From the NCBI RefSeq assembly GCF_022662495.1, contig NZ_JAKPBU010000005.1, forward strand, positions 124,001 through 188,000: a stretch of 64,000 nucleotides of DNA, written 5' to 3'. This stretch comes from Lysobacter sp. M2-1 (lineage in GTDB: Bacteria > Pseudomonadota > Gammaproteobacteria > Xanthomonadales > Xanthomonadaceae). Position numbers and translations under genes: made by a program. The notes below the pieces were generated by a model. The model was given only the letters and a program-made list of their open reading frames with translations. It was not told the DNA's origin and ran no database searches. This document shows, in pieces, positions 1-64,000 of this stretch. The stretch's first letter is position 1; every line of letters starts with the position of its first letter.

Positions 1-98
1 ACACCGGGCACTCACAACTTCCGATGCGGATGGTGCAGGACGGCGTCGCCTGGTTCGGCGATCAGACAGCCAATATCGCCATTACCGTGCGGCCGTGA
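1..98 (+). CDS. C-terminal end of a protein cut by the window edge
   Basis: Reading from base 3, an open frame of 31 codons ends in TGA at 96-98. The tail (TGHSQLPMRMVQDGVAWFG, then ...IAITVRP) has the composition of a normal globular C-terminus. The other frames of this stretch read as implausible Arg/Cys-rich text. The rest of the gene lies upstream of the window, so neither family nor start can be given. Confidence 0.5.
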   Translation, partial: TGHSQLPMRMVQDGVAWFGDQTANIAITVRP

Positions 99-236
99 AT
101 TCAAAGCGTTCGGCACGAATCAAAACAGTTCCCCGCATTGTTTTGCGTTTTGCAGTGACCAGGTTCGGCCTGGATTCTGCAGGACCCAAGTCAGTCTGCT
201 GGGCGCGGACGACCCGCGTCGTTGCATTGCGTCCGC

Positions 237-296
237 TTGGGACGTGATGTGTTCACTCGAGACGCGACGCGTTCACTTGGGACGCATCATGACGCG
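237..296. repeat. Three tandem imperfect 20 bp units upstream of the first gene
   Basis: Units at 237-256, 257-276 and 277-296 share the frame TTGGGACG..GA.GCGTTCAC; the third is the most diverged. They lie about 165 bp before the start at 461. Nothing else is recognisable in 99-460, which has no credible ORF. The units could be a repeated operator or a decayed short tandem repeat; the sequence does not decide. Confidence 0.5.
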
Positions 297-460
297 ACTC
301 CCTCTAGTGGCACGCGTGCGCTCCGCTGAGTCGGCACCTCTTCAGAAGTCAATTTTCGGGAGTACGCATCATGCGAAATAGACAGGAAATGCAGACCATA
401 TTACTTGCTGCGCTGGGCGCTCTCAGACGCGCCGCACCGACCACCACCATAGGGGATGTC

Positions 461-2302
461 ATGCATACCTTCTCGTTCTCGACCTCCACGACGATTCGGT
501 CCCTCTGGATAGCCGGTGCGGTCACTTTGTCTTTGGTGGCGACCTTCGCTCGGCCCGCCCAGGCAGCGACCTGCATTCGCAGTGCTAACGGTTACCAGGC
601 GATGGTAGATGATTTCAAAGCGTCGATATCAGAGTTACCAAACGATATTCAATCGGAACAGGGCCGCAAGGGCCTGTTCGTCTACCTCCAGACGTGCGGA
701 AACAGCTGGCTAAGCCAGCTCCCAGAGACAACCAACCTTTTTCCGCAAACGGCTGGCGTAGGAGAAACAAAAAATCTAGCGTGCGGGCTTCAGCCCAGCG
801 ATACAGTCACGGCGGTCAAGTTACAGCAGTTCGAAAAACGAGGCACTACACATCAGATCGTTGATGGTCAGGGAGCGACGATTAGTTTGACCAACGCACG
901 AACAATTCCAACACTTCCAGTCAACCTTCACGTTCCTACACATTTCTTCCATGTGCCAAAGACTGCCTTCGGAAACCAACTGCCCGTGTTACTCACCGAA
1001 TACTTTGCCGCGGCGGAGGAAGGGCGTAGAACACCGCCGGTGACGACCAATGGGCATCTAGACATTTACATCGCCCCCGAAGAGGGACTCGCTCAGACGA
1101 CCAAGGATCAAATAAACGGCGACAAGGAAATTTGTCCCATTCGGATGCTAAACAAGGTGAACTACAGTCAATTGTTTGGATCTGCGGGGGTAGGGCGGCA
1201 GTACTTCAGTGCATCGCGAAGCGTATTCATGGACCCAACCACCGCCGGCCAAGGGTCATTGTGGTCTTGGAAGACGTCCCAGACGTTCAACTTCGGAGAA
1301 GCAATCGACGACCGTGGACTCGACATAAAGCAAATGGAGAGAACCGAGTTGCGCAAAACGATAGCCGTCAGTGCGTATGTGAAGGCGCTCCAACTTAGCA
1401 TCAGAGACGATTTCAAAGATTTGTTCCCGAACATGATCTACGATGAGTATGCCTACCTCTTGGAGGAAAGGCAGGTCGGACAAGACAACACGGGCACCCA
1501 CCTCTGTAGCAGGTTCAACACGTGCGGCAAGTTCGAGAATAGAGAAACGCACGGAACGGTGTACCGTGAATACAAGTTCCATGATCGTTCCTGGCTTGTT
1601 CCGGGTTTCGCCGTGAACACCTTCTGGATGGATGTTGTTCCGCAGCTCGCAATCCAGCCGCAAGAGCGGCCGGGACCCATCACGGAACAACAACGGCTGG
1701 TTTTCTTGAGAAAATATGTAGAAGATGCGGCCGAGACATTTGCCAAGATGCACCTTATAACCGGTCTAACTCTCGTAGCCGGCTACCATGGACAGAACGC
1801 GGTATGGGAGCTCACTGCCAAGAATGGTGCAGTTGCCCCGCTCGACGTAGCCTCGTTTGACACCAAGGTTTACCTCCTTGATTTCGGCGACGGCGGCATC
1901 ATAACCGGAACCCGGCAGTCCCTTGTGGCATCCGATTTCATCGGAGAACAAATCGGAAATGTCGAATGGGAAAAATTCACGACGGGCACGAATAGTCGCC
2001 CAAGTGGCCGAGCGTTCGTGCCGGAAGATCTGTGGACCACTTGGCCGGAGTCCGTTGGGATAGATGTTAAGAGCGAGGACGTGGTAGGTATCGGGTACCG
2101 CAAAACCGAGGCAGATGGTCATTACAAAGCTGCCTATAAAACTGCCTGGCGGACTAGTGTTCAACGAGTACTGCCGAATGAGGTGATCGGCGACGACGTT
2201 ACCCTGGAGCAGTTTATCAATAGCGCACGAGGACACGCTTTCTATACTGCCCTCTATAACAACCCTAATAACTCAGTAGTGCGTGCAGAGCGTCGGAACT
2301 AG
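461..2302 (+). CDS. Secreted protein of unknown function, low GC
   Basis: About 613 residues. I start at 461 because AGGGGAT sits four bases upstream and because the product then opens with a textbook Sec signal peptide (hydrophobic core near residues 14-28, cleavage after PAQA). An in-frame upstream ATG at 371 would bury this signal. The mature part has scattered Cys and no repeat structure. Near residues 443-446 there is HGQN, followed about 30 residues later by DFGDGG (474-479). That arrangement loosely recalls the H.QN...RD core of NIS-siderophore synthetases, but the rest does not match, so I do not assign the family. Base composition is visibly lower in GC and its codon use is more even than in all genes from 3.6 kb on, which suggests horizontal acquisition. 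It has no operon partners. Confidence 0.75.
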   Translation: MHTFSFSTSTTIRSLWIAGAVTLSLVATFARPAQAATCIRSANGYQAMVDDFKASISELPNDIQSEQGRKGLFVYLQTCGNSWLSQLPETTNLFPQTAGVGETKNLACGLQPSDTVTAVKLQQFEKRGTTHQIVDGQGATISLTNARTIPTLPVNLHVPTHFFHVPKTAFGNQLPVLLTEYFAAAEEGRRTPPVTTNGHLDIYIAPEEGLAQTTKDQINGDKEICPIRMLNKVNYSQLFGSAGVGRQYFSASRSVFMDPTTAGQGSLWSWKTSQTFNFGEAIDDRGLDIKQMERTELRKTIAVSAYVKALQLSIRDDFKDLFPNMIYDEYAYLLEERQVGQDNTGTHLCSRFNTCGKFENRETHGTVYREYKFHDRSWLVPGFAVNTFWMDVVPQLAIQPQERPGPITEQQRLVFLRKYVEDAAETFAKMHLITGLTLVAGYHGQNAVWELTAKNGAVAPLDVASFDTKVYLLDFGDGGIITGTRQSLVASDFIGEQIGNVEWEKFTTGTNSRPSGRAFVPEDLWTTWPESVGIDVKSEDVVGIGYRKTEADGHYKAAYKTAWRTSVQRVLPNEVIGDDVTLEQFINSARGHAFYTALYNNPNNSVVRAERRN

Positions 2303-2461
2303 GATACAAGTCTCGCAATTGTCAGCCGGCCACGCCCTCCCGGCTGCCGCAGTGTTTCGGTTCGAAGTGGTACCGCCGCCTCCGTCACCCTTCGAGATCT
2401 AGCCGCTCACGCGGCCCACGCGGTTTGCGCCCAACACTCGTTCGACAACGAAGGGGAAATA

Positions 2462-2559
2462 GGGGTCAGAGTACTTTTTTGTAAATCGAAAGGAGGAGGG
2501 GAAATAGGGTCAGAGATCCATTTTGCGTTGATGAATTTGTACTCTGACCCCTGTTCTTC
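2462..2559. repeat. GGGGTCAGAG repeats and hairpin copy A
   Basis: The gene-free stretch 2303-2662 holds GGGGTCAGAGTAC at 2462-2474 and then a ~62 bp unit at 2498-2559. In the unit, GGGTCAGAG and its complement CTCTGACCC flank an AT-rich loop. The unit is nearly identical to 5243-5305. It lies 3' of the minus-strand gene at 2663-3001 and may act as a transcript-end hairpin, although there is no clear T-tract. Confidence 0.8.
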
Positions 2560-2662
2560 GCCCTGTTATCTGACTTTCTTGCCGAGCACTCAGAAACCCT
2601 CCCTTCTCCTTTACGCCTGCGCAGAACGTCGGGGTTGCAGGCAACCCCGACGAATGCGCCAC

Positions 2663-3001
2663 TTAGTTGGGCGGCGTGCCATTGAGACAATTCTTGGTGA
2701 CCGGAGAATAGCCTGGCCGAGAGATCGTTACTTTCAAACCGCAACCATCTGGGTGGTTTAAGGGGCAGCCGTACACCATCGCAGGCTGAGTTGGGCTGGG
2801 TTGGAATGGAAAGTAGGCATTGCCTGTCGTTTGCCATCCGTAGGTCTCTGTACCGCTCTGGGGCCATGCCTCGCAGTACCCGTCGTATGGATTACCGTAG
2901 TGCTCACATGAGCATCGGGGCGCTGTCTGGGCATGGGCGGCCCCGATCGCGAATGCCGGAACGACAGCAACTGCAAGCGTGAAAAGCACTGATGCTTTCA
3001 T
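2663..3001 (-). CDS. Small secreted Cys-rich protein
   Basis: 112 residues starting at ATG 2999-3001, with AGGAG a few bases upstream on the minus strand. A clear Sec signal peptide (MKASVLFTLAVAVVPAFAIG, cleavage after AHA) precedes a mature domain of about 88 residues. That domain has six cysteines (C-x-C, then four singly placed) and many Tyr, Pro and Gly residues, consistent with a disulphide-stabilised periplasmic or extracellular peptide. I recognise no family. It stands alone between two blocks of GGGGTCAG repeats, with hairpin copy A about 100 bp after its stop. Confidence 0.65.
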   Translation of the reverse strand: MKASVLFTLAVAVVPAFAIGAAHAQTAPRCSCEHYGNPYDGYCEAWPQSGTETYGWQTTGNAYFPFQPSPTQPAMVYGCPLNHPDGCGLKVTISRPGYSPVTKNCLNGTPPN

Positions 3002-3190
3002 GTCGTACTCCTCCTTGGCTGTGATTGCGAATGCATGCGCTGAGCGACGATTCTGCCAATGGCATGCTCGCGAAATGTATCAAGCCAGACGAATGTGGCT
3101 GTGACCTTGATTCCACTTGGCACTGGTGGGAACGACGAGGTAGTTGAGTCGCCAAATCTTCTTCGCCTCCCGAATTGAAGGCAGTAACCC

Positions 3191-3266
3191 GCGTAAGGCG
3201 GGCTTGAGCCCGCCCTACGCCGCCGGGGGAATAGGGGTCAGAGCACGAAAACAGGGGTCAGAGAAC
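3191..3266. repeat. REP-type palindrome followed by two GGGGTCAGAG motifs
   Basis: 3191-3220 is the palindrome GGCGGGC-TTGA-GCCCGCC with GCGTAA/CTACGC flanks, the commonest repeat in this window. GGGGTCAGAG follows at 3234-3243 and again at 3254-3263. There is no gene between 3002 and 3382. Confidence 0.85.
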
Positions 3267-3334
3267 TATTTCATGGGGAAAGTGGTTGGGTTCTCGTTCT
3301 CGATCTGGCTCATGACGATCACCTCGAAAAAGAC

Positions 3335-3357
3335 AAGGGGCCGGATTGCGGCCCCTT
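3335..3357 (-). terminator. Rho-independent terminator, potentially bidirectional
   Basis: A perfect 9 bp stem AAGGGGCCG/CGGCCCCTT encloses a 5 nt loop. On the minus strand it is followed by GTCTTTTT, which fits termination of the truncated minus-strand gene that stops at 3383. On the plus strand the T-run is only four bases. Confidence 0.75.
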
Positions 3358-3382
3358 TTCCAACACAGTTGAAGCCTAACGG

Positions 3383-3536
3383 CTAGATCGTTTCCCACTG
3401 CCCTTCGATCAACCGCGCCATCTCTTCCAACGTCCAGAGCGTCTCTGCCCGCGGCTCGCGCGCCGTGTAGAGAATTCCGGTGAAGAGGTCGATGACCTCC
3501 AGCTGATGCGGCTGAACTTCTACCTTGCCGAAAAAG
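3383..3536 (-). pseudogene. 3' remnant of a gene of unknown function
   Basis: The last ~47 codons (from KVEVQPHQLEVIDLF to ...RLIEGQWETI) read like a normal acidic, helical C-terminus and are followed by a proper terminator. Immediately 5' of this segment the frame runs into the GGGGTCAGAGAA hairpin at 3536-3582 and further repeat sequence. The ATG available at 3637 therefore lies in repeat DNA and encodes low-quality sequence. The upstream part of the gene appears to have been replaced by the repeat element. The family is unknown. Confidence 0.55.
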
Positions 3537-3582
3537 GGGTCAGAGAACATATCTGTTTGAAACCGATAGATTCTCTGACCCC
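3536..3582. repeat. GGGGTCAGAGAA inverted-repeat hairpin
   Basis: GGGGTCAGAGAA at 3536-3547 is the exact complement of TTCTCTGACCCC at 3571-3582, with a 23 nt AT-rich loop. It is another member of the hairpin family seen at 2498 and 5243, but with a different loop. CCTGACCCCG follows directly. Confidence 0.85.
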
Positions 3583-3647
3583 TTTGACCTGACCCCGTTC
3601 CCGAAACGTCTTGCCGTCGGTCGATGCCGTCAGGCAAGGTGGCGGAA

Positions 3648-3665
3648 GTGAACCTGACCCCGTTT
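3648..3665. repeat. Left 18 bp inverted repeat flanking the halogenase
   Basis: GTGAACCTGACCCCGTTT. Its reverse complement matches 17 of 18 bases at 5206-5223, just after the halogenase stop codon. It ends ten bases before the ATG at 3676, so it also overlaps the likely leader of that gene. Confidence 0.85.
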
Positions 3666-3675
3666 CCGGGGAGGC

Positions 3676-5205
3676 ATGGCCATGAACGAGCGCCACATAC
3701 GCAGGATCATCATCGTCGGCGGCGGGACCGCCGGCTGGATGGCGGCGGCGCCCCTGTCGCAGCGACTGCCCCGCCAAGGGCCGATGGGTTGCGAGATCGT
3801 GTTGGTGGAGGCGCCCGATATCGCCACGGTCGGCGTCGGCGAAGCCACCATTCCGCCGATCCGCGTCTTCAACGACTTGCTGGGCCTGGACAACACCGAG
3901 TTCACCAAGCGCACCCAGGGGACCTACAAGCTGGGGATCGAGTTCCGCAATTGGGGACGCATCGGTCACCGCTTTTTCCACGGCTTCGGCGATTTCGGCC
4001 CGCCGATCCAGAACCGCGCGCCCTACCAGCACTGGCTGCGACTGAGCGCGAAGCACCCCGACTTCCCGTCGTATGAAGATTGGTCCACGTCCAGCGTGAT
4101 GGCGCGGCACATGAAGTTCACGCCGCCACTGGCCGGGCCGCGATCGGCCCACAATTCGTATTCGTACGCCTACCAGTTCGATGCCTCGCTGTACGCGGGT
4201 TACCTGCGCGAGTACGCGATGGCGCGTGGCGTGCAGCGCGAGCTTGGCACCGTCGTCGACGTCGAGCTGCGGCCCGAGGACGGATTCGTGGCGGCCGTTC
4301 GCATGGCCGACGGTCGGCGCATCGAGGGCGACCTGTTCATCGATTGCTCGGGGTTCCGAGGCCTGCTGATCGAAGGCGCCATGAAGGCCGGTTACGAGGA
4401 CTGGCGAAAGTGGCTGCCCTGCGATCGCGCGCTCGCGGTTTCCAGTGAACGCACGGAGCCGCTGCGGCCCTACACCACCTCGACCGCGCACGCGCCCGGC
4501 TGGCAATGGACGATCCCGCTGCAGCATCGCACCGGCAGTGGCCTGGTCTACAACAGCGACTGCATCTCCGACGACGAGGCCAGCGCATTGCTGGTCGCCA
4601 ACCTCGAAGGCAAGCCACAGGGCGTGCCCAACCCATTGCGCTTCGTGACCGGCCGGCGCAAGCGTGCCTGGGTCAAGAACGTGGTCGCCCTCGGGCTGGC
4701 GGCGGGCTTCGTGGAGCCGCTGGAGTCCACCAGCATCCACATCATCATGGACGGCGTGGGTTGGCTGGTGGAGTACTTCCCGGATCGCGACTTCCATCCC
4801 TCGCTGGCCGTCGAATTCAACCGCCAGCACGCCGAGCAGTTCGAGTCGACCCGCGATTTCATCGCGATGCACTACCACCTGACGCAGCGCGATGATTCCG
4901 AACTGTGGCGCTACTGCGCGAACATGAAGCTGCCCGAGACGCTGGCGCACCAGATCGACATGTTCCGCGGCACCGGGCGAGTGGTCATGCACCACCAGTT
5001 GGGGTTCCTGGAGCCCTCGTGGGTGTCCATGTACCTCGGCCTGGGCCTGCGGCCCGATCGGCTTGCTCCATTCGTCGAGCACGTGGACGAGCAGGCGCTG
5101 CTGGCCCATTTCATGCGCTTACGCCAGGCGATTGCCGGCACGGTGGCCGAGATGCCAGGCCATGCGGCCTATATCGAGCGCCACGTGAAGGCCGATCCGC
5201 CCTGA
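3676..5205 (+). CDS. Flavin-dependent halogenase, tryptophan halogenase family
   Basis: 509 residues, the usual length for the PF04820 family. The flavin-binding GGGTAGW lies at residues 15-21. The conserved lysine of the active-site tunnel is likely K85 (TYKLGIEFRNWG), and the diagnostic WxWxIP motif is WQWTIP at 276-281. These enzymes use FADH2 from a partner reductase, O2 and halide to make a lysine-bound halogenating species. The substrate cannot be read from the sequence, because many members outside known biosynthetic clusters act on unknown substrates. No flavin reductase, NRPS, PKS or TonB receptor is adjacent. GGGGAGG lies just upstream of ATGGCCATG, so the start may be 3676 or 3682. 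The gene is tightly enclosed by an inverted repeat (3648-3665 / 5206-5223). Confidence 0.9.
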   Translation: MAMNERHIRRIIIVGGGTAGWMAAAPLSQRLPRQGPMGCEIVLVEAPDIATVGVGEATIPPIRVFNDLLGLDNTEFTKRTQGTYKLGIEFRNWGRIGHRFFHGFGDFGPPIQNRAPYQHWLRLSAKHPDFPSYEDWSTSSVMARHMKFTPPLAGPRSAHNSYSYAYQFDASLYAGYLREYAMARGVQRELGTVVDVELRPEDGFVAAVRMADGRRIEGDLFIDCSGFRGLLIEGAMKAGYEDWRKWLPCDRALAVSSERTEPLRPYTTSTAHAPGWQWTIPLQHRTGSGLVYNSDCISDDEASALLVANLEGKPQGVPNPLRFVTGRRKRAWVKNVVALGLAAGFVEPLESTSIHIIMDGVGWLVEYFPDRDFHPSLAVEFNRQHAEQFESTRDFIAMHYHLTQRDDSELWRYCANMKLPETLAHQIDMFRGTGRVVMHHQLGFLEPSWVSMYLGLGLRPDRLAPFVEHVDEQALLAHFMRLRQAIAGTVAEMPGHAAYIERHVKADPP

Positions 5206-5223
5206 AAACGGGGTCAGGTTTAC
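5206..5223. repeat. Right 18 bp inverted repeat flanking the halogenase
   Basis: AAACGGGGTCAGGTTTAC begins at the base after the TGA of the halogenase. It pairs with 3648-3665 (one mismatch). Confidence 0.85.
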
Positions 5224-5242
5224 TTTATCGACACAAGAGCCG

Positions 5243-5305
5243 GGGGAAATAGGGGTCAGAGATCCATTTTGCATTGATGAATTTGTACTCTGACCCCTGT
5301 TCTTC
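5243..5305. repeat. Hairpin repeat copy B
   Basis: Near-identical to 2498-2559: one base differs in the loop and one G is added in the first arm. GGGGTCAGAG and CTCTGACCCC form the arms. It lies 37 bp 3' of the minus-strand lipoprotein gene at 5342. Confidence 0.85.
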
Positions 5306-5341
5306 CCGAGTTGCCTCGTCCCCATGTCGGCCCAGCGGATC

Positions 5342-5794
5342 TCACATGGGTCCGCCTCCGCCACGGCACGTGGGGGGACTGGTTGGCGAGACTTGCACGG
5401 GGCAGCTCTTCAGGCAGTTCGAGCCGCGCGTTGAATTTTCCTCGATGCACGCCACGCGTTCCGGCCCTTCGGGATGCGCGTTGATGCATGCCTGGTAGCC
5501 GTCCGCAGTCTGCTTGGAGCAGCGACTGGAACAGTCGGACCAGCTTGAGTCGTACGTGCATTCCCAGAACTCCGGGCTGGCAAAGAAGTCCTCCAGCGGC
5601 GAGCGCCCGAAAGTATGTGCGGCTCGCAGCTTCGCCCTCAGGTCGCGGTTTTGCTCCTGCATGGCCGCGGCTCCCTTCTCCAGGTCGGCTATACGCTTCT
5701 CCATGCCGTCGCTGCCGGGAGGCGGCCTGCTTCCGCAGCCCGCAAGCGTCAGTACGAGGAGAGAAGCCCATAGAAACGTGATTCCGATGCGCAT
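5342..5794 (-). CDS. Cys-rich lipoprotein with short coiled coil
   Basis: 150 residues. The signal sequence ends in a lipobox LAGC (Cys20), so the protein is expected to be lipid-anchored. Residues ~30-60 (MEKRIADLEKGAAAMQEQNR onward) form a heptad-like charged helix. The rest carries nine further cysteines, with CTYDSSWSDCSSRC and GSNCLKSC clusters, and ends in a Gly-rich tail. No family is recognised. Like the secreted protein at 2663-3001, it is a small exported Cys-rich product followed by a hairpin of the A/B type. Confidence 0.7.
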   Translation of the reverse strand: MRIGITFLWASLLVLTLAGCGSRPPPGSDGMEKRIADLEKGAAAMQEQNRDLRAKLRAAHTFGRSPLEDFFASPEFWECTYDSSWSDCSSRCSKQTADGYQACINAHPEGPERVACIEENSTRGSNCLKSCPVQVSPTSPPTCRGGGGPM

Positions 5795-5878
5795 GTGCCT
5801 GCTCCATTGCTAGTGACCCCTGCAAGCAGGAAAACGATGCCGCAAGTTGGAATCGGACAGGGCTCGATTGCCAAGAGC

Positions 5879-6064
5879 GGGGTCAGGTTCACTTGTCGGA
5901 TGAGTTGCACCTGGGCGGCCGGTGCGCGGGCCGGGCTCCGGCGAAGCGACGTAAGAGCGGCCAGTTCACTTGATCAGAGGGGATGAGGCAGCCTGGAAAG
6001 AAGGGAGGTGTGCGTATCCGATTGAAACCTGATGTTTGGTCCACGTATAAATGAACCTGACCCA
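5879..6064. repeat. 186 bp segment bounded by inverted GGGTCAGGTTCA / TGAACCTGACCC
   Basis: GGGGTCAGGTTCAC at 5879-5892 and TGAACCTGACCC at 6052-6063 face each other. The sequence between has no credible ORF. It resembles a solo copy of the repeat that borders the halogenase. Confidence 0.6.
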
Positions 6065-6120
6065 TTGATTGCTTTATTGTCTTGACTGAAGCGGAACGGG
6101 CATGTGGTGCAGCGCCGCAT

Positions 6121-6222
6121 AAAAAAACCGATATAGCTCGCGCTGAACAATTCATTGGATATGACGCGAAGCGCCTGCCTATCCTTCGCTCGAAGTTGAT
6201 CCATGACAGGTCGTGACACAAC
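6121..6222. repeat. ~100 bp dispersed repeat, copy 1
   Basis: Very similar, in the same orientation, to 13958-14056. Shared blocks include ATAGCTCGCGCTGAACAATT, GCGCCTGCCTAT, TCGAAGTTGATCCA and TCGTGACACAAC. It ends ~78 bp before the symporter start at 6300. Copy 2 ends ~90 bp before the GH43 gene. The segment may be a shared leader/promoter or a remnant of a mobile element. Confidence 0.75.
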
Positions 6223-6299
6223 AGCTCGAGGCACGGCTGGGGCCGCGGCCTGGATTCAAGGCGCCCGGTATCGCCGCCTCAACAATACAAGGGACCGAC

Positions 6300-8015
6300 G
6301 TGCAAACCTCAATTCTGACCACCTTGGACTGGTTCGTCATCGGGTTGTACTTCACCGTGATAGGGGTGGTGGCGTGGTGGTACGGCCGGCACCAGAAGGA
6401 TAGCGTCGATTACTTTCTGGCTGGCCGCAACGCCGGCTTCATTACCATCGGCGCCTCGATTTTCACGTCCAACATCGGCTCGGAACACATCGTTGGCCTC
6501 GCGGGCCAGGGTGCCTCGACCGGCATGGCAATGGCGCACTGGGAGCTGCACGCGTGGGTGCTGATCCTGCTCTCCGGCTTCTTCGTGCCGTTCTACTACA
6601 AGTCCGGCGTGCAAACGATTCCCGAGTTTCTGGAGCGCCGCTTCAACGCGCGGGCGCGCACCATCCTCTCGGTAGTCTCGCTGGTTGCGTATGTGTTCAC
6701 CAAGGTCAGCGTGACCGTGTACGCCGGCGCGATCGTGTTTCAGGCGCTGCTGCCGGACACCTTCGGCTCGCGCGACAACGCGTTCTGGGTGGGCGCATTC
6801 ACCACCGTGATTCTCACGGGCATTTACACGGTGTTCGGTGGCATGCGTGCGATCATGGCGACCGCCACACCACAGGCCGTGATCATCTTGTTCGGTTCGT
6901 TGGTGATCACGTTGACGGGCTTGAGCCGGCTCGGCGCCGGTGCCGGTGTGGGCGCAGGTTGGGGCGAGTTGGTCAGCACCGCGAGCGCCAACGCCGCGCA
7001 GTTTGCCCTGTGGCGGCCGCTGAGCGATCCCGATTTCCCCTGGCTCGGCGTCCTGATCGCCTCGCCCATCATCGGCATCTGGTACTGGTGTACCGATCAA
7101 TACATCGTGCAGCGTGCGCTGTCGGCCAAGGATCTGCAGTCGGCGCGTCGTGGCGCGCTGTTCGGCGGCCTGCTCAAGGTGTGGCCGGTGCTGATCTTCC
7201 TGGTGCCCGGCATGATCGGATGGGCCTTGCATCAGAAGGGCTTGCTGGCGCTGCCCATGAAGATGGTCGATGGCGTCTCGGTGATCGACGGCGACACGGT
7301 GTTCCCGACGCTCGTGACCACGTTGCTGCCCTCGGGCATCCGCGGTTTGATCGTCGCGTGCCTGCTGGCGGCGCTGATGAGCTCGCTCGCGTCGCTGTTC
7401 AACTCGAGCGCCTCGCTGTTCACCGTCGATATTTACGAGAAGCTTCGGCCGGGTCGGTCGGAGCGGCACTTGTTGGCCGTGGGCCGCATCGCGACGACGG
7501 TGGTCGTCGTCGCGGGCCTGCTGTGGATTCCGGTAATGAAAGTGATCTCCGGCGGCGGCTTGTATCAGTATCTGCAAAGTGTGCAGGGTTATCTCGCGCC
7601 GCCGATCACCGCGGTGTTCCTGCTCGGATTATTCTGGAAACGTTTGAACGGTCAGGGCGCGGTGTGGGCCTTGGCCGGCGGCTTCGTGCTCGGCATGTTC
7701 AAGCTGACCTGCCAGGCGTTTTTTGGCGCAGGCAAGATTGAAGAGCCGGCGTTCCTGGCCGCGATCGGCGATTTCAATTTCCTGTACGCGACCGGCATTT
7801 TGTTCGTCGCTAGCGCCATTCTGATGATCGTGGGCTCTCTGACCAGCGAGCCGCCGGCGGACGAGCAGATCAAAGGCCTGACTTACGCCTCGATCCGCGA
7901 GCTGCACGGCGATGAGATCAGCCGCAGCTGGGACACCGGCAATAAAGTGTTGTCTGGGCTCATCGTCGCGCTGGTCCTCGGCATGTATCTGTATTTCAGT
8001 TTCTGGCTGAACTGA
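6300..8015 (+). CDS. Sodium/sugar symporter, SSS (SGLT) family
   Basis: About 571 residues from GTG 6300, which I prefer because membrane-protein sequence begins there (TSILTTLDWFVIGLYFTVIG). An upstream ATG at 6213 adds a non-conserved, charged leader that lies partly in the 100 bp repeat. At least 13 hydrophobic segments are visible. The block FLAGRNAGFITIGASIFTSN followed by IGSEHIVGLAGQGAS is the signature of SGLT-type Na+/sugar transporters, covering the first core helix and sodium site. It should import a monosaccharide into the cytoplasm with Na+. No catabolic operon is attached. The next gene is convergent. Confidence 0.88.
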   Translation: MQTSILTTLDWFVIGLYFTVIGVVAWWYGRHQKDSVDYFLAGRNAGFITIGASIFTSNIGSEHIVGLAGQGASTGMAMAHWELHAWVLILLSGFFVPFYYKSGVQTIPEFLERRFNARARTILSVVSLVAYVFTKVSVTVYAGAIVFQALLPDTFGSRDNAFWVGAFTTVILTGIYTVFGGMRAIMATATPQAVIILFGSLVITLTGLSRLGAGAGVGAGWGELVSTASANAAQFALWRPLSDPDFPWLGVLIASPIIGIWYWCTDQYIVQRALSAKDLQSARRGALFGGLLKVWPVLIFLVPGMIGWALHQKGLLALPMKMVDGVSVIDGDTVFPTLVTTLLPSGIRGLIVACLLAALMSSLASLFNSSASLFTVDIYEKLRPGRSERHLLAVGRIATTVVVVAGLLWIPVMKVISGGGLYQYLQSVQGYLAPPITAVFLLGLFWKRLNGQGAVWALAGGFVLGMFKLTCQAFFGAGKIEEPAFLAAIGDFNFLYATGILFVASAILMIVGSLTSEPPADEQIKGLTYASIRELHGDEISRSWDTGNKVLSGLIVALVLGMYLYFSFWLN

Positions 8016-8043
8016 TCGCGGCCGCGGCGGACTTTCCCTTGGA

Positions 8044-8076
8044 CTTGCGCGGGTTGGCTATGTCCAACTGCGCAAG
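8044..8076. terminator. Hairpin between convergent genes
   Basis: CTTGCGCGGGTTGG and CCAACTGCGCAAG pair with one bulge around a 6 nt loop. It lies 28 bp after the symporter stop and 85 bp after the stop of the convergent M13 peptidase gene. There is no T-tract, so termination is only inferred. Confidence 0.45.
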
Positions 8077-8161
8077 GTCCACGAGATTCAACATGGAGGC
8101 GTGAGAAGCGGGGGCGCCGCTCAAATTCGGCCATTTGCACGCTCTGATTTCCTGATGGTTC

Positions 8162-10201
8162 CTACCAGATGCGCACTCGATTTGCAGGCGCGAGATAGAG
8201 CTTGTCGCCGGGCTTGACGTCGAACGCGACATACCACGCGTCCATATTGCGTACGACGCCATTGACGCGGAATTCCGCGGGGCTGTGGGGGTCGGCGGTG
8301 AGGTTGGCGCGCAGTTGCGCTTCGCGAATGTTCTCGCGATAGGTTTGGGCCCAGGAAAGGAAGAAACGCTGGAGCCCCGAAAAGCCGTCCATGACGGGCG
8401 GTTCGTTGTTCCGCAATGAAATCTGATAGGCCTCCAGCGCGACGCTGAGACCGCCGTTGTCGCCGATATTCTCGGCGAGGGTCAGCTTGCCGTTGAGGTG
8501 CGTGCCGGGCAGGGGTTCGAATTGCGAATACTGTGTCGCGAGGCTCGCGACCAACGTCTTGAAGTGGGCGACGTCTTCGGCTTTCCACCAGGTGCGCTGG
8601 ATGCCGTTTTCATCCGACTTCGATCCTTGATCGTCGAACGCGTGCCCCATCTCATGGCCGATCACGCCGCCAATGCCGCCGTAGTTGACCGCGGGGTCGG
8701 CCTCGGCATCGAAGTAGGGGGGCTGTAGAATCGCTGCGGGAAACACGATTTCGTTGAAATACGCGTTGTAGTAGGCGTTCACGGTTTGCGGTGTCATGCC
8801 CCACTCGTCGCGGTCCGTCGGCTGGTCGAGGCGTGCGATGCGGCGACGCCATTCCCACGCTCTCGCGCGCTTGCGGTTGCCGACGGGATCGGCGGAGCGA
8901 ATATCCAGCGTCGAGTAGTTGCGCCACGTGTCCGGGTAGCCGATCTTGACGCGAAACGTATCGAGTTTTCGAAATGCCGCTTGCTTCGTTTCCTCGGACA
9001 TCCACGTCACACGCGCGATCCGCGTGCGGTAGGCGGCACGCAAGTTCTCGACCAGCGATGCCACTTGCGCTTTTGCTTCCGGCTTGAAGTGCTTGCGCAC
9101 ATAGAACTCGCCGACGGCTTCGCCTAGCGCGGCATTCAACGCTACGGTCGCGCGTTTCCAGCGCTCACGCTTCTGCGGTTGTCCTGAGAGCGTCTTGCCG
9201 TTGAAGTCGAATGCAAGGTCGTCGAGGTTTCTCGGCAATACATCCGCCATGGCGTTGAGGTACTGGAACGCCATGTACGCGCGCCATGTCTTTACGGGTG
9301 TCGCGCGGAATAGTTTCGTAAGCTCACCGATGGCATCGCGTTCCTTCAGGACGAAGAAGTCCTGATGCGGGATCTCTGCCGCGGACAAGGTCGCCAGCCA
9401 CGGGAAATCCGGCGCGAACGCCACCAGCTCGGCCCGCGATTTGGGGTGATAGGTCAGATCGCGATCGGCGCGCTTCTCCGCGGACCAGTGCAGTGTCGCG
9501 ATCTTCGTTTCGAGCGCGGCAACGGCGTTGGCGGAACGCGCCGCCTGTGGATAGCCGCCCATCGACAGCAGTGCCTCGATGTAGGCGTGATGCTTGCGGC
9601 GTATCTCGGCGAATTTTGCGTCGTCCTTCAGATAGTAGTCGCGGTTCGGAAGGCTCAGGCCGGACTGCACAATGTTCACCGCGTAGCGATTGGGGTTTTT
9701 TGCGTCAGGCCAGGGCGTGATCGAGACGGGGCCGCCCACGTCGATGTCGCGGCGTCCCATGAGGCGCGCGACATCCTCATGCGAGCGCGCTGCAACGATC
9801 GCGGCCAGGTCGTCGCGGATCGGTGCGAATCCCGCCTTCTCAATGGCTTCCGTGTCGAGGTACGAGTTGTAGTAGTCGGCGACCTTCTGTTCGATCGATC
9901 CCGCCGGATTCGGCCGGCTTGCGACCGCTTCGACGATGGCTTTGACAGCCGTCTCGGCATTCGCGCGCAGAATTGAGAACGTACTCCATGACGCGCGATC
10001 CGGCGGGATGGGGGTATTGGTCATCCATGCCCCGCCGCTATAGCGGAAGAAATCGTCTCCCGGCTTGATCGTTCGATCCATGCCGGCCAGATCAAATCCC
10101 CACGGGCCACGGTGTGGCTTGCCCGCTTCGCCATGGGCGACGTTGAGCGATAGCAACAGCAGGGTCGCCGCGACTAGCGCGCGAACGCCGTTCGATGTCA
10201 T
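8162..10201 (-). CDS. Secreted M13-family zinc metallopeptidase (neprilysin-like)
   Basis: About 679 residues from ATG 10201; a GTG five codons upstream is possible. A Sec signal peptide runs to about residue 25 (cleavage near AHG). The N-terminal M13 cap domain begins with DLAGMDRTIKPGDDFFRYSG, typical of bacterial PepO-like enzymes. The catalytic domain carries VIGHEMGHAFDDQG (HExxH, histidines near residues 516 and 520) and ENIGDNGG (third zinc ligand Glu near 577, with the following Asp). NAYYNAYFNEIVFPA supplies the substrate-binding Asn-Ala-x-Tyr/Phe motif. It should cleave oligopeptides in the periplasm or outside the cell. It is transcribed alone and converges on the symporter. Confidence 0.92.
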   Translation of the reverse strand: MTSNGVRALVAATLLLLSLNVAHGEAGKPHRGPWGFDLAGMDRTIKPGDDFFRYSGGAWMTNTPIPPDRASWSTFSILRANAETAVKAIVEAVASRPNPAGSIEQKVADYYNSYLDTEAIEKAGFAPIRDDLAAIVAARSHEDVARLMGRRDIDVGGPVSITPWPDAKNPNRYAVNIVQSGLSLPNRDYYLKDDAKFAEIRRKHHAYIEALLSMGGYPQAARSANAVAALETKIATLHWSAEKRADRDLTYHPKSRAELVAFAPDFPWLATLSAAEIPHQDFFVLKERDAIGELTKLFRATPVKTWRAYMAFQYLNAMADVLPRNLDDLAFDFNGKTLSGQPQKRERWKRATVALNAALGEAVGEFYVRKHFKPEAKAQVASLVENLRAAYRTRIARVTWMSEETKQAAFRKLDTFRVKIGYPDTWRNYSTLDIRSADPVGNRKRARAWEWRRRIARLDQPTDRDEWGMTPQTVNAYYNAYFNEIVFPAAILQPPYFDAEADPAVNYGGIGGVIGHEMGHAFDDQGSKSDENGIQRTWWKAEDVAHFKTLVASLATQYSQFEPLPGTHLNGKLTLAENIGDNGGLSVALEAYQISLRNNEPPVMDGFSGLQRFFLSWAQTYRENIREAQLRANLTADPHSPAEFRVNGVVRNMDAWYVAFDVKPGDKLYLAPANRVRIW

Positions 10202-10433
10202 GGCGAGTCCGTTCACGGCGCGAGGCGATCGAAGGTGGTCTGCATTGACATATTCCGTAGATACCTGCGGATTGAGATGGCTGTGAACGAGAAAGGGTTT
10301 AGAGGCGTTGCATTAGCCCCTTTCCCTGCGGGTGTCGGATATACGACCCGGTGCGGGGGCGGTCGCCGGGCCTGGCGGCCGTATGCGGACGCGCAGCGCG
10401 TTGGCCCTGGCAAACCCAGAGGAGTCGAGCGCC

Positions 10434-10961
10434 ATGCACCGGGACAAGCACGATTTTCCGACCCATCGCCAGGGCGGCCTGGATCCCCTCGAACCCGTCG
10501 AAGATATCGACCCGCAGCGTACCGGCGCCGTCCCGATGATCCTCGGGACGATCCGCTGGGAGGGCTGGATCGGCAGGCCCGAAGGTCCGTTGGATCAGGC
10601 GTTCGCGATCCAGGTCGAGCGCCTTGAGGTCACCCGGGCCGAAGACCCTTACCCTGCGCAACCGCAACCGTGCGATTGCGTGGTCCGGTTCCACGACGCT
10701 TCCGACGACACCGGACCCGCCGTCGCTTACGTGGTGCGAGGCTTGTCCCTGCTGGGCTTCGACGCCTATCCGCGCGACGGCCACGGCCACAACATGAATG
10801 GCGGATACATCCTGACCCCGGCTGTCAGCGTTGCGTGGGACAACGGGCCGCGTGGCCGCCCCTTCCTGGGGTCGCTGGCATTCACTCCCGACAAGCAAGG
10901 CACACCGCTCACCGAAGCGAATCCGATCGCACGGATCGACTTCACCCTGGCTCCCAGGTGA
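10434..10961 (+). CDS. Conserved-looking protein of unknown function
   Basis: 175 residues from ATG 10434, chosen because AGAGGAG lies 8 bases upstream. The open frame extends further 5' without a good start. The product is soluble, without signal peptide or membrane segment, and rich in Asp, Pro and Gly. It includes HDASDDTGPAVAYVVRGLSL and a His/Gly-rich segment GHGHNMNGGY. I do not recognise a family. It is followed after ~90 bp by the creatininase-like gene on the same strand, so co-transcription is possible. Confidence 0.6.
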   Translation: MHRDKHDFPTHRQGGLDPLEPVEDIDPQRTGAVPMILGTIRWEGWIGRPEGPLDQAFAIQVERLEVTRAEDPYPAQPQPCDCVVRFHDASDDTGPAVAYVVRGLSLLGFDAYPRDGHGHNMNGGYILTPAVSVAWDNGPRGRPFLGSLAFTPDKQGTPLTEANPIARIDFTLAPR

Positions 10962-11050
10962 TGGCGTACGACGGGGTCTGGGTGGGAAGGATCACGGGCA
11001 AATCGTTCACCCATGGACGGATACGAAAGTTCTTCCTTCGAGGAGGATTT

Positions 11051-11866
11051 ATGAAGGGCTCGTTGCTGGCAATCGCTGCAGCACTCCTGAGTTTCGTGTT
11101 CAACGTGTCAGCCGCACCGCCACGCCCTGCACCCGTGATGATGGAGCGAATGACGACTGCTGAAATCCGCGACGCCATCAAAGGCGGCAAAACGACGGTG
11201 CTGATCTTCAATGCCAGCACTGAAGCGACCGGCCCGGCGATCGCGCTTGGAAAGCATATTGTTCGGGCGCAGTACCTCGGTGAGCACATCGCTCGAGAAC
11301 TAGGCAATGCGCTCGTTTCGCCCGTCATACCTTTTGCACCCACTTCTGACGAGAGCCGCTTCCCGGGGACGGTAAACCTGTCCGCGGAGACATTTTCGCG
11401 CGTCAACGAAGATGTCGCGGAAAGCATGGTGAAAGCCGGATTCAAGTACATCGTCTTGATGGGCGATCACGACGGCAACCAGCCCCCGCTTCGTGCGCTT
11501 GCCGCCAAGCTGGACGAGAAGCATCGCGCCCATGGCGTGCGCGTGTTTTTTTCCAGCGACGCTTACGCGAAAGCGAACAAAGAGATAGACGAATACCTCA
11601 AGTCAAATGGCTACCCCCCGAGCCGGCACGGCGGCGTTTCCGACACGTCGCTCACCTGGGCTGTCGATCCCGATTATGTTCGCCCAGGCCAGATCGTCGT
11701 AGGCGCTCCGGTGCCGCCAACGGGCAGCCCTTTGTCATTGGGTACGGTCGGTGTTGAAGGTGACCCCCGTCGATCGTCTCCCGACTTGGGCAAGATGTTC
11801 CTGGAGTGGAAGATAAGAGACGGAGCAGCTGAGATCCGCAAGCTGGTCGGCGACTCGAAGAAGTAG
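11051..11866 (+). CDS. Secreted creatininase-family protein with altered metal site
   Basis: 271 residues from ATG 11051, with a strong GAGGAGG 6 bases upstream; the longer open frame reaching back to 10670 is spurious. A Sec signal peptide ends near residue 21. The fold-defining blocks of creatinine amidohydrolases (PF02633) are present: NASTEATGPAIALGKH (canonical xxSTEQHGPHLPLGTD), GEHIARELGNALVSPVIPFA, VLMGDHDGN (canonical NGHGGN) and RHGGVSDTS (canonical HAGxxETS). Several usual ligand positions differ: Thr for the His of EQH, His for the Asp of GTD, and Asp for the Glu near the ETS. Metal binding may therefore be altered or lost. The protein is exported, unlike cytosolic creatininases. 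Substrate unknown. Confidence 0.8.
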   Translation: MKGSLLAIAAALLSFVFNVSAAPPRPAPVMMERMTTAEIRDAIKGGKTTVLIFNASTEATGPAIALGKHIVRAQYLGEHIARELGNALVSPVIPFAPTSDESRFPGTVNLSAETFSRVNEDVAESMVKAGFKYIVLMGDHDGNQPPLRALAAKLDEKHRAHGVRVFFSSDAYAKANKEIDEYLKSNGYPPSRHGGVSDTSLTWAVDPDYVRPGQIVVGAPVPPTGSPLSLGTVGVEGDPRRSSPDLGKMFLEWKIRDGAAEIRKLVGDSKK

Positions 11867-11914
11867 CTCCACCTCAACCGCGTGGGGATCGCTCTTTATT
11901 GCTTACAAGGAATA

Positions 11915-11952
11915 GAACCGCGGAAGGCGGGCTTGAGCCCGCCCTGCGGTTC
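11915..11952. repeat. REP-type palindrome, extended copy
   Basis: GAACCGC-GGAA-GGCGGGC-TTGA-GCCCGCC-CT-GCGGTTC: a two-step palindrome between the stops of convergent genes, which may serve as a bidirectional hairpin. Confidence 0.9.
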
Positions 11953-11992
11953 TGTGGAATAGTCCCCGCCAACTTTTGTCGGACGCCCCGCG

Positions 11993-13531
11993 TCATTCGA
12001 CCCGCGGTGCCGAATCCGTCACGTCGCCTTCGACGAAATCCAGGCGCACGACCTTGCCGCCTTCCTTGACGAACCGCAGGTCCCACGGCCGGATGCGGAT
12101 GAAGAACTCCGTCGGCGACATGGCGTACATCTCGGTGTGGCCACCATCGGCCGGGACGTTGATGAAGAGGCGGCCGCCTTCGTTGGTGACATGGATGTCG
12201 CGGTGGGGGAGGCGGTACGTGCCGGCATATTCGGCGGCGAGGGCCGCGTCGTAGGGGATGGGCTTGCGCTTCGCGGCTTCCTCGCGACGCAGGTCCCGCC
12301 AGTTGGCATAGGCGATGCGGGACGTCAGTTCGCACCCGGGGTCTTCCGCCGACTTGGCGAAGGCGTTGCGCGCCTGCTTGTCCGCGAGCAGCGCCTCGAG
12401 GTTCGCCGGTGGCGCCGCGCCGCGGGCGGCATTCGAGATGCCCCGTACGAAGCTCGCCAGGAAGCTGCACGCGAACAGACTGTTGGTGACGTCGCCGTCG
12501 CCGAGCTTGTACGGGTGGTCGGCGAGGTGCTCGCTGTTGGCCAGCGCGACGAGGGTGAGGCGGCGCGCGGGGACCTTGAGATAAAGCGACGAGAAGCCCG
12601 TGCCCCAGTGGCCGTAGTGCCAGACCAGCCGCTCACTGCGGTAGTCCGTGACGAACCAGCCCAGCCCGAACGGCAACGGCTTGCCCGCGTTGGACAGGAC
12701 CGGCGTCCATGCGTGCGCCAGCGTCTCGGCCTTCAGCAGCGTGTGGTCGTCTATCGCCTTGTCGTACCGGGCCATGTCCAGCACCGTCGACAGCAGGCCG
12801 GCGGACACCCAGAGCTCGCGTGGCGGATAGCCCGCGTACTCGGACGTGCCGTTGCCTTCGGCCCAGTACGTGTACGGCTTGGCGAAGTGCGCGAGGTTGC
12901 GGCGATAACGCGCGAGGTTGTCCAGGCCCAGCGCGGCGTGGGTGGTGTCATCGTCGGCGACGTCATGGCTGGGCACGCTGTCGCGCATCGCCAGCGGCTC
13001 GAGGAACGCCTCGACGTAGATCTGCCGCAGCGGCTTGCCGTATTTCTTCTCGAGGATGTCCTTCAGACCCTCGAAGCGGTCGGGGCTGTAGTTGAAGGCG
13101 TCGCCCGGCGTGTTCTCGGACGTGTGGCTGAGCACGTGCCGCACCTGCGCCCCGTTGTCCTTGAACTCAGGCGAATAACGCGCCACCGGTTCGTCGAGAC
13201 CGAGCTTGCCCTGCTCGACGAGCCGGTGCACCAGCACCGCGGTGAAGGTCTTGGTCACCGACGCGAGGTGGTAGAGCGTGTCGGCGGTGGCAGGGACGCG
13301 GCGCTCCAGGTCGGCGTAACCGAACCCGCGCGCGGACAGCACCTCGCCGTCCCGGACCACCACGGTCGACATGCCGGGAATGCCGAGCGCCCGGCGGTGC
13401 GCCTCGACCTGCTGCTCGAAGCCTTCGATTAGGTGCAGGTCGCGCCCGTCGTCCGCGGGTTGGGCGCGCCCTTCGGTCGCGCCCAGCGCCAACAGGAGAG
13501 CCGCAATGGTGACGCGCGATGCGTGGCTCAT
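11993..13531 (-). CDS. Exported serine hydrolase, class C beta-lactamase fold
   Basis: 512 residues from ATG 13531 (signal peptide MSHASRVTIAALLLALGATE, cleavage near GRA). The catalytic SxxK is S91-V-T-K94 (HLASVTKTF). FNYSPDRFEG supplies the Tyr of the YxN motif with Pro at the third position, and HYGHWGTG supplies the HxG-type third motif. Such PF00144 proteins include D-aminopeptidases, esterases and penicillin-binding-like enzymes. A true cephalosporinase is unlikely because the YxN is not kept. A C-terminal extension of ~100 residues (EYAGTYRLPHRDIHVTNEGG onward) resembles the lipocalin-like domain often attached to these enzymes. The gene is monocistronic. Confidence 0.85.
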   Translation of the reverse strand: MSHASRVTIAALLLALGATEGRAQPADDGRDLHLIEGFEQQVEAHRRALGIPGMSTVVVRDGEVLSARGFGYADLERRVPATADTLYHLASVTKTFTAVLVHRLVEQGKLGLDEPVARYSPEFKDNGAQVRHVLSHTSENTPGDAFNYSPDRFEGLKDILEKKYGKPLRQIYVEAFLEPLAMRDSVPSHDVADDDTTHAALGLDNLARYRRNLAHFAKPYTYWAEGNGTSEYAGYPPRELWVSAGLLSTVLDMARYDKAIDDHTLLKAETLAHAWTPVLSNAGKPLPFGLGWFVTDYRSERLVWHYGHWGTGFSSLYLKVPARRLTLVALANSEHLADHPYKLGDGDVTNSLFACSFLASFVRGISNAARGAAPPANLEALLADKQARNAFAKSAEDPGCELTSRIAYANWRDLRREEAAKRKPIPYDAALAAEYAGTYRLPHRDIHVTNEGGRLFINVPADGGHTEMYAMSPTEFFIRIRPWDLRFVKEGGKVVRLDFVEGDVTDSAPRVE

Positions 13532-13670
13532 GATGGCTATCTCCGCTCGATCCCCCCGATGGGGTGCGTTTCTGGGCCCAGATGGTTTAGACGAAGCCGG
13601 ACGCAGTGCAATTCCGGTCCCCTTTGCCGCTCCGTGGACTTCGAGTTCGCGGTCGGCGGTCGCATAGCTG

Positions 13671-13699
13671 ATGAAGATCGGGGGGCTGTCCCCGGTCTT
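13671..13699. repeat. TGAAGATCGGGG / CCCCGGTCTTCA hairpin
   Basis: 12 bp arms with one mismatch pair around GGCTGT. It lies in the 600 bp space 13532-14145, which otherwise contains an Rhs remnant and the second copy of the 100 bp repeat. Confidence 0.7.
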
Positions 13700-13780
13700 C
13701 ATTGCCGATTGCAGACCCTGGTTCGTTCAATGCGCTTCCACCACTGGTAACGGCGAAGTCCATGGTGCCTGGGGGCAAGG

Positions 13781-13933
13781 GACCCGAACGGGCGACGGCC
13801 CGTGCAAACCGATCCCATCGGCTACGGCGATGGTATAGACCTGTGGAGCGACGTTGGCAATGATCCGCGTCGCCATCGCGCTGTCGCCGAGACGTCACAG
13901 GATGCCGAAAAAGGTGCCAAGGACAGGTTCTGA
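13781..13933 (+). pseudogene. Rhs core C-terminal remnant
   Basis: In the frame that ends at TGA 13931-13933 the text [20 protein letters not shown] (from 13802) followed by DPRR reproduces the end of the Rhs repeat-associated core, whose usual form is [22 protein letters not shown]. The preceding ~7 codons are open, but no repeats or start remain. Only this short scar of an Rhs/YD-repeat polymorphic toxin gene survives. It is followed at once by a GGTGCCAAGGACA repeat motif (13913). Confidence 0.75.
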
Positions 13934-13957
13934 CAACAACTGTTGCTGGCGCCTGCG

Positions 13958-14056
13958 AAAAAGGACATAGCTCGCGCTGAACAATTCATTGGAGATGAGA
14001 CGACGCGCCTGCCTATGCTTCCCCTCGAAGTTGATCCAAGGCAGTTCGTGACACAA
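13958..14056. repeat. ~100 bp dispersed repeat, copy 2
   Basis: Same-orientation match to 6121-6222, containing the shared blocks ATAGCTCGCGCTGAACAATT and TCGTGACACAAC. It ends 90 bp upstream of the GH43 start. Confidence 0.75.
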
Positions 14057-14145
14057 CGGTAGCAGCCGGCAACCAGACCGCGGAGGGCGGACCGCGCGTA
14101 GCGGTTCCGACTGCGTGAACTGGTCAGCCTGAAAGGTGAAGCGTC

Positions 14146-16248
14146 ATGCGGCATCGACCGAAATCGCCCGCAGTTGTCATATCCGGGCTGCTGTTATGCG
14201 CGGCCTTGACGCTGATTGCATGCGCGTCGCCGGCATCTGCGATGAACCGGGAGGGTCCGGTGGCGAGCGCGCCCAAGGGCATGTCGACCGCGACCTGGAC
14301 GCCCGACAACGGCAACGGCACCTTCACCAATCCTCTCTTTTATGACGAATTCTCGGATCCGGACCTGATCCGCGTCGGCGACTGGTTCTACCTGACCGGC
14401 ACCACCATGCACGCCATGCCGGGCGTGCCGATCCTGCGCTCGAAGGATCTGGTCAACTGGGAGTTCGTCGCCTATGCCATGGACAAGCTTGACCTTGGCC
14501 CGGCCTACCGGCTGGAGGGCGGCCGCAACATCTACGGCCAGGGTATCTGGGCGCCGTCCTTCCGCTATCACGAAGGCAAGTTCTACATCTTCTCGAACGT
14601 CAACGACCAGATGACCCAGATGTTCACGGCCACCGATCCGAAGGGGCCGTGGACGCGCATGCCGATGAAACGCAGCCTCCACGACTTGTCCGTCCTGTTC
14701 GACGACGACGGCAAGGCCTATGTCGTCTGGGGCCACAAGTCGATGCGCCTGGCCCAGCTGACGGACGACCTGACCGACATCGTTCCAGGCACCGAGCGCG
14801 CCCTGTTCGCCGACGACGCCGGGATGGGCGAGGGCGCGCATTTCTACAAGATCGACGGCAAGTACTACATCATCAGCGCCAATTGGCAAGGCGGCTTTCG
14901 CATGCCGGCGGCGCGGGCGGATCATGTGCTGGGGCCCTACGAGGTCCATCAATCGATCAGTTCGCATGAGGACTTCGGCATGGCGTCGAGCAGGCGCCTG
15001 GGTACGCCCAAGCCGCCGTTCGAGTTCTGGGGGCCTGACCCCGCCGCCAAACATAGCCTGGCGATGCACCAGGGAGGCATCGTCCAGACGCCCGGGGGCG
15101 AGTGGTGGGGCCTTTCAATGATGGATTTCAATTCCGTCGGTCGCCTGCTCAGCCTGTCTCCGATCACCTGGAAGGATGGCTGGCCCTATTTCGGACTGCC
15201 GGGCAATCTGACGCGCACGCCGCGGACCTGGGTGAAGCCCAAAATCGCCACACCGCAGCCGGTGCGTGTGCCCTATCAGCGCAGCGATGATTTTTCGGCG
15301 CCGCGGCTGCAGCCGATATGGCAGTGGAACCATGTCCCGGTCGACGACAAGTGGTCGTTGTCGGAACGCCCGGGCTTCCTGCGGCTTCACGCCCTGCCGG
15401 CGACTTCGTTCTACGACGCGCGCAATACGCTGACGCAGCGGGCGATCGGGCCGATGTCGGCGCCGAGCGTCCTGCTCGATGCGTCGCACCTGAAGCCGGG
15501 CGACACGGCGGGTCTGGGCCTGCTCAATCTGCCTTATGCGACTTTGGGCGTCGAAAAACTCACCGACGAACTCAAGGTCGTCTTCTACGACCAGCGCCTG
15601 GACCAGCGGGTGCGGGTGAAGATGAGCGGGACGCGCATCTGGCTTCGCGCGGACTGCGACTTCCTCACCGAACGGGCGCGCTTCAGCTATTCGTTCGACG
15701 GCATCACCTTTACCCCGATCGGCAACGAGGTCGAGCTGTTCTACCAGACCTTCACTTTCCAGGGCGTCCGCTACGGATTGTTCAACTACAACGCGAGCGG
15801 CGCCGAGGGCGGTTTTGCCGACTTCGACAGCATCGATGTCCATCAGCCGCATACCCACGGCCTGATGCGGCCCGTTCCCTATGGCCGATCGATCCGGCTG
15901 ACGTCGTTTCGCGCGACCACCGGACTAGCCGCAAGCGAAGGGCGCCTGGCGTCGGATGCTCCGACGCGGTTCGAGATCGTCGACCGCGAACTGGGCCGCG
16001 TCGCGCTGCGATCGGGCACACGCTATGTCACGGTCGATAAGGACGGAGCGGTGACGCTTGCCGCCGGCCAGCCCGGCACGGCGCAAACCTTTCAATGGAT
16101 CGAAACACCGACGGGCGAGTTGGTGCTGATGTCATTGGCCACCAACCGCTTCCTGCGCATCGATCCGCGGACCCGGGATATCCGGGCCGACAGTCCCGGC
16201 CCCATGCCGGACGACAGCGACGGCGCGCGCTTTATCTGGTCGCAGTGA
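14146..16248 (+). CDS. GH43 family lipoprotein (beta-xylosidase / arabinofuranosidase type)
   Basis: 700 residues. The signal sequence ends in a lipobox-like LIAC (Cys26), so outer-membrane or periplasmic anchoring is likely. The five-bladed propeller of family 43 spans about 55-330 with the three expected acids: D71 in FSDPDLI (general base), D180 in HDLSVLFDDDG (pKa modulator) and E229 in GEGAHFY (general acid). Residues ~375-560 look like the beta-sandwich found C-terminal to many GH43 beta-xylosidases. The last ~140 residues form a separate beta-rich domain. It should release xylose or arabinose from short glycans. A symporter of the SGLT type lies 6 kb upstream and shares an upstream repeat, but no xylose genes are adjacent. 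Confidence 0.88.
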   Translation: MRHRPKSPAVVISGLLLCAALTLIACASPASAMNREGPVASAPKGMSTATWTPDNGNGTFTNPLFYDEFSDPDLIRVGDWFYLTGTTMHAMPGVPILRSKDLVNWEFVAYAMDKLDLGPAYRLEGGRNIYGQGIWAPSFRYHEGKFYIFSNVNDQMTQMFTATDPKGPWTRMPMKRSLHDLSVLFDDDGKAYVVWGHKSMRLAQLTDDLTDIVPGTERALFADDAGMGEGAHFYKIDGKYYIISANWQGGFRMPAARADHVLGPYEVHQSISSHEDFGMASSRRLGTPKPPFEFWGPDPAAKHSLAMHQGGIVQTPGGEWWGLSMMDFNSVGRLLSLSPITWKDGWPYFGLPGNLTRTPRTWVKPKIATPQPVRVPYQRSDDFSAPRLQPIWQWNHVPVDDKWSLSERPGFLRLHALPATSFYDARNTLTQRAIGPMSAPSVLLDASHLKPGDTAGLGLLNLPYATLGVEKLTDELKVVFYDQRLDQRVRVKMSGTRIWLRADCDFLTERARFSYSFDGITFTPIGNEVELFYQTFTFQGVRYGLFNYNASGAEGGFADFDSIDVHQPHTHGLMRPVPYGRSIRLTSFRATTGLAASEGRLASDAPTRFEIVDRELGRVALRSGTRYVTVDKDGAVTLAAGQPGTAQTFQWIETPTGELVLMSLATNRFLRIDPRTRDIRADSPGPMPDDSDGARFIWSQ

Positions 16249-16344
16249 AGGGCGGCACCGGCGAAGCGCGGGCACGCCCTCACCCCGGCCAGCCAAGCGC
16301 AGCGCGCCTGGCGTTCGTTCGTATGTCCCGCGGAGCAGGAGAAC

Positions 16345-16476
16345 GGTGTCAGAGACAGTTTCTCCAGACCCGCTCCAAGGACCGCCAGCCCGAGACCGGA
16401 AGCGCCTGCTGCTCGCCATGGACCTGCGGCGTGGTGCCACCCGGGCCAATCCTTCGGTGTCAGGGACAATTTCCGG
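16345..16476. repeat. Two GGTGTCAGRGACA motifs
   Basis: GGTGTCAGAGACAGTTTC at 16345-16362 and GGTGTCAGGGACAATTTC at 16456-16473. The related GGTGCCAAGGACA occurs at 13913 and 17686. The gene-free stretch 16249-16573 shows nothing else. Confidence 0.75.
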
Positions 16477-16573
16477 AGCCCGCGTCGGGCCGGCCGGCCG
16501 CCGGTCAGGACCAGTTGCCCTGACATACCTCCCCTTTGCCGTCGTCCTCTTTGCCGTCCCTGCTCAGAATGAG

Positions 16574-17002
16574 TTATGGCGCGACGGCTGTGGCGTCGTA
16601 CACGACCACGCGTTCCCACAGGTGCTCGCAGTCGGCGACGAACTGCTTGTGGATGGGATGGACCTGATAAGCGTTCTGCCCGGCCACATCGTCGAAGAAC
16701 AGGAGTTCCGAGGCGCTGTAGCTTCCGTCGACGACGCCGCGCTGCTCGGTATCGGCCGGCACGCCGATGTGGATGCCGCGCACGGTGTCGATGCCCGCCA
16801 GGGTTCGCAGTCCGGCGAGCAGTCTGGCGAGGTCCTCCTTGGAATCCGGATTCTTCAGCCAGAAGAACACGTGGTGCACGACCGGCGCGAACGATGCCTT
16901 GCTGGCGGGGGCGGAAGCGGCCGCGCGGGGAGCGGTGGCGGCCACGCCGGCAGCCAGGGCGGTGGCGGCGACGAGGACATCGCGGCGCGAGCGATCGGTC
17001 AT
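16574..17002 (-). CDS. Tat-exported Dabb (stress-responsive A/B barrel) protein
   Basis: 142 residues. The N-terminus [20 protein letters not shown] is a twin-arginine signal (SRRDVL). The mature part, starting near residue 38 with [20 protein letters not shown], is the ferredoxin-like Dabb domain (PF07876). In it, a His-Val-x-x-Phe strand, a helix ending in a LxxLxxI pattern and a final DATAVAP strand give the small dimeric barrel. Most characterised members are cytosolic and of unknown reaction, and periplasmic Tat versions occur in proteobacteria. The gene is alone, oriented against its neighbours. Confidence 0.82.
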
Positions 17003-17254
17003 GATCCGGGTCCTTCAGTGCATAGCCTGCGGGCCTGCGAGTATAGGGCGGCACTGTCGGACGATAGGGGACGGGGAATTGATTTGCCCCAGGTCGGCGC
17101 TGAGACGGAAGGGCCGCAAGGCGTGATGCCGTCTCGTAGCGCGGCGGTCCGGCGATCCGCGAAAGGCGCGGACCTTTGGGCCCCAGGGGTCGCCCGGCGC
17201 CATCGCCGCCGGTTCGCGGTATCTTTCCGGGCGTTCGCAAACAGGGACAGGGAA

Positions 17255-17536
17255 ATGAAGGCCACCGTCGCCAATCTCGTGACGCCACATCTGCTCAGCG
17301 TCGTCGATCTCGCCAAGCAGGCCGAGATCGGCGGCAACATCGAGTGGCACCTGCGGGAAACCGTGTCAAGGACGATCGAGGCGCTCGGTCACCAGTACAA
17401 CGCCCGCGACCTGCTCACCACATATATCGAGGGGCTGGAAGCCGCCGCCCGCGCGAAGGGACGGATCTACAGCGCCTATGCCCGCGCGTTGCAGGCAGCC
17501 GCGGCCCAGGCCGCGCAACATCTCGAGAAGGTCTAG
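17255..17536 (+). CDS. Small helical protein of unknown function
   Basis: 93 residues from ATG 17255, with AGGGA about 5 bases upstream. The product is predicted to be almost entirely alpha-helical. It has alternating hydrophobic/charged helices and an Ala-rich end (ARALQAAAAQAAQHLEKV), without signal peptide or Cys. No family is recognised. The sequence could suit a helix-bundle adaptor. Upstream, 17003-17254 is empty of genes. Confidence 0.5.
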   Translation: MKATVANLVTPHLLSVVDLAKQAEIGGNIEWHLRETVSRTIEALGHQYNARDLLTTYIEGLEAAARAKGRIYSAYARALQAAAAQAAQHLEKV

Positions 17537-17565
17537 CGCCGAAGGGCGCGAAAGCGGGCCCGAAA

Positions 17566-17703
17566 GCGGGTCAGGTTCACCGATCGGTAGACCGGGTCCT
17601 GGGCGGCCGGAGGCGGGCCCGGTGCCGGCAAAGCCCCGTGTCCTGGCTTTCAGCCAGGAAAGGGGCAATCAGTGGGGACGAAGATGGTGCCAAGGACACT
17701 CTC
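17566..17703. repeat. Mixed repeat block (GGGTCAGGTTCAC, hairpin, GGTGCCAAGGACAC)
   Basis: GCGGGTCAGGTTCAC at 17566-17580, the hairpin TCCTGGC-TTTCA-GCCAGGA at 17641-17659 and GGTGCCAAGGACACTCTC at 17686-17703 bring together the two repeat families of this window in one spacer. Confidence 0.7.
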
Positions 17704-17738
17704 CCAAGCGACAACGCCCGCCTTCCGGAGGCGCGACG

Positions 17739-18350
17739 ATGCCTGAGGCTCGCCATGCCAACAACTCGCGCACCGTCGCGGATTACGAGCGCACGGTGCG
17801 CGACTACGTGGAGACCGTGGACGGAAGGGCGTCGGCCAGCGAAGAGGCGCTGCGCCGGCTGGCGGCGGCGGTGAAGCAGGGCACGCGCGTGCTCGAAATC
17901 GGCTCCGGCCCGGGCTGGGACGCCGATCGCCTGGAAGCGCTGGGCGTGGAGGTTTACCGCACCGATGCGGCCTCCGCGTTCTGCGAGTTCCAGGCCGAAC
18001 GCGGCAAGCACTGCGATCGGCTCGACCTGCTGTCGGACCCCATCGACGGGCGCTACGGCGGCGTCATGATGCTGTGCGTGCTGCAGCACTTCGAGCGCAC
18101 CCAGCTCGACGGCGCGCTGACCAAGCTGGCCAGGGCGCTGGAAGCGGGCGGGCTGATGCTCCTGATGTATCCCGAAGGCGAGGCCGACCAGTGGGAGCAC
18201 GGCACCGCGGGCGATTACCGCGTGGTGCGATGGCTGCCCGCTGCGTTCGATGCGCGTCTCGCGCAGGCGGGGTTGGCCGGCATATGGGAGACCACCATGC
18301 AGGGCCGCGGCGGCGCGTGGCGCACCCTGCTGGCGCGGAAGGAAAGCTGA
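17739..18350 (+). CDS. Class I SAM-dependent methyltransferase
   Basis: 203 residues from ATG 17739 (CGGAGG upstream). Motif I, VLEIGSGPGWDADRL (51-65), binds S-adenosylmethionine. The acidic residue ending strand 2 is replaced by YRTDAAS (Asp near 77), and a post-motif LCVLQHF stands where strand 4 is expected. This is the small, stand-alone Methyltransf_11/25-like form. The substrate cannot be told; a small molecule is more likely than nucleic acid given the absence of extra domains. The convergent DUF1801 gene starts its 3' end 45 bp after this stop. Confidence 0.85.
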   Translation: MPEARHANNSRTVADYERTVRDYVETVDGRASASEEALRRLAAAVKQGTRVLEIGSGPGWDADRLEALGVEVYRTDAASAFCEFQAERGKHCDRLDLLSDPIDGRYGGVMMLCVLQHFERTQLDGALTKLARALEAGGLMLLMYPEGEADQWEHGTAGDYRVVRWLPAAFDARLAQAGLAGIWETTMQGRGGAWRTLLARKES

Positions 18351-18395
18351 TGCGCGGCCTGTGGCGCACCCGCCGGAGTGCGGGAAACGAACGCC

Positions 18396-18791
18396 TCAAC
18401 TCCAGCCGGGATGCTTCGCCGCCTGCGCGATCCAGTCGCGGATTTCGGGGGCGCGCGCTTCGTCCAGGGTGCGGATCTTCACGTACCGCGAGCCTTCGCC
18501 CTGGGGCGGCGGCGGGTCGAACTTCGCGCCGGCGAAGAACACCAGGTTCACCGACACGTCGTACGCCACCATCTCGATGATCCAGCCGTTCTTCGGCAAG
18601 CCGTAATACGCCTTCTTCCATTTCACGGCGTACTGCAGGCCCGGGATGGTCTTGCGGATCAGTCCGTCCAGGTCGGCGACGATGGGCTGCAGGTCCGGCG
18701 TCACGTGCGTCAGCCAGTCCGCGACCTCGGCGTGGCTGCCCGATGGCTCGGGCGGCTTTCGGTTGGATGCGCCTGCGGTTGGCTTGGGCAT
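18396..18791 (-). CDS. DUF1801 (YdhG/YdeI-like) protein
   Basis: 131 residues from ATG 18791, with AGGAGCACG just upstream on the minus strand. The longer open frame reaching back to 20120 is an antisense shadow of other genes. The domain (about 20-125) has the family pattern: VADLDGLIRKTIPGLQYAVK followed by WKKAYYG, then FFAGAKFDPPPPQGEG and YVKIRTLDEA. DUF1801 proteins are small, related to the Fra/YdeI fold and of unproven function, with proposed iron-binding or stress roles. The N-terminus is a Pro/Lys-rich tail. Confidence 0.82.
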   Translation of the reverse strand: MPKPTAGASNRKPPEPSGSHAEVADWLTHVTPDLQPIVADLDGLIRKTIPGLQYAVKWKKAYYGLPKNGWIIEMVAYDVSVNLVFFAGAKFDPPPPQGEGSRYVKIRTLDEARAPEIRDWIAQAAKHPGWS

Positions 18792-18971
18792 GGGCGTGCT
18801 CCTGGTCCGATTGCGAAGGGCGAGAATAAAACCAAATCCAGCGTAGCCCGGTAAGCGCAGCGCACCCGGGACGCATTGCGTGGAGACCCGGGCGCGGTGG
18901 CCGCTGGCCGCCTGAGCGCGCGTTCCCCTGGCTGGGCCATTCCGAGCCCACCATCCAATGGAGACCACGCC

Positions 18972-19445
18972 ATGTCCATGCGCAATCGATTGGCCGCCGC
19001 GCTGTTGCTGTGCGGGTTCGTGACCGCCACCGGCGCCGCGATGGCGGCGGATCCGCCCCCCGCCGGCGACTGCTTCGTGGCGGCCTTCAAGGCCAACGAT
19101 GCCGACGCCGTGGCGGCCTGTTATGCGGAAGACGCGATCATCTGGTTCCCGGGCGGACCGATGGCGCAGGGCCGGACCGCGATCCGCGACGGGTTCGCGC
19201 ACCATTTCGGGGAGTTCGAGATCAAAGACGCCAGCCTGACCCAGATGGGCGAGGCGGCCTCGGCCGATACCCGCACCACGTGGGGCACTTACACGATCAC
19301 CAGCGCGCACAAGACGACGCAGAAGGAATCGGTCGAGCACGGCCGCTATGTGGACGTGCAAAAGCTGATCGACGGCAAGTGGCTGTACATAGTGGATCAT
19401 CCGTCCAACGATCCGGCCCCAGCCGTGGAGTCGGCAAAGCCGTAA
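18972..19445 (+). CDS. Exported SnoaL/NTF2-like protein
   Basis: 157 residues with a Sec signal peptide (MSMRNRLAAALLLCGFVTAT, cleavage after AMA). The mature part is a cone-shaped alpha+beta fold of the DUF4440/SnoaL type: FVAAFKANDADAVAACYAED, then AIIWFPGGPMAQGRTAIRDG, and paired strands ending KWLYIVDHPSND. Members serve as ketosteroid isomerase-like enzymes or simple ligand-binding proteins; no catalytic pair is evident here. It is transcribed alone. The upstream 18792-18971 contains a GTAGCCCGG...CCCGGGAC palindrome. Confidence 0.8.
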   Translation: MSMRNRLAAALLLCGFVTATGAAMAADPPPAGDCFVAAFKANDADAVAACYAEDAIIWFPGGPMAQGRTAIRDGFAHHFGEFEIKDASLTQMGEAASADTRTTWGTYTITSAHKTTQKESVEHGRYVDVQKLIDGKWLYIVDHPSNDPAPAVESAKP

Positions 19446-19698
19446 GGCGGAAAGCCGCACAGCGGGAGCTGCCGTGAAGTAAATCTGGATCCGCGACCAG
19501 GCCAGGTATCCGGTACACACGCCCAGCGCAGCGCTGGGCGTATCGCCCAGCAGCTGCTGCGCCTGGCGCGGTCGGCGTTCCGGTCGGCGTGCGCTCGACA
19601 ATGCCTGTCTCCTGCGGCGGATCGAGCAGATGCGCGGTTGCTTGGCCAACGCGATCGCACGTTGACGGTGGTGTCTGCGCAGTGGTACACGGCGCGTC

Positions 19699-20559
19699 AT
19701 GGAAATTTCCGCCGTTAGTGCGCATGCCCTTCGCGACGAGAAGCGACCGTTTCCGATGGCGTCGCTTGTCTGGTTTGTGGTGGGTGCGGTGGTCCTGCGG
19801 ATGCTTGCGATCCCTGCGTGGATGTTCTTTCCGGAACGTGGCGTCCTCGCGCACTCGGCGCGTGTGCTCATTCCGCTGTTGGTCGTGATCGGACTGATCG
19901 CCCTCAATCGAACGTTTCTGATGCGCGATGGGTTCCCGCGCGACACGCTGGGGTTGGGCCTCCGCCGAATCGGTTGGTTCTTCGCTGGCGCCATGCTGAT
20001 CGTGCCCGTGATTCTCGCGATGGCCGGAGCGCTCTGGCTGTTGGTGCCGTTCCATTGGGAGCGCGGCGCGATGGCGTGGTCGCAGCTCGGTTGGAAAACC
20101 GCGGAGTACTTTGCCGGCAATTTCGGCGAGGAGCTGGCGTTTCGCGGTTACATGCTGGTCGTGCTCACGCGTTACCTCGGGCTCACGAGGGCGCTGTTGA
20201 TCGGCGCGGTGTTATTTGGCCTGTTTCATCTTCCCGGCCTGTCTGGCATGCAGGCGGTCAAGATGGTCTGCACCACGGGCGCGATGTCTTTTGTTTTTGC
20301 CTATGGCTATGTGCTCAGCGGCTCGTTGTGGACAGCAGTCGGACTGCACGTATTTGGAAATGTGCTTCTGCACGAAGTGCTCGGGATGAGCGGCAAATCC
20401 GGGATTGCCACCATGGTGTTCCACGAACCGTGGCCCAGTGCGTACGATCCCGCGTTTCTGGTCTGGCTTGGCGTCAGCATTCCCGTGGCGGTGACCGGTG
20501 CACTGCTTGTCAAACGCTTCGGAATGAAGATCCGAGGCAACGCAGACGGAGGCAATTGA
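19699..20559 (+). CDS. CPBP family intramembrane glutamic endopeptidase
   Basis: 286 residues with about eight hydrophobic segments. The family's three motifs are complete: E144-E145-x3-R149 (GEELAFRGY), FxxxH with H177 (FGLFHLP) and HxxxN with H217/N221 (LHVFGN). CPBP (CAAX/ABI, PF02517) proteins cleave near membranes; bacterial ones are linked to bacteriocin self-protection, prenylated-peptide processing and surface-protein retention. No peptide gene is evident next door, so the substrate is open. The 250 bp before the start hold no gene. Confidence 0.88.
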   Translation: MEISAVSAHALRDEKRPFPMASLVWFVVGAVVLRMLAIPAWMFFPERGVLAHSARVLIPLLVVIGLIALNRTFLMRDGFPRDTLGLGLRRIGWFFAGAMLIVPVILAMAGALWLLVPFHWERGAMAWSQLGWKTAEYFAGNFGEELAFRGYMLVVLTRYLGLTRALLIGAVLFGLFHLPGLSGMQAVKMVCTTGAMSFVFAYGYVLSGSLWTAVGLHVFGNVLLHEVLGMSGKSGIATMVFHEPWPSAYDPAFLVWLGVSIPVAVTGALLVKRFGMKIRGNADGGN

Positions 20560-20564
20560 AACCC

Positions 20565-20594
20565 GCGGAAGGCGGGCCAGGGCCCGCCCTACGC
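20565..20594. repeat. REP-type palindrome
   Basis: GCGGAAGGCGGGC-CAGG-GCCCGCCCTACGC, eight bases after the CPBP stop. It is a variant of the standard GGCGGGCTTGAGCCCGCC unit. Confidence 0.85.
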
Positions 20595-20693
20595 CCGCAC
20601 TACGGGCTACGCCACTCGCGCCGACCCGCAGCGGAAGGCGCTCGGCACCGACCGGTTCGGGGGCATGGGTCGGACTCACGCCGCAAGCGGGTA

Positions 20694-20770
20694 AATGAAC
20701 CTGAACCCTTTGATTGGCAAGCTGTCTCCTGAAATCGAAACAAGAACGGTGTCAGAGAGGTCTGAGACCG
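20694..20770. repeat. AAATGAACCTGAACCC and GGTGTCAGAGAGG motifs
   Basis: AAATGAACCTGAACCCTTTG at 20694-20713 resembles 6049-6068, which also continues into TTGATTG. GGTGTCAGAGAGGTCTGAGACC at 20749-20770 is itself a near-palindrome. The remainder of 20560-20831 shows no gene. Confidence 0.65.
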
Positions 20771-20831
20771 GTTGCCGGCATCGTTGAAACCATGGCCCGG
20801 GAATAGCGGATAGCAAGACAAAGCTGAAGAC

Positions 20832-22142
20832 GTGGCCCGCACTCATGTCTACGCCAAAGGTCCTTTGCTACCGTGGGCCGATCTGGGGATGGTCATGGAC
20901 AAAATGCGCCAGGTCTTCAAGGTCAGCGTCCAGGGTATCGAACTGGGCATGTTTGTAAGCCGCCTGGATCGCCCCTGGCTGGAGACCTCATTTCCGTTGG
21001 AAGGCTTCGAGATCAAGACAGAGGAAGAGCTGCAGAAACTGCAGCGCATCTGCAGTCACGTCTATGTCGACATCGCGTCGGGGCGCTCGCCCGATCCGCG
21101 CTTCGTCGAGCTCGAGGAGACCGCGCTGGTCGAGGGTGCGCGCGGCCATGACGAGCTCGCCGAGCTGCGCAAGACCGACTGGAGCATCCAGAACGATTTC
21201 AACAGTGAGCTGGTGCACGCCGATGCGGCCCATGACACGCTGGAGCGTGGCATCGAGGAGGTCATGCAGGACCTGAAGGGCGGCCGTGAACTGGACCTGC
21301 AGAAACTGCACGACGGCGTTGAGGCCATGATCGGTTCGATCACGCGCAACCCGTCGGCGTTCGTCTGGCTCAAGGAGATCAAGCGCAAGGACAACTACAC
21401 GTACCAGCATGCGCTGGGTTGTTCGATCTGGGCGGCCACCTTTGGCCGGCACCTTGGCCTGGAAATCGAGGAGCTGCGCGAGTTGGCGCTCGGCGGACTG
21501 CTGTTCGACGTCGGCAAGACCCGCTTGCCAGCCGAAATTCTGGCCAAGAAAGCATCGCTCGATGCGCGCGAAACCCAGCAGATGCGGGGCCACGTCGAAC
21601 AAAGCCTGGAGATCCTCGAGAACACACCCGGGGTGTCGCGCAAGATCATCGATATGGTGGCCACGCACCACGAGCGCTATAACGGTACCGGCTATCCGCG
21701 CGGCCTCAGCGGCAGCGACATCCCCATCGAAGGGCGGATCCTCGGCCTGATCGACAGCTACGATGCACTGACCAACAACCGTCTCTACGCCGATGCCCTG
21801 TCGCCGCACCAGGCGGTCACCGAGTTGTACAAATGCCGGGGCACGCTGTTCCAGTCCGAGTTGGTCGAGCAATTCATTCTGACCTGCGGTATCTACCCGA
21901 CCGGGTCGCTGGTCGAGCTTTCCAATGGCCAGGTCGGGGTCGTCACCGCCGTGCACAGCCTGAAGCGGCTGCGGCCCAGCGTCATGTTGCTGCTGGATGA
22001 AGACAAGCTGCCGTTGCCGCAGTTCCGTACCATTGATCTTGGCGAGATGAAGGAGGACGCTCATGGGCGCCCGCTCAGCATCAAGTGTGGGCTGCCGCTA
22101 GGCGCTTACGGCATCGATCCGGTCGAACTCTTCCTCGACTAG
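20832..22142 (+). CDS. DUF3391 / HD-GYP domain protein with FD instead of HD
   Basis: Up to 436 residues from GTG 20832. Homologues begin near MRQVFKVSVQGIELGMFVSR (ATG 20904), so the first 24 codons are uncertain. The N-terminal DUF3391 is followed by an HD-GYP domain at about 165-370. The GYP segment is intact (HHERYNGTGYP, H279-H280 and G287-Y-P289), but the metal-binding HD pair reads F225-D226 (LLFDVGKTRLP) where LLHDIGK is usual. HD-GYP enzymes hydrolyse c-di-GMP to pGpG/GMP with a bi- or trinuclear iron site. Loss of this histidine predicts weak or no hydrolysis and possibly a c-di-GMP-sensing or scaffolding role. Eight bases separate it from the EAL gene, so they form an operon. Confidence 0.88.
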   Translation: MARTHVYAKGPLLPWADLGMVMDKMRQVFKVSVQGIELGMFVSRLDRPWLETSFPLEGFEIKTEEELQKLQRICSHVYVDIASGRSPDPRFVELEETALVEGARGHDELAELRKTDWSIQNDFNSELVHADAAHDTLERGIEEVMQDLKGGRELDLQKLHDGVEAMIGSITRNPSAFVWLKEIKRKDNYTYQHALGCSIWAATFGRHLGLEIEELRELALGGLLFDVGKTRLPAEILAKKASLDARETQQMRGHVEQSLEILENTPGVSRKIIDMVATHHERYNGTGYPRGLSGSDIPIEGRILGLIDSYDALTNNRLYADALSPHQAVTELYKCRGTLFQSELVEQFILTCGIYPTGSLVELSNGQVGVVTAVHSLKRLRPSVMLLLDEDKLPLPQFRTIDLGEMKEDAHGRPLSIKCGLPLGAYGIDPVELFLD

Positions 22143-22149
22143 CACGATC

Positions 22150-23454
22150 ATGAGCACGCCCGAGGACGAGCTGACCGGTCTGCACAATCGCCGCAGCTTC
22201 TTGTCGCTGCTGCGTCGGCATATCGCTTATGCCAACGACCGGCAAAACAATCTTGCCCTGATCGTCGTCGACGTGGACGGCTTCGCGCGGATCAATGGTG
22301 CGCACGGCTATGGATTCGGCGACGCGCTGCTGCAGCACCTGGCGGAGCAACTTGGCGCCGCGGTCCGCAAGTACGACTACGCAGCCCGGATCGGCAGCGA
22401 TCGTTTCGCCTTGATCCTGCCGCGGGTCATGAACGCGGGCCATGCCGAGCTGGCGGTGCAGAAGCTGTACCGCCTGCTCGACGTTCCGTTCCGTTCCGGC
22501 GAGCACCAGCTCAGGATTCCGGTCACGGTCGGCGTGGCGCTATGCCCCGCTCATGCCACCCATCCCGAGTACCTGTTGCGCCTGGCCGAGAAAGCGGTGG
22601 ACACGGCGCGCGTCACCGGGCAGCGCTGCGCGTTTGCTCCGGATGGGCCGCAAGTCGAAGGCCTGTCCGAGTTCTGGGATATCGAGATCGAGCTGGACGG
22701 CGCGCTCGAACGCGGCGAGATCGTCATGCATTACCAGCCGCAGGTGCGCATGTCCGACATGCGACCGGTCGGAGCCGAGGCCCTGATGCGCTGGAACAGT
22801 CGCTCGCGCGGTCCGGTGTCGCCCGATGTGTTCATCCCGATCGCCGAACGCACCGGCCAGATCAAGCAGCTTACAGTGTGGGCACTGAATACCGTGTTGC
22901 GCCAGTCCAGCAACTGGAAGCACGACTGGGGCGAGCTTTCTGTCGCCGTCAACATTCCAGCCGGACTCGTCGCCCAGGACGACTTGCCGGACCTGGTCGA
23001 AAACGCGATGAAACTATGGGGCAGGAAGGATATCCGGCTGATGTTGGAGATCACCGAACGATCGCTGATGGACTCGAAGCACAGTTTCGAGATCCTCTCG
23101 CGCATCCGCGAGCTCGGCGCCAAAGTGTCGATCGACGACTTCGGTACCGGATATTCGTGCCTGGCCTATTTCAAGAACACGCCGGCCGACGAGCTCAAGG
23201 TGGATCGGTCCTTCGTCATCGGGCTGCTCACGGACCAGGCCAAAGGTCATATCTCCAACCTGATCATCGATCTGGCCCATCGTTTCGGAATGTCGGTGGT
23301 AGCCGAGGGTGTCGAGGACGATGCGACGTTCCAAGCCCTGCGCGCCAGCGGTTGCGATATCGCGCAAGGCTACCTGTTTGGTAAAGCGCTCCCCTCCGAT
23401 GCGATGGAGCGCTGGTTGAACGAAGGCCCTCGTCGCATAGCGATCCCCCGCTAG
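22150..23454 (+). CDS. Degenerate GGDEF - EAL c-di-GMP protein
   Basis: 434 residues. GGDEF domain at about 5-160: the start DELTGLHNRRSF and VVDVDGFARINGAHGYGFGD are kept, but the active-site loop is GSDRF (82-86) in place of GGDEF/GGEEF, so cyclase activity is not expected. EAL domain at ~180-425: E210-A-L (GAEALMRW), NIPAGL, LEITER, D329-D330-FGTGYS, KVDRSF, AEGVED and QGYLFGKAL. All usual metal and catalytic residues appear present, so c-di-GMP phosphodiesterase activity is likely. The degenerate GGDEF may bind GTP as a regulator. There is no sensory domain, so input may come from the HD-GYP partner encoded just upstream. Confidence 0.9.
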   Translation: MSTPEDELTGLHNRRSFLSLLRRHIAYANDRQNNLALIVVDVDGFARINGAHGYGFGDALLQHLAEQLGAAVRKYDYAARIGSDRFALILPRVMNAGHAELAVQKLYRLLDVPFRSGEHQLRIPVTVGVALCPAHATHPEYLLRLAEKAVDTARVTGQRCAFAPDGPQVEGLSEFWDIEIELDGALERGEIVMHYQPQVRMSDMRPVGAEALMRWNSRSRGPVSPDVFIPIAERTGQIKQLTVWALNTVLRQSSNWKHDWGELSVAVNIPAGLVAQDDLPDLVENAMKLWGRKDIRLMLEITERSLMDSKHSFEILSRIRELGAKVSIDDFGTGYSCLAYFKNTPADELKVDRSFVIGLLTDQAKGHISNLIIDLAHRFGMSVVAEGVEDDATFQALRASGCDIAQGYLFGKALPSDAMERWLNEGPRRIAIPR

Positions 23455-23473
23455 GCTCCTACGCTCGTTGCCT

Positions 23474-23509
23474 AGGAAATGTGTGGAAGCGGTGTCAGAG
23501 GCATTTCCT
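23474..23509. repeat. AGGAAATG...CATTTCCT hairpin containing GGTGTCAGAGG
   Basis: Eight-base arms at 23474-23481 and 23502-23509 enclose the GGTGTCAGAGG motif, 20 bp after the EAL stop. It may end the c-di-GMP operon, but there is no T-run. Confidence 0.65.
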
Positions 23510-23654
23510 GCCGCACGAATGGCTCCGGGCCGTTCTGGATGATTTGTCGGAAGTGGCTCCTTGCCGCGCGACCGCCTGCCCTATCGTGTGGAAGTGGCAC
23601 ATCCCGCCCCGCGCCGCGGGTCGTCACCATCCCTGGATACGAGGTCGCATACCG

Positions 23655-24527
23655 ATGTCGCTCAACCGTCTCTTCGGCGCATTCTTCACGGGTGCCGTGA
23701 TCGCATTGGCGCTAGGCCTGTCCGCCGGCCGCGCGCACGCGCGTCCTCCCTACGAGAGCATCGAAATCGCGCCCGGGCTCTACAGTTTCGGCGCCGGGAT
23801 GGCGTTCAACGCGTTCATGATCACCGACGATGGCGTGATCGTAATGGACAGTTTCGACGAGGACTTCGCCAAGGCATCGCTCGCGGCGATCCGCAAGCTG
23901 ACCGACAAGCCGATCCGATATCTCGTCTATTCGCACAACCACTACGACCACATCAGCGGCGGCGCCGTGTTCAAGGCCGAAGGCGCGAAGATTCTGAGTC
24001 ACGAAACGGCCGCCGCCTGGTTGAGGGCGCATCCGAGCCCGGACGTGGTCATGCCCGACGAGACGTGGTCCGGGACCAGGTCCGTACTGAAGCTTGGGCA
24101 CAGCCAGATCGATCTCCTCTACTTTGGCGCGAACCACGGCGAAGGCATGACCGTGTTTTTGTTTCCGCGCGAGAAGACGATCTACACCGTCGACCTCGTC
24201 GTGCCGAAGCGCGTGGGCTTCACCTACATGCCCGATTTCTCGCCGAAGGAGTGGGAACGCACGCTCGCCGAGATGGGCGCACTCGATTTCGACCGCGTGA
24301 TGTACGCGCACAACGCGGCCGTGGGGCCGCGGTCGAGCGTCGCGGATCAACTCAGGTATCTGCAGGACCTGCGGGCCGCGGTACTGGCTGAACTCAAGCA
24401 GGGCACGCCGTTCATGCAGGTTCCCATGACGGTGAAGCTGCCGCAGTACGAAACATGGGACGGATACGACGAATGGTTGCCAATGAATGCCTGGCGCATC
24501 CTTCTTGAAATCGCGATGGGCGTGTAG
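23655..24527 (+). CDS. Exported metallo-beta-lactamase-fold hydrolase
   Basis: 290 residues from ATG 23655, chosen because a Sec signal peptide (MSLNRLFGAFFTGAVIALAL, cleavage near AHA) begins there. The zinc motif HxHxDH is H94-N-H96-Y-D98-H99 (YSHNHYDHISGG). A second-sphere Asp in YTVDLVVPKRV and a late His in MYAHNAAVGP complete the likely site, and GANHGEGMTVF supplies the middle His. Members with this layout include SoxH-like and quinoprotein-relay-like hydrolases rather than antibiotic-hydrolysing B1 enzymes. The substrate is unknown. It is followed by a GGGGTCAGAG motif (24565). Confidence 0.85.
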   Translation: MSLNRLFGAFFTGAVIALALGLSAGRAHARPPYESIEIAPGLYSFGAGMAFNAFMITDDGVIVMDSFDEDFAKASLAAIRKLTDKPIRYLVYSHNHYDHISGGAVFKAEGAKILSHETAAAWLRAHPSPDVVMPDETWSGTRSVLKLGHSQIDLLYFGANHGEGMTVFLFPREKTIYTVDLVVPKRVGFTYMPDFSPKEWERTLAEMGALDFDRVMYAHNAAVGPRSSVADQLRYLQDLRAAVLAELKQGTPFMQVPMTVKLPQYETWDGYDEWLPMNAWRILLEIAMGV

Positions 24528-24669
24528 CCAGGGTTCGAAGGGTCGTCAGGAAGAAGGAGAAAAAGGGGTCAGAGTGGGGTTGTCCGAGTTTTTTCGGACA
24601 CCACGAAGCGGGGACAATCCTCGCACGGAGGTCGCGGACGCCGACCTTCGATCAAAGATGCTCACGCGG

Positions 24670-25056
24670 TCAAGCCACAGCAATGACTTCGATCTCAACC
24701 AGCCAATCGGTCATCAGGGTTTGTGCAACGATCGCCGTCGTCGGAATGCGGCGATCGCCTAGCGCACGCGTGCGTGCGGCACCGTTAGCCTCGGCATATG
24801 ACGGGTCACGTAGATAGCTGGTCAACCGCACGATATTCTCGATGGTCATGTCAGCGCTGGCGAGAATCGTCCTTATATTCGACCAGATCAATTCGAGTTG
24901 TTCGTCGAGCGTCGTGCCAGCGACGCCATGTTCGTCCAGGCCCATTGTGCCGGCGACAAATAGGATCCGCTTGGGCTCCTGAACCTCGATGGCATGCACG
25001 TAATCTGGTGTGGCCGGATAAATCCCAGCGGTTGGGTTATGCGAGACAAGCTTCAT
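24670..25056 (-). CDS. RidA (YjgF/YER057c/UK114) family protein
   Basis: 128 residues. The fold signature is clear: ILFVAGTMGLDEHGV, LEQ-like DEQLELIWSNIRTILASADM, ENIVRLTSYLRD and WLVEIEVIAVA. In true RidA the segment IPxRS carries the arginine that holds the enamine/imine carboxylate. Here it reads RRIPTTAIVAQT, so that Arg is replaced by Thr and imine deaminase activity is doubtful. It is the first gene of a low-GC stretch on the minus strand and lies downstream of a truncated attC-like site, so it may be cassette-derived or the native edge of the island. Confidence 0.85.
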   Translation of the reverse strand: MKLVSHNPTAGIYPATPDYVHAIEVQEPKRILFVAGTMGLDEHGVAGTTLDEQLELIWSNIRTILASADMTIENIVRLTSYLRDPSYAEANGAARTRALGDRRIPTTAIVAQTLMTDWLVEIEVIAVA

Positions 25057-25089
25057 GCGGATTTTCCTTTCTTTCAGTAAAGATTCCCG

Positions 25090-25145
25090 GAGCGCACCAA
25101 GATGTCCAGCCGCGAAGTGGCTTCGGCTTGAACGGATTGTTAGGC
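25090..25145 (-). repeat. attC-like site, 3' of GNAT gene 1 (partial)
   Basis: On the minus strand the site opens with the core GCCTAAC (25139-25145), whose TAA is the stop codon of the acetyltransferase. It continues AATCCGTTCAAGCCGAAGCC and CACTTCGCGG, which matches the classical first half of integron attC sites. The expected second half (GGCTTAACTC...GTTAGGC) is not seen; instead the sequence passes into the leader of the RidA gene. I read it as a truncated attC. Confidence 0.7.
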
Positions 25146-25628
25146 CTCGCCGGAAGCCAGGCCTGCGAGGCTTGACCCACTGGTCCTGAAGATCAGGAGC
25201 TCATCCATTGGGCGAGCGCCAACATGTTTGAAGAACTTGATGGCGCTGGTGTTCGTCTTGAGCGCCCACCACTCAAATCTGACGCAGCCCTTCTCTTGTG
25301 CGATTCGAGCGAGGTGGCGCAGCAGCAAGCGACCGTAGCCAAGGCCTTGGAACTCTGGCCGAACAAACAAATCATCCAAATGAAGGCCGCGTCTACCAGT
25401 CGTTGTTGCGAAGGTCTGGTAAAAAACTGCAAATCCGGCCAACCTTTTCCCGGCGAAAGCAAGGACAGCCTCGGCGACAGGCTCTTGGCCAAATAGGCTC
25501 TCGGCAAGGTCATCTGCCGTGACCGTTACTGGAAATGGGAATTCCTCTGCAACGGCCAGTTCATTGATTAGATCAAGCAGATCTTGCAGGTCGGCCGGCG
25601 TAGCGGGGCGAATACCAAAATCTGTCAT
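25140..25628 (-). CDS. GNAT acetyltransferase 1 (cassette gene)
   Basis: 162 residues from ATG 25628; a GTG two codons earlier is possible. It has a GNAT fold: N-terminal IRPATPADLQDLLDLINELA, the acetyl-CoA pyrophosphate loop FVRPEFQGLGYGRLLLRHLA (RxxGxG/A pattern as QGLGYG), and the late Trp-x-x-x-x-x-N segment WWALKTNTSAIKFFKHVGA. It resembles diamine/aminoglycoside-like N-acetyltransferases, but the substrate cannot be assigned. GC is low, and the stop codon TAA is part of the attC core GCCTAAC, the usual arrangement in integron cassettes. Confidence 0.85.
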   Translation of the reverse strand: MTDFGIRPATPADLQDLLDLINELAVAEEFPFPVTVTADDLAESLFGQEPVAEAVLAFAGKRLAGFAVFYQTFATTTGRRGLHLDDLFVRPEFQGLGYGRLLLRHLARIAQEKGCVRFEWWALKTNTSAIKFFKHVGARPMDELLIFRTSGSSLAGLASGEA

Positions 25629-25645
25629 AAGCACTCCACGAACCT

Positions 25646-25711
25646 GGTTGTGGGACTGCCTGAATTAAGACGACCCGGCGAGGCGGACTCCATTGGAATG
25701 AATTGTCAGCC
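25646..25711 (-). repeat. attC-like site, 3' of GNAT gene 2
   Basis: On the minus strand: GGCTGAC (25705-25711, containing the TGA stop) then AATTCATTCCAA, GCCGCC-like GTCCGCCTCGCCGG and CGTCTTAATTCAGGC. Both half-sites of a short attC are recognisable, with CTTAATTCAGGC being the typical second-half sequence. The terminal GTTRRRY core is degenerate. Confidence 0.6.
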
Positions 25712-26245
25712 GTCAATCGTCAATTGACGCAGCATGACCACCATGCTCATTTCACGAAGATCGGTTCTAAACGGTATCTCGCCCTGTTTCACGAACCCCT
25801 TGCCCGCGTAAAAGCGCTGTGCGCCTAGGTTCGACTTGAGCACGTCGAGCCATATCAGATCCTGGCCACGCTCTGTTGCTGCGTGCGCAATGAAGTCAAC
25901 AAGCTGTTCGCCATATCCCTTGCCGGTCGCAGAGGCGAGGAAGTAGATCTTCTGAAGCTCTGCGCCTATGGCGCCTGAGATCGGCGCCGGCCTATTCCAG
26001 TTAATCTTGGCGTAGCCAATGACGGCGTCCCTGGCGTCTTGGGCGAGCAGCCACATATGATCAGGCGACGAAAGGGAGCGCTGCAGTGCAGGCTCAGAAA
26101 AGTCCTGCTGTAAGAATTCCTGCAAGCCCCTCTCGGACCAGATGGACGGAAAATGATCGAGATATGTTTCTCTTCCGATGATTTGAATAGCGACTAGATC
26201 GCTGACCGATGCCGTACGAATCTTGAGCAGTTCGCTTCTTGTCAT
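25706..26245 (-). CDS. GNAT acetyltransferase 2 (cassette gene)
   Basis: 179 residues from ATG 26245. The N-terminus IRTASVSDLVAIQIIGRETY, the acetyl-CoA loop IYFLASATGKGYGEQLVDFI (GxGxG variant) and the final AQRFYAGKGFVKQGEIPFRT are typical of GNAT proteins of the PaiA/RimI-like group, in which an LxxxYxxxGF segment ends the fold. Substrate unknown. It is low GC like its neighbour. The start codon lies just inside the attC-like site of the preceding cassette, leaving almost no leader, again as in integron cassettes. Confidence 0.82.
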   Translation of the reverse strand: MTRSELLKIRTASVSDLVAIQIIGRETYLDHFPSIWSERGLQEFLQQDFSEPALQRSLSSPDHMWLLAQDARDAVIGYAKINWNRPAPISGAIGAELQKIYFLASATGKGYGEQLVDFIAHAATERGQDLIWLDVLKSNLGAQRFYAGKGFVKQGEIPFRTDLREMSMVVMLRQLTIDG

Positions 26246-26248
26246 GAT

Positions 26249-26307
26249 GGTTGCCGCATGTAATCCGACGCTCTGCGATCGGCTTCGGCTTGAATGGGCT
26301 ATTAGGC
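26249..26307 (-). repeat. attC-like site, 3' of the frameshifted cassette ORF
   Basis: Minus strand: GCCTAAT (26301-26307), AGCCCATTCAAGCCGAAGCC, a GATCGCAGAGC spacer, then GTCGGATTACATGCGGC, which partly complements the first arm. The TAA in the core would be the stop of an ORF ending ...YAKNDA. The core is GCCTAAT instead of GCCTAAC. Confidence 0.6.
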
Positions 26308-26558
26308 ATCGTTCTTGGCGTACTGGTCAACGCCCACAAGATGGAGTGGCCCATACGGCTCCTGACAAATAACTCACTATCGTGTGATGTCCAGCGTTTG
26401 ACAGAAAAAGACCGCTGCAGTTCGGCCGGAATGCTGTCATGTTCATCTGTTTGGGACTCGAACTTGCCGTCATCTGTTTTGGGGCGCGCCCCCTGAACTA
26501 CGGAACCAGAAGCAGTAGCTGCGCAAAACAATACAGCGATGACGAATCTCTTGGTCAA
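26302..26558 (-). pseudogene. Frameshifted cassette ORF for a small secreted protein
   Basis: From TTG 26558 the frame opens with a good signal peptide (MTKRFVIAVLFCAATASGSV, cleavage near QGA) and a hydrophilic mature part. It continues in the wrong frame straight through the attC-like site and over GNAT 2. In another frame the last ~23 codons read VICQEPYGPLHLVGVDQYAK-NDA and stop exactly at the attC TAA, as a cassette gene should. A single indel near codon 60 would join the two. The start lies in the T-tract of the terminator, which is odd, so expression is doubtful. Confidence 0.45.
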
Positions 26559-26594
26559 AAAAGCCCCCGGCCAGACGAGGTAATAGCCGGGGGT
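26556..26594 (-). terminator. Rho-independent terminator of the protease operon
   Basis: On the minus strand CCCCCGGC (26586-26593) pairs with GCCGGGGG (26564-26571) around a 14 nt loop, followed by TTTTTT (26557-26562). It lies ~240 bp after the stop of the S8 protease at 26836. A second GC hairpin, CCCCGAG/CTCGGGG, lies at 26771-26788 in between. Confidence 0.85.
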
Positions 26595-26835
26595 TCGGCA
26601 ATACTCGGTCACACGTGCTTTCGCATGCGGGAATTGAGGGGAGAGGGGGAGACCGCATGCTCCGAGTAGTTTGCTTAAGGGCGGAGATCCTTCGAATCCC
26701 CAGTTGATGGCTCGATACCGGGTTGTCGCAGGTGCAGACACACTGAAAAGCTCCGTACGCTTTGCCCCGGCCCCGAGGCTTCTCGGGGCACGGAAAGGAG
26801 GCGCAGGCGCTAACCTGTGCGTCCCATGTTCCAAG

Positions 26836-28959
26836 TCAGTACGTTGTCGTGACCGACGGCGCACACTCCGTGGTATCGGTGTTGCACACCGTGTACGACG
26901 CCTGCCCGCCAGCTGTGGCCCGGAACGAGTCGGTTGCGGTGCCGTCGTTCCTGACGGTGCGTACATAGGCGCCATTGCGATAGACATCGACCTGCTTCTT
27001 GCCGGAGTCCCAGCTCAGGGTCACGCGGACACCTTGCTTGCCACGGAGACTCTTGGCCTGCAGATTCCGTGGCCAGAGGTTGTCGACGAACGAGGCGTAC
27101 AGCGAAACTCCGGTGAATCCATTGGCCGTGCCCGAGTGGAGTGGAACGAGCCGCACGAAATAAGGCCCCGGGGTCGGCGCGACGACCGCGCAGAATGTCG
27201 TGGTTGCTCCGTCGCCCGATTCGCAGTCGTTGTCGCCCAGTGTGGGCAGCTTGCCCCGCCGCACGAACATGCCAACCCTGCCCGCGCCACCCCAGGTCTT
27301 GACCTGCAAATGTTTGGCGCCTGGCGGTATGTCGATGGCGTACCAAAGACTGTCGTCGGGATTGAAGGTCGCTTCGGTAGGTGGCACGGTGTTGCTTGAG
27401 CTAAGTCCCGTCAACTCCAAGCCGCTGCGAAGCACGTCGATGGATCTGGTCGGCCCGGGATAGGCCGGCGGTGCCGGTGGGAGGGGCGTGTGCCCGGCGG
27501 CAACGGAGACCGCGCGGGTCGCGTTCACCACGCCTGTCCCGCACTGGAAATCAAACGAGCAACCCTTGGGAAATCCAAGGCCCGTGTCGTAAGCCGTATA
27601 GGCGAGGATCTTTCGGATCTCGGCAGGGGTTTTGGGTGTGGCCGCTGCCGACTGCATGAGGGCGGCGACCCCGGCAACGTGGGGCGTCGCCATCGACGTG
27701 CCGGCGTACCAGGCGTAGATCGGGTTTCCGACTCCGGTCACGCCATCATTCAGTGTCGACAGGATGTTGGACTCCATGGGCCAGAGGCCCGAGCCACCAG
27801 GAGCAGCCACCGTGACGCGCTCACCGAAATTCGAGTAGAAGGCCCGCTCGGTCTCTGGACCGGTAGCGGCCACTGCAATCGCGCCATCACAACTCGCAGG
27901 CGTCGCGTAACGGACGCCCGTGTTGTTGTTGCCGGCGGCCGCCACCACGATCGCGCCATTGGAGATGGCTCTCGTCACCGCCGCCTGAGCCGCCGGATCG
28001 CAAGGCTGCGATGCACCCAGGCTCAGATTGATGACATCCGCAGGTGTGGTGTTATCAGGCACGCCAGGCACCGTGCCGCCCGAAGCCCAGACGATCGCGT
28101 CGAGAACGTCGGATTGGTGTCCACCTTGCTTGCCCAGCGCCCGAACCGGCTGAATCTTGGCGTGGTGCGCGATGCCGGCCATGCCGATACCATTGTTGGT
28201 AACGGCAGCGATCGTGCCGGCGACATGGGTGCCGTGCCAGCTTGACGGGCGACCCTGAAACGAGTCGCCAACGTCATGCGCATCGGGATCTCGACCGTCG
28301 CCATCGCCCGCCACGATCGGGTCCGAAATCATGTCATAGCCGGCGATGACATTGGCATTGAGGTCAGGGTGGTCAGTGATGCCGGTATCAATCACCGCCA
28401 CGACCGTTCCCAGGCCGGTGGCGATATCCCAGGCGCCCTCGACGGCGATGCCGCCTCCGCTGCTGTGGTAATCCCATTGCTGCGAATAGAGCGGATCGTT
28501 CGGAGTACCCAAAGGAGTCCAGATCGCATCGACGGATACGTGCTTGACGTTCGGATCTCGCACCAGTTCCTTCTTCAGGCGTTTGATGTCCGCGCTATTG
28601 AGTTCACGTTCGACCTCGATTACATCAGCGCCGATGGCAAGCCGCCGCAAGCGACCAATGCGCAGCCCCAGCGCTTTTCCCGCGCCTCCGATCAATCTCT
28701 GGACCCTGGCGGCGTTGTAGTTCTTTTCCGTTCCGGGCCGGTACATCACGATGAAACGTTTGGCCGATTGATCGGACCCCTTGACCGTTGCTGTGCCTTT
28801 GGCTGCCGTCGGGCCGAAGGTGACGCGCTTTGCGCCGGATCGAGAGGTCTTCGATGCCGGCTGGTCGGGTGGACCACCCGCAAGAGCCTGCTGGGTGAAG
28901 ACGAGCATTACGCCAAGCGCCAAGGCAGATGCGCGAGGCCACTTAAGGGAATGATTCAT
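26836..28959 (-). CDS. Secreted S8 (subtilisin-type) serine protease, downstream copy
   Basis: 707 residues from ATG 28959; an ATG four codons upstream is possible. The order is: Sec signal peptide (cleavage near ALA), inhibitor-like propeptide (~70-150, SAKRFIVMYRPG to DPNVKHVSVD), then the catalytic domain with D191 (VIDTGI), H242 (HGTHVAG) and S422 (GTSMATPHVAG). A pre-peptidase C-terminal-like beta domain (~535-640) comes next, and a short fibronectin-like C-terminal strand pair (RVTLSWDSGKKQVDVYRNGA) closes the protein. It should mature outside the cell and degrade protein. It is about 60% alike in pattern to the gene directly upstream (29002-31104), lies 42 bp from it on the same strand, and is followed by a strong terminator, so they form an operon born by tandem duplication. 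Confidence 0.93.
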   Translation of the reverse strand: MNHSLKWPRASALALGVMLVFTQQALAGGPPDQPASKTSRSGAKRVTFGPTAAKGTATVKGSDQSAKRFIVMYRPGTEKNYNAARVQRLIGGAGKALGLRIGRLRRLAIGADVIEVERELNSADIKRLKKELVRDPNVKHVSVDAIWTPLGTPNDPLYSQQWDYHSSGGGIAVEGAWDIATGLGTVVAVIDTGITDHPDLNANVIAGYDMISDPIVAGDGDGRDPDAHDVGDSFQGRPSSWHGTHVAGTIAAVTNNGIGMAGIAHHAKIQPVRALGKQGGHQSDVLDAIVWASGGTVPGVPDNTTPADVINLSLGASQPCDPAAQAAVTRAISNGAIVVAAAGNNNTGVRYATPASCDGAIAVAATGPETERAFYSNFGERVTVAAPGGSGLWPMESNILSTLNDGVTGVGNPIYAWYAGTSMATPHVAGVAALMQSAAATPKTPAEIRKILAYTAYDTGLGFPKGCSFDFQCGTGVVNATRAVSVAAGHTPLPPAPPAYPGPTRSIDVLRSGLELTGLSSSNTVPPTEATFNPDDSLWYAIDIPPGAKHLQVKTWGGAGRVGMFVRRGKLPTLGDNDCESGDGATTTFCAVVAPTPGPYFVRLVPLHSGTANGFTGVSLYASFVDNLWPRNLQAKSLRGKQGVRVTLSWDSGKKQVDVYRNGAYVRTVRNDGTATDSFRATAGGQASYTVCNTDTTECAPSVTTTY

Positions 28960-29001
28960 GGACAACCTCATTGAATGAAGGTGGTTTGCGGCTCAGCGGC
29001 G

Positions 29002-31104
29002 TCAGTACTTGGCGGTCACCGTCGGTGCGCACTCGGTGGTGTCGCTGTTGCAAACCGTGTAGATCGATCGGCCGCTACCGGAAGGTCGGAACGAGTCGGT
29101 AGCTGAGCCCGTGTTGTTCAGAGTGCGCAGCAAGGCGCCGTTGCGGTACAGGTCGACGCGCCGCTTACCCGCTTTCCACGTGAGCGTGACGCGTACACCC
29201 TCTTTGCCGTATTGCCCGGCGCTGGCTTGCAGGTTTCTCGGCCAGTTGCCGTCCTCGAATGCCGCGTAGAGGGATGCCCCGGAAAACGATGCATTGGTGC
29301 CAAAAGGCATCAGCCTGATGTAATAGGTGCCGGGAATCGGCGCGGTAAAACCGCATGCATGCTCTGAAACATTTCCTGAGTTGCAGTCGGATTCGCCCAA
29401 ATGCGGCAGCTTGCCTTGCCGGACCAACATCCGAAGATCCCCACTGGCACCCCAGCTCTGGATCAGCAGATGCTTGGCACCGGGTGGCACCTCAACGGTG
29501 TACCAGAGGCTGTCGTTCGGCTTGGGAACGTACTGCGCATCGTCCGGATCGTTGGTGGAGTCGCTCGCAGCCAAGCCGCTCAATTCGGATCCATTGGCCA
29601 TGGGGACCATTGGCCTGGTCGGTCCCGGGTAGGCGGGCGGCGCGGGCGGGAGCGGTAGACGCCCCGCGGCGACGGCGACCGCGCGACTCGCGTTCAATAC
29701 GCCCGAGCCACACTGGAAGTCCAAGGAGCAACCCGTGGGGAAGCCTAGGCTGCCGTCGTAGGCTGTGTTGATCAGGATCTTTTCGACTTCAGCCGGGGTC
29801 TTGCGCGTCGCCGAGGCCGCCTGGATCAGGGCCGCCACGCCCGCGACGTGCGGTGCCGCCATCGAGGTGCCGGCATACCACCGGTAGGTGGGGTTTCCAG
29901 GAGCGATCATGCCATCGTTCAGCGTGGACAGGATGTTGGCTTCGGCTGGCGCATAGCCGAGCCCTCCCGGCGCCGAGATGGCCAATTTCTCACCCAGGTT
30001 GCTGAAGAACGAACGCGCGCGATTCGGATCGGTTGCCCCGACGGTGATCGTGCCGATGCAGTTCGCGGGGGAGAAGTAGCGTGCCGGCGCCCCATTGTTT
30101 CCGGCGGCTGCGACCACCGTCGCTCCGTTGCCGACGGCAAGCGTGATCGCCGCCTGCGTCGCGGGATCGCACGTGAAGTTGGGCCCGCCACCAAAGCCGC
30201 CCAGGCTGACATTGATCACGTCGGCGGGGGTTGGGTTGTCCGGTGCGCCCACGACGGCGCCGCCAGATGCCCACACAATGCCGTCGATGATGTCGGACAT
30301 GAAGCCGCCATACGCACCCAACACCCGCACGGGTTGGACCTTGGCCTGATGCGCGATGCCGGCGACGCCGAGGCCATTGTTGGTGACCGCAGCGATAGTT
30401 CCAGCGACATGGGTACCGTGCCAGCTCGAGGAACGGAATGGTGAGCCGTCTCCCGGATCGTGCGCATCCGGGTCGCGACCATCGCCGTCAGCTGCGTTAA
30501 AGACATCGGAGACGAAATCGTAGCCGGGGATCACGTTGCCATTCAGATCGGGATGGTCGGTGATGCCGGTGTCGACCACCGCGACCACGGCGCCGGCACC
30601 GGCGGTGACATCCCACGCGCCTTCCACGTCGATGCCGCCCAAGCCGTTGCGGTAGTGCCACTGCTGCGGATACATCGGGTCATTCGGAACCGCCATCGGC
30701 TTCCATAGCGCATCGACCGATACGTAGGCGACGTTCGGGTCTTTCGCCAGTTCCTTCCTGAGGCGCCCGATGCCGGCACTGTCGAGGGCACGGTCGGCCA
30801 CGATCACGTCGGAACCCACGGCCAGGCGCCGCAACCGGTGCATGCGGACGCCGAGCGCCCTCCCGGCCACGCCGACCAGGTTCTGGACCTTGGCGTCGTT
30901 GTATTGTCGTGAAGCTCCCTTTCGATACGTCACGATGAAACGTTTGGCCGATTGCGGCGCCTTCGGCGATGCGATCGGCTGCTTTGCGTTCGCGCGGGTC
31001 TTGACCTTGCCCGGTGGCGCACCCGCCACGGCAGCACCTACGAAGGCGAGCACCACCCCCAGCGACAACGTGCGAATGATTCGAGTACTGAACAAGCCAG
31101 TCAT
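29002..31104 (-). CDS. Secreted S8 (subtilisin-type) serine protease, upstream copy
   Basis: 700 residues from ATG 31104. Domain order is the same as in its downstream paralogue: signal peptide, inhibitor-like propeptide (SAKRFIVTYRKG onward), catalytic triad D178 (VVDTGI), H229 (HGTHVAG) and S414 (GTSMAAPHVAG), PPC-like domain and a C-terminal RVTLTWKAGKRRVDLYRNGA strand pair ending in TVCNSDTTECAPTVTAKY. Cysteine pairs are conserved between the copies. It is the first gene of the pair, and its promoter should lie in the 460 bp shared with the divergent response-regulator gene, a position that makes regulation by that two-component system plausible. Confidence 0.93.
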   Translation of the reverse strand: MTGLFSTRIIRTLSLGVVLAFVGAAVAGAPPGKVKTRANAKQPIASPKAPQSAKRFIVTYRKGASRQYNDAKVQNLVGVAGRALGVRMHRLRRLAVGSDVIVADRALDSAGIGRLRKELAKDPNVAYVSVDALWKPMAVPNDPMYPQQWHYRNGLGGIDVEGAWDVTAGAGAVVAVVDTGITDHPDLNGNVIPGYDFVSDVFNAADGDGRDPDAHDPGDGSPFRSSSWHGTHVAGTIAAVTNNGLGVAGIAHQAKVQPVRVLGAYGGFMSDIIDGIVWASGGAVVGAPDNPTPADVINVSLGGFGGGPNFTCDPATQAAITLAVGNGATVVAAAGNNGAPARYFSPANCIGTITVGATDPNRARSFFSNLGEKLAISAPGGLGYAPAEANILSTLNDGMIAPGNPTYRWYAGTSMAAPHVAGVAALIQAASATRKTPAEVEKILINTAYDGSLGFPTGCSLDFQCGSGVLNASRAVAVAAGRLPLPPAPPAYPGPTRPMVPMANGSELSGLAASDSTNDPDDAQYVPKPNDSLWYTVEVPPGAKHLLIQSWGASGDLRMLVRQGKLPHLGESDCNSGNVSEHACGFTAPIPGTYYIRLMPFGTNASFSGASLYAAFEDGNWPRNLQASAGQYGKEGVRVTLTWKAGKRRVDLYRNGALLRTLNNTGSATDSFRPSGSGRSIYTVCNSDTTECAPTVTAKY

Positions 31105-31564
31105 CTGGATGACCTCGTGTGGACAGTTGATTGACGTGGGGCGGCCGGCCTCAAGGCGCTGGCTTGGGACGGGCCCCCGTGCATGCAGTCACGTGCGCAC
31201 GCCATGAAGGAAGAGAACCAAGAGCGGAAACAAGCGGGCGCGCCGTCGGCAGCGCAAGCGCAAGAGCGAGTAAGGGTGTCGCGACCTCCGTTAGTACGAA
31301 GGTCCCGATGCTAGGTAGCCATGGCGCCTTTGAAATGAAGAACCGATTAAGTCCTTTGGCGTGAGCTTGGGCTCGCTCGGAGCGCAAGTCAGGCGTCTTA
31401 AGGCGCTCTTAATGTCCTGTGCCACGAATCGGCTCTAAATGACGAAACGCGTGAGCCGGGTGGCGTTCCCGCCAGGCGAAAACCTCGCCGAAGATCGGCT
31501 GCGTGCAGCGAAGTTGGAGCGGCCGGAGACCCGCAGTACGATCACGGAGAGGAGAGGACTGGAC
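31105..31564. promoter_or_regulatory. Divergent intergenic region between protease operon and two-component system
   Basis: 460 bp without a credible gene. It must hold the promoters of both units. I could not pick -35/-10 boxes or a response-regulator direct repeat with confidence. The strong ribosome site GGAGAGGAGAGGA lies at 31547-31559 before the response regulator. Confidence 0.4.
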
Positions 31565-32230
31565 ATGTCCCGTGTACTGCTAGTCGAAGACGATCTGCAA
31601 CTGGGCGATGCCTTGCGGCAGGCGCTGAGCCATGCTGGATTTGATGCGGTATGGGTCAGGTTGGCTGCGCAAGCCAGGGAAGCCCTTGAGCGCGGCGGTT
31701 TCGCCGCGATGATCCTGGACATCCAGCTGCCGGACGGCAACGGATTCGATGTTCTTGGAGATGCCCGCCGCCGGGGAGACACCACGCCGGCGCTGTTCCT
31801 GACGGTGCGCTATGACATTGCCGACCGTGTCCGTGGTCTGGATGCGGGCGCCGACGATTATCTGATCAAGCCCTTTGCGGTGGTCGAACTGCTGGCACGC
31901 ATTCGTGCGCTGATCAGACGGGGCGCCGGGCAAGCCAGTTCGGAATGGCAGGTCGGGAATTTGCGCATCGCGCCAGACCGGCGCGAAGTGTGGGTCGGCG
32001 ATCATCTTCTGCCGCTTTCTCCGAAGGAGTTCACCCTGCTTCTCGAGCTGGCCCGCCAGGCTGGAAAGGTCGTTACGAGAGCGCAGCTGGAAACCGTGAT
32101 GCTCCCCGCGGCCGATGTCGCCGGGAGCAACCTGCTCGATGTTCACGTTCATAACCTGAGGCGAAAGCTGGGCGAACTCTCGGGTGCCATTCGCACCGTC
32201 CCCGGCGTTGGCTACATGCTGAACATATGA
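31565..32230 (+). CDS. OmpR-family response regulator
   Basis: 221 residues from ATG 31565, preceded by a purine-rich GGAGAGGAGAGGA; the frame reaches back to 31439, but that part is non-conserved. Receiver domain: acidic pair E8-D9-D10, phosphoacceptor D52 (ILDIQLPDGNG), T80 and K102 (YLIKPF). The winged-helix DNA-binding domain at ~130-220 has PLSPKEFTLLLELARQAGKV and the recognition region VHVHNLRRKLG, ending in RTVPGVGYML. Its gene overlaps that of the sensor kinase by four bases (ATGA), so they are translationally coupled. Divergent tandem protease genes are candidate targets. Confidence 0.95.
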   Translation: MSRVLLVEDDLQLGDALRQALSHAGFDAVWVRLAAQAREALERGGFAAMILDIQLPDGNGFDVLGDARRRGDTTPALFLTVRYDIADRVRGLDAGADDYLIKPFAVVELLARIRALIRRGAGQASSEWQVGNLRIAPDRREVWVGDHLLPLSPKEFTLLLELARQAGKVVTRAQLETVMLPAADVAGSNLLDVHVHNLRRKLGELSGAIRTVPGVGYMLNI

Positions 32231-34029
32231 AGTTTCGACGAAACAGACACTCGCTCTCGGCGCGGCTCGTGCTTGCACAGACCTCGATCGTTGCCTTGGC
32301 GGCGGCGGTCGTGACGGTGGCCTTCTACATTGCCGGCTCCCAGCGCATCGATGGGCAACTTCAACTGTTCGCCACCGGCATTGCCGCGAGTCTGATGCCA
32401 ATCGCCGAAGCCTCTCCTCCCGCAGCAGCCGCCTTTGCGGATGAAATCGTCGGATATCATGCGCAAAGCATGCGCAGCGCCTTCGACGTGAAGGAGCAGC
32501 CGCAACTGCTGTATCAGTTGTTTGATGCCGGGCACGAGCTGCTTATCCGGTCCGCGGACGCGCCCGCGCTACCAATGTTCCCGGACAGGACAGCGAAGGG
32601 CGCAGGGCCCAGCCCGACCGGTGCAGTGGCGCCGAGCGGGGCTGGCGAGCAGGCGCACTGGTCCGCGGAAATTGACGTCGATGGCCACGTGCGGACAGCC
32701 AACCAAACTGCCCGCGAACTCACTGCGCGTGAACTGGAAGAAAAAGGCCTGGCGCCGCCCCCGGGTGCGCGAGGCCGGCCGGTATTCGAACTTGACGTGG
32801 GTTCGCCATCGGCGAAGTTCAGCACCGGGGTGATGCAGTATCCGTCACCTCCAGCGGGCCCGGGCATAGGGAGATCGCAGCCTGGCCAGGCGACCGGTGG
32901 CGCGCGAAACATGCGCGCCCCGCTGGCATTGCGGACGCAGCAATCGGCCAGCGCCGCTTCCGCCCTTGGGCCCGTGCCCATTGAATCGACCTGGGGCGAA
33001 CCGCGCTTCGAAAACGTGGAGATCGCCGGCAAGCGTTGGCGCCTCGTCCGGCTGCGGGACGCACGGGGTAACGAAGTCCAAGCCGGCATCCCAGGCGATT
33101 GGGCACGCAAGGTCGTTCTGGTTTCGCTCGGACCTCTGTTGATTCAGGGCGCCTGGATCCTGCCCCTAGCAGTTCTGATGACATGGTTGATCGGTCGCTA
33201 CACCATGTCCCCGCTGCATCGGTTGGCTCGCCTGATCGGCGCCAGAAGCTCGACGGATCTCTCGCCGTTGCGGCCGGATGTCGACTATAGCGAGATCGCG
33301 CCGCTGGTCTCGGAGACCAACCGGCTGCTGGGTCAACTTCAGAAGCTTCTGTTGGTGGAACGCGATGCATTCTCCAATGCCGCTCATGAACTGCTGACAC
33401 CCATCGCCGTCATCCAGGCGCAGGCGCACGTTCTTCGCGTGGCTGATGATGATCATTCGCGCGAACAAGCGGCCACGCACCTGGAAGAGGGATTGCAGCG
33501 CGTCTCCACGCTGATACGCCAATTGCTTATGTTGGCAAAAGCGGGGGCGACCGCCCCGGCGGCATTCCTCCAGGAGGGAGATCTTGTCCCACCGCTGCAA
33601 GAGCGTGTCGCAGCGGCAGCCAGCCGTGCCATCGCCAAGAACATCGAGCTGGACTTGCATTGTCCACGAACGTGCAGGTATCGATTTGACCAGGACACGC
33701 TGATGGCGGCAGTAGACAACCTCGTCGACAATGCGATTCGCTACTCGCCATCCGGGTCGCACGTGTCGATCGACCTGGTTGAGGAAGAGGGCGTAGTCAT
33801 GCTGGTCGTAACCGACGACGGCCCCGGCATTCCTGCCGAGCACCTTGAGCATGCCAAGCAGCGTTTCTTCCGAATACCCGGCACGTTGGAGCCGGGTAGC
33901 GGTTTGGGCTTGGCGATCGCCGATTGCACCGCCCAGCTGCACGGCGGAACACTCACGCTCGAATCCGGTCCCAACGGACGCGGTCTACGGGCCTGCCTAA
34001 GGCTGCCGCGCCGAGTCACGGAACCCTAA
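32227..34029 (+). CDS. Two-component sensor histidine kinase
   Basis: 600 residues. TM1 is at ~13-35, followed by an unusually long, Pro/Ala-rich periplasmic sensor (~36-295) and TM2 (~297-322). The HAMP-like linker is followed by a DHp domain with H387 in NAAHELLTPIAV. The usual HELRTP has Leu in place of Arg, though the His and following Glu are kept. The ATPase domain has the N box (VDNLVDNAIRYSP), G1 (VTDDGPGIP), F box (RFFRIPG) and G2 (GSGLGLAI). The partner is the response regulator just upstream. The stimulus is unknown. The sensor includes a low-complexity stretch around residues 115-140 and 190-240. Confidence 0.93.
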   Translation: MKFRRNRHSLSARLVLAQTSIVALAAAVVTVAFYIAGSQRIDGQLQLFATGIAASLMPIAEASPPAAAAFADEIVGYHAQSMRSAFDVKEQPQLLYQLFDAGHELLIRSADAPALPMFPDRTAKGAGPSPTGAVAPSGAGEQAHWSAEIDVDGHVRTANQTARELTARELEEKGLAPPPGARGRPVFELDVGSPSAKFSTGVMQYPSPPAGPGIGRSQPGQATGGARNMRAPLALRTQQSASAASALGPVPIESTWGEPRFENVEIAGKRWRLVRLRDARGNEVQAGIPGDWARKVVLVSLGPLLIQGAWILPLAVLMTWLIGRYTMSPLHRLARLIGARSSTDLSPLRPDVDYSEIAPLVSETNRLLGQLQKLLLVERDAFSNAAHELLTPIAVIQAQAHVLRVADDDHSREQAATHLEEGLQRVSTLIRQLLMLAKAGATAPAAFLQEGDLVPPLQERVAAAASRAIAKNIELDLHCPRTCRYRFDQDTLMAAVDNLVDNAIRYSPSGSHVSIDLVEEEGVVMLVVTDDGPGIPAEHLEHAKQRFFRIPGTLEPGSGLGLAIADCTAQLHGGTLTLESGPNGRGLRACLRLPRRVTEP

Positions 34030-34352
34030 TCCAGTGCCACGTTGCTCGAAGAATTGCCCTGACACTGCCCGGCCTTCGCATCGATGGTTCGTGGCAAGTC
34101 CTGGCCCGCCTTCGATAACTGCACGCCATGTACGGCGCGGCATTCCCTGATACCGACCAGCATCGGAGCCTGATGTTCGGTCGCCAGGCGGGGCAGGCAG
34201 GCCGGCAACAATGCCTTGGACAGCGATGGGACGCTAGGGGCGCCCCTAGTACCGTGCCTGCAATCCCACCGGTAGGCTTCCACCGACTCCGGGAGACTGA
34301 CCATGCTCATCGATGGGATCGGACAAACGCCATACGTTCCAACGACCACCAC
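34026..34352 (-). CDS. Doubtful small ORF, convergent with the kinase gene
   Basis: The frame stops at 34026, overlapping the kinase stop by four bases. Its last ~58 codons have GC-rich third positions typical of host genes and read plausibly (IRECRAVHGVQLSKAGQDL, PRTIDAKAGQCQGNSSSN). The N-terminal part overlaps the start of the 34303 gene and is poor. A start at 34163 would give 45 residues. It could be a truncated gene. No family is recognised. Confidence 0.25.
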   Translation of the reverse strand: MVVVGTYGVCPIPSMSMVSLPESVEAYRWDCRHGTRGAPSVPSLSKALLPACLPRLATEHQAPMLVGIRECRAVHGVQLSKAGQDLPRTIDAKAGQCQGNSSSNVALD

Positions 34353-35055
34353 CCAGCCTGCGGCGGTGGAGCCGGGGACGCCCGATTACTACCGGCAGCG
34401 GTACGATGACTTCGTCAGCCGCAATCCTGGCGTGGATCCGCCTGACTACTATCTGGAGTATGGCCAGAAGTACGCCGACCGCTTCAGCTCGCTGGACGAC
34501 CGGGATCTTTCGGACGAAGGCCTGGCATGGCGCGACAAGACCCTGGTGGCGCTGCAGCAGGCGATCGAGGACAAGCGGATAAGCGATCCCGAGGGATTCG
34601 CCGAACTCGAGCGTGATCCGGACGCGTTTCGCAGGTTCGCCTTCGAAACCCATCCAGACGCCTACGTCGATTCGGGGCTGTACGACTTGCCGGCACAGGA
34701 TCTCCTGGTCATCGCGGGTACGCCGGACATCAACGACGTGTTGAGCCAGGAAGGCATCGACCAGTCGCTGATCACGGGCGGAGAGCTGGAACTTGATGAC
34801 GTACCCGACATCCTGCTCTCCACCGGCCAGCAATATGTGGACGACAACGGGATTCTTGCGTTCACGCCATTCGGGCCCGGCCTGGAGGTCGGGACACAGA
34901 CGCAGCGCTTGTGGGAGCGGGCCACGGAGCAGTCCTGGATGCCGCCGGGCGTGGAATGGGTGGTGGCGCCGTTGCCGACCCTCGACAACGCCTTGCCGGA
35001 CATCGACCTGCCGGGGCCGCTTCCCGACGATGTTCCGCTGGTTCCCTTCCTGTGA
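34303..35055 (+). CDS. Acidic protein of unknown function
   Basis: 250 residues from ATG 34303 (CGGGAGA upstream). The product is strongly acidic and soluble, without signal peptide or Cys. It is rich in Asp, Pro and Tyr, with an N-terminal TPDYYRQRYDDFVSRNPGVD followed by PPDYYLEYGQKY, a helical middle (DKTLVALQQAIEDKRISDPE) and a Pro/Leu-rich end (DIDLPGPLPDDVPLVPFL). I know no family for it. The pattern of repeated DYY/RY near the N-terminus and a proline-rich tail would suit a secreted effector or a structural adaptor, but this is speculation. Confidence 0.6.
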   Translation: MLIDGIGQTPYVPTTTTQPAAVEPGTPDYYRQRYDDFVSRNPGVDPPDYYLEYGQKYADRFSSLDDRDLSDEGLAWRDKTLVALQQAIEDKRISDPEGFAELERDPDAFRRFAFETHPDAYVDSGLYDLPAQDLLVIAGTPDINDVLSQEGIDQSLITGGELELDDVPDILLSTGQQYVDDNGILAFTPFGPGLEVGTQTQRLWERATEQSWMPPGVEWVVAPLPTLDNALPDIDLPGPLPDDVPLVPFL

Positions 35056-35164
35056 GTTGAGGGGACACTGGCCCGGGTGCTCACCGGGTGGGAAAAAAGC
35101 GTCCCCCTCATTTGTTTCGTTTTTCGGGGTACCGACGACCACGCCGGGGACGCAATCGTGATCT

Positions 35165-35193
35165 GCGCAAGGCGGGCTTGAGCCCGCCCTACG
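35165..35193. repeat. REP-type palindrome overlapping a stop codon
   Basis: GGCGGGCTTGAGCCCGCC core. The stop (CTA, 35189-35191) of the minus-strand TerB-like gene lies inside its right arm. Confidence 0.9.
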
Positions 35194-35650
35194 ACGCTGC
35201 TTTGCTGCTGCTCGCCTTCGCCAGAAGCTTGCGCCGGATGAATTCGGCATGCGGCACGCCGAGCAGGTCGGCCACGCGACGCACCATCAGTTCCTCGTGC
35301 TTGTCCAGGCGCGCGTCGGCGAAGGCCACCCGCCACAGCCATTCGACGAGTTCGGCGCGCTGCCCGGGATCCAGGCCGGGTCGCAGCCCGCGGGTGAATT
35401 CATGCAGCGAGATCGATTGCCGCCGTGCCTGGTGGGCCTGATCGATCAGCGATGCGAGTTCGGCCGGGGCCATGCCGAAGACCGTGGCCATCGCCTCGTG
35501 GACCACGTCCAGTTCGACCTCATCGCCACCGTCGGCGGTGACTGCCATCTCCAGCAGCAGCGCGGCGGCGGCCCTGGGCAGCGCATGCGGATCGGCAACG
35601 GGTTCGTGGTGATTAACGATGCTGGTGAGGGCCTTGAACCAGTCGGTCAC
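35189..35650 (-). CDS. TerB-like family protein
   Basis: 153 residues if started at GTG 35650 (VTDWFKALTSIVNHHEP). The open frame extends further upstream without a proper start. The helical TerB domain is clear: LLLEMAVTADGGDEVELDVV (the acidic metal-binding E/D cluster after the first helix), LIDQAHQARRQSISLHEFTR and the second half LVEWLWRVAFADARLDKHEE, then LMVRRVADLLGV. Such proteins are implicated in tellurite resistance and metal or membrane stress, but single TerB genes are of unproven role. The stop codon lies within a REP palindrome, suggesting that the palindrome has altered the original C-terminus (ends KASSSKAAS). Confidence 0.8.
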   Translation of the reverse strand: MTDWFKALTSIVNHHEPVADPHALPRAAAALLLEMAVTADGGDEVELDVVHEAMATVFGMAPAELASLIDQAHQARRQSISLHEFTRGLRPGLDPGQRAELVEWLWRVAFADARLDKHEELMVRRVADLLGVPHAEFIRRKLLAKASSSKAAS

Positions 35651-35770
35651 GGCAGTGCATCCGATGTCGTACGGCGGGATTCCAGAGCTGGGGGCCGTGC
35701 CATGCGTCCTCAACCCGGAAGAGCGGGTAGGGCAGGCTTGAGTCCACCCTGCGCCCGCTATCATCGCGCC

Positions 35771-36136
35771 ATGTCCAAGCTGCTGCTCAATCTGCGTCAC
35801 GTTCCCGATGACGAAGCCGACGACGTGCGCGCGATGCTCGACGCGCACCGCATCGCCTTCTACGAAACCCCGCCGAGCCTGTGGGGCATCTCGGCGGGCG
35901 GCATCTTCGTCACCGAGGACGACGACATCGCGCAGGCCAAGCGGTTGATGGCCGACTACCAGCAAGAGCGGCAGGCCCGCGTCCGCGCCGAACACGCCGC
36001 CGCGGTGCGTGCCGGCACCGCGCAGACCTTCTGGACGGTGCTGCGTACCGAGCCCGTGCGCGTGGTGCTGACCGTGCTCGCCATCTTGTTCCTGCTGGGG
36101 CTGGTGGCGCTGCCGGTGCTGCTGTTGCGCGGGTAA
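35771..36136 (+). CDS. DUF6164 family membrane protein
   Basis: 121 residues from ATG 35771. The N-terminal ~75 residues are soluble (LLNLRHVPDDEADDVRAMLD, then AHRIAFYETPPSLWGISAGG), a compact domain reminiscent of a DUF2007-like signal-transducing fold. One transmembrane helix (VVLTVLAILFLLGLVALPVL) ends the protein, leaving the soluble domain in the cytoplasm. The pattern matches DUF6164, small inner-membrane proteins of gammaproteobacteria without assigned function. It is divergent from the TerB-like gene, with ~120 bp between the starts, and is followed by a REP palindrome. Confidence 0.78.
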   Translation: MSKLLLNLRHVPDDEADDVRAMLDAHRIAFYETPPSLWGISAGGIFVTEDDDIAQAKRLMADYQQERQARVRAEHAAAVRAGTAQTFWTVLRTEPVRVVLTVLAILFLLGLVALPVLLLRG

Positions 36137-36156
36137 CTGGTCCAGGGCGTGAAATG

Positions 36157-36185
36157 CGCGCAGGCGGGCTTGAGCCCGCCCTACG
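36157..36185. repeat. REP-type palindrome
   Basis: GGCGGGCTTGAGCCCGCC core, 21 bp after the DUF6164 stop. The rest of 36186-36605 has no gene I can support. Confidence 0.9.
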
Positions 36186-36605
36186 CCGTGCATGATTCTG
36201 ATCAGGCGATGGGAATGATCCGCCGCCGGGCCGAAGAAGATCACATCGCCGTTCGGCTAATGCCAAGCTCTGAACCCGTCGACGTGCTGGCCGTGCGCGT
36301 TGGCGCAATGCGTTGGCGCGCCGGTCAGCGACCACTGCTGGTCAAAGAGAGTTGTCCCGCAATCGAGAAGCTTCCTTCTTCTTTTTTTAGAGCAATTGAT
36401 CACAGTTTTCGCATCGAAGTTGTTCCGCTGACCGCCTTCGATCCGGGCCGGCGTTCCCGTAAATGCAGCCGCGGCACCAGTGATGTTTTCGCGTCCGGCT
36501 GCCGCCCGCCCGGGTCTCCCGATCCGGGTCATTCGTCCACATCGCGGCACCCGAGGTGAATTCGACAGGGGGCTCTTCAGGCGCAGCCTTTCAGGAGGCC
36601 CTGTC

Positions 36606-38765
36606 ATGGCCAAGGTATCGAGCGACACCCGCTCACTTCGCATCAACACGACGTTCGTCGAGAGTCCGGCGGACGGAAAACTTCCAGCAAGCGCCGCATA
36701 TGCCTATTCGGCCGGCGGGCGCCTGCTCGCTTCTGCCGAAGTGGACGCGAAAAGCGGCCACGCGAATCTGCAACTCCCCACCTCGTCCGAACCGACCGGC
36801 GTACGCGTGCTGGTCGGGCCGGCGCTGCCGCGCGGGGAAGAGCCCGAGCTCGAGGAACTGCTGCGTCGCGGCGCGGTGGAGCGCCATCTGCGCGTGGAGC
36901 CCAGGGGTGAGCTGTCGGCGCTGGAGTTCGAGATTTTCCCGGACGTCTGGCACTGCTGGCTGCTCGGCCTGTGCGTGGTCAAGGGCACCGTGCTCAAGCG
37001 CATCGTGCGCGACGGGATCCCGGTCGACTTCCCGGTCTGCCATGCGACGGTGGACATCTACGAAGTCGATCCGTTCTACCTGATCCTGCCGAAGCTGCCG
37101 CCGCTGGTGATCGATCGTCTGCGCGAGGTGATCACCGGGAGGATCCCGCCCATTCCAGAACCGTTGCCGGATCCGTTCCCGGAGCCGGTTCCGCCGATTC
37201 CGCCGATCCCGGAACCCGATCCGCCGCCGTTCCGCACGTTCGCTGCCAAGACCACTGCGCAACGTTCGGCGAGCACGCATCGCGTCGACGCCGAGGCGAT
37301 CGAGGCCCTGCATGCCGCCAGCGGCACCGGCGCGCTGCGCTTCGCAGCGATCAGCGGCAGCGATCTGGCCTTCCGCCAGGCGCTGATCGAGCATGCGGCG
37401 CTGATCCGCCCGATCCTGTGCTGGCTGTTCCCGCGCTTCGTGACGATGCAGCGCATCCGCACCGTCACCACCGACGACTGCGGCCACTTCCGCACGCTGA
37501 TCTTCAAGGGCTGCCACAACCACGACCAGCCTGACCTGTACTTCAAGGTGCGCCAGCGCATCTTCGGCTTCTTCGATGTCGTGATCTACGCGCCGACGCC
37601 GATCGCCTGCCACACCTGGTGGAATTACACCTGCGGCAGCGAAGTGACGCTGCACGTGACCCATCCGCTCGCGATCACCTGCAAGCCCTGCCCGCCGATC
37701 GTCGCTGGCGACAACTGGGTGCTGTTCATGGCGATCGGCAACCATCCGCTGAGCCTGATCCACGGCACCGGGCAGAGCCTGATCCCGGCCACCAATGCGA
37801 CCAACCGCGGGCTCACCAGCGCACTGGCGCCCTGGGGCGGCACGCTGCGGCCGCGGCTGGAGTTCGACAATGCGTTGCGCGAGAGCCTGGGCGTCAAGTA
37901 CTACCGGCTGTCGTGGAAACGCAATGCCGAGGCCGACAGCGATTACAAGCCGCTGGTCGGCGACATCGCCCGCCACTACGCGCACATGGTGGGCACCGAC
38001 CTGGTGCTCGATGCCTATCCGCTTGGCCCGAACACCGTGGGCGGCAACGGTGGCTTGTTCGAGATCCCGCCGGCGGTGCCGCCGCTCGGACAGTGGAGTC
38101 TCCCCGACGTCGTCGCCGACACCGCCAGCGGCATCTTCAACAGCCCGGCGGGAGATGGCACGCCGCTGCTGGACGGCAAGATCCAGATCCGCGTCGAGCT
38201 GTTCGACAACGCGGGCGCGGCGGTGAACATCGCCGCGAAGGGGATCCGCTACTTCGTGCCGACCTCCACCGATCTCAGCGGCACCGTCCACACCGTCGAT
38301 GCGTCGGTGCCCGGACTGAACCTGGTGGTAGGCAACACGATGGTGATCACCCTGCACATCAACAACGAGGCCTGCAACGCCGGCATCGCCGCGCCCAGTA
38401 TCGGTGGTGCTACCGCCGATCCGTGCTGCGGCGTGCTCGAATACGGCCCGGGCGACACCGTCACCATGCCGTGGACGGCCAGCCACCCGCATGGCTACGC
38501 CACCTATGGCTTCGGCGTGGTGCGCGGCACCCAGGGCGTCTTCAGCAGCAGCGGTGCGGTCGCCGGCGGCAGCTTCAGCGCAACGCGCACGGTCTACCAG
38601 CTGATGAATGACAACCTGCCGCCGGGTTGCGCCGAGGGCGGCTGCACCGTGGCCGGCTTCAGCGAGAACCTGCACGTCTATGCGATGGCCACCGACGGCT
38701 GGAGCCGGCAGTCGCAGTACGACGACGGCGACGTGCGTGCCTTCGTGCTGGCACCGACGGCGTAG
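36606..38765 (+). CDS. Large protein of unknown function with proline-rich linker
   Basis: 719 residues from ATG 36606, with CAGGAGG nine bases upstream; an upstream in-frame ATG at 36480 lacks a ribosome site. There is no signal peptide. An N-terminal beta-rich domain (~1-110) resembles a transthyretin/carboxypeptidase-regulatory-like sandwich by eye. A second small domain (~115-175, VVKGTVLKRIVRDGIPVDFP) leads to a 30-residue linker of PIPEPLPDPFPEP-type repeats (~180-215). A conserved-looking core follows, with WNYTCGSEVTLHVTHPLAIT, several CxxC pairs and DNWVLFMAIGNHPLSLIHGT. The C-terminal third is Gly/Ala-rich beta sequence. Cys content and the layout suit a large surface or toxin-delivery related protein exported by a non-Sec route. 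I recognise no family. Confidence 0.65.
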   Translation: MAKVSSDTRSLRINTTFVESPADGKLPASAAYAYSAGGRLLASAEVDAKSGHANLQLPTSSEPTGVRVLVGPALPRGEEPELEELLRRGAVERHLRVEPRGELSALEFEIFPDVWHCWLLGLCVVKGTVLKRIVRDGIPVDFPVCHATVDIYEVDPFYLILPKLPPLVIDRLREVITGRIPPIPEPLPDPFPEPVPPIPPIPEPDPPPFRTFAAKTTAQRSASTHRVDAEAIEALHAASGTGALRFAAISGSDLAFRQALIEHAALIRPILCWLFPRFVTMQRIRTVTTDDCGHFRTLIFKGCHNHDQPDLYFKVRQRIFGFFDVVIYAPTPIACHTWWNYTCGSEVTLHVTHPLAITCKPCPPIVAGDNWVLFMAIGNHPLSLIHGTGQSLIPATNATNRGLTSALAPWGGTLRPRLEFDNALRESLGVKYYRLSWKRNAEADSDYKPLVGDIARHYAHMVGTDLVLDAYPLGPNTVGGNGGLFEIPPAVPPLGQWSLPDVVADTASGIFNSPAGDGTPLLDGKIQIRVELFDNAGAAVNIAAKGIRYFVPTSTDLSGTVHTVDASVPGLNLVVGNTMVITLHINNEACNAGIAAPSIGGATADPCCGVLEYGPGDTVTMPWTASHPHGYATYGFGVVRGTQGVFSSSGAVAGGSFSATRTVYQLMNDNLPPGCAEGGCTVAGFSENLHVYAMATDGWSRQSQYDDGDVRAFVLAPTA

Positions 38766-38823
38766 CGGTTCGCGCATCCGGCGTCCGGCGCGAAGGACCG
38801 CGCCGGACGCAGGTGCCGAAGAC

Positions 38824-38860
38824 GGCGTAGCCCGGGCACGCGTAGCGCACCCGGGCTCGT
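38824..38860. repeat. GTAGCCCGGG ... CCCGGGCT palindrome
   Basis: GTAGCCCGGGCACGCGTAGC-GCACCCGGGCTCG between the unknown 720-residue gene and the next gene. A related copy is at 18843-18872. Confidence 0.75.
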
Positions 38861-39007
38861 TGCGAAAGCAGCCCGGGTGCGGTCGCCGGCCGTACCCGGT
38901 ACGTCGCTGCGGAAGTTCGCGCTTCACTTCCGCCACACATTCCGCTCATGCTGCCCACCCGGGTGTGCGCCAGGATGGAACTACAGGTTTCCAAAGGAGA
39001 CGCACAC

Positions 39008-39586
39008 ATGACCGGGTCGGGCGAACGTGTTGCCACGCGGCGCCGGAATTACTGGTGGATCGCGCGCTGGAGTGCAGCACTGGCCTTGCTGCTCATGCCG
39101 CTGGTGATGATGCAAATCAGCGACGAATGGCACTGGACCCCGCGCGGCTTCATCTTTGCCGGCATCATGATCGGCGGAGCCGGATTGCTCTACGAGATCG
39201 CCGAACGGGCGAGCGGCAGTCGGCCCTTCCGCGCAGGCGTTGCCGTCGCGGTGGTCACGTCGTTCCTGACCGTGTGGACCACGATCGTTCGCGACGATGG
39301 CACCGGCATCGGCTTCTTCCTGCTGATCCTGGCGGCAGCCACAGGTGGGTTCGCTGCCTGGTTTCAGCCCGCGGGCATGGCGCGGGCCATGCTTGGCGTG
39401 GCGGTCATGCAGGTATTGTTGGGCGTAGCCATTGCAACCGCGCCGTCGACCGCGAGCACGCCGGATGGCGGATTCAGAGCCCTGCTGTTCAGCGGCGCAT
39501 TCACGGTGCTGTGGCTGGTATCGGCGGCCTGCTTTCGCGCCGCCGCAAAAGCGGAGGATAAAGCCGCAAGGCGCGTTGATTCGTGA
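39008..39586 (+). CDS. Small multispanning membrane protein of unknown function
   Basis: 192 residues from ATG 39008 (AAAGGAGAC upstream). Five to six hydrophobic segments: WSAALALLLMPLVMMQI, GFIFAGIMIGGAGLLY, FRAGVAVAVVTSFLTVW, IGFFLLILAAATGGFAAW, ARAMLGVAVMQVLLGVAI and LLFSGAFTVLWLVSAACF. Short charged ends and no catalytic motif. Similar short integral proteins are common and unassigned in Xanthomonadales. It is convergent with the GFO/IDH gene. Confidence 0.7.
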   Translation: MTGSGERVATRRRNYWWIARWSAALALLLMPLVMMQISDEWHWTPRGFIFAGIMIGGAGLLYEIAERASGSRPFRAGVAVAVVTSFLTVWTTIVRDDGTGIGFFLLILAAATGGFAAWFQPAGMARAMLGVAVMQVLLGVAIATAPSTASTPDGGFRALLFSGAFTVLWLVSAACFRAAAKAEDKAARRVDS

Positions 39587-39644
39587 GGCGGAACTCACGC
39601 AGTGAATTCCGCCTTCCAGCGCTGTGGGCGCAGCTTCCCGCCCT

Positions 39645-40781
39645 TCAGCCCAGGCGTAGTTCCTGCCTGCGGCCGGTGGCACAGGCGGCGTAGATGGCAT
39701 CGATGATCTTCAGGTCTTTCAGGCCTTCTGCGCCGTCGACAGGAACCACGGGTGTGTTGCCGTCGAGCAGGATGCCGGCCATCTCGTCCATCTGCAGGGT
39801 CTGGTGCATGACGTGCGGCTGCGTGAGTTCGCCCTTGTGGGTGCGTCCCTCGATCGGGCCATAGCCCGTGGCGGGCAGCAGCTCGGCGAATCCTTTTTCG
39901 CCGGTCATGAAAAAGCGGTCCAGATGGTTCATCTGGTAGGTGGACAGGCACGAGGCCACGGCGCCGCTGGGGAAGCCCAGCTGGAACTGGATGGTTTCGT
40001 CCACGCCTTGCTTGAACTTGACTGGGTCGGTCTTGGTTTCCTGCGCGGTCACCCACACCGGCTCTTCGCCCACCATGTAGCGGGCGCCATTGATGGCGTA
40101 GATGCCGATATCCATCATTGCCCCGCCGCCTGCCAGCGCCTTGTCGAGCCGCCACTGGCCGGGGTCGCCGATACGGAAGCCGCACAGGCCCTGGAAGAAC
40201 CGGATGCTTCCGAAATCACCCGCCTTGCGCATGCGGATCACTTCCAGCGTCTTGGGCTCGAAATGCATGCGGTAGCCCACCAGCAGCTTCACCCCGGCCT
40301 CGCTGCAGGCGTCGACCATGTCCTGGCCTTCCCTGGCGTTGACCGCCATCGGCTTTTCGCAGATGACGTGCTTGCCCGCCCTGGCGACGCGGATCGCCTG
40401 GTCGCGATGCAGTGTATTGGGGGTGATGATGTAAACCGCATCGATGTCCGGATCGTCCTTGATGCGGTCGAAATTCTCGTAGTTGTAGCGGTGCTTTTCC
40501 GCCACGCCGAACTTCGTGCCCCATTCCTGGAGCTTGGAAGGCGTTCCACTGATGAGTCCGGTGAGCCTGGCGCGCTTGCTCGACTGCATGGCTTCCGCCA
40601 CCCGTTCGGCATAGCTGCCCAGTCCCATGAGCGCGACGCGCAACGTCGCCCCCTGGCGGCCATCGGTGGTGCCGGGCCGATCCGATTGGGCGAACGCGTT
40701 GGTTGACGACAGCATCGGCACGACTGCGGCCGAAGCCACCAGCTTCTGCAGGAAGTTGCGACGAAGATGATCGATGGTCAT
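39645..40781 (-). CDS. Tat-exported Gfo/Idh/MocA oxidoreductase (glucose-fructose oxidoreductase-like)
   Basis: 378 residues. The N-terminus MTIDHLRRNFLQKLVASAAV is a twin-arginine signal. The nucleotide-binding Rossmann start is LRVALMGLGSYAERVAEAMQ (~47-66) and the family's catalytic-lysine motif is CEKPMAVNAREG. The C-terminal beta-sheet domain contains GGGAMMDIGIYAINGARYMV, where Asp and Tyr are the usual substrate residues. Periplasmic members such as the Zymomonas GFOR carry tightly bound NADP(H) and interconvert sugars and sugar acids. The exact sugar is unknown. Transcribed alone. Confidence 0.9.
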   Translation of the reverse strand: MTIDHLRRNFLQKLVASAAVVPMLSSTNAFAQSDRPGTTDGRQGATLRVALMGLGSYAERVAEAMQSSKRARLTGLISGTPSKLQEWGTKFGVAEKHRYNYENFDRIKDDPDIDAVYIITPNTLHRDQAIRVARAGKHVICEKPMAVNAREGQDMVDACSEAGVKLLVGYRMHFEPKTLEVIRMRKAGDFGSIRFFQGLCGFRIGDPGQWRLDKALAGGGAMMDIGIYAINGARYMVGEEPVWVTAQETKTDPVKFKQGVDETIQFQLGFPSGAVASCLSTYQMNHLDRFFMTGEKGFAELLPATGYGPIEGRTHKGELTQPHVMHQTLQMDEMAGILLDGNTPVVPVDGAEGLKDLKIIDAIYAACATGRRQELRLG

Positions 40782-40969
40782 GGCGGGTGATGAGGTTGCT
40801 GGTCACACGGTTGAACTGTACAGGCGGATTGGGTGCAAGTTGCGGATGGAATCATTCGCAACCAATGAAACGGTGGTCAGAAGAGCCAATCTCGTGCGGC
40901 GGGACGGGACAATTTGTTCCTGATACCTTTTCGCCCGAATGGCGACCACAAGTGCAGGGATTCGCGGAT

Positions 40970-41650
40970 ATGACGACCTTCGTGTTGATCCACGGTGGCG
41001 GAGACGTCGGCTGGTACTGGCATCTGCTGGAGGCGGAGTTGCGTTCGCGCGGGCACGATGTAGTTGCCCCCGACCTGCCGTGCGACGACGACTCCGCGGG
41101 CCTGGGTGAGTACGCGGACGCCGTGGTCGAGGCAGTCGGTGGGCGGAGAGACCTGGTTGTGGTCGGCCAATCGTATGGCGGCTTCACCGCACCGCTGGTG
41201 GCCGATCGGCTCCCGGTGAAGGTGCTGGTTCTGCTGGCCGCGATGATCCCGTCCCCGGGGGAGACCCCGGAAGACTGGTGGTCCAACACCGGCTACAGCC
41301 TGGCCGCGAAGGAACAGGCCGCGCGCGATGGCGGCAAGACCGGCAGCGATGACCCCTTCGTCAGCTATTACAACGGTGTGCCACGCGCCCTGGCCGAGGA
41401 GGCGTTGAGCAGGGCACGCGAAGAGTCGTCGACGGCCTGGGTTATGCCTTGGCCGCTCGACGCATGGCCAGACGTGCCGACGAAATTTGTGCTGTGCACG
41501 GACGACCACCTTTTCCCGCCCGACTTCCTGCGCAGGCTTGCGGCAGAGCGCCTGGGCATCGTCCCCAACGAGATTCCCGGCTGTCACTGCGTTGCGCTCA
41601 GCCACCCGAAAGAGTTGGCCGACCTCCTGGTGGGTTACGCCGCCGGCTGA
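40970..41650 (+). CDS. Alpha/beta hydrolase
   Basis: 226 residues from ATG 40970 (conserved start TTFVLIHGGGDVGWYWHLLE). The nucleophile elbow is GQS68YGGF. The likely acid is the Asp in LCTDDHLFPP and the histidine is in GCHCVALSHPKELADLL. The short size and oxyanion HGGG motif agree with the salicylate esterase / hydroxynitrile lyase-like group of small hydrolases in bacteria. The substrate is not deducible. It starts 188 bp from the divergent GFOR-like gene. Confidence 0.85.
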   Translation: MTTFVLIHGGGDVGWYWHLLEAELRSRGHDVVAPDLPCDDDSAGLGEYADAVVEAVGGRRDLVVVGQSYGGFTAPLVADRLPVKVLVLLAAMIPSPGETPEDWWSNTGYSLAAKEQAARDGGKTGSDDPFVSYYNGVPRALAEEALSRAREESSTAWVMPWPLDAWPDVPTKFVLCTDDHLFPPDFLRRLAAERLGIVPNEIPGCHCVALSHPKELADLLVGYAAG

Positions 41651-41686
41651 TGCCCCGCGAAAGGGCGAATTGCATCGACCGAACCT

Positions 41687-42805
41687 TCAGCACCTTCGCT
41701 TGTGGAAATACACCCGCTCCGCCGCCCAGCGCAGCGGCGCGGTATGCAACAGCAGATCGAAGGGCCAGTCGTACTGCAGGCGGTCGTAGGCCCAGCGCAG
41801 GACGCGCTTGCTGCGAAAACGCGGCGCGGCATCGACGGCGGCCTGCTCCGGCGTGATCGTGCAGCCATCGCGCAGGTGCGTAGCGATGGCAGCGCCGACG
41901 GCCCAGCCATGTTGCCACGCGGAGTGGATGCCGCCCGCGGTGACGGGTGAAACGATGCCGGCGGCGTCGCCGGTGAGGATGGCACGGTCGCGGGCCAGGC
42001 CGGACACGGGACCGCTGCAGGGAATCAGGCCGGCGCGGATGGGGCCAGGCTTGAGCAGGCGCGGCAGACCACCCGCCACGCCCACGCGCAGCAGGAAGCC
42101 ATCGATGTCTGGCACGCGTGCGTTGGCCGGGTCGTGACGCAACGCCAGTCCGGCCTGCACGCCAGTGGGATTCTGCGCCAGCCAGCCGATGTAACCTGGT
42201 GCGTAGCGCTTGCTGAGAAAGCAGTGCAGGGCACCGGGGCGGGCGAGGCGGGCACCGGGGAACTCGTATTCGATGCCGAAGAGGAACCGGCGGACTTCGC
42301 CCAGACCGCAACATCGGGCCACGCGCGAACGCGCGCCGTCGGCGCCCACCAGATAGCGCGCAACGCCCACGCCTTCGATCTGCCAGCCCGTGACCTGTGC
42401 GCCCTCGGCGAGCCGCGTGCAGCCGGTGAAGGCGCTGCCCAGACGCAGGTCCACGCCGGATACGCGCAGCTGCTCGGCCAGCCAGCGCATCACGGACGGC
42501 GTGTCGGTGGTGAGGAAGTAATAACCTGGTGCGGCCAGCGTCACCTGCTTCAGGCTGGGCGCGTACAGGCGCACTTCCTCGATGCGGCGCGTCAGGGAGG
42601 CGGGGAGCTGGTTGAGCAGGGTCTGCTCGGCCGCCTCCTTGACGATGATGCCGGTGGTGCGCAGCTTGTCGCCGGGGTCGCGCTTGCGTTCCAGCACGCA
42701 CACCCGCAGCCCGCGCTGCGCGGCGGCGATGGCGCATGCGGCGCCGGCGAAGCTGGCGCCCACGACCACGACATCGAAGGCGAACGAGGTTGCGGTGGCG
42801 GGCAT
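41687..42805 (-). CDS. FAD-dependent oxidoreductase (geranylgeranyl reductase-like)
   Basis: 372 residues from ATG 42805; another ATG seven codons earlier is possible. The dinucleotide-binding start is FDVVVVGASFAGAACAIAAA, followed by VLERKRDPGDKLRTTG. The second FAD-contact motif is DRAILTGDAAGIVSPVTAGG (GD motif) and the middle is GADGARSRVARCC. This arrangement is shared by the group of geranylgeranyl-diphosphate reductases and aromatic ring hydroxylases (PF01494-like). Without a partner gene the substrate cannot be decided. The gene stands on the minus strand, convergent with the hydrolase. Confidence 0.82.
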   Translation of the reverse strand: MPATATSFAFDVVVVGASFAGAACAIAAAQRGLRVCVLERKRDPGDKLRTTGIIVKEAAEQTLLNQLPASLTRRIEEVRLYAPSLKQVTLAAPGYYFLTTDTPSVMRWLAEQLRVSGVDLRLGSAFTGCTRLAEGAQVTGWQIEGVGVARYLVGADGARSRVARCCGLGEVRRFLFGIEYEFPGARLARPGALHCFLSKRYAPGYIGWLAQNPTGVQAGLALRHDPANARVPDIDGFLLRVGVAGGLPRLLKPGPIRAGLIPCSGPVSGLARDRAILTGDAAGIVSPVTAGGIHSAWQHGWAVGAAIATHLRDGCTITPEQAAVDAAPRFRSKRVLRWAYDRLQYDWPFDLLLHTAPLRWAAERVYFHKRRC

Positions 42806-42925
42806 GCCGCATGCGGCGGAAGGCATGCCTGCACCATGCCCGCGCGCTGCGAGGATGGAATGTGGGATGTGTGAAGCGAAGTTGAAGTTTCCCACCGGAG
42901 CAGCGAAAAACCCGTGTAACTCATG

Positions 42926-42952
42926 TAACGCGGGCTTGAGCCCGTCCTGCGA
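42926..42952. repeat. REP-type palindrome, variant
   Basis: TAACGCGGGC-TTGA-GCCCGTCCTGCG, in the ~400 bp space 42806-43210, where no gene was found. Confidence 0.65.
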
Positions 42953-43210
42953 CGGCCCTGCATTCGCGTCGTACATACCGCGCCGCGCAGTGTTGCAGGC
43001 GGACCCAGGCCCGCCGTCGGTGATGCCTGGCCCGCGCGACGCGGCATGGCTGAAGCCTTTGGTGTGCTGCAGCATTTTCCGGAAGCGGGCCTGCAACGCC
43101 GCGGCGGACTGCCTGTTCGAATCCGGTCCAGCAACGTACCCTGACTCAAGTGACTTGAAACACTGTCCGTACCGGACCATCGTCCGCAAACCCTCCACTG
43201 AGGTAGACAG

Positions 43211-45448
43211 ATGAACCGGCCGCTCTCGAAATTGCTCGTCCTCGTGCTGCTCGGCCTCGCAAGCCCCGCGCTTCTGGCGGTAGGCAAGGGCACACCGTCG
43301 TTCTACGACCGCCACGTCATTTTCGACAACAGCGAGTCCGTGGGCGGGCATGGGTCGAGCAATGGCTGGTTCGTCGCGCCCAGTGCGCTCGAGCTGGTTG
43401 ACGACACCGTTCCGGTGGAGACAGGGCGCTTCGTGAGCCCGCCGAACGCGCTCAGGCTGGCATGGACTTCCGCACCGGGCGGCGCGTGGGAGGCCACCAT
43501 CGGAATCGGCCAGCGCTATGCGCGCCCGTACCGCTTCGAGGGCAAGGCGCTCACGTTCTGGTGCTACTCGGATTCCGAGATCACCGCGGCCAACTCGCCG
43601 CGCGTCTACCTGAAGGATGCCAACGACAACGGCACGCCTGCCGTCGCACTGGTTAACGAGGGCGAGCGCATCCCGGCCGGGCGATGGACGCAGGTCAAAC
43701 TACCGTTCGCCGAAGCGCTCGCAGCTTCCAGGGGCACCGACGACCCCCGCTTCGATGTGCGCGAGACCGTGGGCGTGACCTTCGTGCAGGGCCTGGACGA
43801 CAATCGCAAACACACGCTCTACCTCGACGACTTCCAGATCCGCGACATCGACTCCGACGACACCACCGCGCCGCCGGTGCCGGGGGCGATTACGGTGCGT
43901 GGGTACGAGCGGCACTTCGACGTGAGCTGGACACCGGCTGCCGCGGACGATCTGCTGGCGTATCGCATCTATCGTTCTTCGGACGGGAAGACCTTCGAAC
44001 CGGTTGGCACGCAGCAAGGCTCGCGCGCACGTTTCACCGATTTCGTCGGCGCGCCGCCGCGCACCGCGTTCTATCGCGTCACCGCGCTGGATCTGGCGGG
44101 CAATGAGTCGGCGCCGTCGCCGGTCTCCACCGCCGCGAGCACGCGCGCGTTCACCGACGACGAGCTCATGACGATGGTGCAGGAAGCGTCGTTCCGTTAT
44201 TACTGGGAAGCCGGGCACCCGGTCGCCGGGCTGGCGCCCGAGGTGCTCCCCGGCGATGCGAACCTGCTGGCGTTGGGCGGCAGCGGCTTCGGGGTGATGG
44301 CCATGCTGGTCGGCGCCGAACGCGGGTTCGCGACGCGCGATGCGGTGGCCGAGCGCATCCTGAAGATCGTGCGGTTCCTCGAGCGCGCGGACAGATTCCG
44401 CGGGGTGTGGCCGCATTTCCTGGACGGCGACACGGGCAAGGCGGTGCCGTTTTTCGGCAAGTACGACAACGGCGGCGATCTGGTCGAGACGGCCTTCATG
44501 ATCCAGGGCCTGCTGGCGGCTCGCCGTTATTTCGACGGCGACACACCGGTGGAGCGCGAAATCCGCGACACCGTCACGCGGCTATGGCGCGAGGTCGATT
44601 GGGCCTGGTACCGGCAGACGCCCGACAGCGATGTCCTGTACTGGCACTGGTCGCCGGACTACGGCTTCCACATCAATCACCCTCTCATTGGCTGGAACGA
44701 GACGATGATCGTCTACCTGCTGGCCATCGCATCGCCGACCCATCCGGTGCCGGCGGAGCTCTACCACACCGGCTGGGCCGGAACCTCCGAGCGCCATATC
44801 CAGTATCGCCAGAACTGGAGCCGCACCACGGTCGGCAACCGCTACACGAACGGTGGCAGCTGGTACGGCCACAAGCTGGATGTCGGAGTCGGCAATGGTT
44901 CGGATCTGTTCTTCACCCACTTCTCCTTCTTCGGTTTCGATCCGCGCGGCATCCGCGACCGCTACACGAACTATTTCCGGAACAACCGTGCGATCGCGCT
45001 GATCAGCCACGCCTATGCCATCGAGAATCCGCGCGGCTTCAAGGGCTACGGTCCGGACACCTGGGGCCTGTCGGCCGGCATCAATACCGGCGGCGGCCGG
45101 CCGCAGCCGCGCGACGACAACGGCACGATCAACGTGATGGCATCGCTCGCGTCGATGCCGTACACGCCGCAGGAATCGCTGGCCGCGCTGAAGCATTACT
45201 ACCGCGATCTCGGCGCCAAGGTCTGGGGCATCTACGGCTTCCACGACGGCTTCAACGAAACCCAGAACTGGTACGACGAGGTGTACATGGCGCTGAACCA
45301 GGCGCCGATCACGGTGATGATCGAGAACCACCGCACGGGGATGCTCTGGAATCTGTTCATGGCCAACCCAGAGATCAAACCCGCGCTGGATGCCATCGGG
45401 TTCGTGAAGGATGAGGCTGCGGATGCAGGGGAAACGGGTCGGGAATGA
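43211..45448 (+). CDS. Secreted glucoamylase-like / GH144-type glucanase
   Basis: 745 residues. Signal peptide MNRPLSKLLVLVLLGLASPA (cleavage near LLA). Residues ~30-205 form a carbohydrate-binding-like beta sandwich (HVIFDNSESVGGHGSSNGWF, ...). Residues ~217-315 form a fibronectin type III-like domain (PGAITVRGYERHFDVSWTPA, ..., LDLAGNESAPSPVS). From ~318 on comes the alpha/alpha-barrel glucoamylase-like domain (PF10091): SFRYYWEAGHPVAGLAPEVL, DNGGDLVETAFMIQGLLAAR, GFHINHPLIGWNETMIVYLL and GPDTWGLSAGINTGGG. This domain defines endo-beta-1,2-glucanases of family GH144 and GH162-like relatives. The likely role is cleavage of extracellular or periplasmic beta-1,2-glucan. Family placement is by motif only. 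Confidence 0.82.
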   Translation: MNRPLSKLLVLVLLGLASPALLAVGKGTPSFYDRHVIFDNSESVGGHGSSNGWFVAPSALELVDDTVPVETGRFVSPPNALRLAWTSAPGGAWEATIGIGQRYARPYRFEGKALTFWCYSDSEITAANSPRVYLKDANDNGTPAVALVNEGERIPAGRWTQVKLPFAEALAASRGTDDPRFDVRETVGVTFVQGLDDNRKHTLYLDDFQIRDIDSDDTTAPPVPGAITVRGYERHFDVSWTPAAADDLLAYRIYRSSDGKTFEPVGTQQGSRARFTDFVGAPPRTAFYRVTALDLAGNESAPSPVSTAASTRAFTDDELMTMVQEASFRYYWEAGHPVAGLAPEVLPGDANLLALGGSGFGVMAMLVGAERGFATRDAVAERILKIVRFLERADRFRGVWPHFLDGDTGKAVPFFGKYDNGGDLVETAFMIQGLLAARRYFDGDTPVEREIRDTVTRLWREVDWAWYRQTPDSDVLYWHWSPDYGFHINHPLIGWNETMIVYLLAIASPTHPVPAELYHTGWAGTSERHIQYRQNWSRTTVGNRYTNGGSWYGHKLDVGVGNGSDLFFTHFSFFGFDPRGIRDRYTNYFRNNRAIALISHAYAIENPRGFKGYGPDTWGLSAGINTGGGRPQPRDDNGTINVMASLASMPYTPQESLAALKHYYRDLGAKVWGIYGFHDGFNETQNWYDEVYMALNQAPITVMIENHRTGMLWNLFMANPEIKPALDAIGFVKDEAADAGETGRE

Positions 45449-45532
45449 CGAGGGCGTCGCCACGTAGGGCCGACTTACGGCGCGCCGCTTTCCTCGTCAG
45501 AAGCGAATGCGCCTGATGGGTTTCGCCATCCC

Positions 45533-45601
45533 TGTAGGAGCGCCTCTCAGGCGCGACTCGCACGCCCGGTTTTCCGGTCGCGCGTGAGAAGCGCTCCTAC
45601 A
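45533..45601. repeat. Long TGTAGGAGCGC ... GCGCTCCTACA palindrome
   Basis: TGTAGGAGCGCCTCTCAGGC and its near-complement ...GTGAGAAGCGCTCCTACA enclose a loop with CGCGACTCGC. This is the large hairpin form seen in many Xanthomonas/Pseudomonas-type genomes. 45449-45789 also holds GTAGGGCCGAC-type fragments (45463, 45672) and a decayed REP at ~45738, but no gene. Confidence 0.8.
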
Positions 45602-45789
45602 CAGGACGCGCGCTTCTGTGTGGGTCGGGACCACATCCCCGACGCCGCGCGGCCTGCGACATCGGCCACGTACGGTCGACCTACGGCGTGCCACCTTGTC
45701 GCCGCCATCGCATCGCCCCTGATGGTTTCTACGGACCCGCGGAAGGCGGCTTGAGCACGCCCCACGCCAGCTACGCCCGCCTTACGGTT

Positions 45790-46884
45790 CTATCCCATCA
45801 TTTCGATGGATTCGCCCGTCAAGCTGACATAGCGCCCCATGGCGTCTGCGGTCAGGCACGAATGCACCGGCAGGAACAGCAGTGTGTCGCCGGGGCGAAG
45901 ACGGGCGATGACATCGGCAGGCGCGGCGACGATGCCGTGCTCCTGCGATAACCCGACCAGACGGATCTCGGGACGGAGCGCGCCCCAGCCATCGGGCGTG
46001 GCGTCCACCGCCAGGCCGAAGACGCGCTGCCCGTCGAGTTGCATGGCGTCCTTGGAGAAATGCACCGCGCCGCCATGCACCACCAGCTGGCCGCGCGCCG
46101 GGTGGCGCGCCGCCACGGGGCAGGCCATGGCCACGGCGATATCGTCCACGCCGCAGGCGCCGATTTGCCACTGCGAGAGATCGTAGAAGACATAGTTGCC
46201 CGGACGGATCTCGTCCACTCCCGGAAAAGCATCGGCTGTGGAGCAAGTGGGCGTATCTCCCACCGAAAGCTCCAGCGGGCCGGAGATGGAGGCGAGTTCC
46301 TCGCGCAGGCGGCCGAGCAGCGCCAAGGTGTCGTCGCGCACGACGGTGATCGCTTCGGCGCCGCGCGCATCGTAGCTATGGCCGGCATGGGCGAGCAGGC
46401 CGCGCAGACGGATATCGTCGCGTCCGACCAGCGTCGCGGCCAGGGCGCGCAGGCCGTCAGGATCCTCGGGCGCGAAGCCGGTGCGATGGCTGCCGACATC
46501 GATCTTCAGCCACGCGTCCACCCGCGCGGAGAAGCGCATGCCGTCCAGCGCCAGCGGATCGGCCAGCACGATCCCGAAGGCGACGCGCCCGGCCAGCGCC
46601 TCGACCCGATCGCGCATGCCGGGATGGAAGGGAAAGGCCAGGGTGATATCGCGCCAGCCGTCGGCGGCGAAATATTCCGCCATGGCCAGCGAGGAGACGG
46701 TGATCGCCTCGACCCCGAGCGCGCGGCACCAACGCCCGACCGCATGGCTCTGGTGCGTCTTGAAATGCGGACGCACGCGAACCCCCGCAGCAGCGGCACG
46801 CTCGGCCATGCGCCTCAGGTTGCGACGGACGCGGGCCTCGTCGAGCAGCAGCACGGGCTCGGACAACGACGACGGCAGCGCCAT
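45790..46884 (-). CDS. PLP-dependent D-threonine aldolase / D-serine dehydratase-like protein
   Basis: 364 residues from ATG 46884. The alanine-racemase-type N-terminal barrel has the PLP lysine K42 in VRPHFKTHQS. The later PLP/phosphate contacts are GLLAHAGHSYDA, LELSVGDTPT and RPGNYVFYDL. The C-terminal domain (~255-360) ends with the zinc motif HxC (PVHSCLTADAMG) and LTGESIEMMG, a pairing found in D-threonine aldolases and DSD1-like D-serine dehydratases, which need a divalent metal. It should act on D-beta-hydroxy-alpha-amino acids in the cytoplasm. The start at 46884 is chosen on the family's N-terminus, and the longer open frame to 47148 is repeat sequence. Confidence 0.87.
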   Translation of the reverse strand: MALPSSLSEPVLLLDEARVRRNLRRMAERAAAAGVRVRPHFKTHQSHAVGRWCRALGVEAITVSSLAMAEYFAADGWRDITLAFPFHPGMRDRVEALAGRVAFGIVLADPLALDGMRFSARVDAWLKIDVGSHRTGFAPEDPDGLRALAATLVGRDDIRLRGLLAHAGHSYDARGAEAITVVRDDTLALLGRLREELASISGPLELSVGDTPTCSTADAFPGVDEIRPGNYVFYDLSQWQIGACGVDDIAVAMACPVAARHPARGQLVVHGGAVHFSKDAMQLDGQRVFGLAVDATPDGWGALRPEIRLVGLSQEHGIVAAPADVIARLRPGDTLLFLPVHSCLTADAMGRYVSLTGESIEMMG

Positions 46885-46934
46885 GGGCACGCTCGCGTGA
46901 CGGGGAGACGCAGAGTCTTGCACAGGGCGGCGAC

Positions 46935-47080
46935 GTAGGGCGGGCCCTAGCCCGCCTTCGATGATGGCGTGGGTGGTGTGACGCAGCATTGCCTGATACC
47001 TGGAACCAAAGGGGCCGAGGCAATGGAAGCTTCGAGGCGACGAGCAGCCCATGTCAGGCGGGCTTGAGCCCACCCTACGG
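46935..47080. repeat. Two REP-type palindromes
   Basis: GTAGGGCGGGC-CCTA-GCCCGCCT at 46935-46957 and AGGCGGGCTTGAGCCCACCCTACGG at 47056-47080. 46885-47186 contains no gene besides. Confidence 0.8.
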
Positions 47081-47186
47081 TCCGCCCTAAAGCGCTGGAA
47101 TCGGGGGCAAGGTCGCGTGACGGCAGCGTCGCACGCGCTGCGCGACAATCCCGCGGCGTCGGTTTGGCCAGCCGGAGGAACAACGC

Positions 47187-48365
47187 ATGCGCCACGAATA
47201 CGACCACCTCATCATCGGCGCGGGCATGTGCGGTGAAGCCGCCGCGCAGGCGATCCACGACACCGATCCGGCCGCCGCCATCGGCATGATCGGCGCGGAA
47301 CACCATCCGCCCTATGACCGTCCGCCGCTCACCAAGGCCCTGTGGAAGGACGCCGCCGAGGACAGCATCTGGCGCCCGGTCGGCAAGAGCGGCGCCAGCC
47401 TGCATCTTGGCCGTCGCGCGGTGGGCATCGACGCCGGGGCACATACGGTTACCGACGACCACGGCGATACCTACCGCTACCGCAAGCTGCTGCTCGCCAC
47501 CGGAGGCGCGCCGCGGCGCCTGCTTTTTGAGGGCGACCGAGTGCTCGCCTATCGCGGCATCGACGACTACCGACGCCTGCGCGAACTGGCGCAGCCAGGC
47601 GCGCAGGTCGCGGTCGTGGGCGGGGGCTTCATCGGTTGCGAGATCGCCGCCGCGCTCGCCGCGAACGGTTGCCGGGTGACGATGGTTTTCCCCGAGGACG
47701 CGCTGGGCGCGCGCGTGTATCCCGCCGGCCTCAGCCGCTTCCTCGATGACTACTACCGCGAGCACGGCATCGACATGCGACCCGGGCGCCGCGCCGCCGG
47801 TGGCGAACAGCGCGGTGCGCGCGTCGCGCTGACGCTGGACGACGGCAGCATGCTCGAAGCCGACGCCGTGGTCGCCGGCCTGGGGATCGTGCCGGATACC
47901 AGGTTGGCCGAAGCCGTCGGCGCCGTCGTGGACAACGGCATCCACGTCGACGAATACCTGCGCACCGGCGTGCCGGACATCTTCGCCGCCGGCGACGTCG
48001 CCAGCTTCCCCAGCCCGGCGCTGGGCCGATTGCGCGTGGAGCACGAGAACGCGGCCATCGCCACCGGCCATCATGCGGGCCTGGCGATGGCAGGCCAGCC
48101 GCAACCCTATGTCGAACTGCCGTTCTTCTACTCCGACCTGTTCGAGCTCGGCTACGAAGCCGTCGGCAGGCTGGACTCGCGCCTGGACATCGCCGAAGAC
48201 TGGGTCGTCCCCAACCGGCAGGGCGTCGTCTACTACCTGGATGACGGCCGCTTGCGCGGTGTGCTGCTGTGGAACACCTGGGGCCAGGTCGATGTTGCGC
48301 GTGCGCTGATCGCCGATCCCGGTCCGCACGACGCCGACAGCCTGCGCGGGCGTATCCGGGGTTGA
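47187..48365 (+). CDS. FAD/NAD(P)-dependent oxidoreductase (ferredoxin/rubredoxin reductase-like)
   Basis: 392 residues from ATG 47187 (CCGGAGGAAC upstream). FAD-binding IIGAGMCGEAAAQAI (G11xG13xxG16), FAD/substrate motif PPYDRPPLTK, NAD(P)-binding VAVVGGGFIGCEIAAALAAN (~146-165), then DIFAAGDVASF (C-terminal FAD ribityl contact). The final 80 residues form the AIF/ferredoxin-reductase type C-terminal domain (ENAAIATGHHAGLAMAGQ ... PFFYSDLFELGYEAVG). It resembles reductases that serve monooxygenases or thiol systems. No ferredoxin or oxygenase gene is adjacent, so the partner is unknown. Confidence 0.87.
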   Translation: MRHEYDHLIIGAGMCGEAAAQAIHDTDPAAAIGMIGAEHHPPYDRPPLTKALWKDAAEDSIWRPVGKSGASLHLGRRAVGIDAGAHTVTDDHGDTYRYRKLLLATGGAPRRLLFEGDRVLAYRGIDDYRRLRELAQPGAQVAVVGGGFIGCEIAAALAANGCRVTMVFPEDALGARVYPAGLSRFLDDYYREHGIDMRPGRRAAGGEQRGARVALTLDDGSMLEADAVVAGLGIVPDTRLAEAVGAVVDNGIHVDEYLRTGVPDIFAAGDVASFPSPALGRLRVEHENAAIATGHHAGLAMAGQPQPYVELPFFYSDLFELGYEAVGRLDSRLDIAEDWVVPNRQGVVYYLDDGRLRGVLLWNTWGQVDVARALIADPGPHDADSLRGRIRG

Positions 48366-48406
48366 GGAATTCAATCTGATGTCGGGGATGGGTCTGCGCA
48401 CTGTGC

Positions 48407-48430
48407 GCGGCGGGCTTGAGCCCGCCCTAC
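48407..48430. repeat. REP-type palindrome
   Basis: GCGGCGGGCTTGAGCCCGCC-CTAC between convergent stops at 48365 and 48477. Confidence 0.9.
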
Positions 48431-48476
48431 AGCGTGCCCGACAACTCACCCGACAGTTCTGGCTGTGCTGTCGGGC

Positions 48477-49475
48477 TCATGGGAACACGCTCGGCGCCAG
48501 CCGCGTCTCCGCTGTCCACCCATTGGTCAACCCATTCCCGTTGACGGTCCTGACGCGGAAATAGCGCTGCGAGATGTCGCCGGGTTCGATGGCCCGGAAC
48601 GTCAGGTCCCGCCAGGGCACCGTCGCATCGGCCTTGCGCAGCTCGAAGGTCATCGCGCCCGGCTGTGCGAGTGGGCCGGTGATCGCCTGGCGCTCGCGAA
48701 ATACCCGGGTGTAGACCGTATTGGAATTCATCTGCAGGAAGAACGACTTGTTCCGCATGCGGATGCCGACCTGGTAGAACACTTCGCATCCGGCCGTTGC
48801 ATTGGGCGCGCGCGTCACGACCAGCAGGTACGACTGCCCATCGGGGCTCAGGCCGGCCTTGGTCACGCTCGCCGGCCCCGGGCGCGGGGCATCGACGCAG
48901 GCCCTGCTCACGGGGATGTCCAGCGCCTTCGCGGCCTTGTCCACGTCCGCGGCGGATGGCGCGGGCGGCAGCGGGGCGGCATCCGGGCAACCCTTCGCGT
49001 CCGTGCGTTCGAGGCTCGGTGTATCCGGGCACGCGTCGTCGGCATCCGGCACCAGGTCGCCGTCGGCATCGCCCGCGGCGTAGGCGTCGCAGATCGCCGG
49101 CGTCCTGCGGCTCTCGCGCAGCTTGCGCGTTCGGTCCTTTACCCGGCCAAGGTACTCGGCCGGCTGCATCGACCCGCTCAGCACGGCGCGGCCCAGCCAC
49201 GCGAGATCCACGTTTGCGGCGCCGACGAACCCGGCGCACGCATCGGTCATGCCGCTGCACTTCGCGAGTTCGGCCTGGTACAGCACCTCGATCTTCGCCT
49301 GTTCGATTCCTTCTGCCTTCCACGCGGCGACCCGTTCCTCTGCGCGCTGGTGGCATTCGGCGCCGGTCGTGGGTGGTGGTGGTGGTGCAGGCGACTCGTG
49401 TCGGCACTTCGACACGAGCCAGGCGCTGAGCAGCGCGAGCAGGACCAGCAGGGCGGCGATGGCCAAGCGCTTCAT
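48477..49475 (-). CDS. Exported protein with thrombospondin type 3-like calcium motif
   Basis: 332 residues from ATG 49475. A membrane-targeting N-terminus (MKRLAIAALLVLLALLSAWL) is followed by a Pro-rich spacer (APPPPPTT). A helical region runs at ~40-130. At ~135-165 stands GDADGDLVPDADDACPDTPS, a calcium-binding DxDxDG repeat of the thrombospondin type 3/OmpA-linker kind. The C-terminal 150 residues are beta-rich (GQSYLLVVTRAPNATAGCEV and a final RYFRVRTVNGNGLTNGWTAE). It overlaps the stop of the upstream zinc-hydrolase-like gene by four bases (ATGA), so the two are co-translated and probably work together. The C-terminus is not assigned. Confidence 0.7.
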   Translation of the reverse strand: MKRLAIAALLVLLALLSAWLVSKCRHESPAPPPPPTTGAECHQRAEERVAAWKAEGIEQAKIEVLYQAELAKCSGMTDACAGFVGAANVDLAWLGRAVLSGSMQPAEYLGRVKDRTRKLRESRRTPAICDAYAAGDADGDLVPDADDACPDTPSLERTDAKGCPDAAPLPPAPSAADVDKAAKALDIPVSRACVDAPRPGPASVTKAGLSPDGQSYLLVVTRAPNATAGCEVFYQVGIRMRNKSFFLQMNSNTVYTRVFRERQAITGPLAQPGAMTFELRKADATVPWRDLTFRAIEPGDISQRYFRVRTVNGNGLTNGWTAETRLAPSVFP

Positions 49476-51028
49476 TCGAAATGCTCCCCGGCGGCGACCA
49501 GGACCGCGATGGTCATGCCCATGCCGTCTTCATAGAGCGGGCGCACCTTCTCGGCGGCGCCATCGGTATCGGCGTAGGCCTGGATGGAGTCGTTCTCGGC
49601 CACCAGGTAGGTGGTGGAGGCCGCCGGCGAGAACGGCCAGTCTCCGAGCGTGGCGGCATGCTGCTGCATGGAGTAGGCGTGCGTGCGTGCGGCGAGTTCG
49701 CGGATGAGCTGGCGGATCGGAATGTCCTTGGTATTGCCGTGCGAGGCGCGCCAGCCCTCGATCACTTTCCACCACTCGAACGCGCGCCGCATGGTGCGCT
49801 CTATCGCCGGCAGCTGGGTTTGCACGTCGGTCTTCCGGAAGTTCCAGATGCCCGGCCAGATCCGCTCCTGGGAATCCTCGAATGGCCGGTGCCCCCAGGC
49901 CGACGTGCCGACCACGTGCATCGGTGCGATGGAGTCCCCGATCGCGTGCAGCGGCCACGCCAGCATGCTGACCGGATGCGCGCTGTCGGAATGGAACCGC
50001 GACCAGCCATGCCACGCCAGGTTGTTGACGGGCTCGAACGGGGTGTGGGCGATCGAGGTGAATTGCCACTTCGCCTGGTCGCGGCGGATGGTGTCCTGCA
50101 CGCCGTCGTTCGCGTTGTCGACGGTGTACTTGCCGATGCCCTGGCTGTCGCTGAAGTTGACCGACAGCCCCGCGGCGTCGAAGCCGGCCATCAGAACCAG
50201 CTCCAGCGCGTCCATCGGCGCGCCCGGAACGCCAGCTTCGTCCCAGAGTTTTCCCTGGCGCTCGTCGTACTCGTTCGACGCGCCGTCGTTCATGTCGATG
50301 AAATGCCAGACACCGACCCACGATTCCCCGTGCACGTCGCCGATGCCCGGGATCCAGCCGTCGATCTCCTCGGTGACATCGACCGTGTCGGCGATCTTCT
50401 TCGAGTCCTTGACGCAATCCTCGCCGTCGCCGAACAACCAGTCGATCAGGCACACAATGGGGACGAGCGCGACGGTGAGCGCGTCTTCGGTGGCTTCGTT
50501 CGCCACCTCGCGTACGGCGCCCAGGCCGAGCGCGTTGGACGGGCGGAACCACAGATGCGTGTCGTCATAGGCGCCGTCGGGCGATCCGGCCCAGAACCCG
50601 AGCGCGGCGCCGATGAAATCGTCCGGGGCGACGCCGGCCAGGCTCGCTTCCCAGTCCGCGTTGTGCGAGCCGCATTGCTTCCACTTGTAGAAGTCCCACT
50701 TCGGCGCTGCCCGCAGGCCGCCCAGGCTGGTGTTCCAGTTCTGCAGCGGTGGCGCGCAACCGCTGCTGTCCGCCGCAACCAGCTCGTGCAGTTGCGAAGG
50801 GCGGGTGAGGTACTTGTGGGGCGTCGTCTTGACCCGCTCCAGGAATGCGATGAATTCGGGGTCGGTTTCGCTGATCCGCGCGGTGCCCGTCTGTTCGACG
50901 AATCGCATCATCTGCCAGGAGAGATCCGTCATCGCCTGGTGGATGGACTCGTTGTGCGCCGCGGCGGGAGTAGCGGCGATGATCCAACCCGTCATGCAAG
51001 CGAGGAAACCGTGGGCGTAGCGCTTCAT
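49472..51028 (-). CDS. Secreted phospholipase C / P1-nuclease-like zinc protein
   Basis: 518 residues from ATG 51028, with GAAGGAGG upstream. The long open frame to 51286 is not used. The signal peptide MKRYAHGFLACMTGWIIAAT is cleaved near PAAA, giving a mature N-terminus close to HNESIHQAM. The zinc motif of the bacterial phospholipase C / S1-P1 nuclease fold is H361-x3-D365-x5-H371 (PLHAIGDSIAPMHVVG), then H380-x3-E384 (GHRPFE). The spacing equals the H118/D122/H128 and H142/E146 layout of Bacillus cereus PLC. An earlier DDTHLWF may supply other ligands. At over 500 residues it is about twice the usual length, with a long insertion (~150-330) without clear matches. Substrate (lipid or nucleic acid) open. 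It is translationally coupled to the calcium-repeat protein. Confidence 0.62.
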   Translation of the reverse strand: MKRYAHGFLACMTGWIIAATPAAAHNESIHQAMTDLSWQMMRFVEQTGTARISETDPEFIAFLERVKTTPHKYLTRPSQLHELVAADSSGCAPPLQNWNTSLGGLRAAPKWDFYKWKQCGSHNADWEASLAGVAPDDFIGAALGFWAGSPDGAYDDTHLWFRPSNALGLGAVREVANEATEDALTVALVPIVCLIDWLFGDGEDCVKDSKKIADTVDVTEEIDGWIPGIGDVHGESWVGVWHFIDMNDGASNEYDERQGKLWDEAGVPGAPMDALELVLMAGFDAAGLSVNFSDSQGIGKYTVDNANDGVQDTIRRDQAKWQFTSIAHTPFEPVNNLAWHGWSRFHSDSAHPVSMLAWPLHAIGDSIAPMHVVGTSAWGHRPFEDSQERIWPGIWNFRKTDVQTQLPAIERTMRRAFEWWKVIEGWRASHGNTKDIPIRQLIRELAARTHAYSMQQHAATLGDWPFSPAASTTYLVAENDSIQAYADTDGAAEKVRPLYEDGMGMTIAVLVAAGEHFE

Positions 51029-51209
51029 GGCGGCCTCCTTCGATCTGGGTCCAGGCGTTGCGTTCGTTGGCAAAAAACGCGGGTCGCAATAAACGTGTCG
51101 GCGTCGACTTTTATTCACGGCGTTTCCTGGCTTCCTCGGCCATCCGGCTTCTGGGGAAAATGGGGCGTGGTCTGGCCGCGAGGCGCAAGGCTGGGGGTGC
51201 GAAGAACTC

Positions 51210-51238
51210 GTAGAAGGCGGGCGTGAGCCCGCCCTACG
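51210..51238. repeat. REP-type palindrome
   Basis: GTAGAAGGCGGGC-GTGA-GCCCGCCCTAC, in the ~400 bp space between the divergent genes starting at 51028 and 51429. No gene or clear promoter is seen there. Confidence 0.85.
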
Positions 51239-51428
51239 CCGCCCTGCGCGCGCGCTCGCCGGGGCCGGATTGCGCCGCCTCGACACTGCGAGCCATCGCC
51301 ATTCCTGCTACGCCCCGACGCAGGAAGTCCCACTCTGCTGCCGCTTCCTGCATTCCCCGTGACCAATGCCAGATTCCCGGCGCGGCTGCGGTGACGAAAA
51401 TGCGCGCTTTCCGCCCTGGGATATCGAT

Positions 51429-52592
51429 ATGCAGCGTTGTGTGCTCGCCGCGCTCCTTGCCGTGCTCGCATCCACGGCCAGCGCCGCGGATGCCTGCCTC
51501 GACCGGGCGTTGCAGGCGCATGCCTTTAGCGACGGGGCCGGACAGATCTCGATCGCCACGCTAGCGCCCGACGGCAGCCGCGATACGCGCGTTCTGGACA
51601 GCATGGCGGCGGGCGCGGGTCTGCGCGGAGACGAAGGCTTCCGCCTGGCCAGCATCACCAAGACTTATGTCGCCGCGACCGCCCTGAGGCTGCACGAAGA
51701 TGGACGCCTCGATCTGCAGGCGCCAATCGGCCGCTATCTGCCTGACGACTGGATAAAGCTGCTGCAGAGCGACGGCTACAAGACCGAGGCCATCACGGTG
51801 CGCCATCTTCTCAGCCACACCGGCGGCCTGGCCGATCACGCGCAGGCGCCGCAGTTCGTCGCCACGCTCAAGGCCGATCCACAGACCCGCTGGACGCGCG
51901 AGGGCGACCTGCATCACCTGGTCGAGTGGACCGATCCGGTGGCCGCACCTGGCGAGAAGTTCGCCTATTCCGACACCGGCTACATCCTGCTGGGAGCCAT
52001 CATCGAGCGCATCACCGCGCAGACGTTGGCGCAGGCGGTACGCGAGCAGCTGCGGCTCGACGCGCTCGGCGCGCCGGGAACCTACTGGGAACGCTACGAA
52101 TCTCCCGTGGGCGGCGCGCGTGCGCACCAGCGGTTCGAAGGACTGGACACCTACGGCTGGGATCCATCGATGGACTTGTACGGTGGCGGCGGCCTGGTCG
52201 CGCCGCCGGTCGACGTCGCAGTGTTCTTCGATGCGCTGCTCGGCGGGCGCGTCTTCAAGCGCCCGGAAACGCTGGCGCTGATGCAGTCGGCCGAGGGGCT
52301 GCCCAGCGGGAGCCCGTACCGGCTCGGCGTGTTCGAGTACGACCTTGACGGCACTGCGGCGTTCGGCCATTCGGGCTTCTGGGGAACGCTGGTGGCGCGC
52401 GAACCGGAATCGGGTCGCACGATCTCCGGCGCGGTCACCGACCGCAACGACTTTCCCAAGCTCAGCAAGCTGGTGAACGACTACGTCGCGCGCGCACGCG
52501 CGGCCGCCACCGGAGGGCAGGGGTGCGAGGGGCCGCAGCAACCAGGCAACAAGGCACCCATCAAAGCGGAAGGGGGCAAGCGCTTCCCATAG
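51429..52592 (+). CDS. Exported serine hydrolase, class C beta-lactamase fold
   Basis: 387 residues from ATG 51429 (signal peptide MQRCVLAALLAVLASTASAA). SxxK at S75-I-T-K78 (LASITKTY), the YxN-equivalent Tyr in KFAYSDTGYILLG (Tyr-Ser-Asp), and the HxG motif in FGHSGFWGT. The short form lacks the C-terminal lipocalin-like extension of its relative at 11993-13531. It belongs to PF00144, likely a D-alanyl-D-alanine carboxypeptidase/esterase-like enzyme. The C-terminus ends in a charged tail (NKAPIKAEGGKRFP). It sits opposite the zinc-hydrolase operon. Confidence 0.85.
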   Translation: MQRCVLAALLAVLASTASAADACLDRALQAHAFSDGAGQISIATLAPDGSRDTRVLDSMAAGAGLRGDEGFRLASITKTYVAATALRLHEDGRLDLQAPIGRYLPDDWIKLLQSDGYKTEAITVRHLLSHTGGLADHAQAPQFVATLKADPQTRWTREGDLHHLVEWTDPVAAPGEKFAYSDTGYILLGAIIERITAQTLAQAVREQLRLDALGAPGTYWERYESPVGGARAHQRFEGLDTYGWDPSMDLYGGGGLVAPPVDVAVFFDALLGGRVFKRPETLALMQSAEGLPSGSPYRLGVFEYDLDGTAAFGHSGFWGTLVAREPESGRTISGAVTDRNDFPKLSKLVNDYVARARAAATGGQGCEGPQQPGNKAPIKAEGGKRFP

Positions 52593-52681
52593 AGCGAGGC
52601 CATGCCCCGACGCGCGAGGCGCCCGGGCCCACGGCGCGAATTCGATAGGGCGGAAGAAATCAATCTGGCGATCGGCCTTGC

Positions 52682-53659
52682 TCAGGCGGCCGATGCTTCC
52701 TCATCCTCTTCCGGCCCTCGCCACCACACATGCCCGTCCTCGCGCGGCGGTGCCTCGATTTCGCGGGTTTCGATGCCTTCGATGTGGCGATCCTGTCCGG
52801 AGGCCGCCCAATCCCTGAGCAGTTTCTCCACCGACTTGCGGCTCTGGGCGGCGATGCCCAGGTTGCGGCCGACTTGCCAGCCGTCCGCGTCGTCGTAGTC
52901 GTGCCGATGCGGGGTGCCATAGCTGCAGCGCATGCAGTAGTAGCGCACGGAGTCCGTCCAGTCTTCCGCGTAGCCCAGGCCAGGCGCAGTGGCGCGCAAT
53001 AGCGGTTGCAGGTCCTCGCGGCTGTCGCAGCTGACGAACACCACGAAGGTCTGGAACTGCGACGGGACCAGGCGGACCAGTTCGTTGAACACCGGCACCT
53101 GGTGTTCACCATCGAAACGTTGGCCGGTGGCCGCGCCGTCATGCAGCACGATGTCGCCGAAACGATGCCCGCTCTCCGGCATCGGGACGTTAAGCAGCCG
53201 CGCGCGCACCGGATCGATGCGCCGCATGAACACGGTTTCGCCGGCGTGCCAGGGATTCAGGCGCACCACGGCGACACCGTAGTCGTCGTCGATGGGGCCA
53301 TCGCCTTCGGGAACGCGGATGCCGCATGCGGTCCATAGCCGTCGCGCCTGCGCCCACTCGCCGAGCGCCGTGGCGGCGATGGCCGCGTTCCAATGCTGGG
53401 CCTGGCTCTCCTCGTCGGCCAGTTCGATCGCGCGCAGGTTGTGCTGCAGCGAGACCGGCCAGTCCAGCATGTACTTGTGCGCTAGCCCGCGCATGTAATG
53501 GTAGGCGTCGTCGCCGGGCTCGCGCTGGAGCAGGGTGTCGAAGTCGCGCGATGCCTCGGCCAGCGCGCCGCGATCCATCGCCGCATAGGCGCGCTCGTGC
53601 AGCGCCCTGAGTTCGTCCTCGTCGGTCATGCGTCCGGCCGCTGGCGGGGTCGGCTTCAT
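52682..53659 (-). CDS. TPR-like protein with a conserved Trp/Cys-rich C-terminal domain
   Basis: 325 residues; a second start at 53629 is possible. The N-terminal 110 residues are two to three tetratricopeptide-like helix pairs (AYAAMDRGALAEASRDFDTL, GLAHKYMLDWPVSLQHNLRA). The C-terminal part (~130-300) is a compact domain with FMRRIDPVRARLLNVPMPES and GHRFGDIVLHDGAATGQRFD, and a WTDSVRYYCMRCSYGTPHRH segment that could bind a metal through CxxC and His. There is no signal. The function is unknown. Confidence 0.62.
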   Translation of the reverse strand: MKPTPPAAGRMTDEDELRALHERAYAAMDRGALAEASRDFDTLLQREPGDDAYHYMRGLAHKYMLDWPVSLQHNLRAIELADEESQAQHWNAAIAATALGEWAQARRLWTACGIRVPEGDGPIDDDYGVAVVRLNPWHAGETVFMRRIDPVRARLLNVPMPESGHRFGDIVLHDGAATGQRFDGEHQVPVFNELVRLVPSQFQTFVVFVSCDSREDLQPLLRATAPGLGYAEDWTDSVRYYCMRCSYGTPHRHDYDDADGWQVGRNLGIAAQSRKSVEKLLRDWAASGQDRHIEGIETREIEAPPREDGHVWWRGPEEDEEASAA

Positions 53660-53665
53660 GATGGC

Positions 53666-53869
53666 ATGGGCGTCCGGGTATCAATCGGGAAGGAGGCAAT
53701 TCGCCCTCTCGATGGCGATGCCGACACCGATCCATGGGCGCAGGTCAAGGCCGGGTACCCGGCTGACAGCGTTCGTCGTTTTCTGACGCGGGTGGAGCGG
53801 GGCGCGCATCCCTGCGACTGGATGGAAGGCGAACCTCGCACCGACGCGCCTGGCGCGAGGCGGGCTTGA
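53666..53869 (+). CDS. Doubtful small ORF
   Basis: 67 residues from ATG 53666, back-to-back with the TPR gene. The first ~40 residues (IGKEAIRPLDGDADTDPWAQ, then VKAGYPADSVRRFLTRVERG) read like a real protein. The end runs into a decayed REP (GCGAGGCGGGCTTGA), which suggests truncation by that repeat. No family is recognised. Confidence 0.3.
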   Translation: MGVRVSIGKEAIRPLDGDADTDPWAQVKAGYPADSVRRFLTRVERGAHPCDWMEGEPRTDAPGARRA

Positions 53870-54328
53870 TCAGCCGCTCGCCGGCCCGCGGTCCGGCAAA
53901 GCGCAGTGCCGTTGCGTTGTCAGGTGCAGCCCGGCGTTGCGCTGCGGGCAGCCATCAAGGGGCCATCCTGCCGCATCGTAACCGCGCCCTAACCGGCGGA
54001 CCACTGACAGCGTAACGGCGGCTGTTGAACCATGCACCGAACGGCTTTGCACGGCGCACACATTTTCTGGAACTTCGCGGATCGACCAGGCTGTTTGGCG
54101 GCAGGCCGCTGGCCCTCGCTGTCGCGTTCGAAGTCGGAACTGGCGAACTGGCCCGCCCTGCGTTCCTGGTGCGTGTCGCCATTCAAGGCATTGGCATTTT
54201 TCTTGCGTCCCTTTTTGGGAGGTCCGCGCGCCGGAGCTGGGCGTCAGACGGCCCGCGACGCGAGATCGCCGGCATCCCGTGCTTCGGGGTGGCCGCGACA
54301 GGGTAGGAATCGTCCCGAGGGAAACAGG
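53870..54328. other. 459 bp without a gene I can support
   Basis: Several overlapping frames are open on both strands but none has a ribosome site and a convincing product together. No palindrome of the common types was seen. A long minus-strand frame (53870-54841) passes through and reads as an antisense shadow. Confidence 0.5.
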
Positions 54329-54895
54329 TTGGAAGCTAGGCAGCAGAACAACTCCGGCAACATCGGCTCGGCCTTCGGCGAAGAGGCGCCGGACGCCCGC
54401 GTCGCGATCGACGCCGGTAACCGCTCGCCATCGTCCGGCCGCACCGCAATCGACCGCACCGCGCCCGGCCGTATTCGCAAGGCGTTGCTGCTGCGCAATG
54501 TCGGTCTGCTCTGGGTCGCGCTCGGTACCGTGATGACCGCCCTCAGCGTCACCAGCGGCCAGGGGCTCAAGCTGTCCGTCTGGCTCTGGCTCGGTGCGGC
54601 CTGCTACGCGGCGTACCGTTTCCACAACGTCCGCGCCGCCGCCGTAGCGCCGGACCAGGGCCATACGCGCCTGATCCCCGATGCGGAGTGGCAGCGGGTC
54701 CTCGGCGAGATCGAAACACGTCGCGCCATGCCGCGCAATGTGCACGACCTCGTCCCGCGCACCAGCACCCTGCAACAATACCGCGACCGATTCGCGTGGC
54801 AACACCAGCGGGGCAGGCTGTCGGACGCCGAGCTTCAGCATCGGCTGGCCACATTGGATGCGCTGGCGGAAGCGCTCGATCCCGCGAGGAAGTGA
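54329..54895 (+). CDS. Small membrane protein with long cytoplasmic tail
   Basis: About 188 residues if started at TTG 54329 (LEARQQNNSGNIGSAFGEEA). An ATG at 54032 in the same frame gives Arg/Pro-rich nonsense before that point. Two hydrophobic helices (LLLRNVGLLWVALGTVMTAL and LSVWLWLGAACYAAYRF) precede an 85-residue basic helical tail with LIPDAEWQRVLGEIETRRAM and YRDRFAWQHQRGRLSDAELQ. No family is recognised. The tail would suit protein contacts. Start uncertain. Confidence 0.5.
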   Translation: MEARQQNNSGNIGSAFGEEAPDARVAIDAGNRSPSSGRTAIDRTAPGRIRKALLLRNVGLLWVALGTVMTALSVTSGQGLKLSVWLWLGAACYAAYRFHNVRAAAVAPDQGHTRLIPDAEWQRVLGEIETRRAMPRNVHDLVPRTSTLQQYRDRFAWQHQRGRLSDAELQHRLATLDALAEALDPARK

Positions 54896-55149
54896 CCACA
54901 GGGAATCGGATGGAGGCAGTCAGGTCTTGCCTGGCGTCGCCCGGTTAGCGGAGCGCATCTCAGGCTCGTCGTCAAATGACTCGCGGCTGAGGCCTTCGAC
55001 CTGGCACGGCTTACGTTGCTGCATTGCAGCCATCCATGTCACGAGAGGGCGGTCGCTCTTCCTGACCCAGATCAATGTCGTGGGGAGTCGCAGCGGGCAG
55101 CATCCGTAGCGCCGGCATGGCCATCTGGTTGCCAGCCGGCGGAGGAGTC

Positions 55150-55764
55150 ATGTCTGGTCCACGCCTGTTGCTGTTGTCCCTGGTCGCTGCGATGGCCCTC
55201 GGCGCGGGTGAGGCGCGCGCTCATTGCGATGCGCTCGACGGCCCCGTGGTCCGAGACGCGCGATTGGCGCTGGAGCGCGGCGATCCGACCCCCGTGCTGA
55301 AGTGGGTGGAACCGGCGGGGGAAGCCGAGATCCGCGAAGCCTTCCGCGCCGCGCTTGCGGTGCGCGCCAAGGGAGACGAGGCGCGGCAGCTGGCCGATCG
55401 CTATTTCTTCGAAACCCTGGTGCGGGTGCATCGCGCCGGCGAGGGTGAAGGATTCACCGGGCTGAAGCCCGCAGGCGCGGTGGACCCGGGTATCGCGGCC
55501 GCGGATCGCGCGCTTGAATCCGGCTCTGTCGCCCACTTGTCGCAGGAACTGTCCACGCGGCTCGCCGACGGCATCGCGACACGCTTCGATCACGCCCTGC
55601 AGCTCAGGCAACGCGCCGGCGACAACGTCGAGGCGGGACGCGCCTATGTCGCGGCGTACGTGGACTACATCCATTTCGTCGAGTCCGCCGATCGCCTGAC
55701 CCGGCGCGGCGCAGCGCATGTCCACCACGAAGAGCCGGTCATCGAAGGAGACGAAAGGAATTGA
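55150..55764 (+). CDS. Exported DUF6448 family protein
   Basis: 204 residues from ATG 55150, with GGAGGAGTC directly upstream. The signal peptide MSGPRLLLLSLVAAMALGAG is cleaved after ARA, exposing HCDALDGPVVRDARLALERG, the diagnostic N-terminus of DUF6448 (AHCDTLDGPV type). A His/Cys mature N-terminus of this kind could bind metal. The rest is helical (EIREAFRAALAVRAKGDEA; DHALQLRQRAGDNVEAGRAY) and ends AAHVHHEEPVIEGDE. The family function is unknown to me. It is a lone gene. Confidence 0.8.
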   Translation: MSGPRLLLLSLVAAMALGAGEARAHCDALDGPVVRDARLALERGDPTPVLKWVEPAGEAEIREAFRAALAVRAKGDEARQLADRYFFETLVRVHRAGEGEGFTGLKPAGAVDPGIAAADRALESGSVAHLSQELSTRLADGIATRFDHALQLRQRAGDNVEAGRAYVAAYVDYIHFVESADRLTRRGAAHVHHEEPVIEGDERN

Positions 55765-55919
55765 TGCCTGGCGTTTGCCTTTGGGCGGCCGACGCGGGTT
55801 GGCGTCGCGATTTGTCTGTACTCCTTATTCCAGATGCCAGGGTGGGCTCATGGATCGTTGTCGCGCCGCACGTTTTTGAAGCGATCATTCGTTGCATTCG
55901 AAGCTGTCTGTGAGGGTTT

Positions 55920-56207
55920 GTGCATTTTCACCATGGAGTCGGCGGCGAGGCATTCGCAGGCGCAAAAGGAAAGGCATTGCACCGCACGATTCCGACGACC
56001 GGGCAGGGCGGCTCATATGTCACGTATTGGAAATTGGTTCGCGCACGTCGCGGCGACGGTATTCGCGGTTGCATTTGGTGCGCGAGCGCAGTGGGGGAAT
56101 ACACCGTCGAAGTCGTGGCGCGCGACCTCAATCGTGACGTCGAGGGGCCCTTGAAGACCCGCTTTCGCCTGGTCGAAGTCGACTCGGGCGCTGCCTCCAG
56201 AGATTGA
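55920..56207 (+). pseudogene. Possible 3' remnant of a sensor or surface protein
   Basis: The last ~28 codons (GEYTVEVVARDLNRDVEGPL, KTRFRLVE) have the look of a beta-sandwich terminus such as a Y_Y_Y/Ig-like domain, but the upstream 60 codons are poor and no start is convincing. It is probably the tail of a lost gene. 55765-56274 holds nothing else. Confidence 0.3.
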
Positions 56208-56274
56208 ATGCCCTGTGCTGCAAGGGGCCTGGTCGTCTGCGCTAGACTGCATTTCATTCCAGCGGCAAACACCC

Positions 56275-56586
56275 ATGATTACCTGCGTCGTCCACTACAC
56301 CATCGACCCTGCGAAGATCGAGGCGTTCGAACGCTTTTCCAGGGAATGGATGCGACTGGTGAACCTGCATGGCGGGCGACATCACGGTTACTTCCTGCCG
56401 GGCGAAGGCGCCAGCGACAAGGCCTTGGCGCTTTTCAGCTTCGACAGCCTGGCGAGCTACGAGCGCTACCGCGCACGCTTCGGCCATGATCCCGAGTTCC
56501 TCGCCGCCGACAGGATCCGCGACGAATCTGGCTGCGTACTGCGCTATGAGCGGACATTCATGCGTCCGCTGTTCGCCGAAGACTGA
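56275..56586 (+). CDS. NIPSNAP family protein
   Basis: 103 residues from ATG 56275. The pattern ITCVVHYTIDPAKIEAFERF, FSREWMRLVNLHGGRHHGYF and ALALFSFDSLASYERYRARF is the ferredoxin-like dimeric alpha/beta barrel of NIPSNAP (PF07978). Bacterial members are of unproven role and may act as small monooxygenase-like or binding proteins. No signal peptide. It is followed by a decayed REP fragment (56601-56626, GTAGGGCGGGCCTTCGCCC). Confidence 0.85.
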   Translation: MITCVVHYTIDPAKIEAFERFSREWMRLVNLHGGRHHGYFLPGEGASDKALALFSFDSLASYERYRARFGHDPEFLAADRIRDESGCVLRYERTFMRPLFAED

Positions 56587-56861
56587 GCCAGCATCGGCCT
56601 GTAGGGCGGGCCTTCGCCCAGCTACGCATGGCTTGGCAGCGCAAATTGGGCGCAGGTTTTGGGGTCGGATTCGCCTAGCGGATGACGTGAGCTGGGGTGA
56701 AGGTGCGCGGACCGGATACCGGCGGAACGTAGGGGCTCGGGGCCACGTCGCGGATTCGTCATGCGGCTTTAAACACCGCTATGGCAGCCTGCGGTGCCGG
56801 AAAGCCGCGTACGCGCTCGGCTGATGCCCGGCCTGCCTGACAACGCGAAGGAGGATTCGTC

Positions 56862-57299
56862 TTGAAGATCGTGACCAGTCTCAGCTTCCGCGGCCAGTGT
56901 CGCGAGGCGTTCGAGTTCTACGCGAAAGTCCTGGGCGGCAAGATCACAGCCGCCCATCCCTACAGCGAAGCGCCGCCGGACATGCCGGTGACCGATCCGA
57001 AGTACAAGTATTGGCTGATGCATTGCTGGCTCGAGGTCGGCGACCAGGCCTTGATGGGGGCGGACATGGACAAGGAGTGGGCTCCCAATATCGACAAGCC
57101 CAAGAACGGCTTCGACGTCACCCTGCATACCGACGACGCCGACCAGGCGCGCCGCTGGTTCGATGCGCTCAAGGAAGGCGGCACGGTGGTGATGGATTTC
57201 GCCGAAACCTTCTGGTCGCCGGGCTACGGCAGCCTGGTCGACCGGTTTGGCGTGCCGTGGATGGTGAACACGACCGCAGCGGACTCGAAATCCGTGTAA
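56862..57299 (+). CDS. VOC family protein (PhnB-like)
   Basis: 145 residues from TTG 56862, with AAGGAGG eight bases upstream, which makes this unusual start convincing. The glyoxalase/bleomycin-resistance fold is clear: VTSLSFRGQCREAFEFYAKV, DKPKNGFDVTLHTDDADQAR, RRWFDALKEGGTVVMDFAET and FWSPGYGSLVDRFGVPWMVN. This matches the PhnB/3-demethylubiquinone-like VOC subgroup. The usual metal ligands are not all evident. The stop TAA lies at the first arm of the REP palindrome at 57296-57322. Confidence 0.87.
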   Translation: MKIVTSLSFRGQCREAFEFYAKVLGGKITAAHPYSEAPPDMPVTDPKYKYWLMHCWLEVGDQALMGADMDKEWAPNIDKPKNGFDVTLHTDDADQARRWFDALKEGGTVVMDFAETFWSPGYGSLVDRFGVPWMVNTTAADSKSV

Positions 57300-57322
57300 G
57301 GCGGGCTTGAGCCCGCCCTACG
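57296..57322. repeat. REP-type palindrome overlapping a stop codon
   Basis: GTAAGGCGGGCTTGAGCCCGCCCTAC. The TAA of the VOC gene (57297-57299) is its left flank. Confidence 0.9.
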
Positions 57323-57386
57323 CCAACGCTGCCACCTGCTGCTGTCCGGACGTAAGCTGGCGGCCAGACCCATCCGGTACCGCGCC

Positions 57387-57866
57387 ATGACCATGCCTCG
57401 CTCTGCAGGAATACTTTCGCTGTTGTTGCTGGCGGCATGCGCCGGCGGAATGGGGCCGGATCCGGGGTCTCCAGCCGCTGGTCCCAACCCGCTCACGCAG
57501 GTCGGGCGATGGGCCCTGCAGGGCGCGCGTGATGCCGGCGGTCAGCCGATCGCTGCGGTGCTGCCCGGCGGCCGCGCCGTGCATGCGCTGGTCTTCGAAG
57601 GCGATCGCGTCGCCGTGGAAGGCGGCTGCAACCACATCGGCGGGCGTTATCGCATCGAGCGCGACGGGCGGCTGCGCGTGCTGGAAATGCAAAGCACGCT
57701 CATGGCCTGCCAGGACCAGGCGCTGATGGCAGCCGATACCGCCGTCACCGGCCTGCTGGAGGGCGCGGCCCAGTGGCGCATCGCCGAAAGCTACCCGGAG
57801 CAACTCATACTCGACCACGCCGATGGACGCAGCAGTCACTGGGTGGCCGTACGTCCGCCGCAGTGA
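57387..57866 (+). CDS. META (HslJ-like) domain lipoprotein
   Basis: 159 residues. Signal sequence with lipobox LAAC (LLLLAACAGG, Cys18). The mature domain (~40-155) has the META pattern: GRWALQGARDAGGQPIAAVL, RVAVEGGCNHIGGRYRIERD and LEMQSTLMACQDQALMAADT, matching HslJ-like heat-inducible proteins in which Gly-Cys-Asn and a late Cys are conserved. HslJ is linked to novobiocin tolerance; for this copy only a stress-related envelope role can be proposed. It is convergent with the diguanylate cyclase gene. Confidence 0.85.
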   Translation: MTMPRSAGILSLLLLAACAGGMGPDPGSPAAGPNPLTQVGRWALQGARDAGGQPIAAVLPGGRAVHALVFEGDRVAVEGGCNHIGGRYRIERDGRLRVLEMQSTLMACQDQALMAADTAVTGLLEGAAQWRIAESYPEQLILDHADGRSSHWVAVRPPQ

Positions 57867-57944
57867 CCGCCGTATTGGTAAGCCATCGTTGAATGGACGG
57901 CGCAGGCAATCATCGCGGCGGATCAGCTGCTGTGCGTATCCGAG

Positions 57945-59093
57945 CTACCCATTTTCGACCTGCTCTGTTGGCCGTCCGGCCCGGAACGCCGGGACAGCGG
58001 CATCGCTGCCTAGCCTGACATCATCCTCGAACACCGAGCGATTGCGTCCGGAACGCTTGGCGCGATACATGGCGGCATCGGTGCGGGACAGCCAGTCGCT
58101 GACGGATTCGCCGGGACGGAAACGGGAAGCGCCAATCGAGATGGTGACGTTTCGGCCGTGGCACTGGACTTCGCTCTCCACCGATTCGCGCAGGCTTTCG
58201 GCGATGCCCCATAGCGTCGCGGCGTCGGCGCCGGGGAGCAGCAACCCGAATTCTTCGCCACCGAGGCGGAAAAATCGATCGTCCGTGCGGGTGGAGCCGC
58301 GCACCACATCGGCGACCTGGACCAGTACCTGGTCGCCTGCTTCATGGCCGAAATCGTCGTTGATCTGCTTGAAGCGATCGAGATCGAAGATGAGCAGGCT
58401 GAGCGGCTTCCCGGTGCGTACGCTGGAGACCATCGCGGCCTCCAGTATGGCTTCCATGCCACGGCGGTTGCTCGCGCCGGTCAGCGGATCCCGCGAGGCG
58501 AGCGCTTCAAGCTGGGAATGCTGCAGTTCCGAGCGGGAGGCGAAGACAAAGGAGAACAGGCTCACCACCAACGACGTGACGACGAACATGAGCATCTGCG
58601 CGTCGGTCGTCAGCGCCGCATCGCCAAAGGCCACGGCGACGATCACGATCGCGGAAATCCCTACTGCCGGCCAGCGGCTCACGAGCAGGAAGTTGGCCAC
58701 CAGGACCGGGTACACCCAGAGCAGGCCAGACAATCCGGCCAGATGCGCGACCGCGATGCAGCCGATCGAATAGGTGATTGCAACGAAGATCGCCGAGCCC
58801 TTGCTGCGGCCCGTGCGCCAGGCATAGATGGAGCCCGCGCCGATGCATGCCACGATCATGAGGTCGATTGCCGCGATTAGCGGCTGGCCGTTGACGAACC
58901 GGTAGATCGCGAAGGGCGTAATGCCCAACACGGTGATTGCGCCGAACAGCACGACGATCGCGAGGTGGAAATTCCCCCTCAGCCTGTTCGCCCACGCAGC
59001 ATGTACACCGAACCTCGAATAGGGGCCCGACGCGCGCGGGCGCGTTCCCTGGCCAGTACCGTCCTCGATCGAAGTGGGCTGGTGATCGATCAT
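57945..59093 (-). CDS. Membrane-bound diguanylate cyclase (GGDEF)
   Basis: 382 residues from ATG 59093; an in-frame ATG at 59132 is also possible. Six hydrophobic segments (~40-180: LAIVVLFGAITVLGITPFAI, IAAIDLMIVACIGAGSIYAW and others) form a sensor-like membrane module. The GGDEF domain (~215-370) is intact: RDPLTGASNRRGMEAI, LIFDLDRFKQINDDFGHEAG and the active site RLGGEEFGLLLPGAD. It should make c-di-GMP, in contrast to the degenerate pair at 20.8-23.5 kb. A 50-residue tail ends the protein (EDDVRLGSDAAVPAFRAGRP). Monocistronic. Confidence 0.9.
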   Translation of the reverse strand: MIDHQPTSIEDGTGQGTRPRASGPYSRFGVHAAWANRLRGNFHLAIVVLFGAITVLGITPFAIYRFVNGQPLIAAIDLMIVACIGAGSIYAWRTGRSKGSAIFVAITYSIGCIAVAHLAGLSGLLWVYPVLVANFLLVSRWPAVGISAIVIVAVAFGDAALTTDAQMLMFVVTSLVVSLFSFVFASRSELQHSQLEALASRDPLTGASNRRGMEAILEAAMVSSVRTGKPLSLLIFDLDRFKQINDDFGHEAGDQVLVQVADVVRGSTRTDDRFFRLGGEEFGLLLPGADAATLWGIAESLRESVESEVQCHGRNVTISIGASRFRPGESVSDWLSRTDAAMYRAKRSGRNRSVFEDDVRLGSDAAVPAFRAGRPTEQVENG

Positions 59094-59132
59094 ATTCAAC
59101 GCCTGCGGCTTGCTCCCGCATAGCGCACCCAC

Positions 59133-59562
59133 ACCATCGGTCTTGCGTACGCTGAATGCCCCCCGTCTCGCGTCTCGCCGGGGGCCGCAGCCACAACAAG
59201 CCCGTAACTACGACGCCCCTTGGTGCCCAGTCCGTCCATGTCGGGTTCGGCCAACAGATAAGGCATGTCGCGTTCCGGTTTTCGCACGCGTGGCGAATTT
59301 CGCTTGCATCCATGATCACTGGGGTGAGCTCCTCACCGCGTGAACGCGGCGCAGGTGGCTGCAGGTCGAAGCGCCTCTGTTCAGTTTCCACCAGCGTGAC
59401 GACGGTCATCGTCGCAGCTGATCACTGCTGTGCGCTGCGGCTCCTGTCCCAGAATGGCTTTTCGGCGTTGTCGCTCCGCGCAAGCCTGAAGAGGGCAATA
59501 AGTCGAACGCAGTGCAGCGCTTGGCTTGAATGCCTCCGTTGCCGTGTGCTCGAGCCCTGGGT
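59133..59562. other. 430 bp without a gene I can support
   Basis: Open frames exist on both strands, but all lack a ribosome site and read as non-coding. No known palindrome is seen. Confidence 0.45.
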
Positions 59563-59955
59563 CTACGGCTCGAAGCGCCCTGTCGCGTCGCGATTGCGCG
59601 TGTAGCGTTTCGAAAGCGGAAACGGCGGCAGCCAGGCCTCGCGGCGCACGGTCCACAGCTCGTAGGTGGGCGTCAGCTGGTCGGGCGCATCCAGGGATCC
59701 CAGATTGATCTCGATCTCGTCCGCGCTGCGCCCGAACACCGATGATCCGCAGCGGGGACAGAAGAATCGCCCGGCGTAATCGCGGGTTTCGCCATCGATC
59801 GTCACTGCATCCTGGGGAAACACGGCAGACGCGTGAAACAGCGCGCCGTGATGCTTGCGGCAATCGAGACAGTGACACAGGCCGACCCGGAACGGGCGCC
59901 CCGACGCCACGATCCGGACGTTGCCGCACAGGCAGCTGCCCGTGAAACGTTCCAT
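59563..59955 (-). CDS. GFA family zinc protein
   Basis: 130 residues from ATG 59955, with GGAGAC upstream. The zinc-cysteine pattern of the glutathione-dependent formaldehyde-activating (GFA, PF04828) family is complete: C8-x-C10 (GSCLCGNVRI), then CHCLDC (C27-x-C29-x2-C32) and CPRCGS (CxxC) with the YELWTVRREAWLP end motif. Most bacterial members are not proven formaldehyde-activating enzymes, so the reaction is open. Alone; neighbours face the other way or are separated by >100 bp. Confidence 0.9.
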   Translation of the reverse strand: MERFTGSCLCGNVRIVASGRPFRVGLCHCLDCRKHHGALFHASAVFPQDAVTIDGETRDYAGRFFCPRCGSSVFGRSADEIEINLGSLDAPDQLTPTYELWTVRREAWLPPFPLSKRYTRNRDATGRFEP

Positions 59956-60080
59956 GCCGAGTCTCCTTCTCTAACCAGGTGGGGCAATGTTTATGAATGC
60001 GGGCGCCGCGCGTGTGCGTGTTTGTTCCGCAGAGGCTGTGCGCGGCGCGAAGCTACGGTCAACGGTTCGCACGGCAGACA

Positions 60081-61448
60081 TCAGTACCCGCTCGCCGGCT
60101 CCGGCTTCGTCGGATCCACGTCCCCGGCCAGCGTCCAGACGACATCACGTCCCCGCGGGTCGCGGCTGAGATGGAAATAGGCCGGCGTGTCGGAGGCGAG
60201 TGTCCTCGGGCTCTGGCGCAAGGCGGCACCCGGCGGATCGAACGGAACGATGTACAGGCCGGTGGCGTCGATGGTGCGGCGTGCGCGTACGTCGGCCAGG
60301 TCGCCGATGTCGGCGATGGTGCCGCCGCGCTCGAGCAGCGGGTGTGCGAAGTCGATGAGCAGGTCCACCCTGGCCTGCGGCTGCCCGGGCAGCGCCAGCG
60401 CACCGCCCGCGACCAGCAGGTCCGGCCAGACCTCGCCGTTCTCGGGCAATTCGTCGTAGCGGGCGCGCGGCAGGCCCGCGTGCGCGCCGCTGGCGATCGC
60501 GTCGAGCGCGCCGACCAGGGCGAGGAAGTTGAGCTTGCGCAGGCGCTGCTTGTGCGGATCGCCCTGGATGCCGCCCGATTCGATCAGCACCGTGGACACG
60601 CCGGCCCTGGCAGTGAGGTCGCCGAAGGCGCGCGGGTTGAAGGTGTCGTCCCACCGGGCGATATGACCGCCGATGTAGGGCTCGAGCACGGCGCGGATCG
60701 CCACGGCGACTTCGATGGCGCGAGCGCGGCTGGCATCCACGTCGCGGGCTTCGTTGAAGGCCGGCGCCAGCAGCGCGATGGCGGTGCCGTTGCCGGAGCC
60801 GCCTGCACGGTATCCTACCTGCTGGTCGTGCAAGTTGAATCCGAATGCCGGCTTCAGGCGCTCGCGCAGCGCATGCAGCGCGCGCGCCTCCGGCGAGGCC
60901 AGCGCCCGCGCATCGCGGTTGACGTCGATGCCCTGCGCGTTGCGGCGCTGGAAGCGCACCGCGCCGTCCGGGTTCATCACCGGCAGAAAGTGCAGGGCGG
61001 TGCTCTTGCGCAGGCGCCGCACGATGGGGTGGTCGGGATGCTCGCCGAGAAAGCGGAACAGGTCGGCCAGCGCCATCGACGCCGTGCTTTCGTCGCCGTG
61101 CATCTGCGACCACAGCAGCACCCGCTTGCCGCCTCGTCCCCATGACACGTGGCGCAAGGGCCTGCCTTCCGCGCTGCGGCCGACTTGTTCGGTCCGGAAG
61201 CCGCGCGCTGCGGTCGCCAGCGGCCCGGCGACGGCCCACCAGTGTTCCGCCGAAAACGTCCGATCCTCCAGGTCCGCCACCCGCACACGCGTGTCGTACA
61301 GCGCATCCAGCGCGCCCAGCCAGTCCGGGGGCGGCGGCATCGCTTCCGCGGTTGCGGATGCCGGCGCCGTTTCGGCTTCGCGGGCCGTAGATGCCGTCGA
61401 CCACGCCAGCGAGAAGATCAGCAGGGAGAACGCGAGGAAGCGAGACAT
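60081..61448 (-). CDS. Exported M14 zinc carboxypeptidase
   Basis: 455 residues from ATG 61448 (signal peptide MSRFLAFSLLIFSLAWSTAS, cleavage near STA). M14 core: HxxE zinc ligands H117 and E120 (SQMHGDEST), third ligand H207 (FNLHDQQVG), NPDG substrate loop (VMNPDGAVRFQRRN, with the arginine region GIDVNRDAR) and general-base Glu E290 (VLIESGG). The beta-rich C-terminal half is longer than the average metallocarboxypeptidase domain. The substrate could be peptide or peptidoglycan. It is divergent from the LD-carboxypeptidase gene, which suggests a joint role in wall-peptide turnover. Confidence 0.9.
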   Translation of the reverse strand: MSRFLAFSLLIFSLAWSTASTAREAETAPASATAEAMPPPPDWLGALDALYDTRVRVADLEDRTFSAEHWWAVAGPLATAARGFRTEQVGRSAEGRPLRHVSWGRGGKRVLLWSQMHGDESTASMALADLFRFLGEHPDHPIVRRLRKSTALHFLPVMNPDGAVRFQRRNAQGIDVNRDARALASPEARALHALRERLKPAFGFNLHDQQVGYRAGGSGNGTAIALLAPAFNEARDVDASRARAIEVAVAIRAVLEPYIGGHIARWDDTFNPRAFGDLTARAGVSTVLIESGGIQGDPHKQRLRKLNFLALVGALDAIASGAHAGLPRARYDELPENGEVWPDLLVAGGALALPGQPQARVDLLIDFAHPLLERGGTIADIGDLADVRARRTIDATGLYIVPFDPPGAALRQSPRTLASDTPAYFHLSRDPRGRDVVWTLAGDVDPTKPEPASGY

Positions 61449-61589
61449 GATGGCGATGCTCCATGACCGGCCCGCATGCTCGGAGGCGCCACGTGCATTG
61501 TCAAACGGCATTGCGTGCTCGAGCCGGATCGCCACGCGTACCTGATCCTTGCGTTAACCTGCTCCGCATTCCGGTCGGCAGGCAAAGGC

Positions 61590-62630
61590 ATGGACAGGCG
61601 GAACTTCATCGGAAGCGCGGCGCTGGCAACCCTGTTGCCGCTCATGGGCGGTGCGGCCGCGATCGCGGCGCCGCGCCGGCGATTGCTGCCGGCGGCTCTC
61701 GCGCCAGGCGATACCGTTGCGCTGGTGAGCCCGTCTTCTGCCACGGACGAACGCCTCAGCCTGCAGCTGACCCAGGAGGCGATGCAGGCGCTGGGCTTCA
61801 AGGTGAAGACCGGCGAGCATTACGCGTCGCGTTATGGGCATCTGGCGGGTAGGGATGCCGGGCGCGCCGGCGATCTCAATGCGATGTTCGCCGACAGGCA
61901 GGTCAAGGCCATTGTCTGCGTCCGCGGCGGCTCCGGCGCCGCGCGGCTGCTGCCGATGCTCGATTACGACGCCATCCGGGCGAATCCCAAGGTGCTGCTG
62001 GGCTACTCGGACGTCACCGCGCTGCACTGCGCCATCCACGCGCGCACCGGCCTGGTGACCTTTCATGGACCCATCGGCGCCGGCAGCTGGAATCGCTTCA
62101 ATGTGGATCAGTTCCGCCGCGTGTTCTTCGATCGCGAGCTGATGCAGTACCAGAACACCGTCGACGCCGGCGACGAGCTGGTACCCCGCAAGAACCGCAC
62201 CCTCACCATCACCGGCGGCAAGGCGCGTGGCGAGTTGATCGGGGGCAACCTTGCGGTGCTGACGGCTCTGGCCGGGTCGCCTTATCTGCCCGACTTCAAG
62301 GGCAAGATCCTGTTCCTGGAAGATGTGTCGGAGGCGCCATACCGCATCGACCGCATGCTCACCACGCTGAAGCTCATGGGCGCGCTGGACGCGATCGCCG
62401 GCTTCATCTTCGGCGAGTGTACCGATTGCGATCCGGGCGACGGCTACGGCTCGCTGACGCTGGACCAGATCTTCCACGACCACATCAAGCCGCTGGGCAT
62501 CCCCGCCTATCGCGGCGCGATGATCGGGCACATCCGCGAGCAGTTCATCGTCCCCGTCGGCGGCCGGGTGGAGCTGGATGCCGATGCCGGCCGCTTCCGC
62601 CTGCTGGAGCCGGTGTTCGGCCAGGCCTGA
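61590..62630 (+). CDS. Tat-exported LD-carboxypeptidase, S66 family
   Basis: 346 residues from ATG 61590 (MDRRNFIGSAALATLLPLMG, a twin-arginine signal). Serine nucleophile S140 (GYSDVTAL), Glu E276 (FGECTDC) and His H314 (MIGHIREQ) form the Ser-His-Glu triad of S66 enzymes such as LdcA/MccF. They cleave the L-lysine/DAP-D-Ala bond during murein-peptide recycling or detoxify microcin C. A Tat signal is unusual for LdcA (normally cytosolic), so a periplasmic role is inferred. The next gene follows after 22 bp on the same strand. Confidence 0.9.
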   Translation: MDRRNFIGSAALATLLPLMGGAAAIAAPRRRLLPAALAPGDTVALVSPSSATDERLSLQLTQEAMQALGFKVKTGEHYASRYGHLAGRDAGRAGDLNAMFADRQVKAIVCVRGGSGAARLLPMLDYDAIRANPKVLLGYSDVTALHCAIHARTGLVTFHGPIGAGSWNRFNVDQFRRVFFDRELMQYQNTVDAGDELVPRKNRTLTITGGKARGELIGGNLAVLTALAGSPYLPDFKGKILFLEDVSEAPYRIDRMLTTLKLMGALDAIAGFIFGECTDCDPGDGYGSLTLDQIFHDHIKPLGIPAYRGAMIGHIREQFIVPVGGRVELDADAGRFRLLEPVFGQA

Positions 62631-62652
62631 ACGGACGCAGCGGACGACGACC

Positions 62653-64000
62653 ATGAGCGAGCGCATCGCCCACGCGGGCCTGGCGGCGAGGCGGATGGAC
62701 GCGGAGTCAGCGGCGGCACTGATCGGGCCGGGGATGACCGTGGGCATGAGCGGCTTCACCGGCGCGGGTTATCCGAAGGCGGTACCGCTGGCGCTGGCGG
62801 CGCGGATCGGCGCGGCGCATGAGCTCGGCGAGCCGTTCCGCCTGCGCGTGCTGACCGGTGCATCCACCGCCCCGGAGCTGGACGGAGCGCTGGCGCGCGC
62901 TGGCGGCATCGATTTCCGACTGCCGTACCAGTCCGACCCGGAGCTGCGCGCGCGCATCAACCGCGGCGAGATCGAGTACATGGACATCCACCTGGGCCAC
63001 GTGGCGCAGTACGCGGCGTTTGGATTCCTGGGCACGATCGACGTGGCGGTGATCGAGGCCACCGCGATCCTGTCCGACGGCCGCCTGCTGCCGTCCACGT
63101 CGGTGGGCAACAACAAGACCTGGCTGGATCTCGCCGACCGCGTCATCGTGGAGGTCAACCATCGCCAGCCGCTGGGCCTGGATGGCATGCACGACATCTA
63201 CTACGGCACCGCGCTGCCGCCGCATCGCAAGCCGATCCCGCTGCTGCATCCGGGCGATCGCATCGGCGAGCCCTACCTGCGCGTGGATCCGGCCAAGGTG
63301 GTGGCGGTGGTGGAAACCGACGCGCCCGACCGCATCGGCCACTTCGATCCGCCCAACGACGTGTCGCGCCGCATCGCCGGACACCTGGTGGAATTCTTCC
63401 GCCATGAGATCAGGGCCGGCCGCCTTTCCGAAAAGCTCCTGCCGCTGCAGTCTGGCGTGGGCAACATCGCCAACGCCGTGCTCGCGGGCTTGCGCGAGGG
63501 GGGCTTCCGCGGACTCACTGCGTTCACCGAGGTGATCCAGGACGGAATGCTCGCGCTGATCGACGAGGGCGTCGTCGAGGTCGCGTCGGCCACATCGTTC
63601 TCGCTCAGCCCGGCGAGCGTGGACGAGTTCGTGCGCAACATCGACCGCTACCGCAGCCGCATCGTGCTGCGCCCGCAGGGGATCGCCAACCATGGCGAAC
63701 TGATCCGCCGCCTGGGTTGCATCGCGATGAACGGCATGGTCGAGGCCGACCTGTACGGCAACGTCAATTCCACCCACGTCGCCGGCACCAGCATCATCAG
63801 CGGCATCGGTGGCTCCGGCGACTTCGCCCGCAACGGCTTCCTGTCGTGCTTCCTGTCGCCCAGCACGGCCAAGGGTGGTGCGGTCTCGGCGATCGTGCCG
63901 ATGGTCAGCCACGTCGACCACACCGAGCACGACGTGGGCGTGGTGGTGACCGAGCAGGGCCTGGCCGACCTGCGCGGGCTCTCGCCCAAGCAGCGCGCCC
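62653..64000 (+). CDS. Acetyl-CoA hydrolase / succinyl-CoA:acetate CoA-transferase family protein (5' part)
   Basis: The ATG at 62653 opens a frame that runs off the window (449 residues visible; the family is about 500). The catalytic Glu is E293 in LTAFTEVIQDGML, the position of E294 of AarC-like enzymes. GTSIISGIGGSGDFARNGFL and SHVDHTEHDVGVVVTEQGLA are class I CoA-transferase motifs, and the N-terminal domain starts GMTVGMSGFTGAGYPKAVPL. It should transfer CoA from succinyl-CoA to acetate (or hydrolyse acetyl-CoA) in the cytoplasm. The start is supported by the family N-terminus, and it is likely the second gene after the LD-carboxypeptidase. Confidence 0.9.
   Translation, partial: MSERIAHAGLAARRMDAESAAALIGPGMTVGMSGFTGAGYPKAVPLALAARIGAAHELGEPFRLRVLTGASTAPELDGALARAGGIDFRLPYQSDPELRARINRGEIEYMDIHLGHVAQYAAFGFLGTIDVAVIEATAILSDGRLLPSTSVGNNKTWLDLADRVIVEVNHRQPLGLDGMHDIYYGTALPPHRKPIPLLHPGDRIGEPYLRVDPAKVVAVVETDAPDRIGHFDPPNDVSRRIAGHLVEFFRHEIRAGRLSEKLLPLQSGVGNIANAVLAGLREGGFRGLTAFTEVIQDGMLALIDEGVVEVASATSFSLSPASVDEFVRNIDRYRSRIVLRPQGIANHGELIRRLGCIAMNGMVEADLYGNVNSTHVAGTSIISGIGGSGDFARNGFLSCFLSPSTAKGGAVSAIVPMVSHVDHTEHDVGVVVTEQGLADLRGLSPKQRA

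Follow-up and report, generated by a model that had tools for sequence, protein, structure and literature searches.

Clusters of attC sites lacking an integrase (CALINs) are found away from the main integron in about half of Xanthomonas genomes, as stated in the available text of PMC12444791. It was proposed that such clusters are degraded integrons, and two sites are enough for IntegronFinder 2 to report a CALIN (PMC9024848, in the sections available). The attC sites without intI were also described for Treponema phagedenis (PMC3607928, likewise in part). Loss can also concern the single site. Cassettes with attC truncated to little but the R'' box were described (PMC12901181, citing earlier work), and for a truncated attC of Pseudomonas aeruginosa the conclusion was that it does not serve the integrase as a substrate (PMC4670013). 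As far as the available sections of these two papers go, a partial loss of attC, e.g., when R'' alone is left, ties the neighbouring genes into a fixed unit (PMC4670013; PMC12901181).

The locus considered here belongs to Lysobacter sp. M2-1. The window, i.e., the whole 64,000-nucleotide stretch of DNA that was analysed, corresponds to C6:124001-188000 (C6 being the window's contig) in a genome of 3.88 Mb and 12 contigs. Within it, the segment 25090-26558 is in all probability the decayed remnant of integron cassettes arranged in one orientation, with two stranded GNAT acetyltransferase genes and with sites originating from the attC type of this very genome. The features of this island and of its borders are listed below.

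24670-25056, minus strand: RidA-family gene; downstream border of the island
25092-25145, minus strand: attC1, putative half site 3' of GNAT1; left half at 25108-25145, right half not recognisable
25140-25634, minus strand: GNAT1 acetyltransferase, 164 aa; stop codon TAA inside the R'' box of attC1
25652-25711, minus strand: attC2, putative degraded site 3' of GNAT2; R'' and spacers still discernible, mismatches in the stem, no R' core left
25706-26245, minus strand: GNAT2 acetyltransferase, 179 aa; stop codon TGA inside the R'' box of attC2
26094-26558, minus strand: ORF3, TTG start at 26558; no family match; overlaps GNAT2
26248-26307, minus strand: attC3, putative half site, with ORF3 on one side and GNAT2 on the other; left arm still discernible, R' missing along with the right half
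26565-26580, minus strand: terminator-like hairpin that follows the gene for the S8 protease; borders the island upstream

On the minus strand, the order between the S8 protease gene (26836-28971) and the RidA-family gene is ORF3, GNAT2, and GNAT1. The presence of two GNAT acetyltransferase genes and the low GC content, both claimed in the original prediction, were confirmed; GC is 0.546 in 25090-26558 compared with 0.644 in the whole window, and 8 of 251 sliding windows of equal length are as low. The hairpin at 26565-26580 is weak evidence when taken alone, since five terminator-like hairpins were found in the region and 2.7 are expected from shuffles. No promoter-like site was found at 24500-27000, where shuffles lead one to expect 1.4, and none of 4227 Rfam families reached the gathering score in a scan of the window. 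The stretch 26836-31104 of the window holds a tandem pair of S8 protease genes with 62% identity over the aligned part.

The array had been predicted with no intI in view, and this is true of the window; the genome, however, does have an integrase gene. A single integron integrase match exceeds the curated cut-off (C6:320727-321668, 505 bits), and it is an open frame of 347 aa, with no internal stop, located on the same contig about 170 kb from the island. A cassette array of the same attC sequence type as the island adjoins this intI at about C6:313-320k. The genes after intI in the stretch C6:320727-324813 are a ComEC-like and an ExbB-like one. For this attC type a covariance model, named R1, was derived from the genome's own intact short sites (28 distinct ones, with the long-loop sites excluded), and its matches to its own training sites are by construction. 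In the R1 alignment 95.8% of cells pair, and three pairs change on both sides. None of 500 shuffles was as high for the cells paired, the cells changed on both sides, or the covariation score, while the alignment was not above shuffles for the number of pairs changed (450 of 500 as high) or for pair types (133 of 500).

The search of the genome with R1 returned at least 86 places at E<=1, in all conditions between intact and badly decayed; the scoring covered 150 of 5977 first-look candidates. They cluster at C1:407-415k (minus strand), C1:428-455k (plus strand), C1:915-932k, C1:2011-2021k, C2:157-160k, C6:313-320k, and C10:118-121k, the others being single. The region C1:407438-455650 contains decayed attC clusters with R1 scores of about 22 to 69 bits, so-called fossil arrays, alongside intact ones elsewhere in the genome. 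A large and mostly intact attC cluster is located at C1:915619-931896, on a contig different from that of the sole integrase match over the cut-off. The R1-type sites were also detected at E<=1e-4 in at least 26 of 35 other relatives (150 candidates scored per genome), and thus this attC type is widespread in the group.

Three attC-like segments in one orientation had been proposed for the island, and analysis of their left halves agrees with this. With the left-half matrix (columns 1-38), attC1 scores 49.3 bits (from 25145), attC3 24.1 bits (from 26307), and attC2 23.6 bits (from 25711), which makes them ranks 1-3 in the window; the next best place on either strand has 12.3 bits. In 60 simulated 64-kb windows the mean was 12.5 and the maximum 19.8 bits. 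Since all three left halves score above each of the 60 simulated windows, the sites are derived from attC. In the left half of attC1, only 1 of 38 columns has a letter absent from the 28 intact sites, and a repeat finder, used independently, paired 25119-25149 with 26281-26311 at 84%, i.e., the left half of attC1 with attC3. The left-half pattern GCCTAACAATNNNTTCAAGCCG (22 bases, 19 of them specified) occurs with up to two mismatches at 61 places genome-wide, compared with 0 for the reversed control, and attC1 is one of its exact matches.

The right halves present another picture. The mirrored right-half pattern was found at 56 places genome-wide (0 for the control), and no match to it was found at the island locus. 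In a local test, the right half of attC1 was at chance level (P 0.49) and that of attC3 was not significant (P 0.09). For attC2 the value was P 0.0004, the half being present but altered, and on the scale of the window it is unremarkable (12.7 bits compared with a null mean of 14.2). The GCCTAAC/CTGAC cores with TTCAAGCC arms, as originally described, fit attC1, in which the core GCCTAAC is accompanied by TTCAAGCC; in attC3 the core is GCCTAAT, with TTCAAGCC, and in attC2 it is GGCTGAC, without this arm. The GTT of R' is missing at its expected place in all three sites, and the AAC of R'' is retained in attC1 only.

Whole-site scoring gives a graded result. When the window was searched with R1 with filters off, attC2 (25654-25711) ranked first (23.3 bits, E 7.7e-4) and attC1 second, at a marginal level (15.2 bits, E 0.18); attC3 was absent from the 11 matches at E<=10. 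Genome-wide at E<=1, attC2 alone of the three was listed (E 0.047). Because attC2 scores, the three sites do not all fall below the covariance threshold when the own-genome model is used. Judged by sequence, attC1, attC2, and attC3 are all descendants of this genome's attC type.

The integrase acts on the bottom strand of attC. When this strand was folded as DNA for the three sites, the attC hairpins that the original prediction would lead one to expect were not obtained, the z values being +1.38 for attC1, +0.62 for attC2, and -0.99 for attC3. Among the controls, two intact sites of the same genome gave -5.04 and -5.85, a site from the Frateuria locus L100 gave -4.79, and a site from the Luteimonas locus L099 gave -1.67. 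As the island sites have neither an R' core nor a hairpin, excision of the island cassettes by IntI appears unlikely.

In light of these data, the island can be compared with the described systems. It is a CALIN-like, eroded remnant of a sedentary integron system with two intact stranded genes, and as such it is of a known kind. Like a CALIN, it has attC-derived sites in a row, in one orientation, with no intI nearby. Unlike in a CALIN, two of its three sites are at or below the detection limit of a model of intact sites, and the two-site rule may fail. The name CALIN, applied to the island in the original prediction, is therefore loosely right in that no integrase lies near the sites, but with the own-genome model one site is clear, one is marginal, and one is not found. 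With the sedentary chromosomal integron of Xanthomonas and its relatives the island shares an attC type that is that of the array beside intI (C6:313-320k), and it differs in its distance of about 170 kb from intI and in its sites, which are not intact. The available text of PMC12444791 places the Xanthomonas intI downstream of ilvD, while the neighbour considered here was the ComEC-like gene that follows intI. Partial loss of attC is also shared with fused or unusual class 1 cassettes with truncated attC. In contrast to these, the island is chromosomal, it has several decayed sites in a row, and both GNATs stay below the resistance-family cut-offs of NCBIfam.

The gene that can be followed into other genomes as a cassette is GNAT2. 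Its nearest named relatives, obtained in a search that may omit own-genome records, come from Luteimonas salinisoli (locus L099, 66%) and Frateuria defendens (locus L100, 56%). In both loci attC starts at the last matched codons of the gene (L100:6528-6587, 88.1 bits; L099:6507-6567, 36.8 bits), and each locus contains additional R1 matches. There, the frame runs into attC and ends in an FKPKP-type tail (by eye), whereas the stop codon of GNAT2 in the window is the TGA within R''. Of 42 named GNAT2 loci, 2 have an R1 site where the gene ends, with R1 tuned to the type of this genome; a further locus, L135, has two R1 matches elsewhere. A match to GNAT2 at E<=1e-30 is present in 1 of 296 other family genomes, a distribution as expected of a patchy cassette. 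As a gene that is followed by attC, and found elsewhere as a cassette, GNAT2 is an integron gene cassette by origin. The predicted cassette origin is hence supported by the motif and by attC at the GNAT2 gene end in two other species, but what is left in the window is a decayed remnant, not a working array.

A comparison of GNAT2 with the L099 gene revealed that codon positions 1, 2, and 3 differ 42, 30, and 100 times in 171 codons, and with the L100 gene 57, 49, and 105 times in 176 codons; dS is saturated in these comparisons, and constraint was read from the codon positions only. The pattern indicates a protein under constraint between species, and it does not date the decay of the site. 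The closest solved structure of GNAT2 is PaiA (1tiq, 2.7e-14), and the NCBIfam PaiA model gives 62.7 bits against a cut-off of 250. It is also worth mentioning that an isolated attC fragment, made up of the apical and right part, lies at L099:5937-5962 in Luteimonas salinisoli, shortly after a cut GNAT1-like stretch (5651-5902) and just upstream of the GNAT2 cassette.

For GNAT1, the closest solved structures are a probable N-acetyltransferase (2fe7, 2.2e-32) and thialysine acetyltransferases (12jc, 5e-32), followed by diamine acetyltransferases; an integron cassette protein of solved structure (3i9s, 1.7e-14) is among its matches as well. Neither GNAT1 nor GNAT2 reaches any NCBIfam cut-off. 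A match to GNAT1 at E<=1e-30 is present in 152 of 296 other family genomes, with about 40-51% identity among the matches listed, and in 19 GNAT1 loci from these 152 genomes neither an R1 match nor a second flank gene was found. Since relatives of GNAT1 are so widespread and none of the 19 loci has either feature, it is attC1 by itself that marks GNAT1 as a cassette.

All three ORFs were predicted to have an attC-like segment right at their stop codon. This is correct for GNAT1 (TAA) and GNAT2 (TGA), which stop in R'', but ORF3 does not stop at attC3 and is open through the site to 26094. Its translation across attC3 is PNSPFKPKPIA, and the frame is the one in which other cassettes encode their FKPKP-type tails. 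Among 55 own-genome cassette ORFs (at least 50 codons, at left-half-pattern sites within the retrieved stretches), 10 read through attC and end in the site-encoded tail FKP(K/R/N)PLRG(S/P)A, and two further tails are altered. These data fit ORF3 being a cassette ORF that would have lost its stop with the right half of attC3, and it may no longer be functional. No match to ORF3 was found at E<=1e-4 in 296 other family genomes, and no Pfam family was found. A frameshift in ORF3 was also considered and dropped because the long frame already crosses attC3 in the FKPKP-tail frame.

Two other readings of the island's present state have to be weighed. The sites might owe their resemblance to chance, or they might be a repeat or hairpin of another type and not attC at all. 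The lack of folding would be in line with this, and so would the R1 score, which is low or missing in two of the three; however, left halves exceeding those of all 60 simulated windows, the exact match of attC1 to a pattern whose reversed control has no match genome-wide, and the attC at the gene end of two GNAT2 relatives make such a coincidence hardly conceivable. It might also be assumed that the island is a working CALIN with cassettes that are still mobile, on which the integrase encoded about 170 kb away acts in trans. The uninterrupted intI in the genome and the nearly unchanged R'' and left arm of attC1 speak for this, but the GTT triplet of R' is missing at the expected place in every site and none of them folds as an attC hairpin, which renders continued mobility very improbable. 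According to the preferred reading, that of a decayed remnant, each island cassette would once have consisted of a gene and an attC of the type still carried by the genome's own integron. After decay of attC, with R' core and hairpin lost, the integrase could no longer cut the cassettes out, and the GNAT genes would now be fixed residents. They are probably retained as useful, for small-molecule or polyamine-type acetylation, and would be read from a promoter that the scan of 24500-27000 did not reveal.

The debatable issue is how the remnant came to its present location. On the RidA side, the recognisable part of attC1 ends near the hairpin tip (apical loop), not at R', the recombination point, which points to a junction left by deletion or rearrangement, or to decay, rather than to a fresh integrase product. 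This is most easily accommodated if a piece of an older, longer cassette array was displaced or severed by rearrangement and eroded afterwards, an origin that we consider to have somewhat less than an even chance. The truncation of attC1 at the RidA edge is joined here by the decayed clusters at C1:407-455k, which indicate that old arrays persist in this genome, and by the isolated attC right half that follows a cut GNAT-like stretch in L099, which indicates that half sites arise elsewhere. On the other hand, the window holds no further left half above 12.3 bits, and none of the retrieved loci revealed these genes in a longer array. Direct insertion by the integrase at a secondary site of the genome (attG-type), with decay thereafter, is also possible, with the balance of evidence rather against it. 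Such insertion was reported for E. coli (in the available text of PMC12444791, citing other work), and clusters are dispersed over several parts of this genome, but the end of attC1 near the apical loop instead of R' and the lack, by eye, of an R'-like border at the upstream end of the island do not suit a secondary-site insertion.

For an empty-site comparison, loci of relatives were retrieved with GNAT1, GNAT2, RidA, the metallo-beta-lactamase-like gene, and S8 protease as queries, and 11 window proteins were compared with them by tblastn. The retrieved loci showed no empty site and no ancestral array, the order of the flanks is kept in none of them, and no same-genus genome is among the relatives listed; part of the matches was retrieved and most loci span about 1.5 kb on each side, so this is not proof of absence. 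In the loci retrieved from outside its own genome, RidA, the lactamase-like gene, and S8 protease are never found together with a GNAT, nor any two of the three together. The co-conservation of both GNATs with their flanks was not seen in these loci. Among 59 other relatives, RidA had a match in 17 (one of them close), the lactamase-like gene in 2 (E<=1e-40), and S8 protease in 11 (E<=1e-120). The close relative of RidA, at G008:C8:64948-65330 (L146; 79% and 74%), is split over two frames and has a different context (by eye). In four loci (L069, L076, L112, and L114) a GNAT2-type gene is paired with a GGDEF-EAL or response-regulator homologue, and in L099 with the GNAT1-like stretch.

The left halves of the island sites being better preserved than the right ones, the question arises whether decay of attC is one-sided. 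It could be proposed, although we regard it as doubtful, that cassettes become permanent genes in this way: R'' doubles as a stop codon and is under coding selection, with TAA drifting to TGA, while R' is free to rot. Of the 86 R1 matches in the genome, 39 score at least 70 bits and 47 score below; after subtraction of five long-loop sites, 42 decayed short sites are left, which include attC2 and not attC1 or attC3. In these 42 sites, TGAC is present in R'' in 19 and its mirror GTCA in R' in 5, a post hoc count. For the 22 sites with an ORF of at least 70 aa ending at R'', the R' mirror is kept in 8, a split by ORF that is partly circular. Without conditioning on the reading frame, the difference is not significant (a stop in R'' in 29 of 42, the R' mirror in 23 of 42, p 0.31). 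Against one-sided decay, GTT is intact in 14 of the 42 sites and AAC in only 10, and where no such ORF is present (20 sites) the imbalance is reversed (7 compared with 15). The evidence is therefore mixed, and the stop-codon idea is only partly supported by the 42-site counts. In a narrow literature search, no description of one-sided attC decay tied to a stop codon was met; it may still be published. If the proposal is true, the left half would be a lasting scar of cassette capture that is missed by whole-site searches, as at attC1 and attC3.

The island would represent a late stage of cassette capture, in which formerly mobile cassettes now resemble ordinary chromosomal genes. This suggests that searches for whole sites undercount former cassettes. 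With an uninterrupted integrase gene and sites ranging from intact to nearly gone, all within one genome, the decay of attC can be followed in this Lysobacter.
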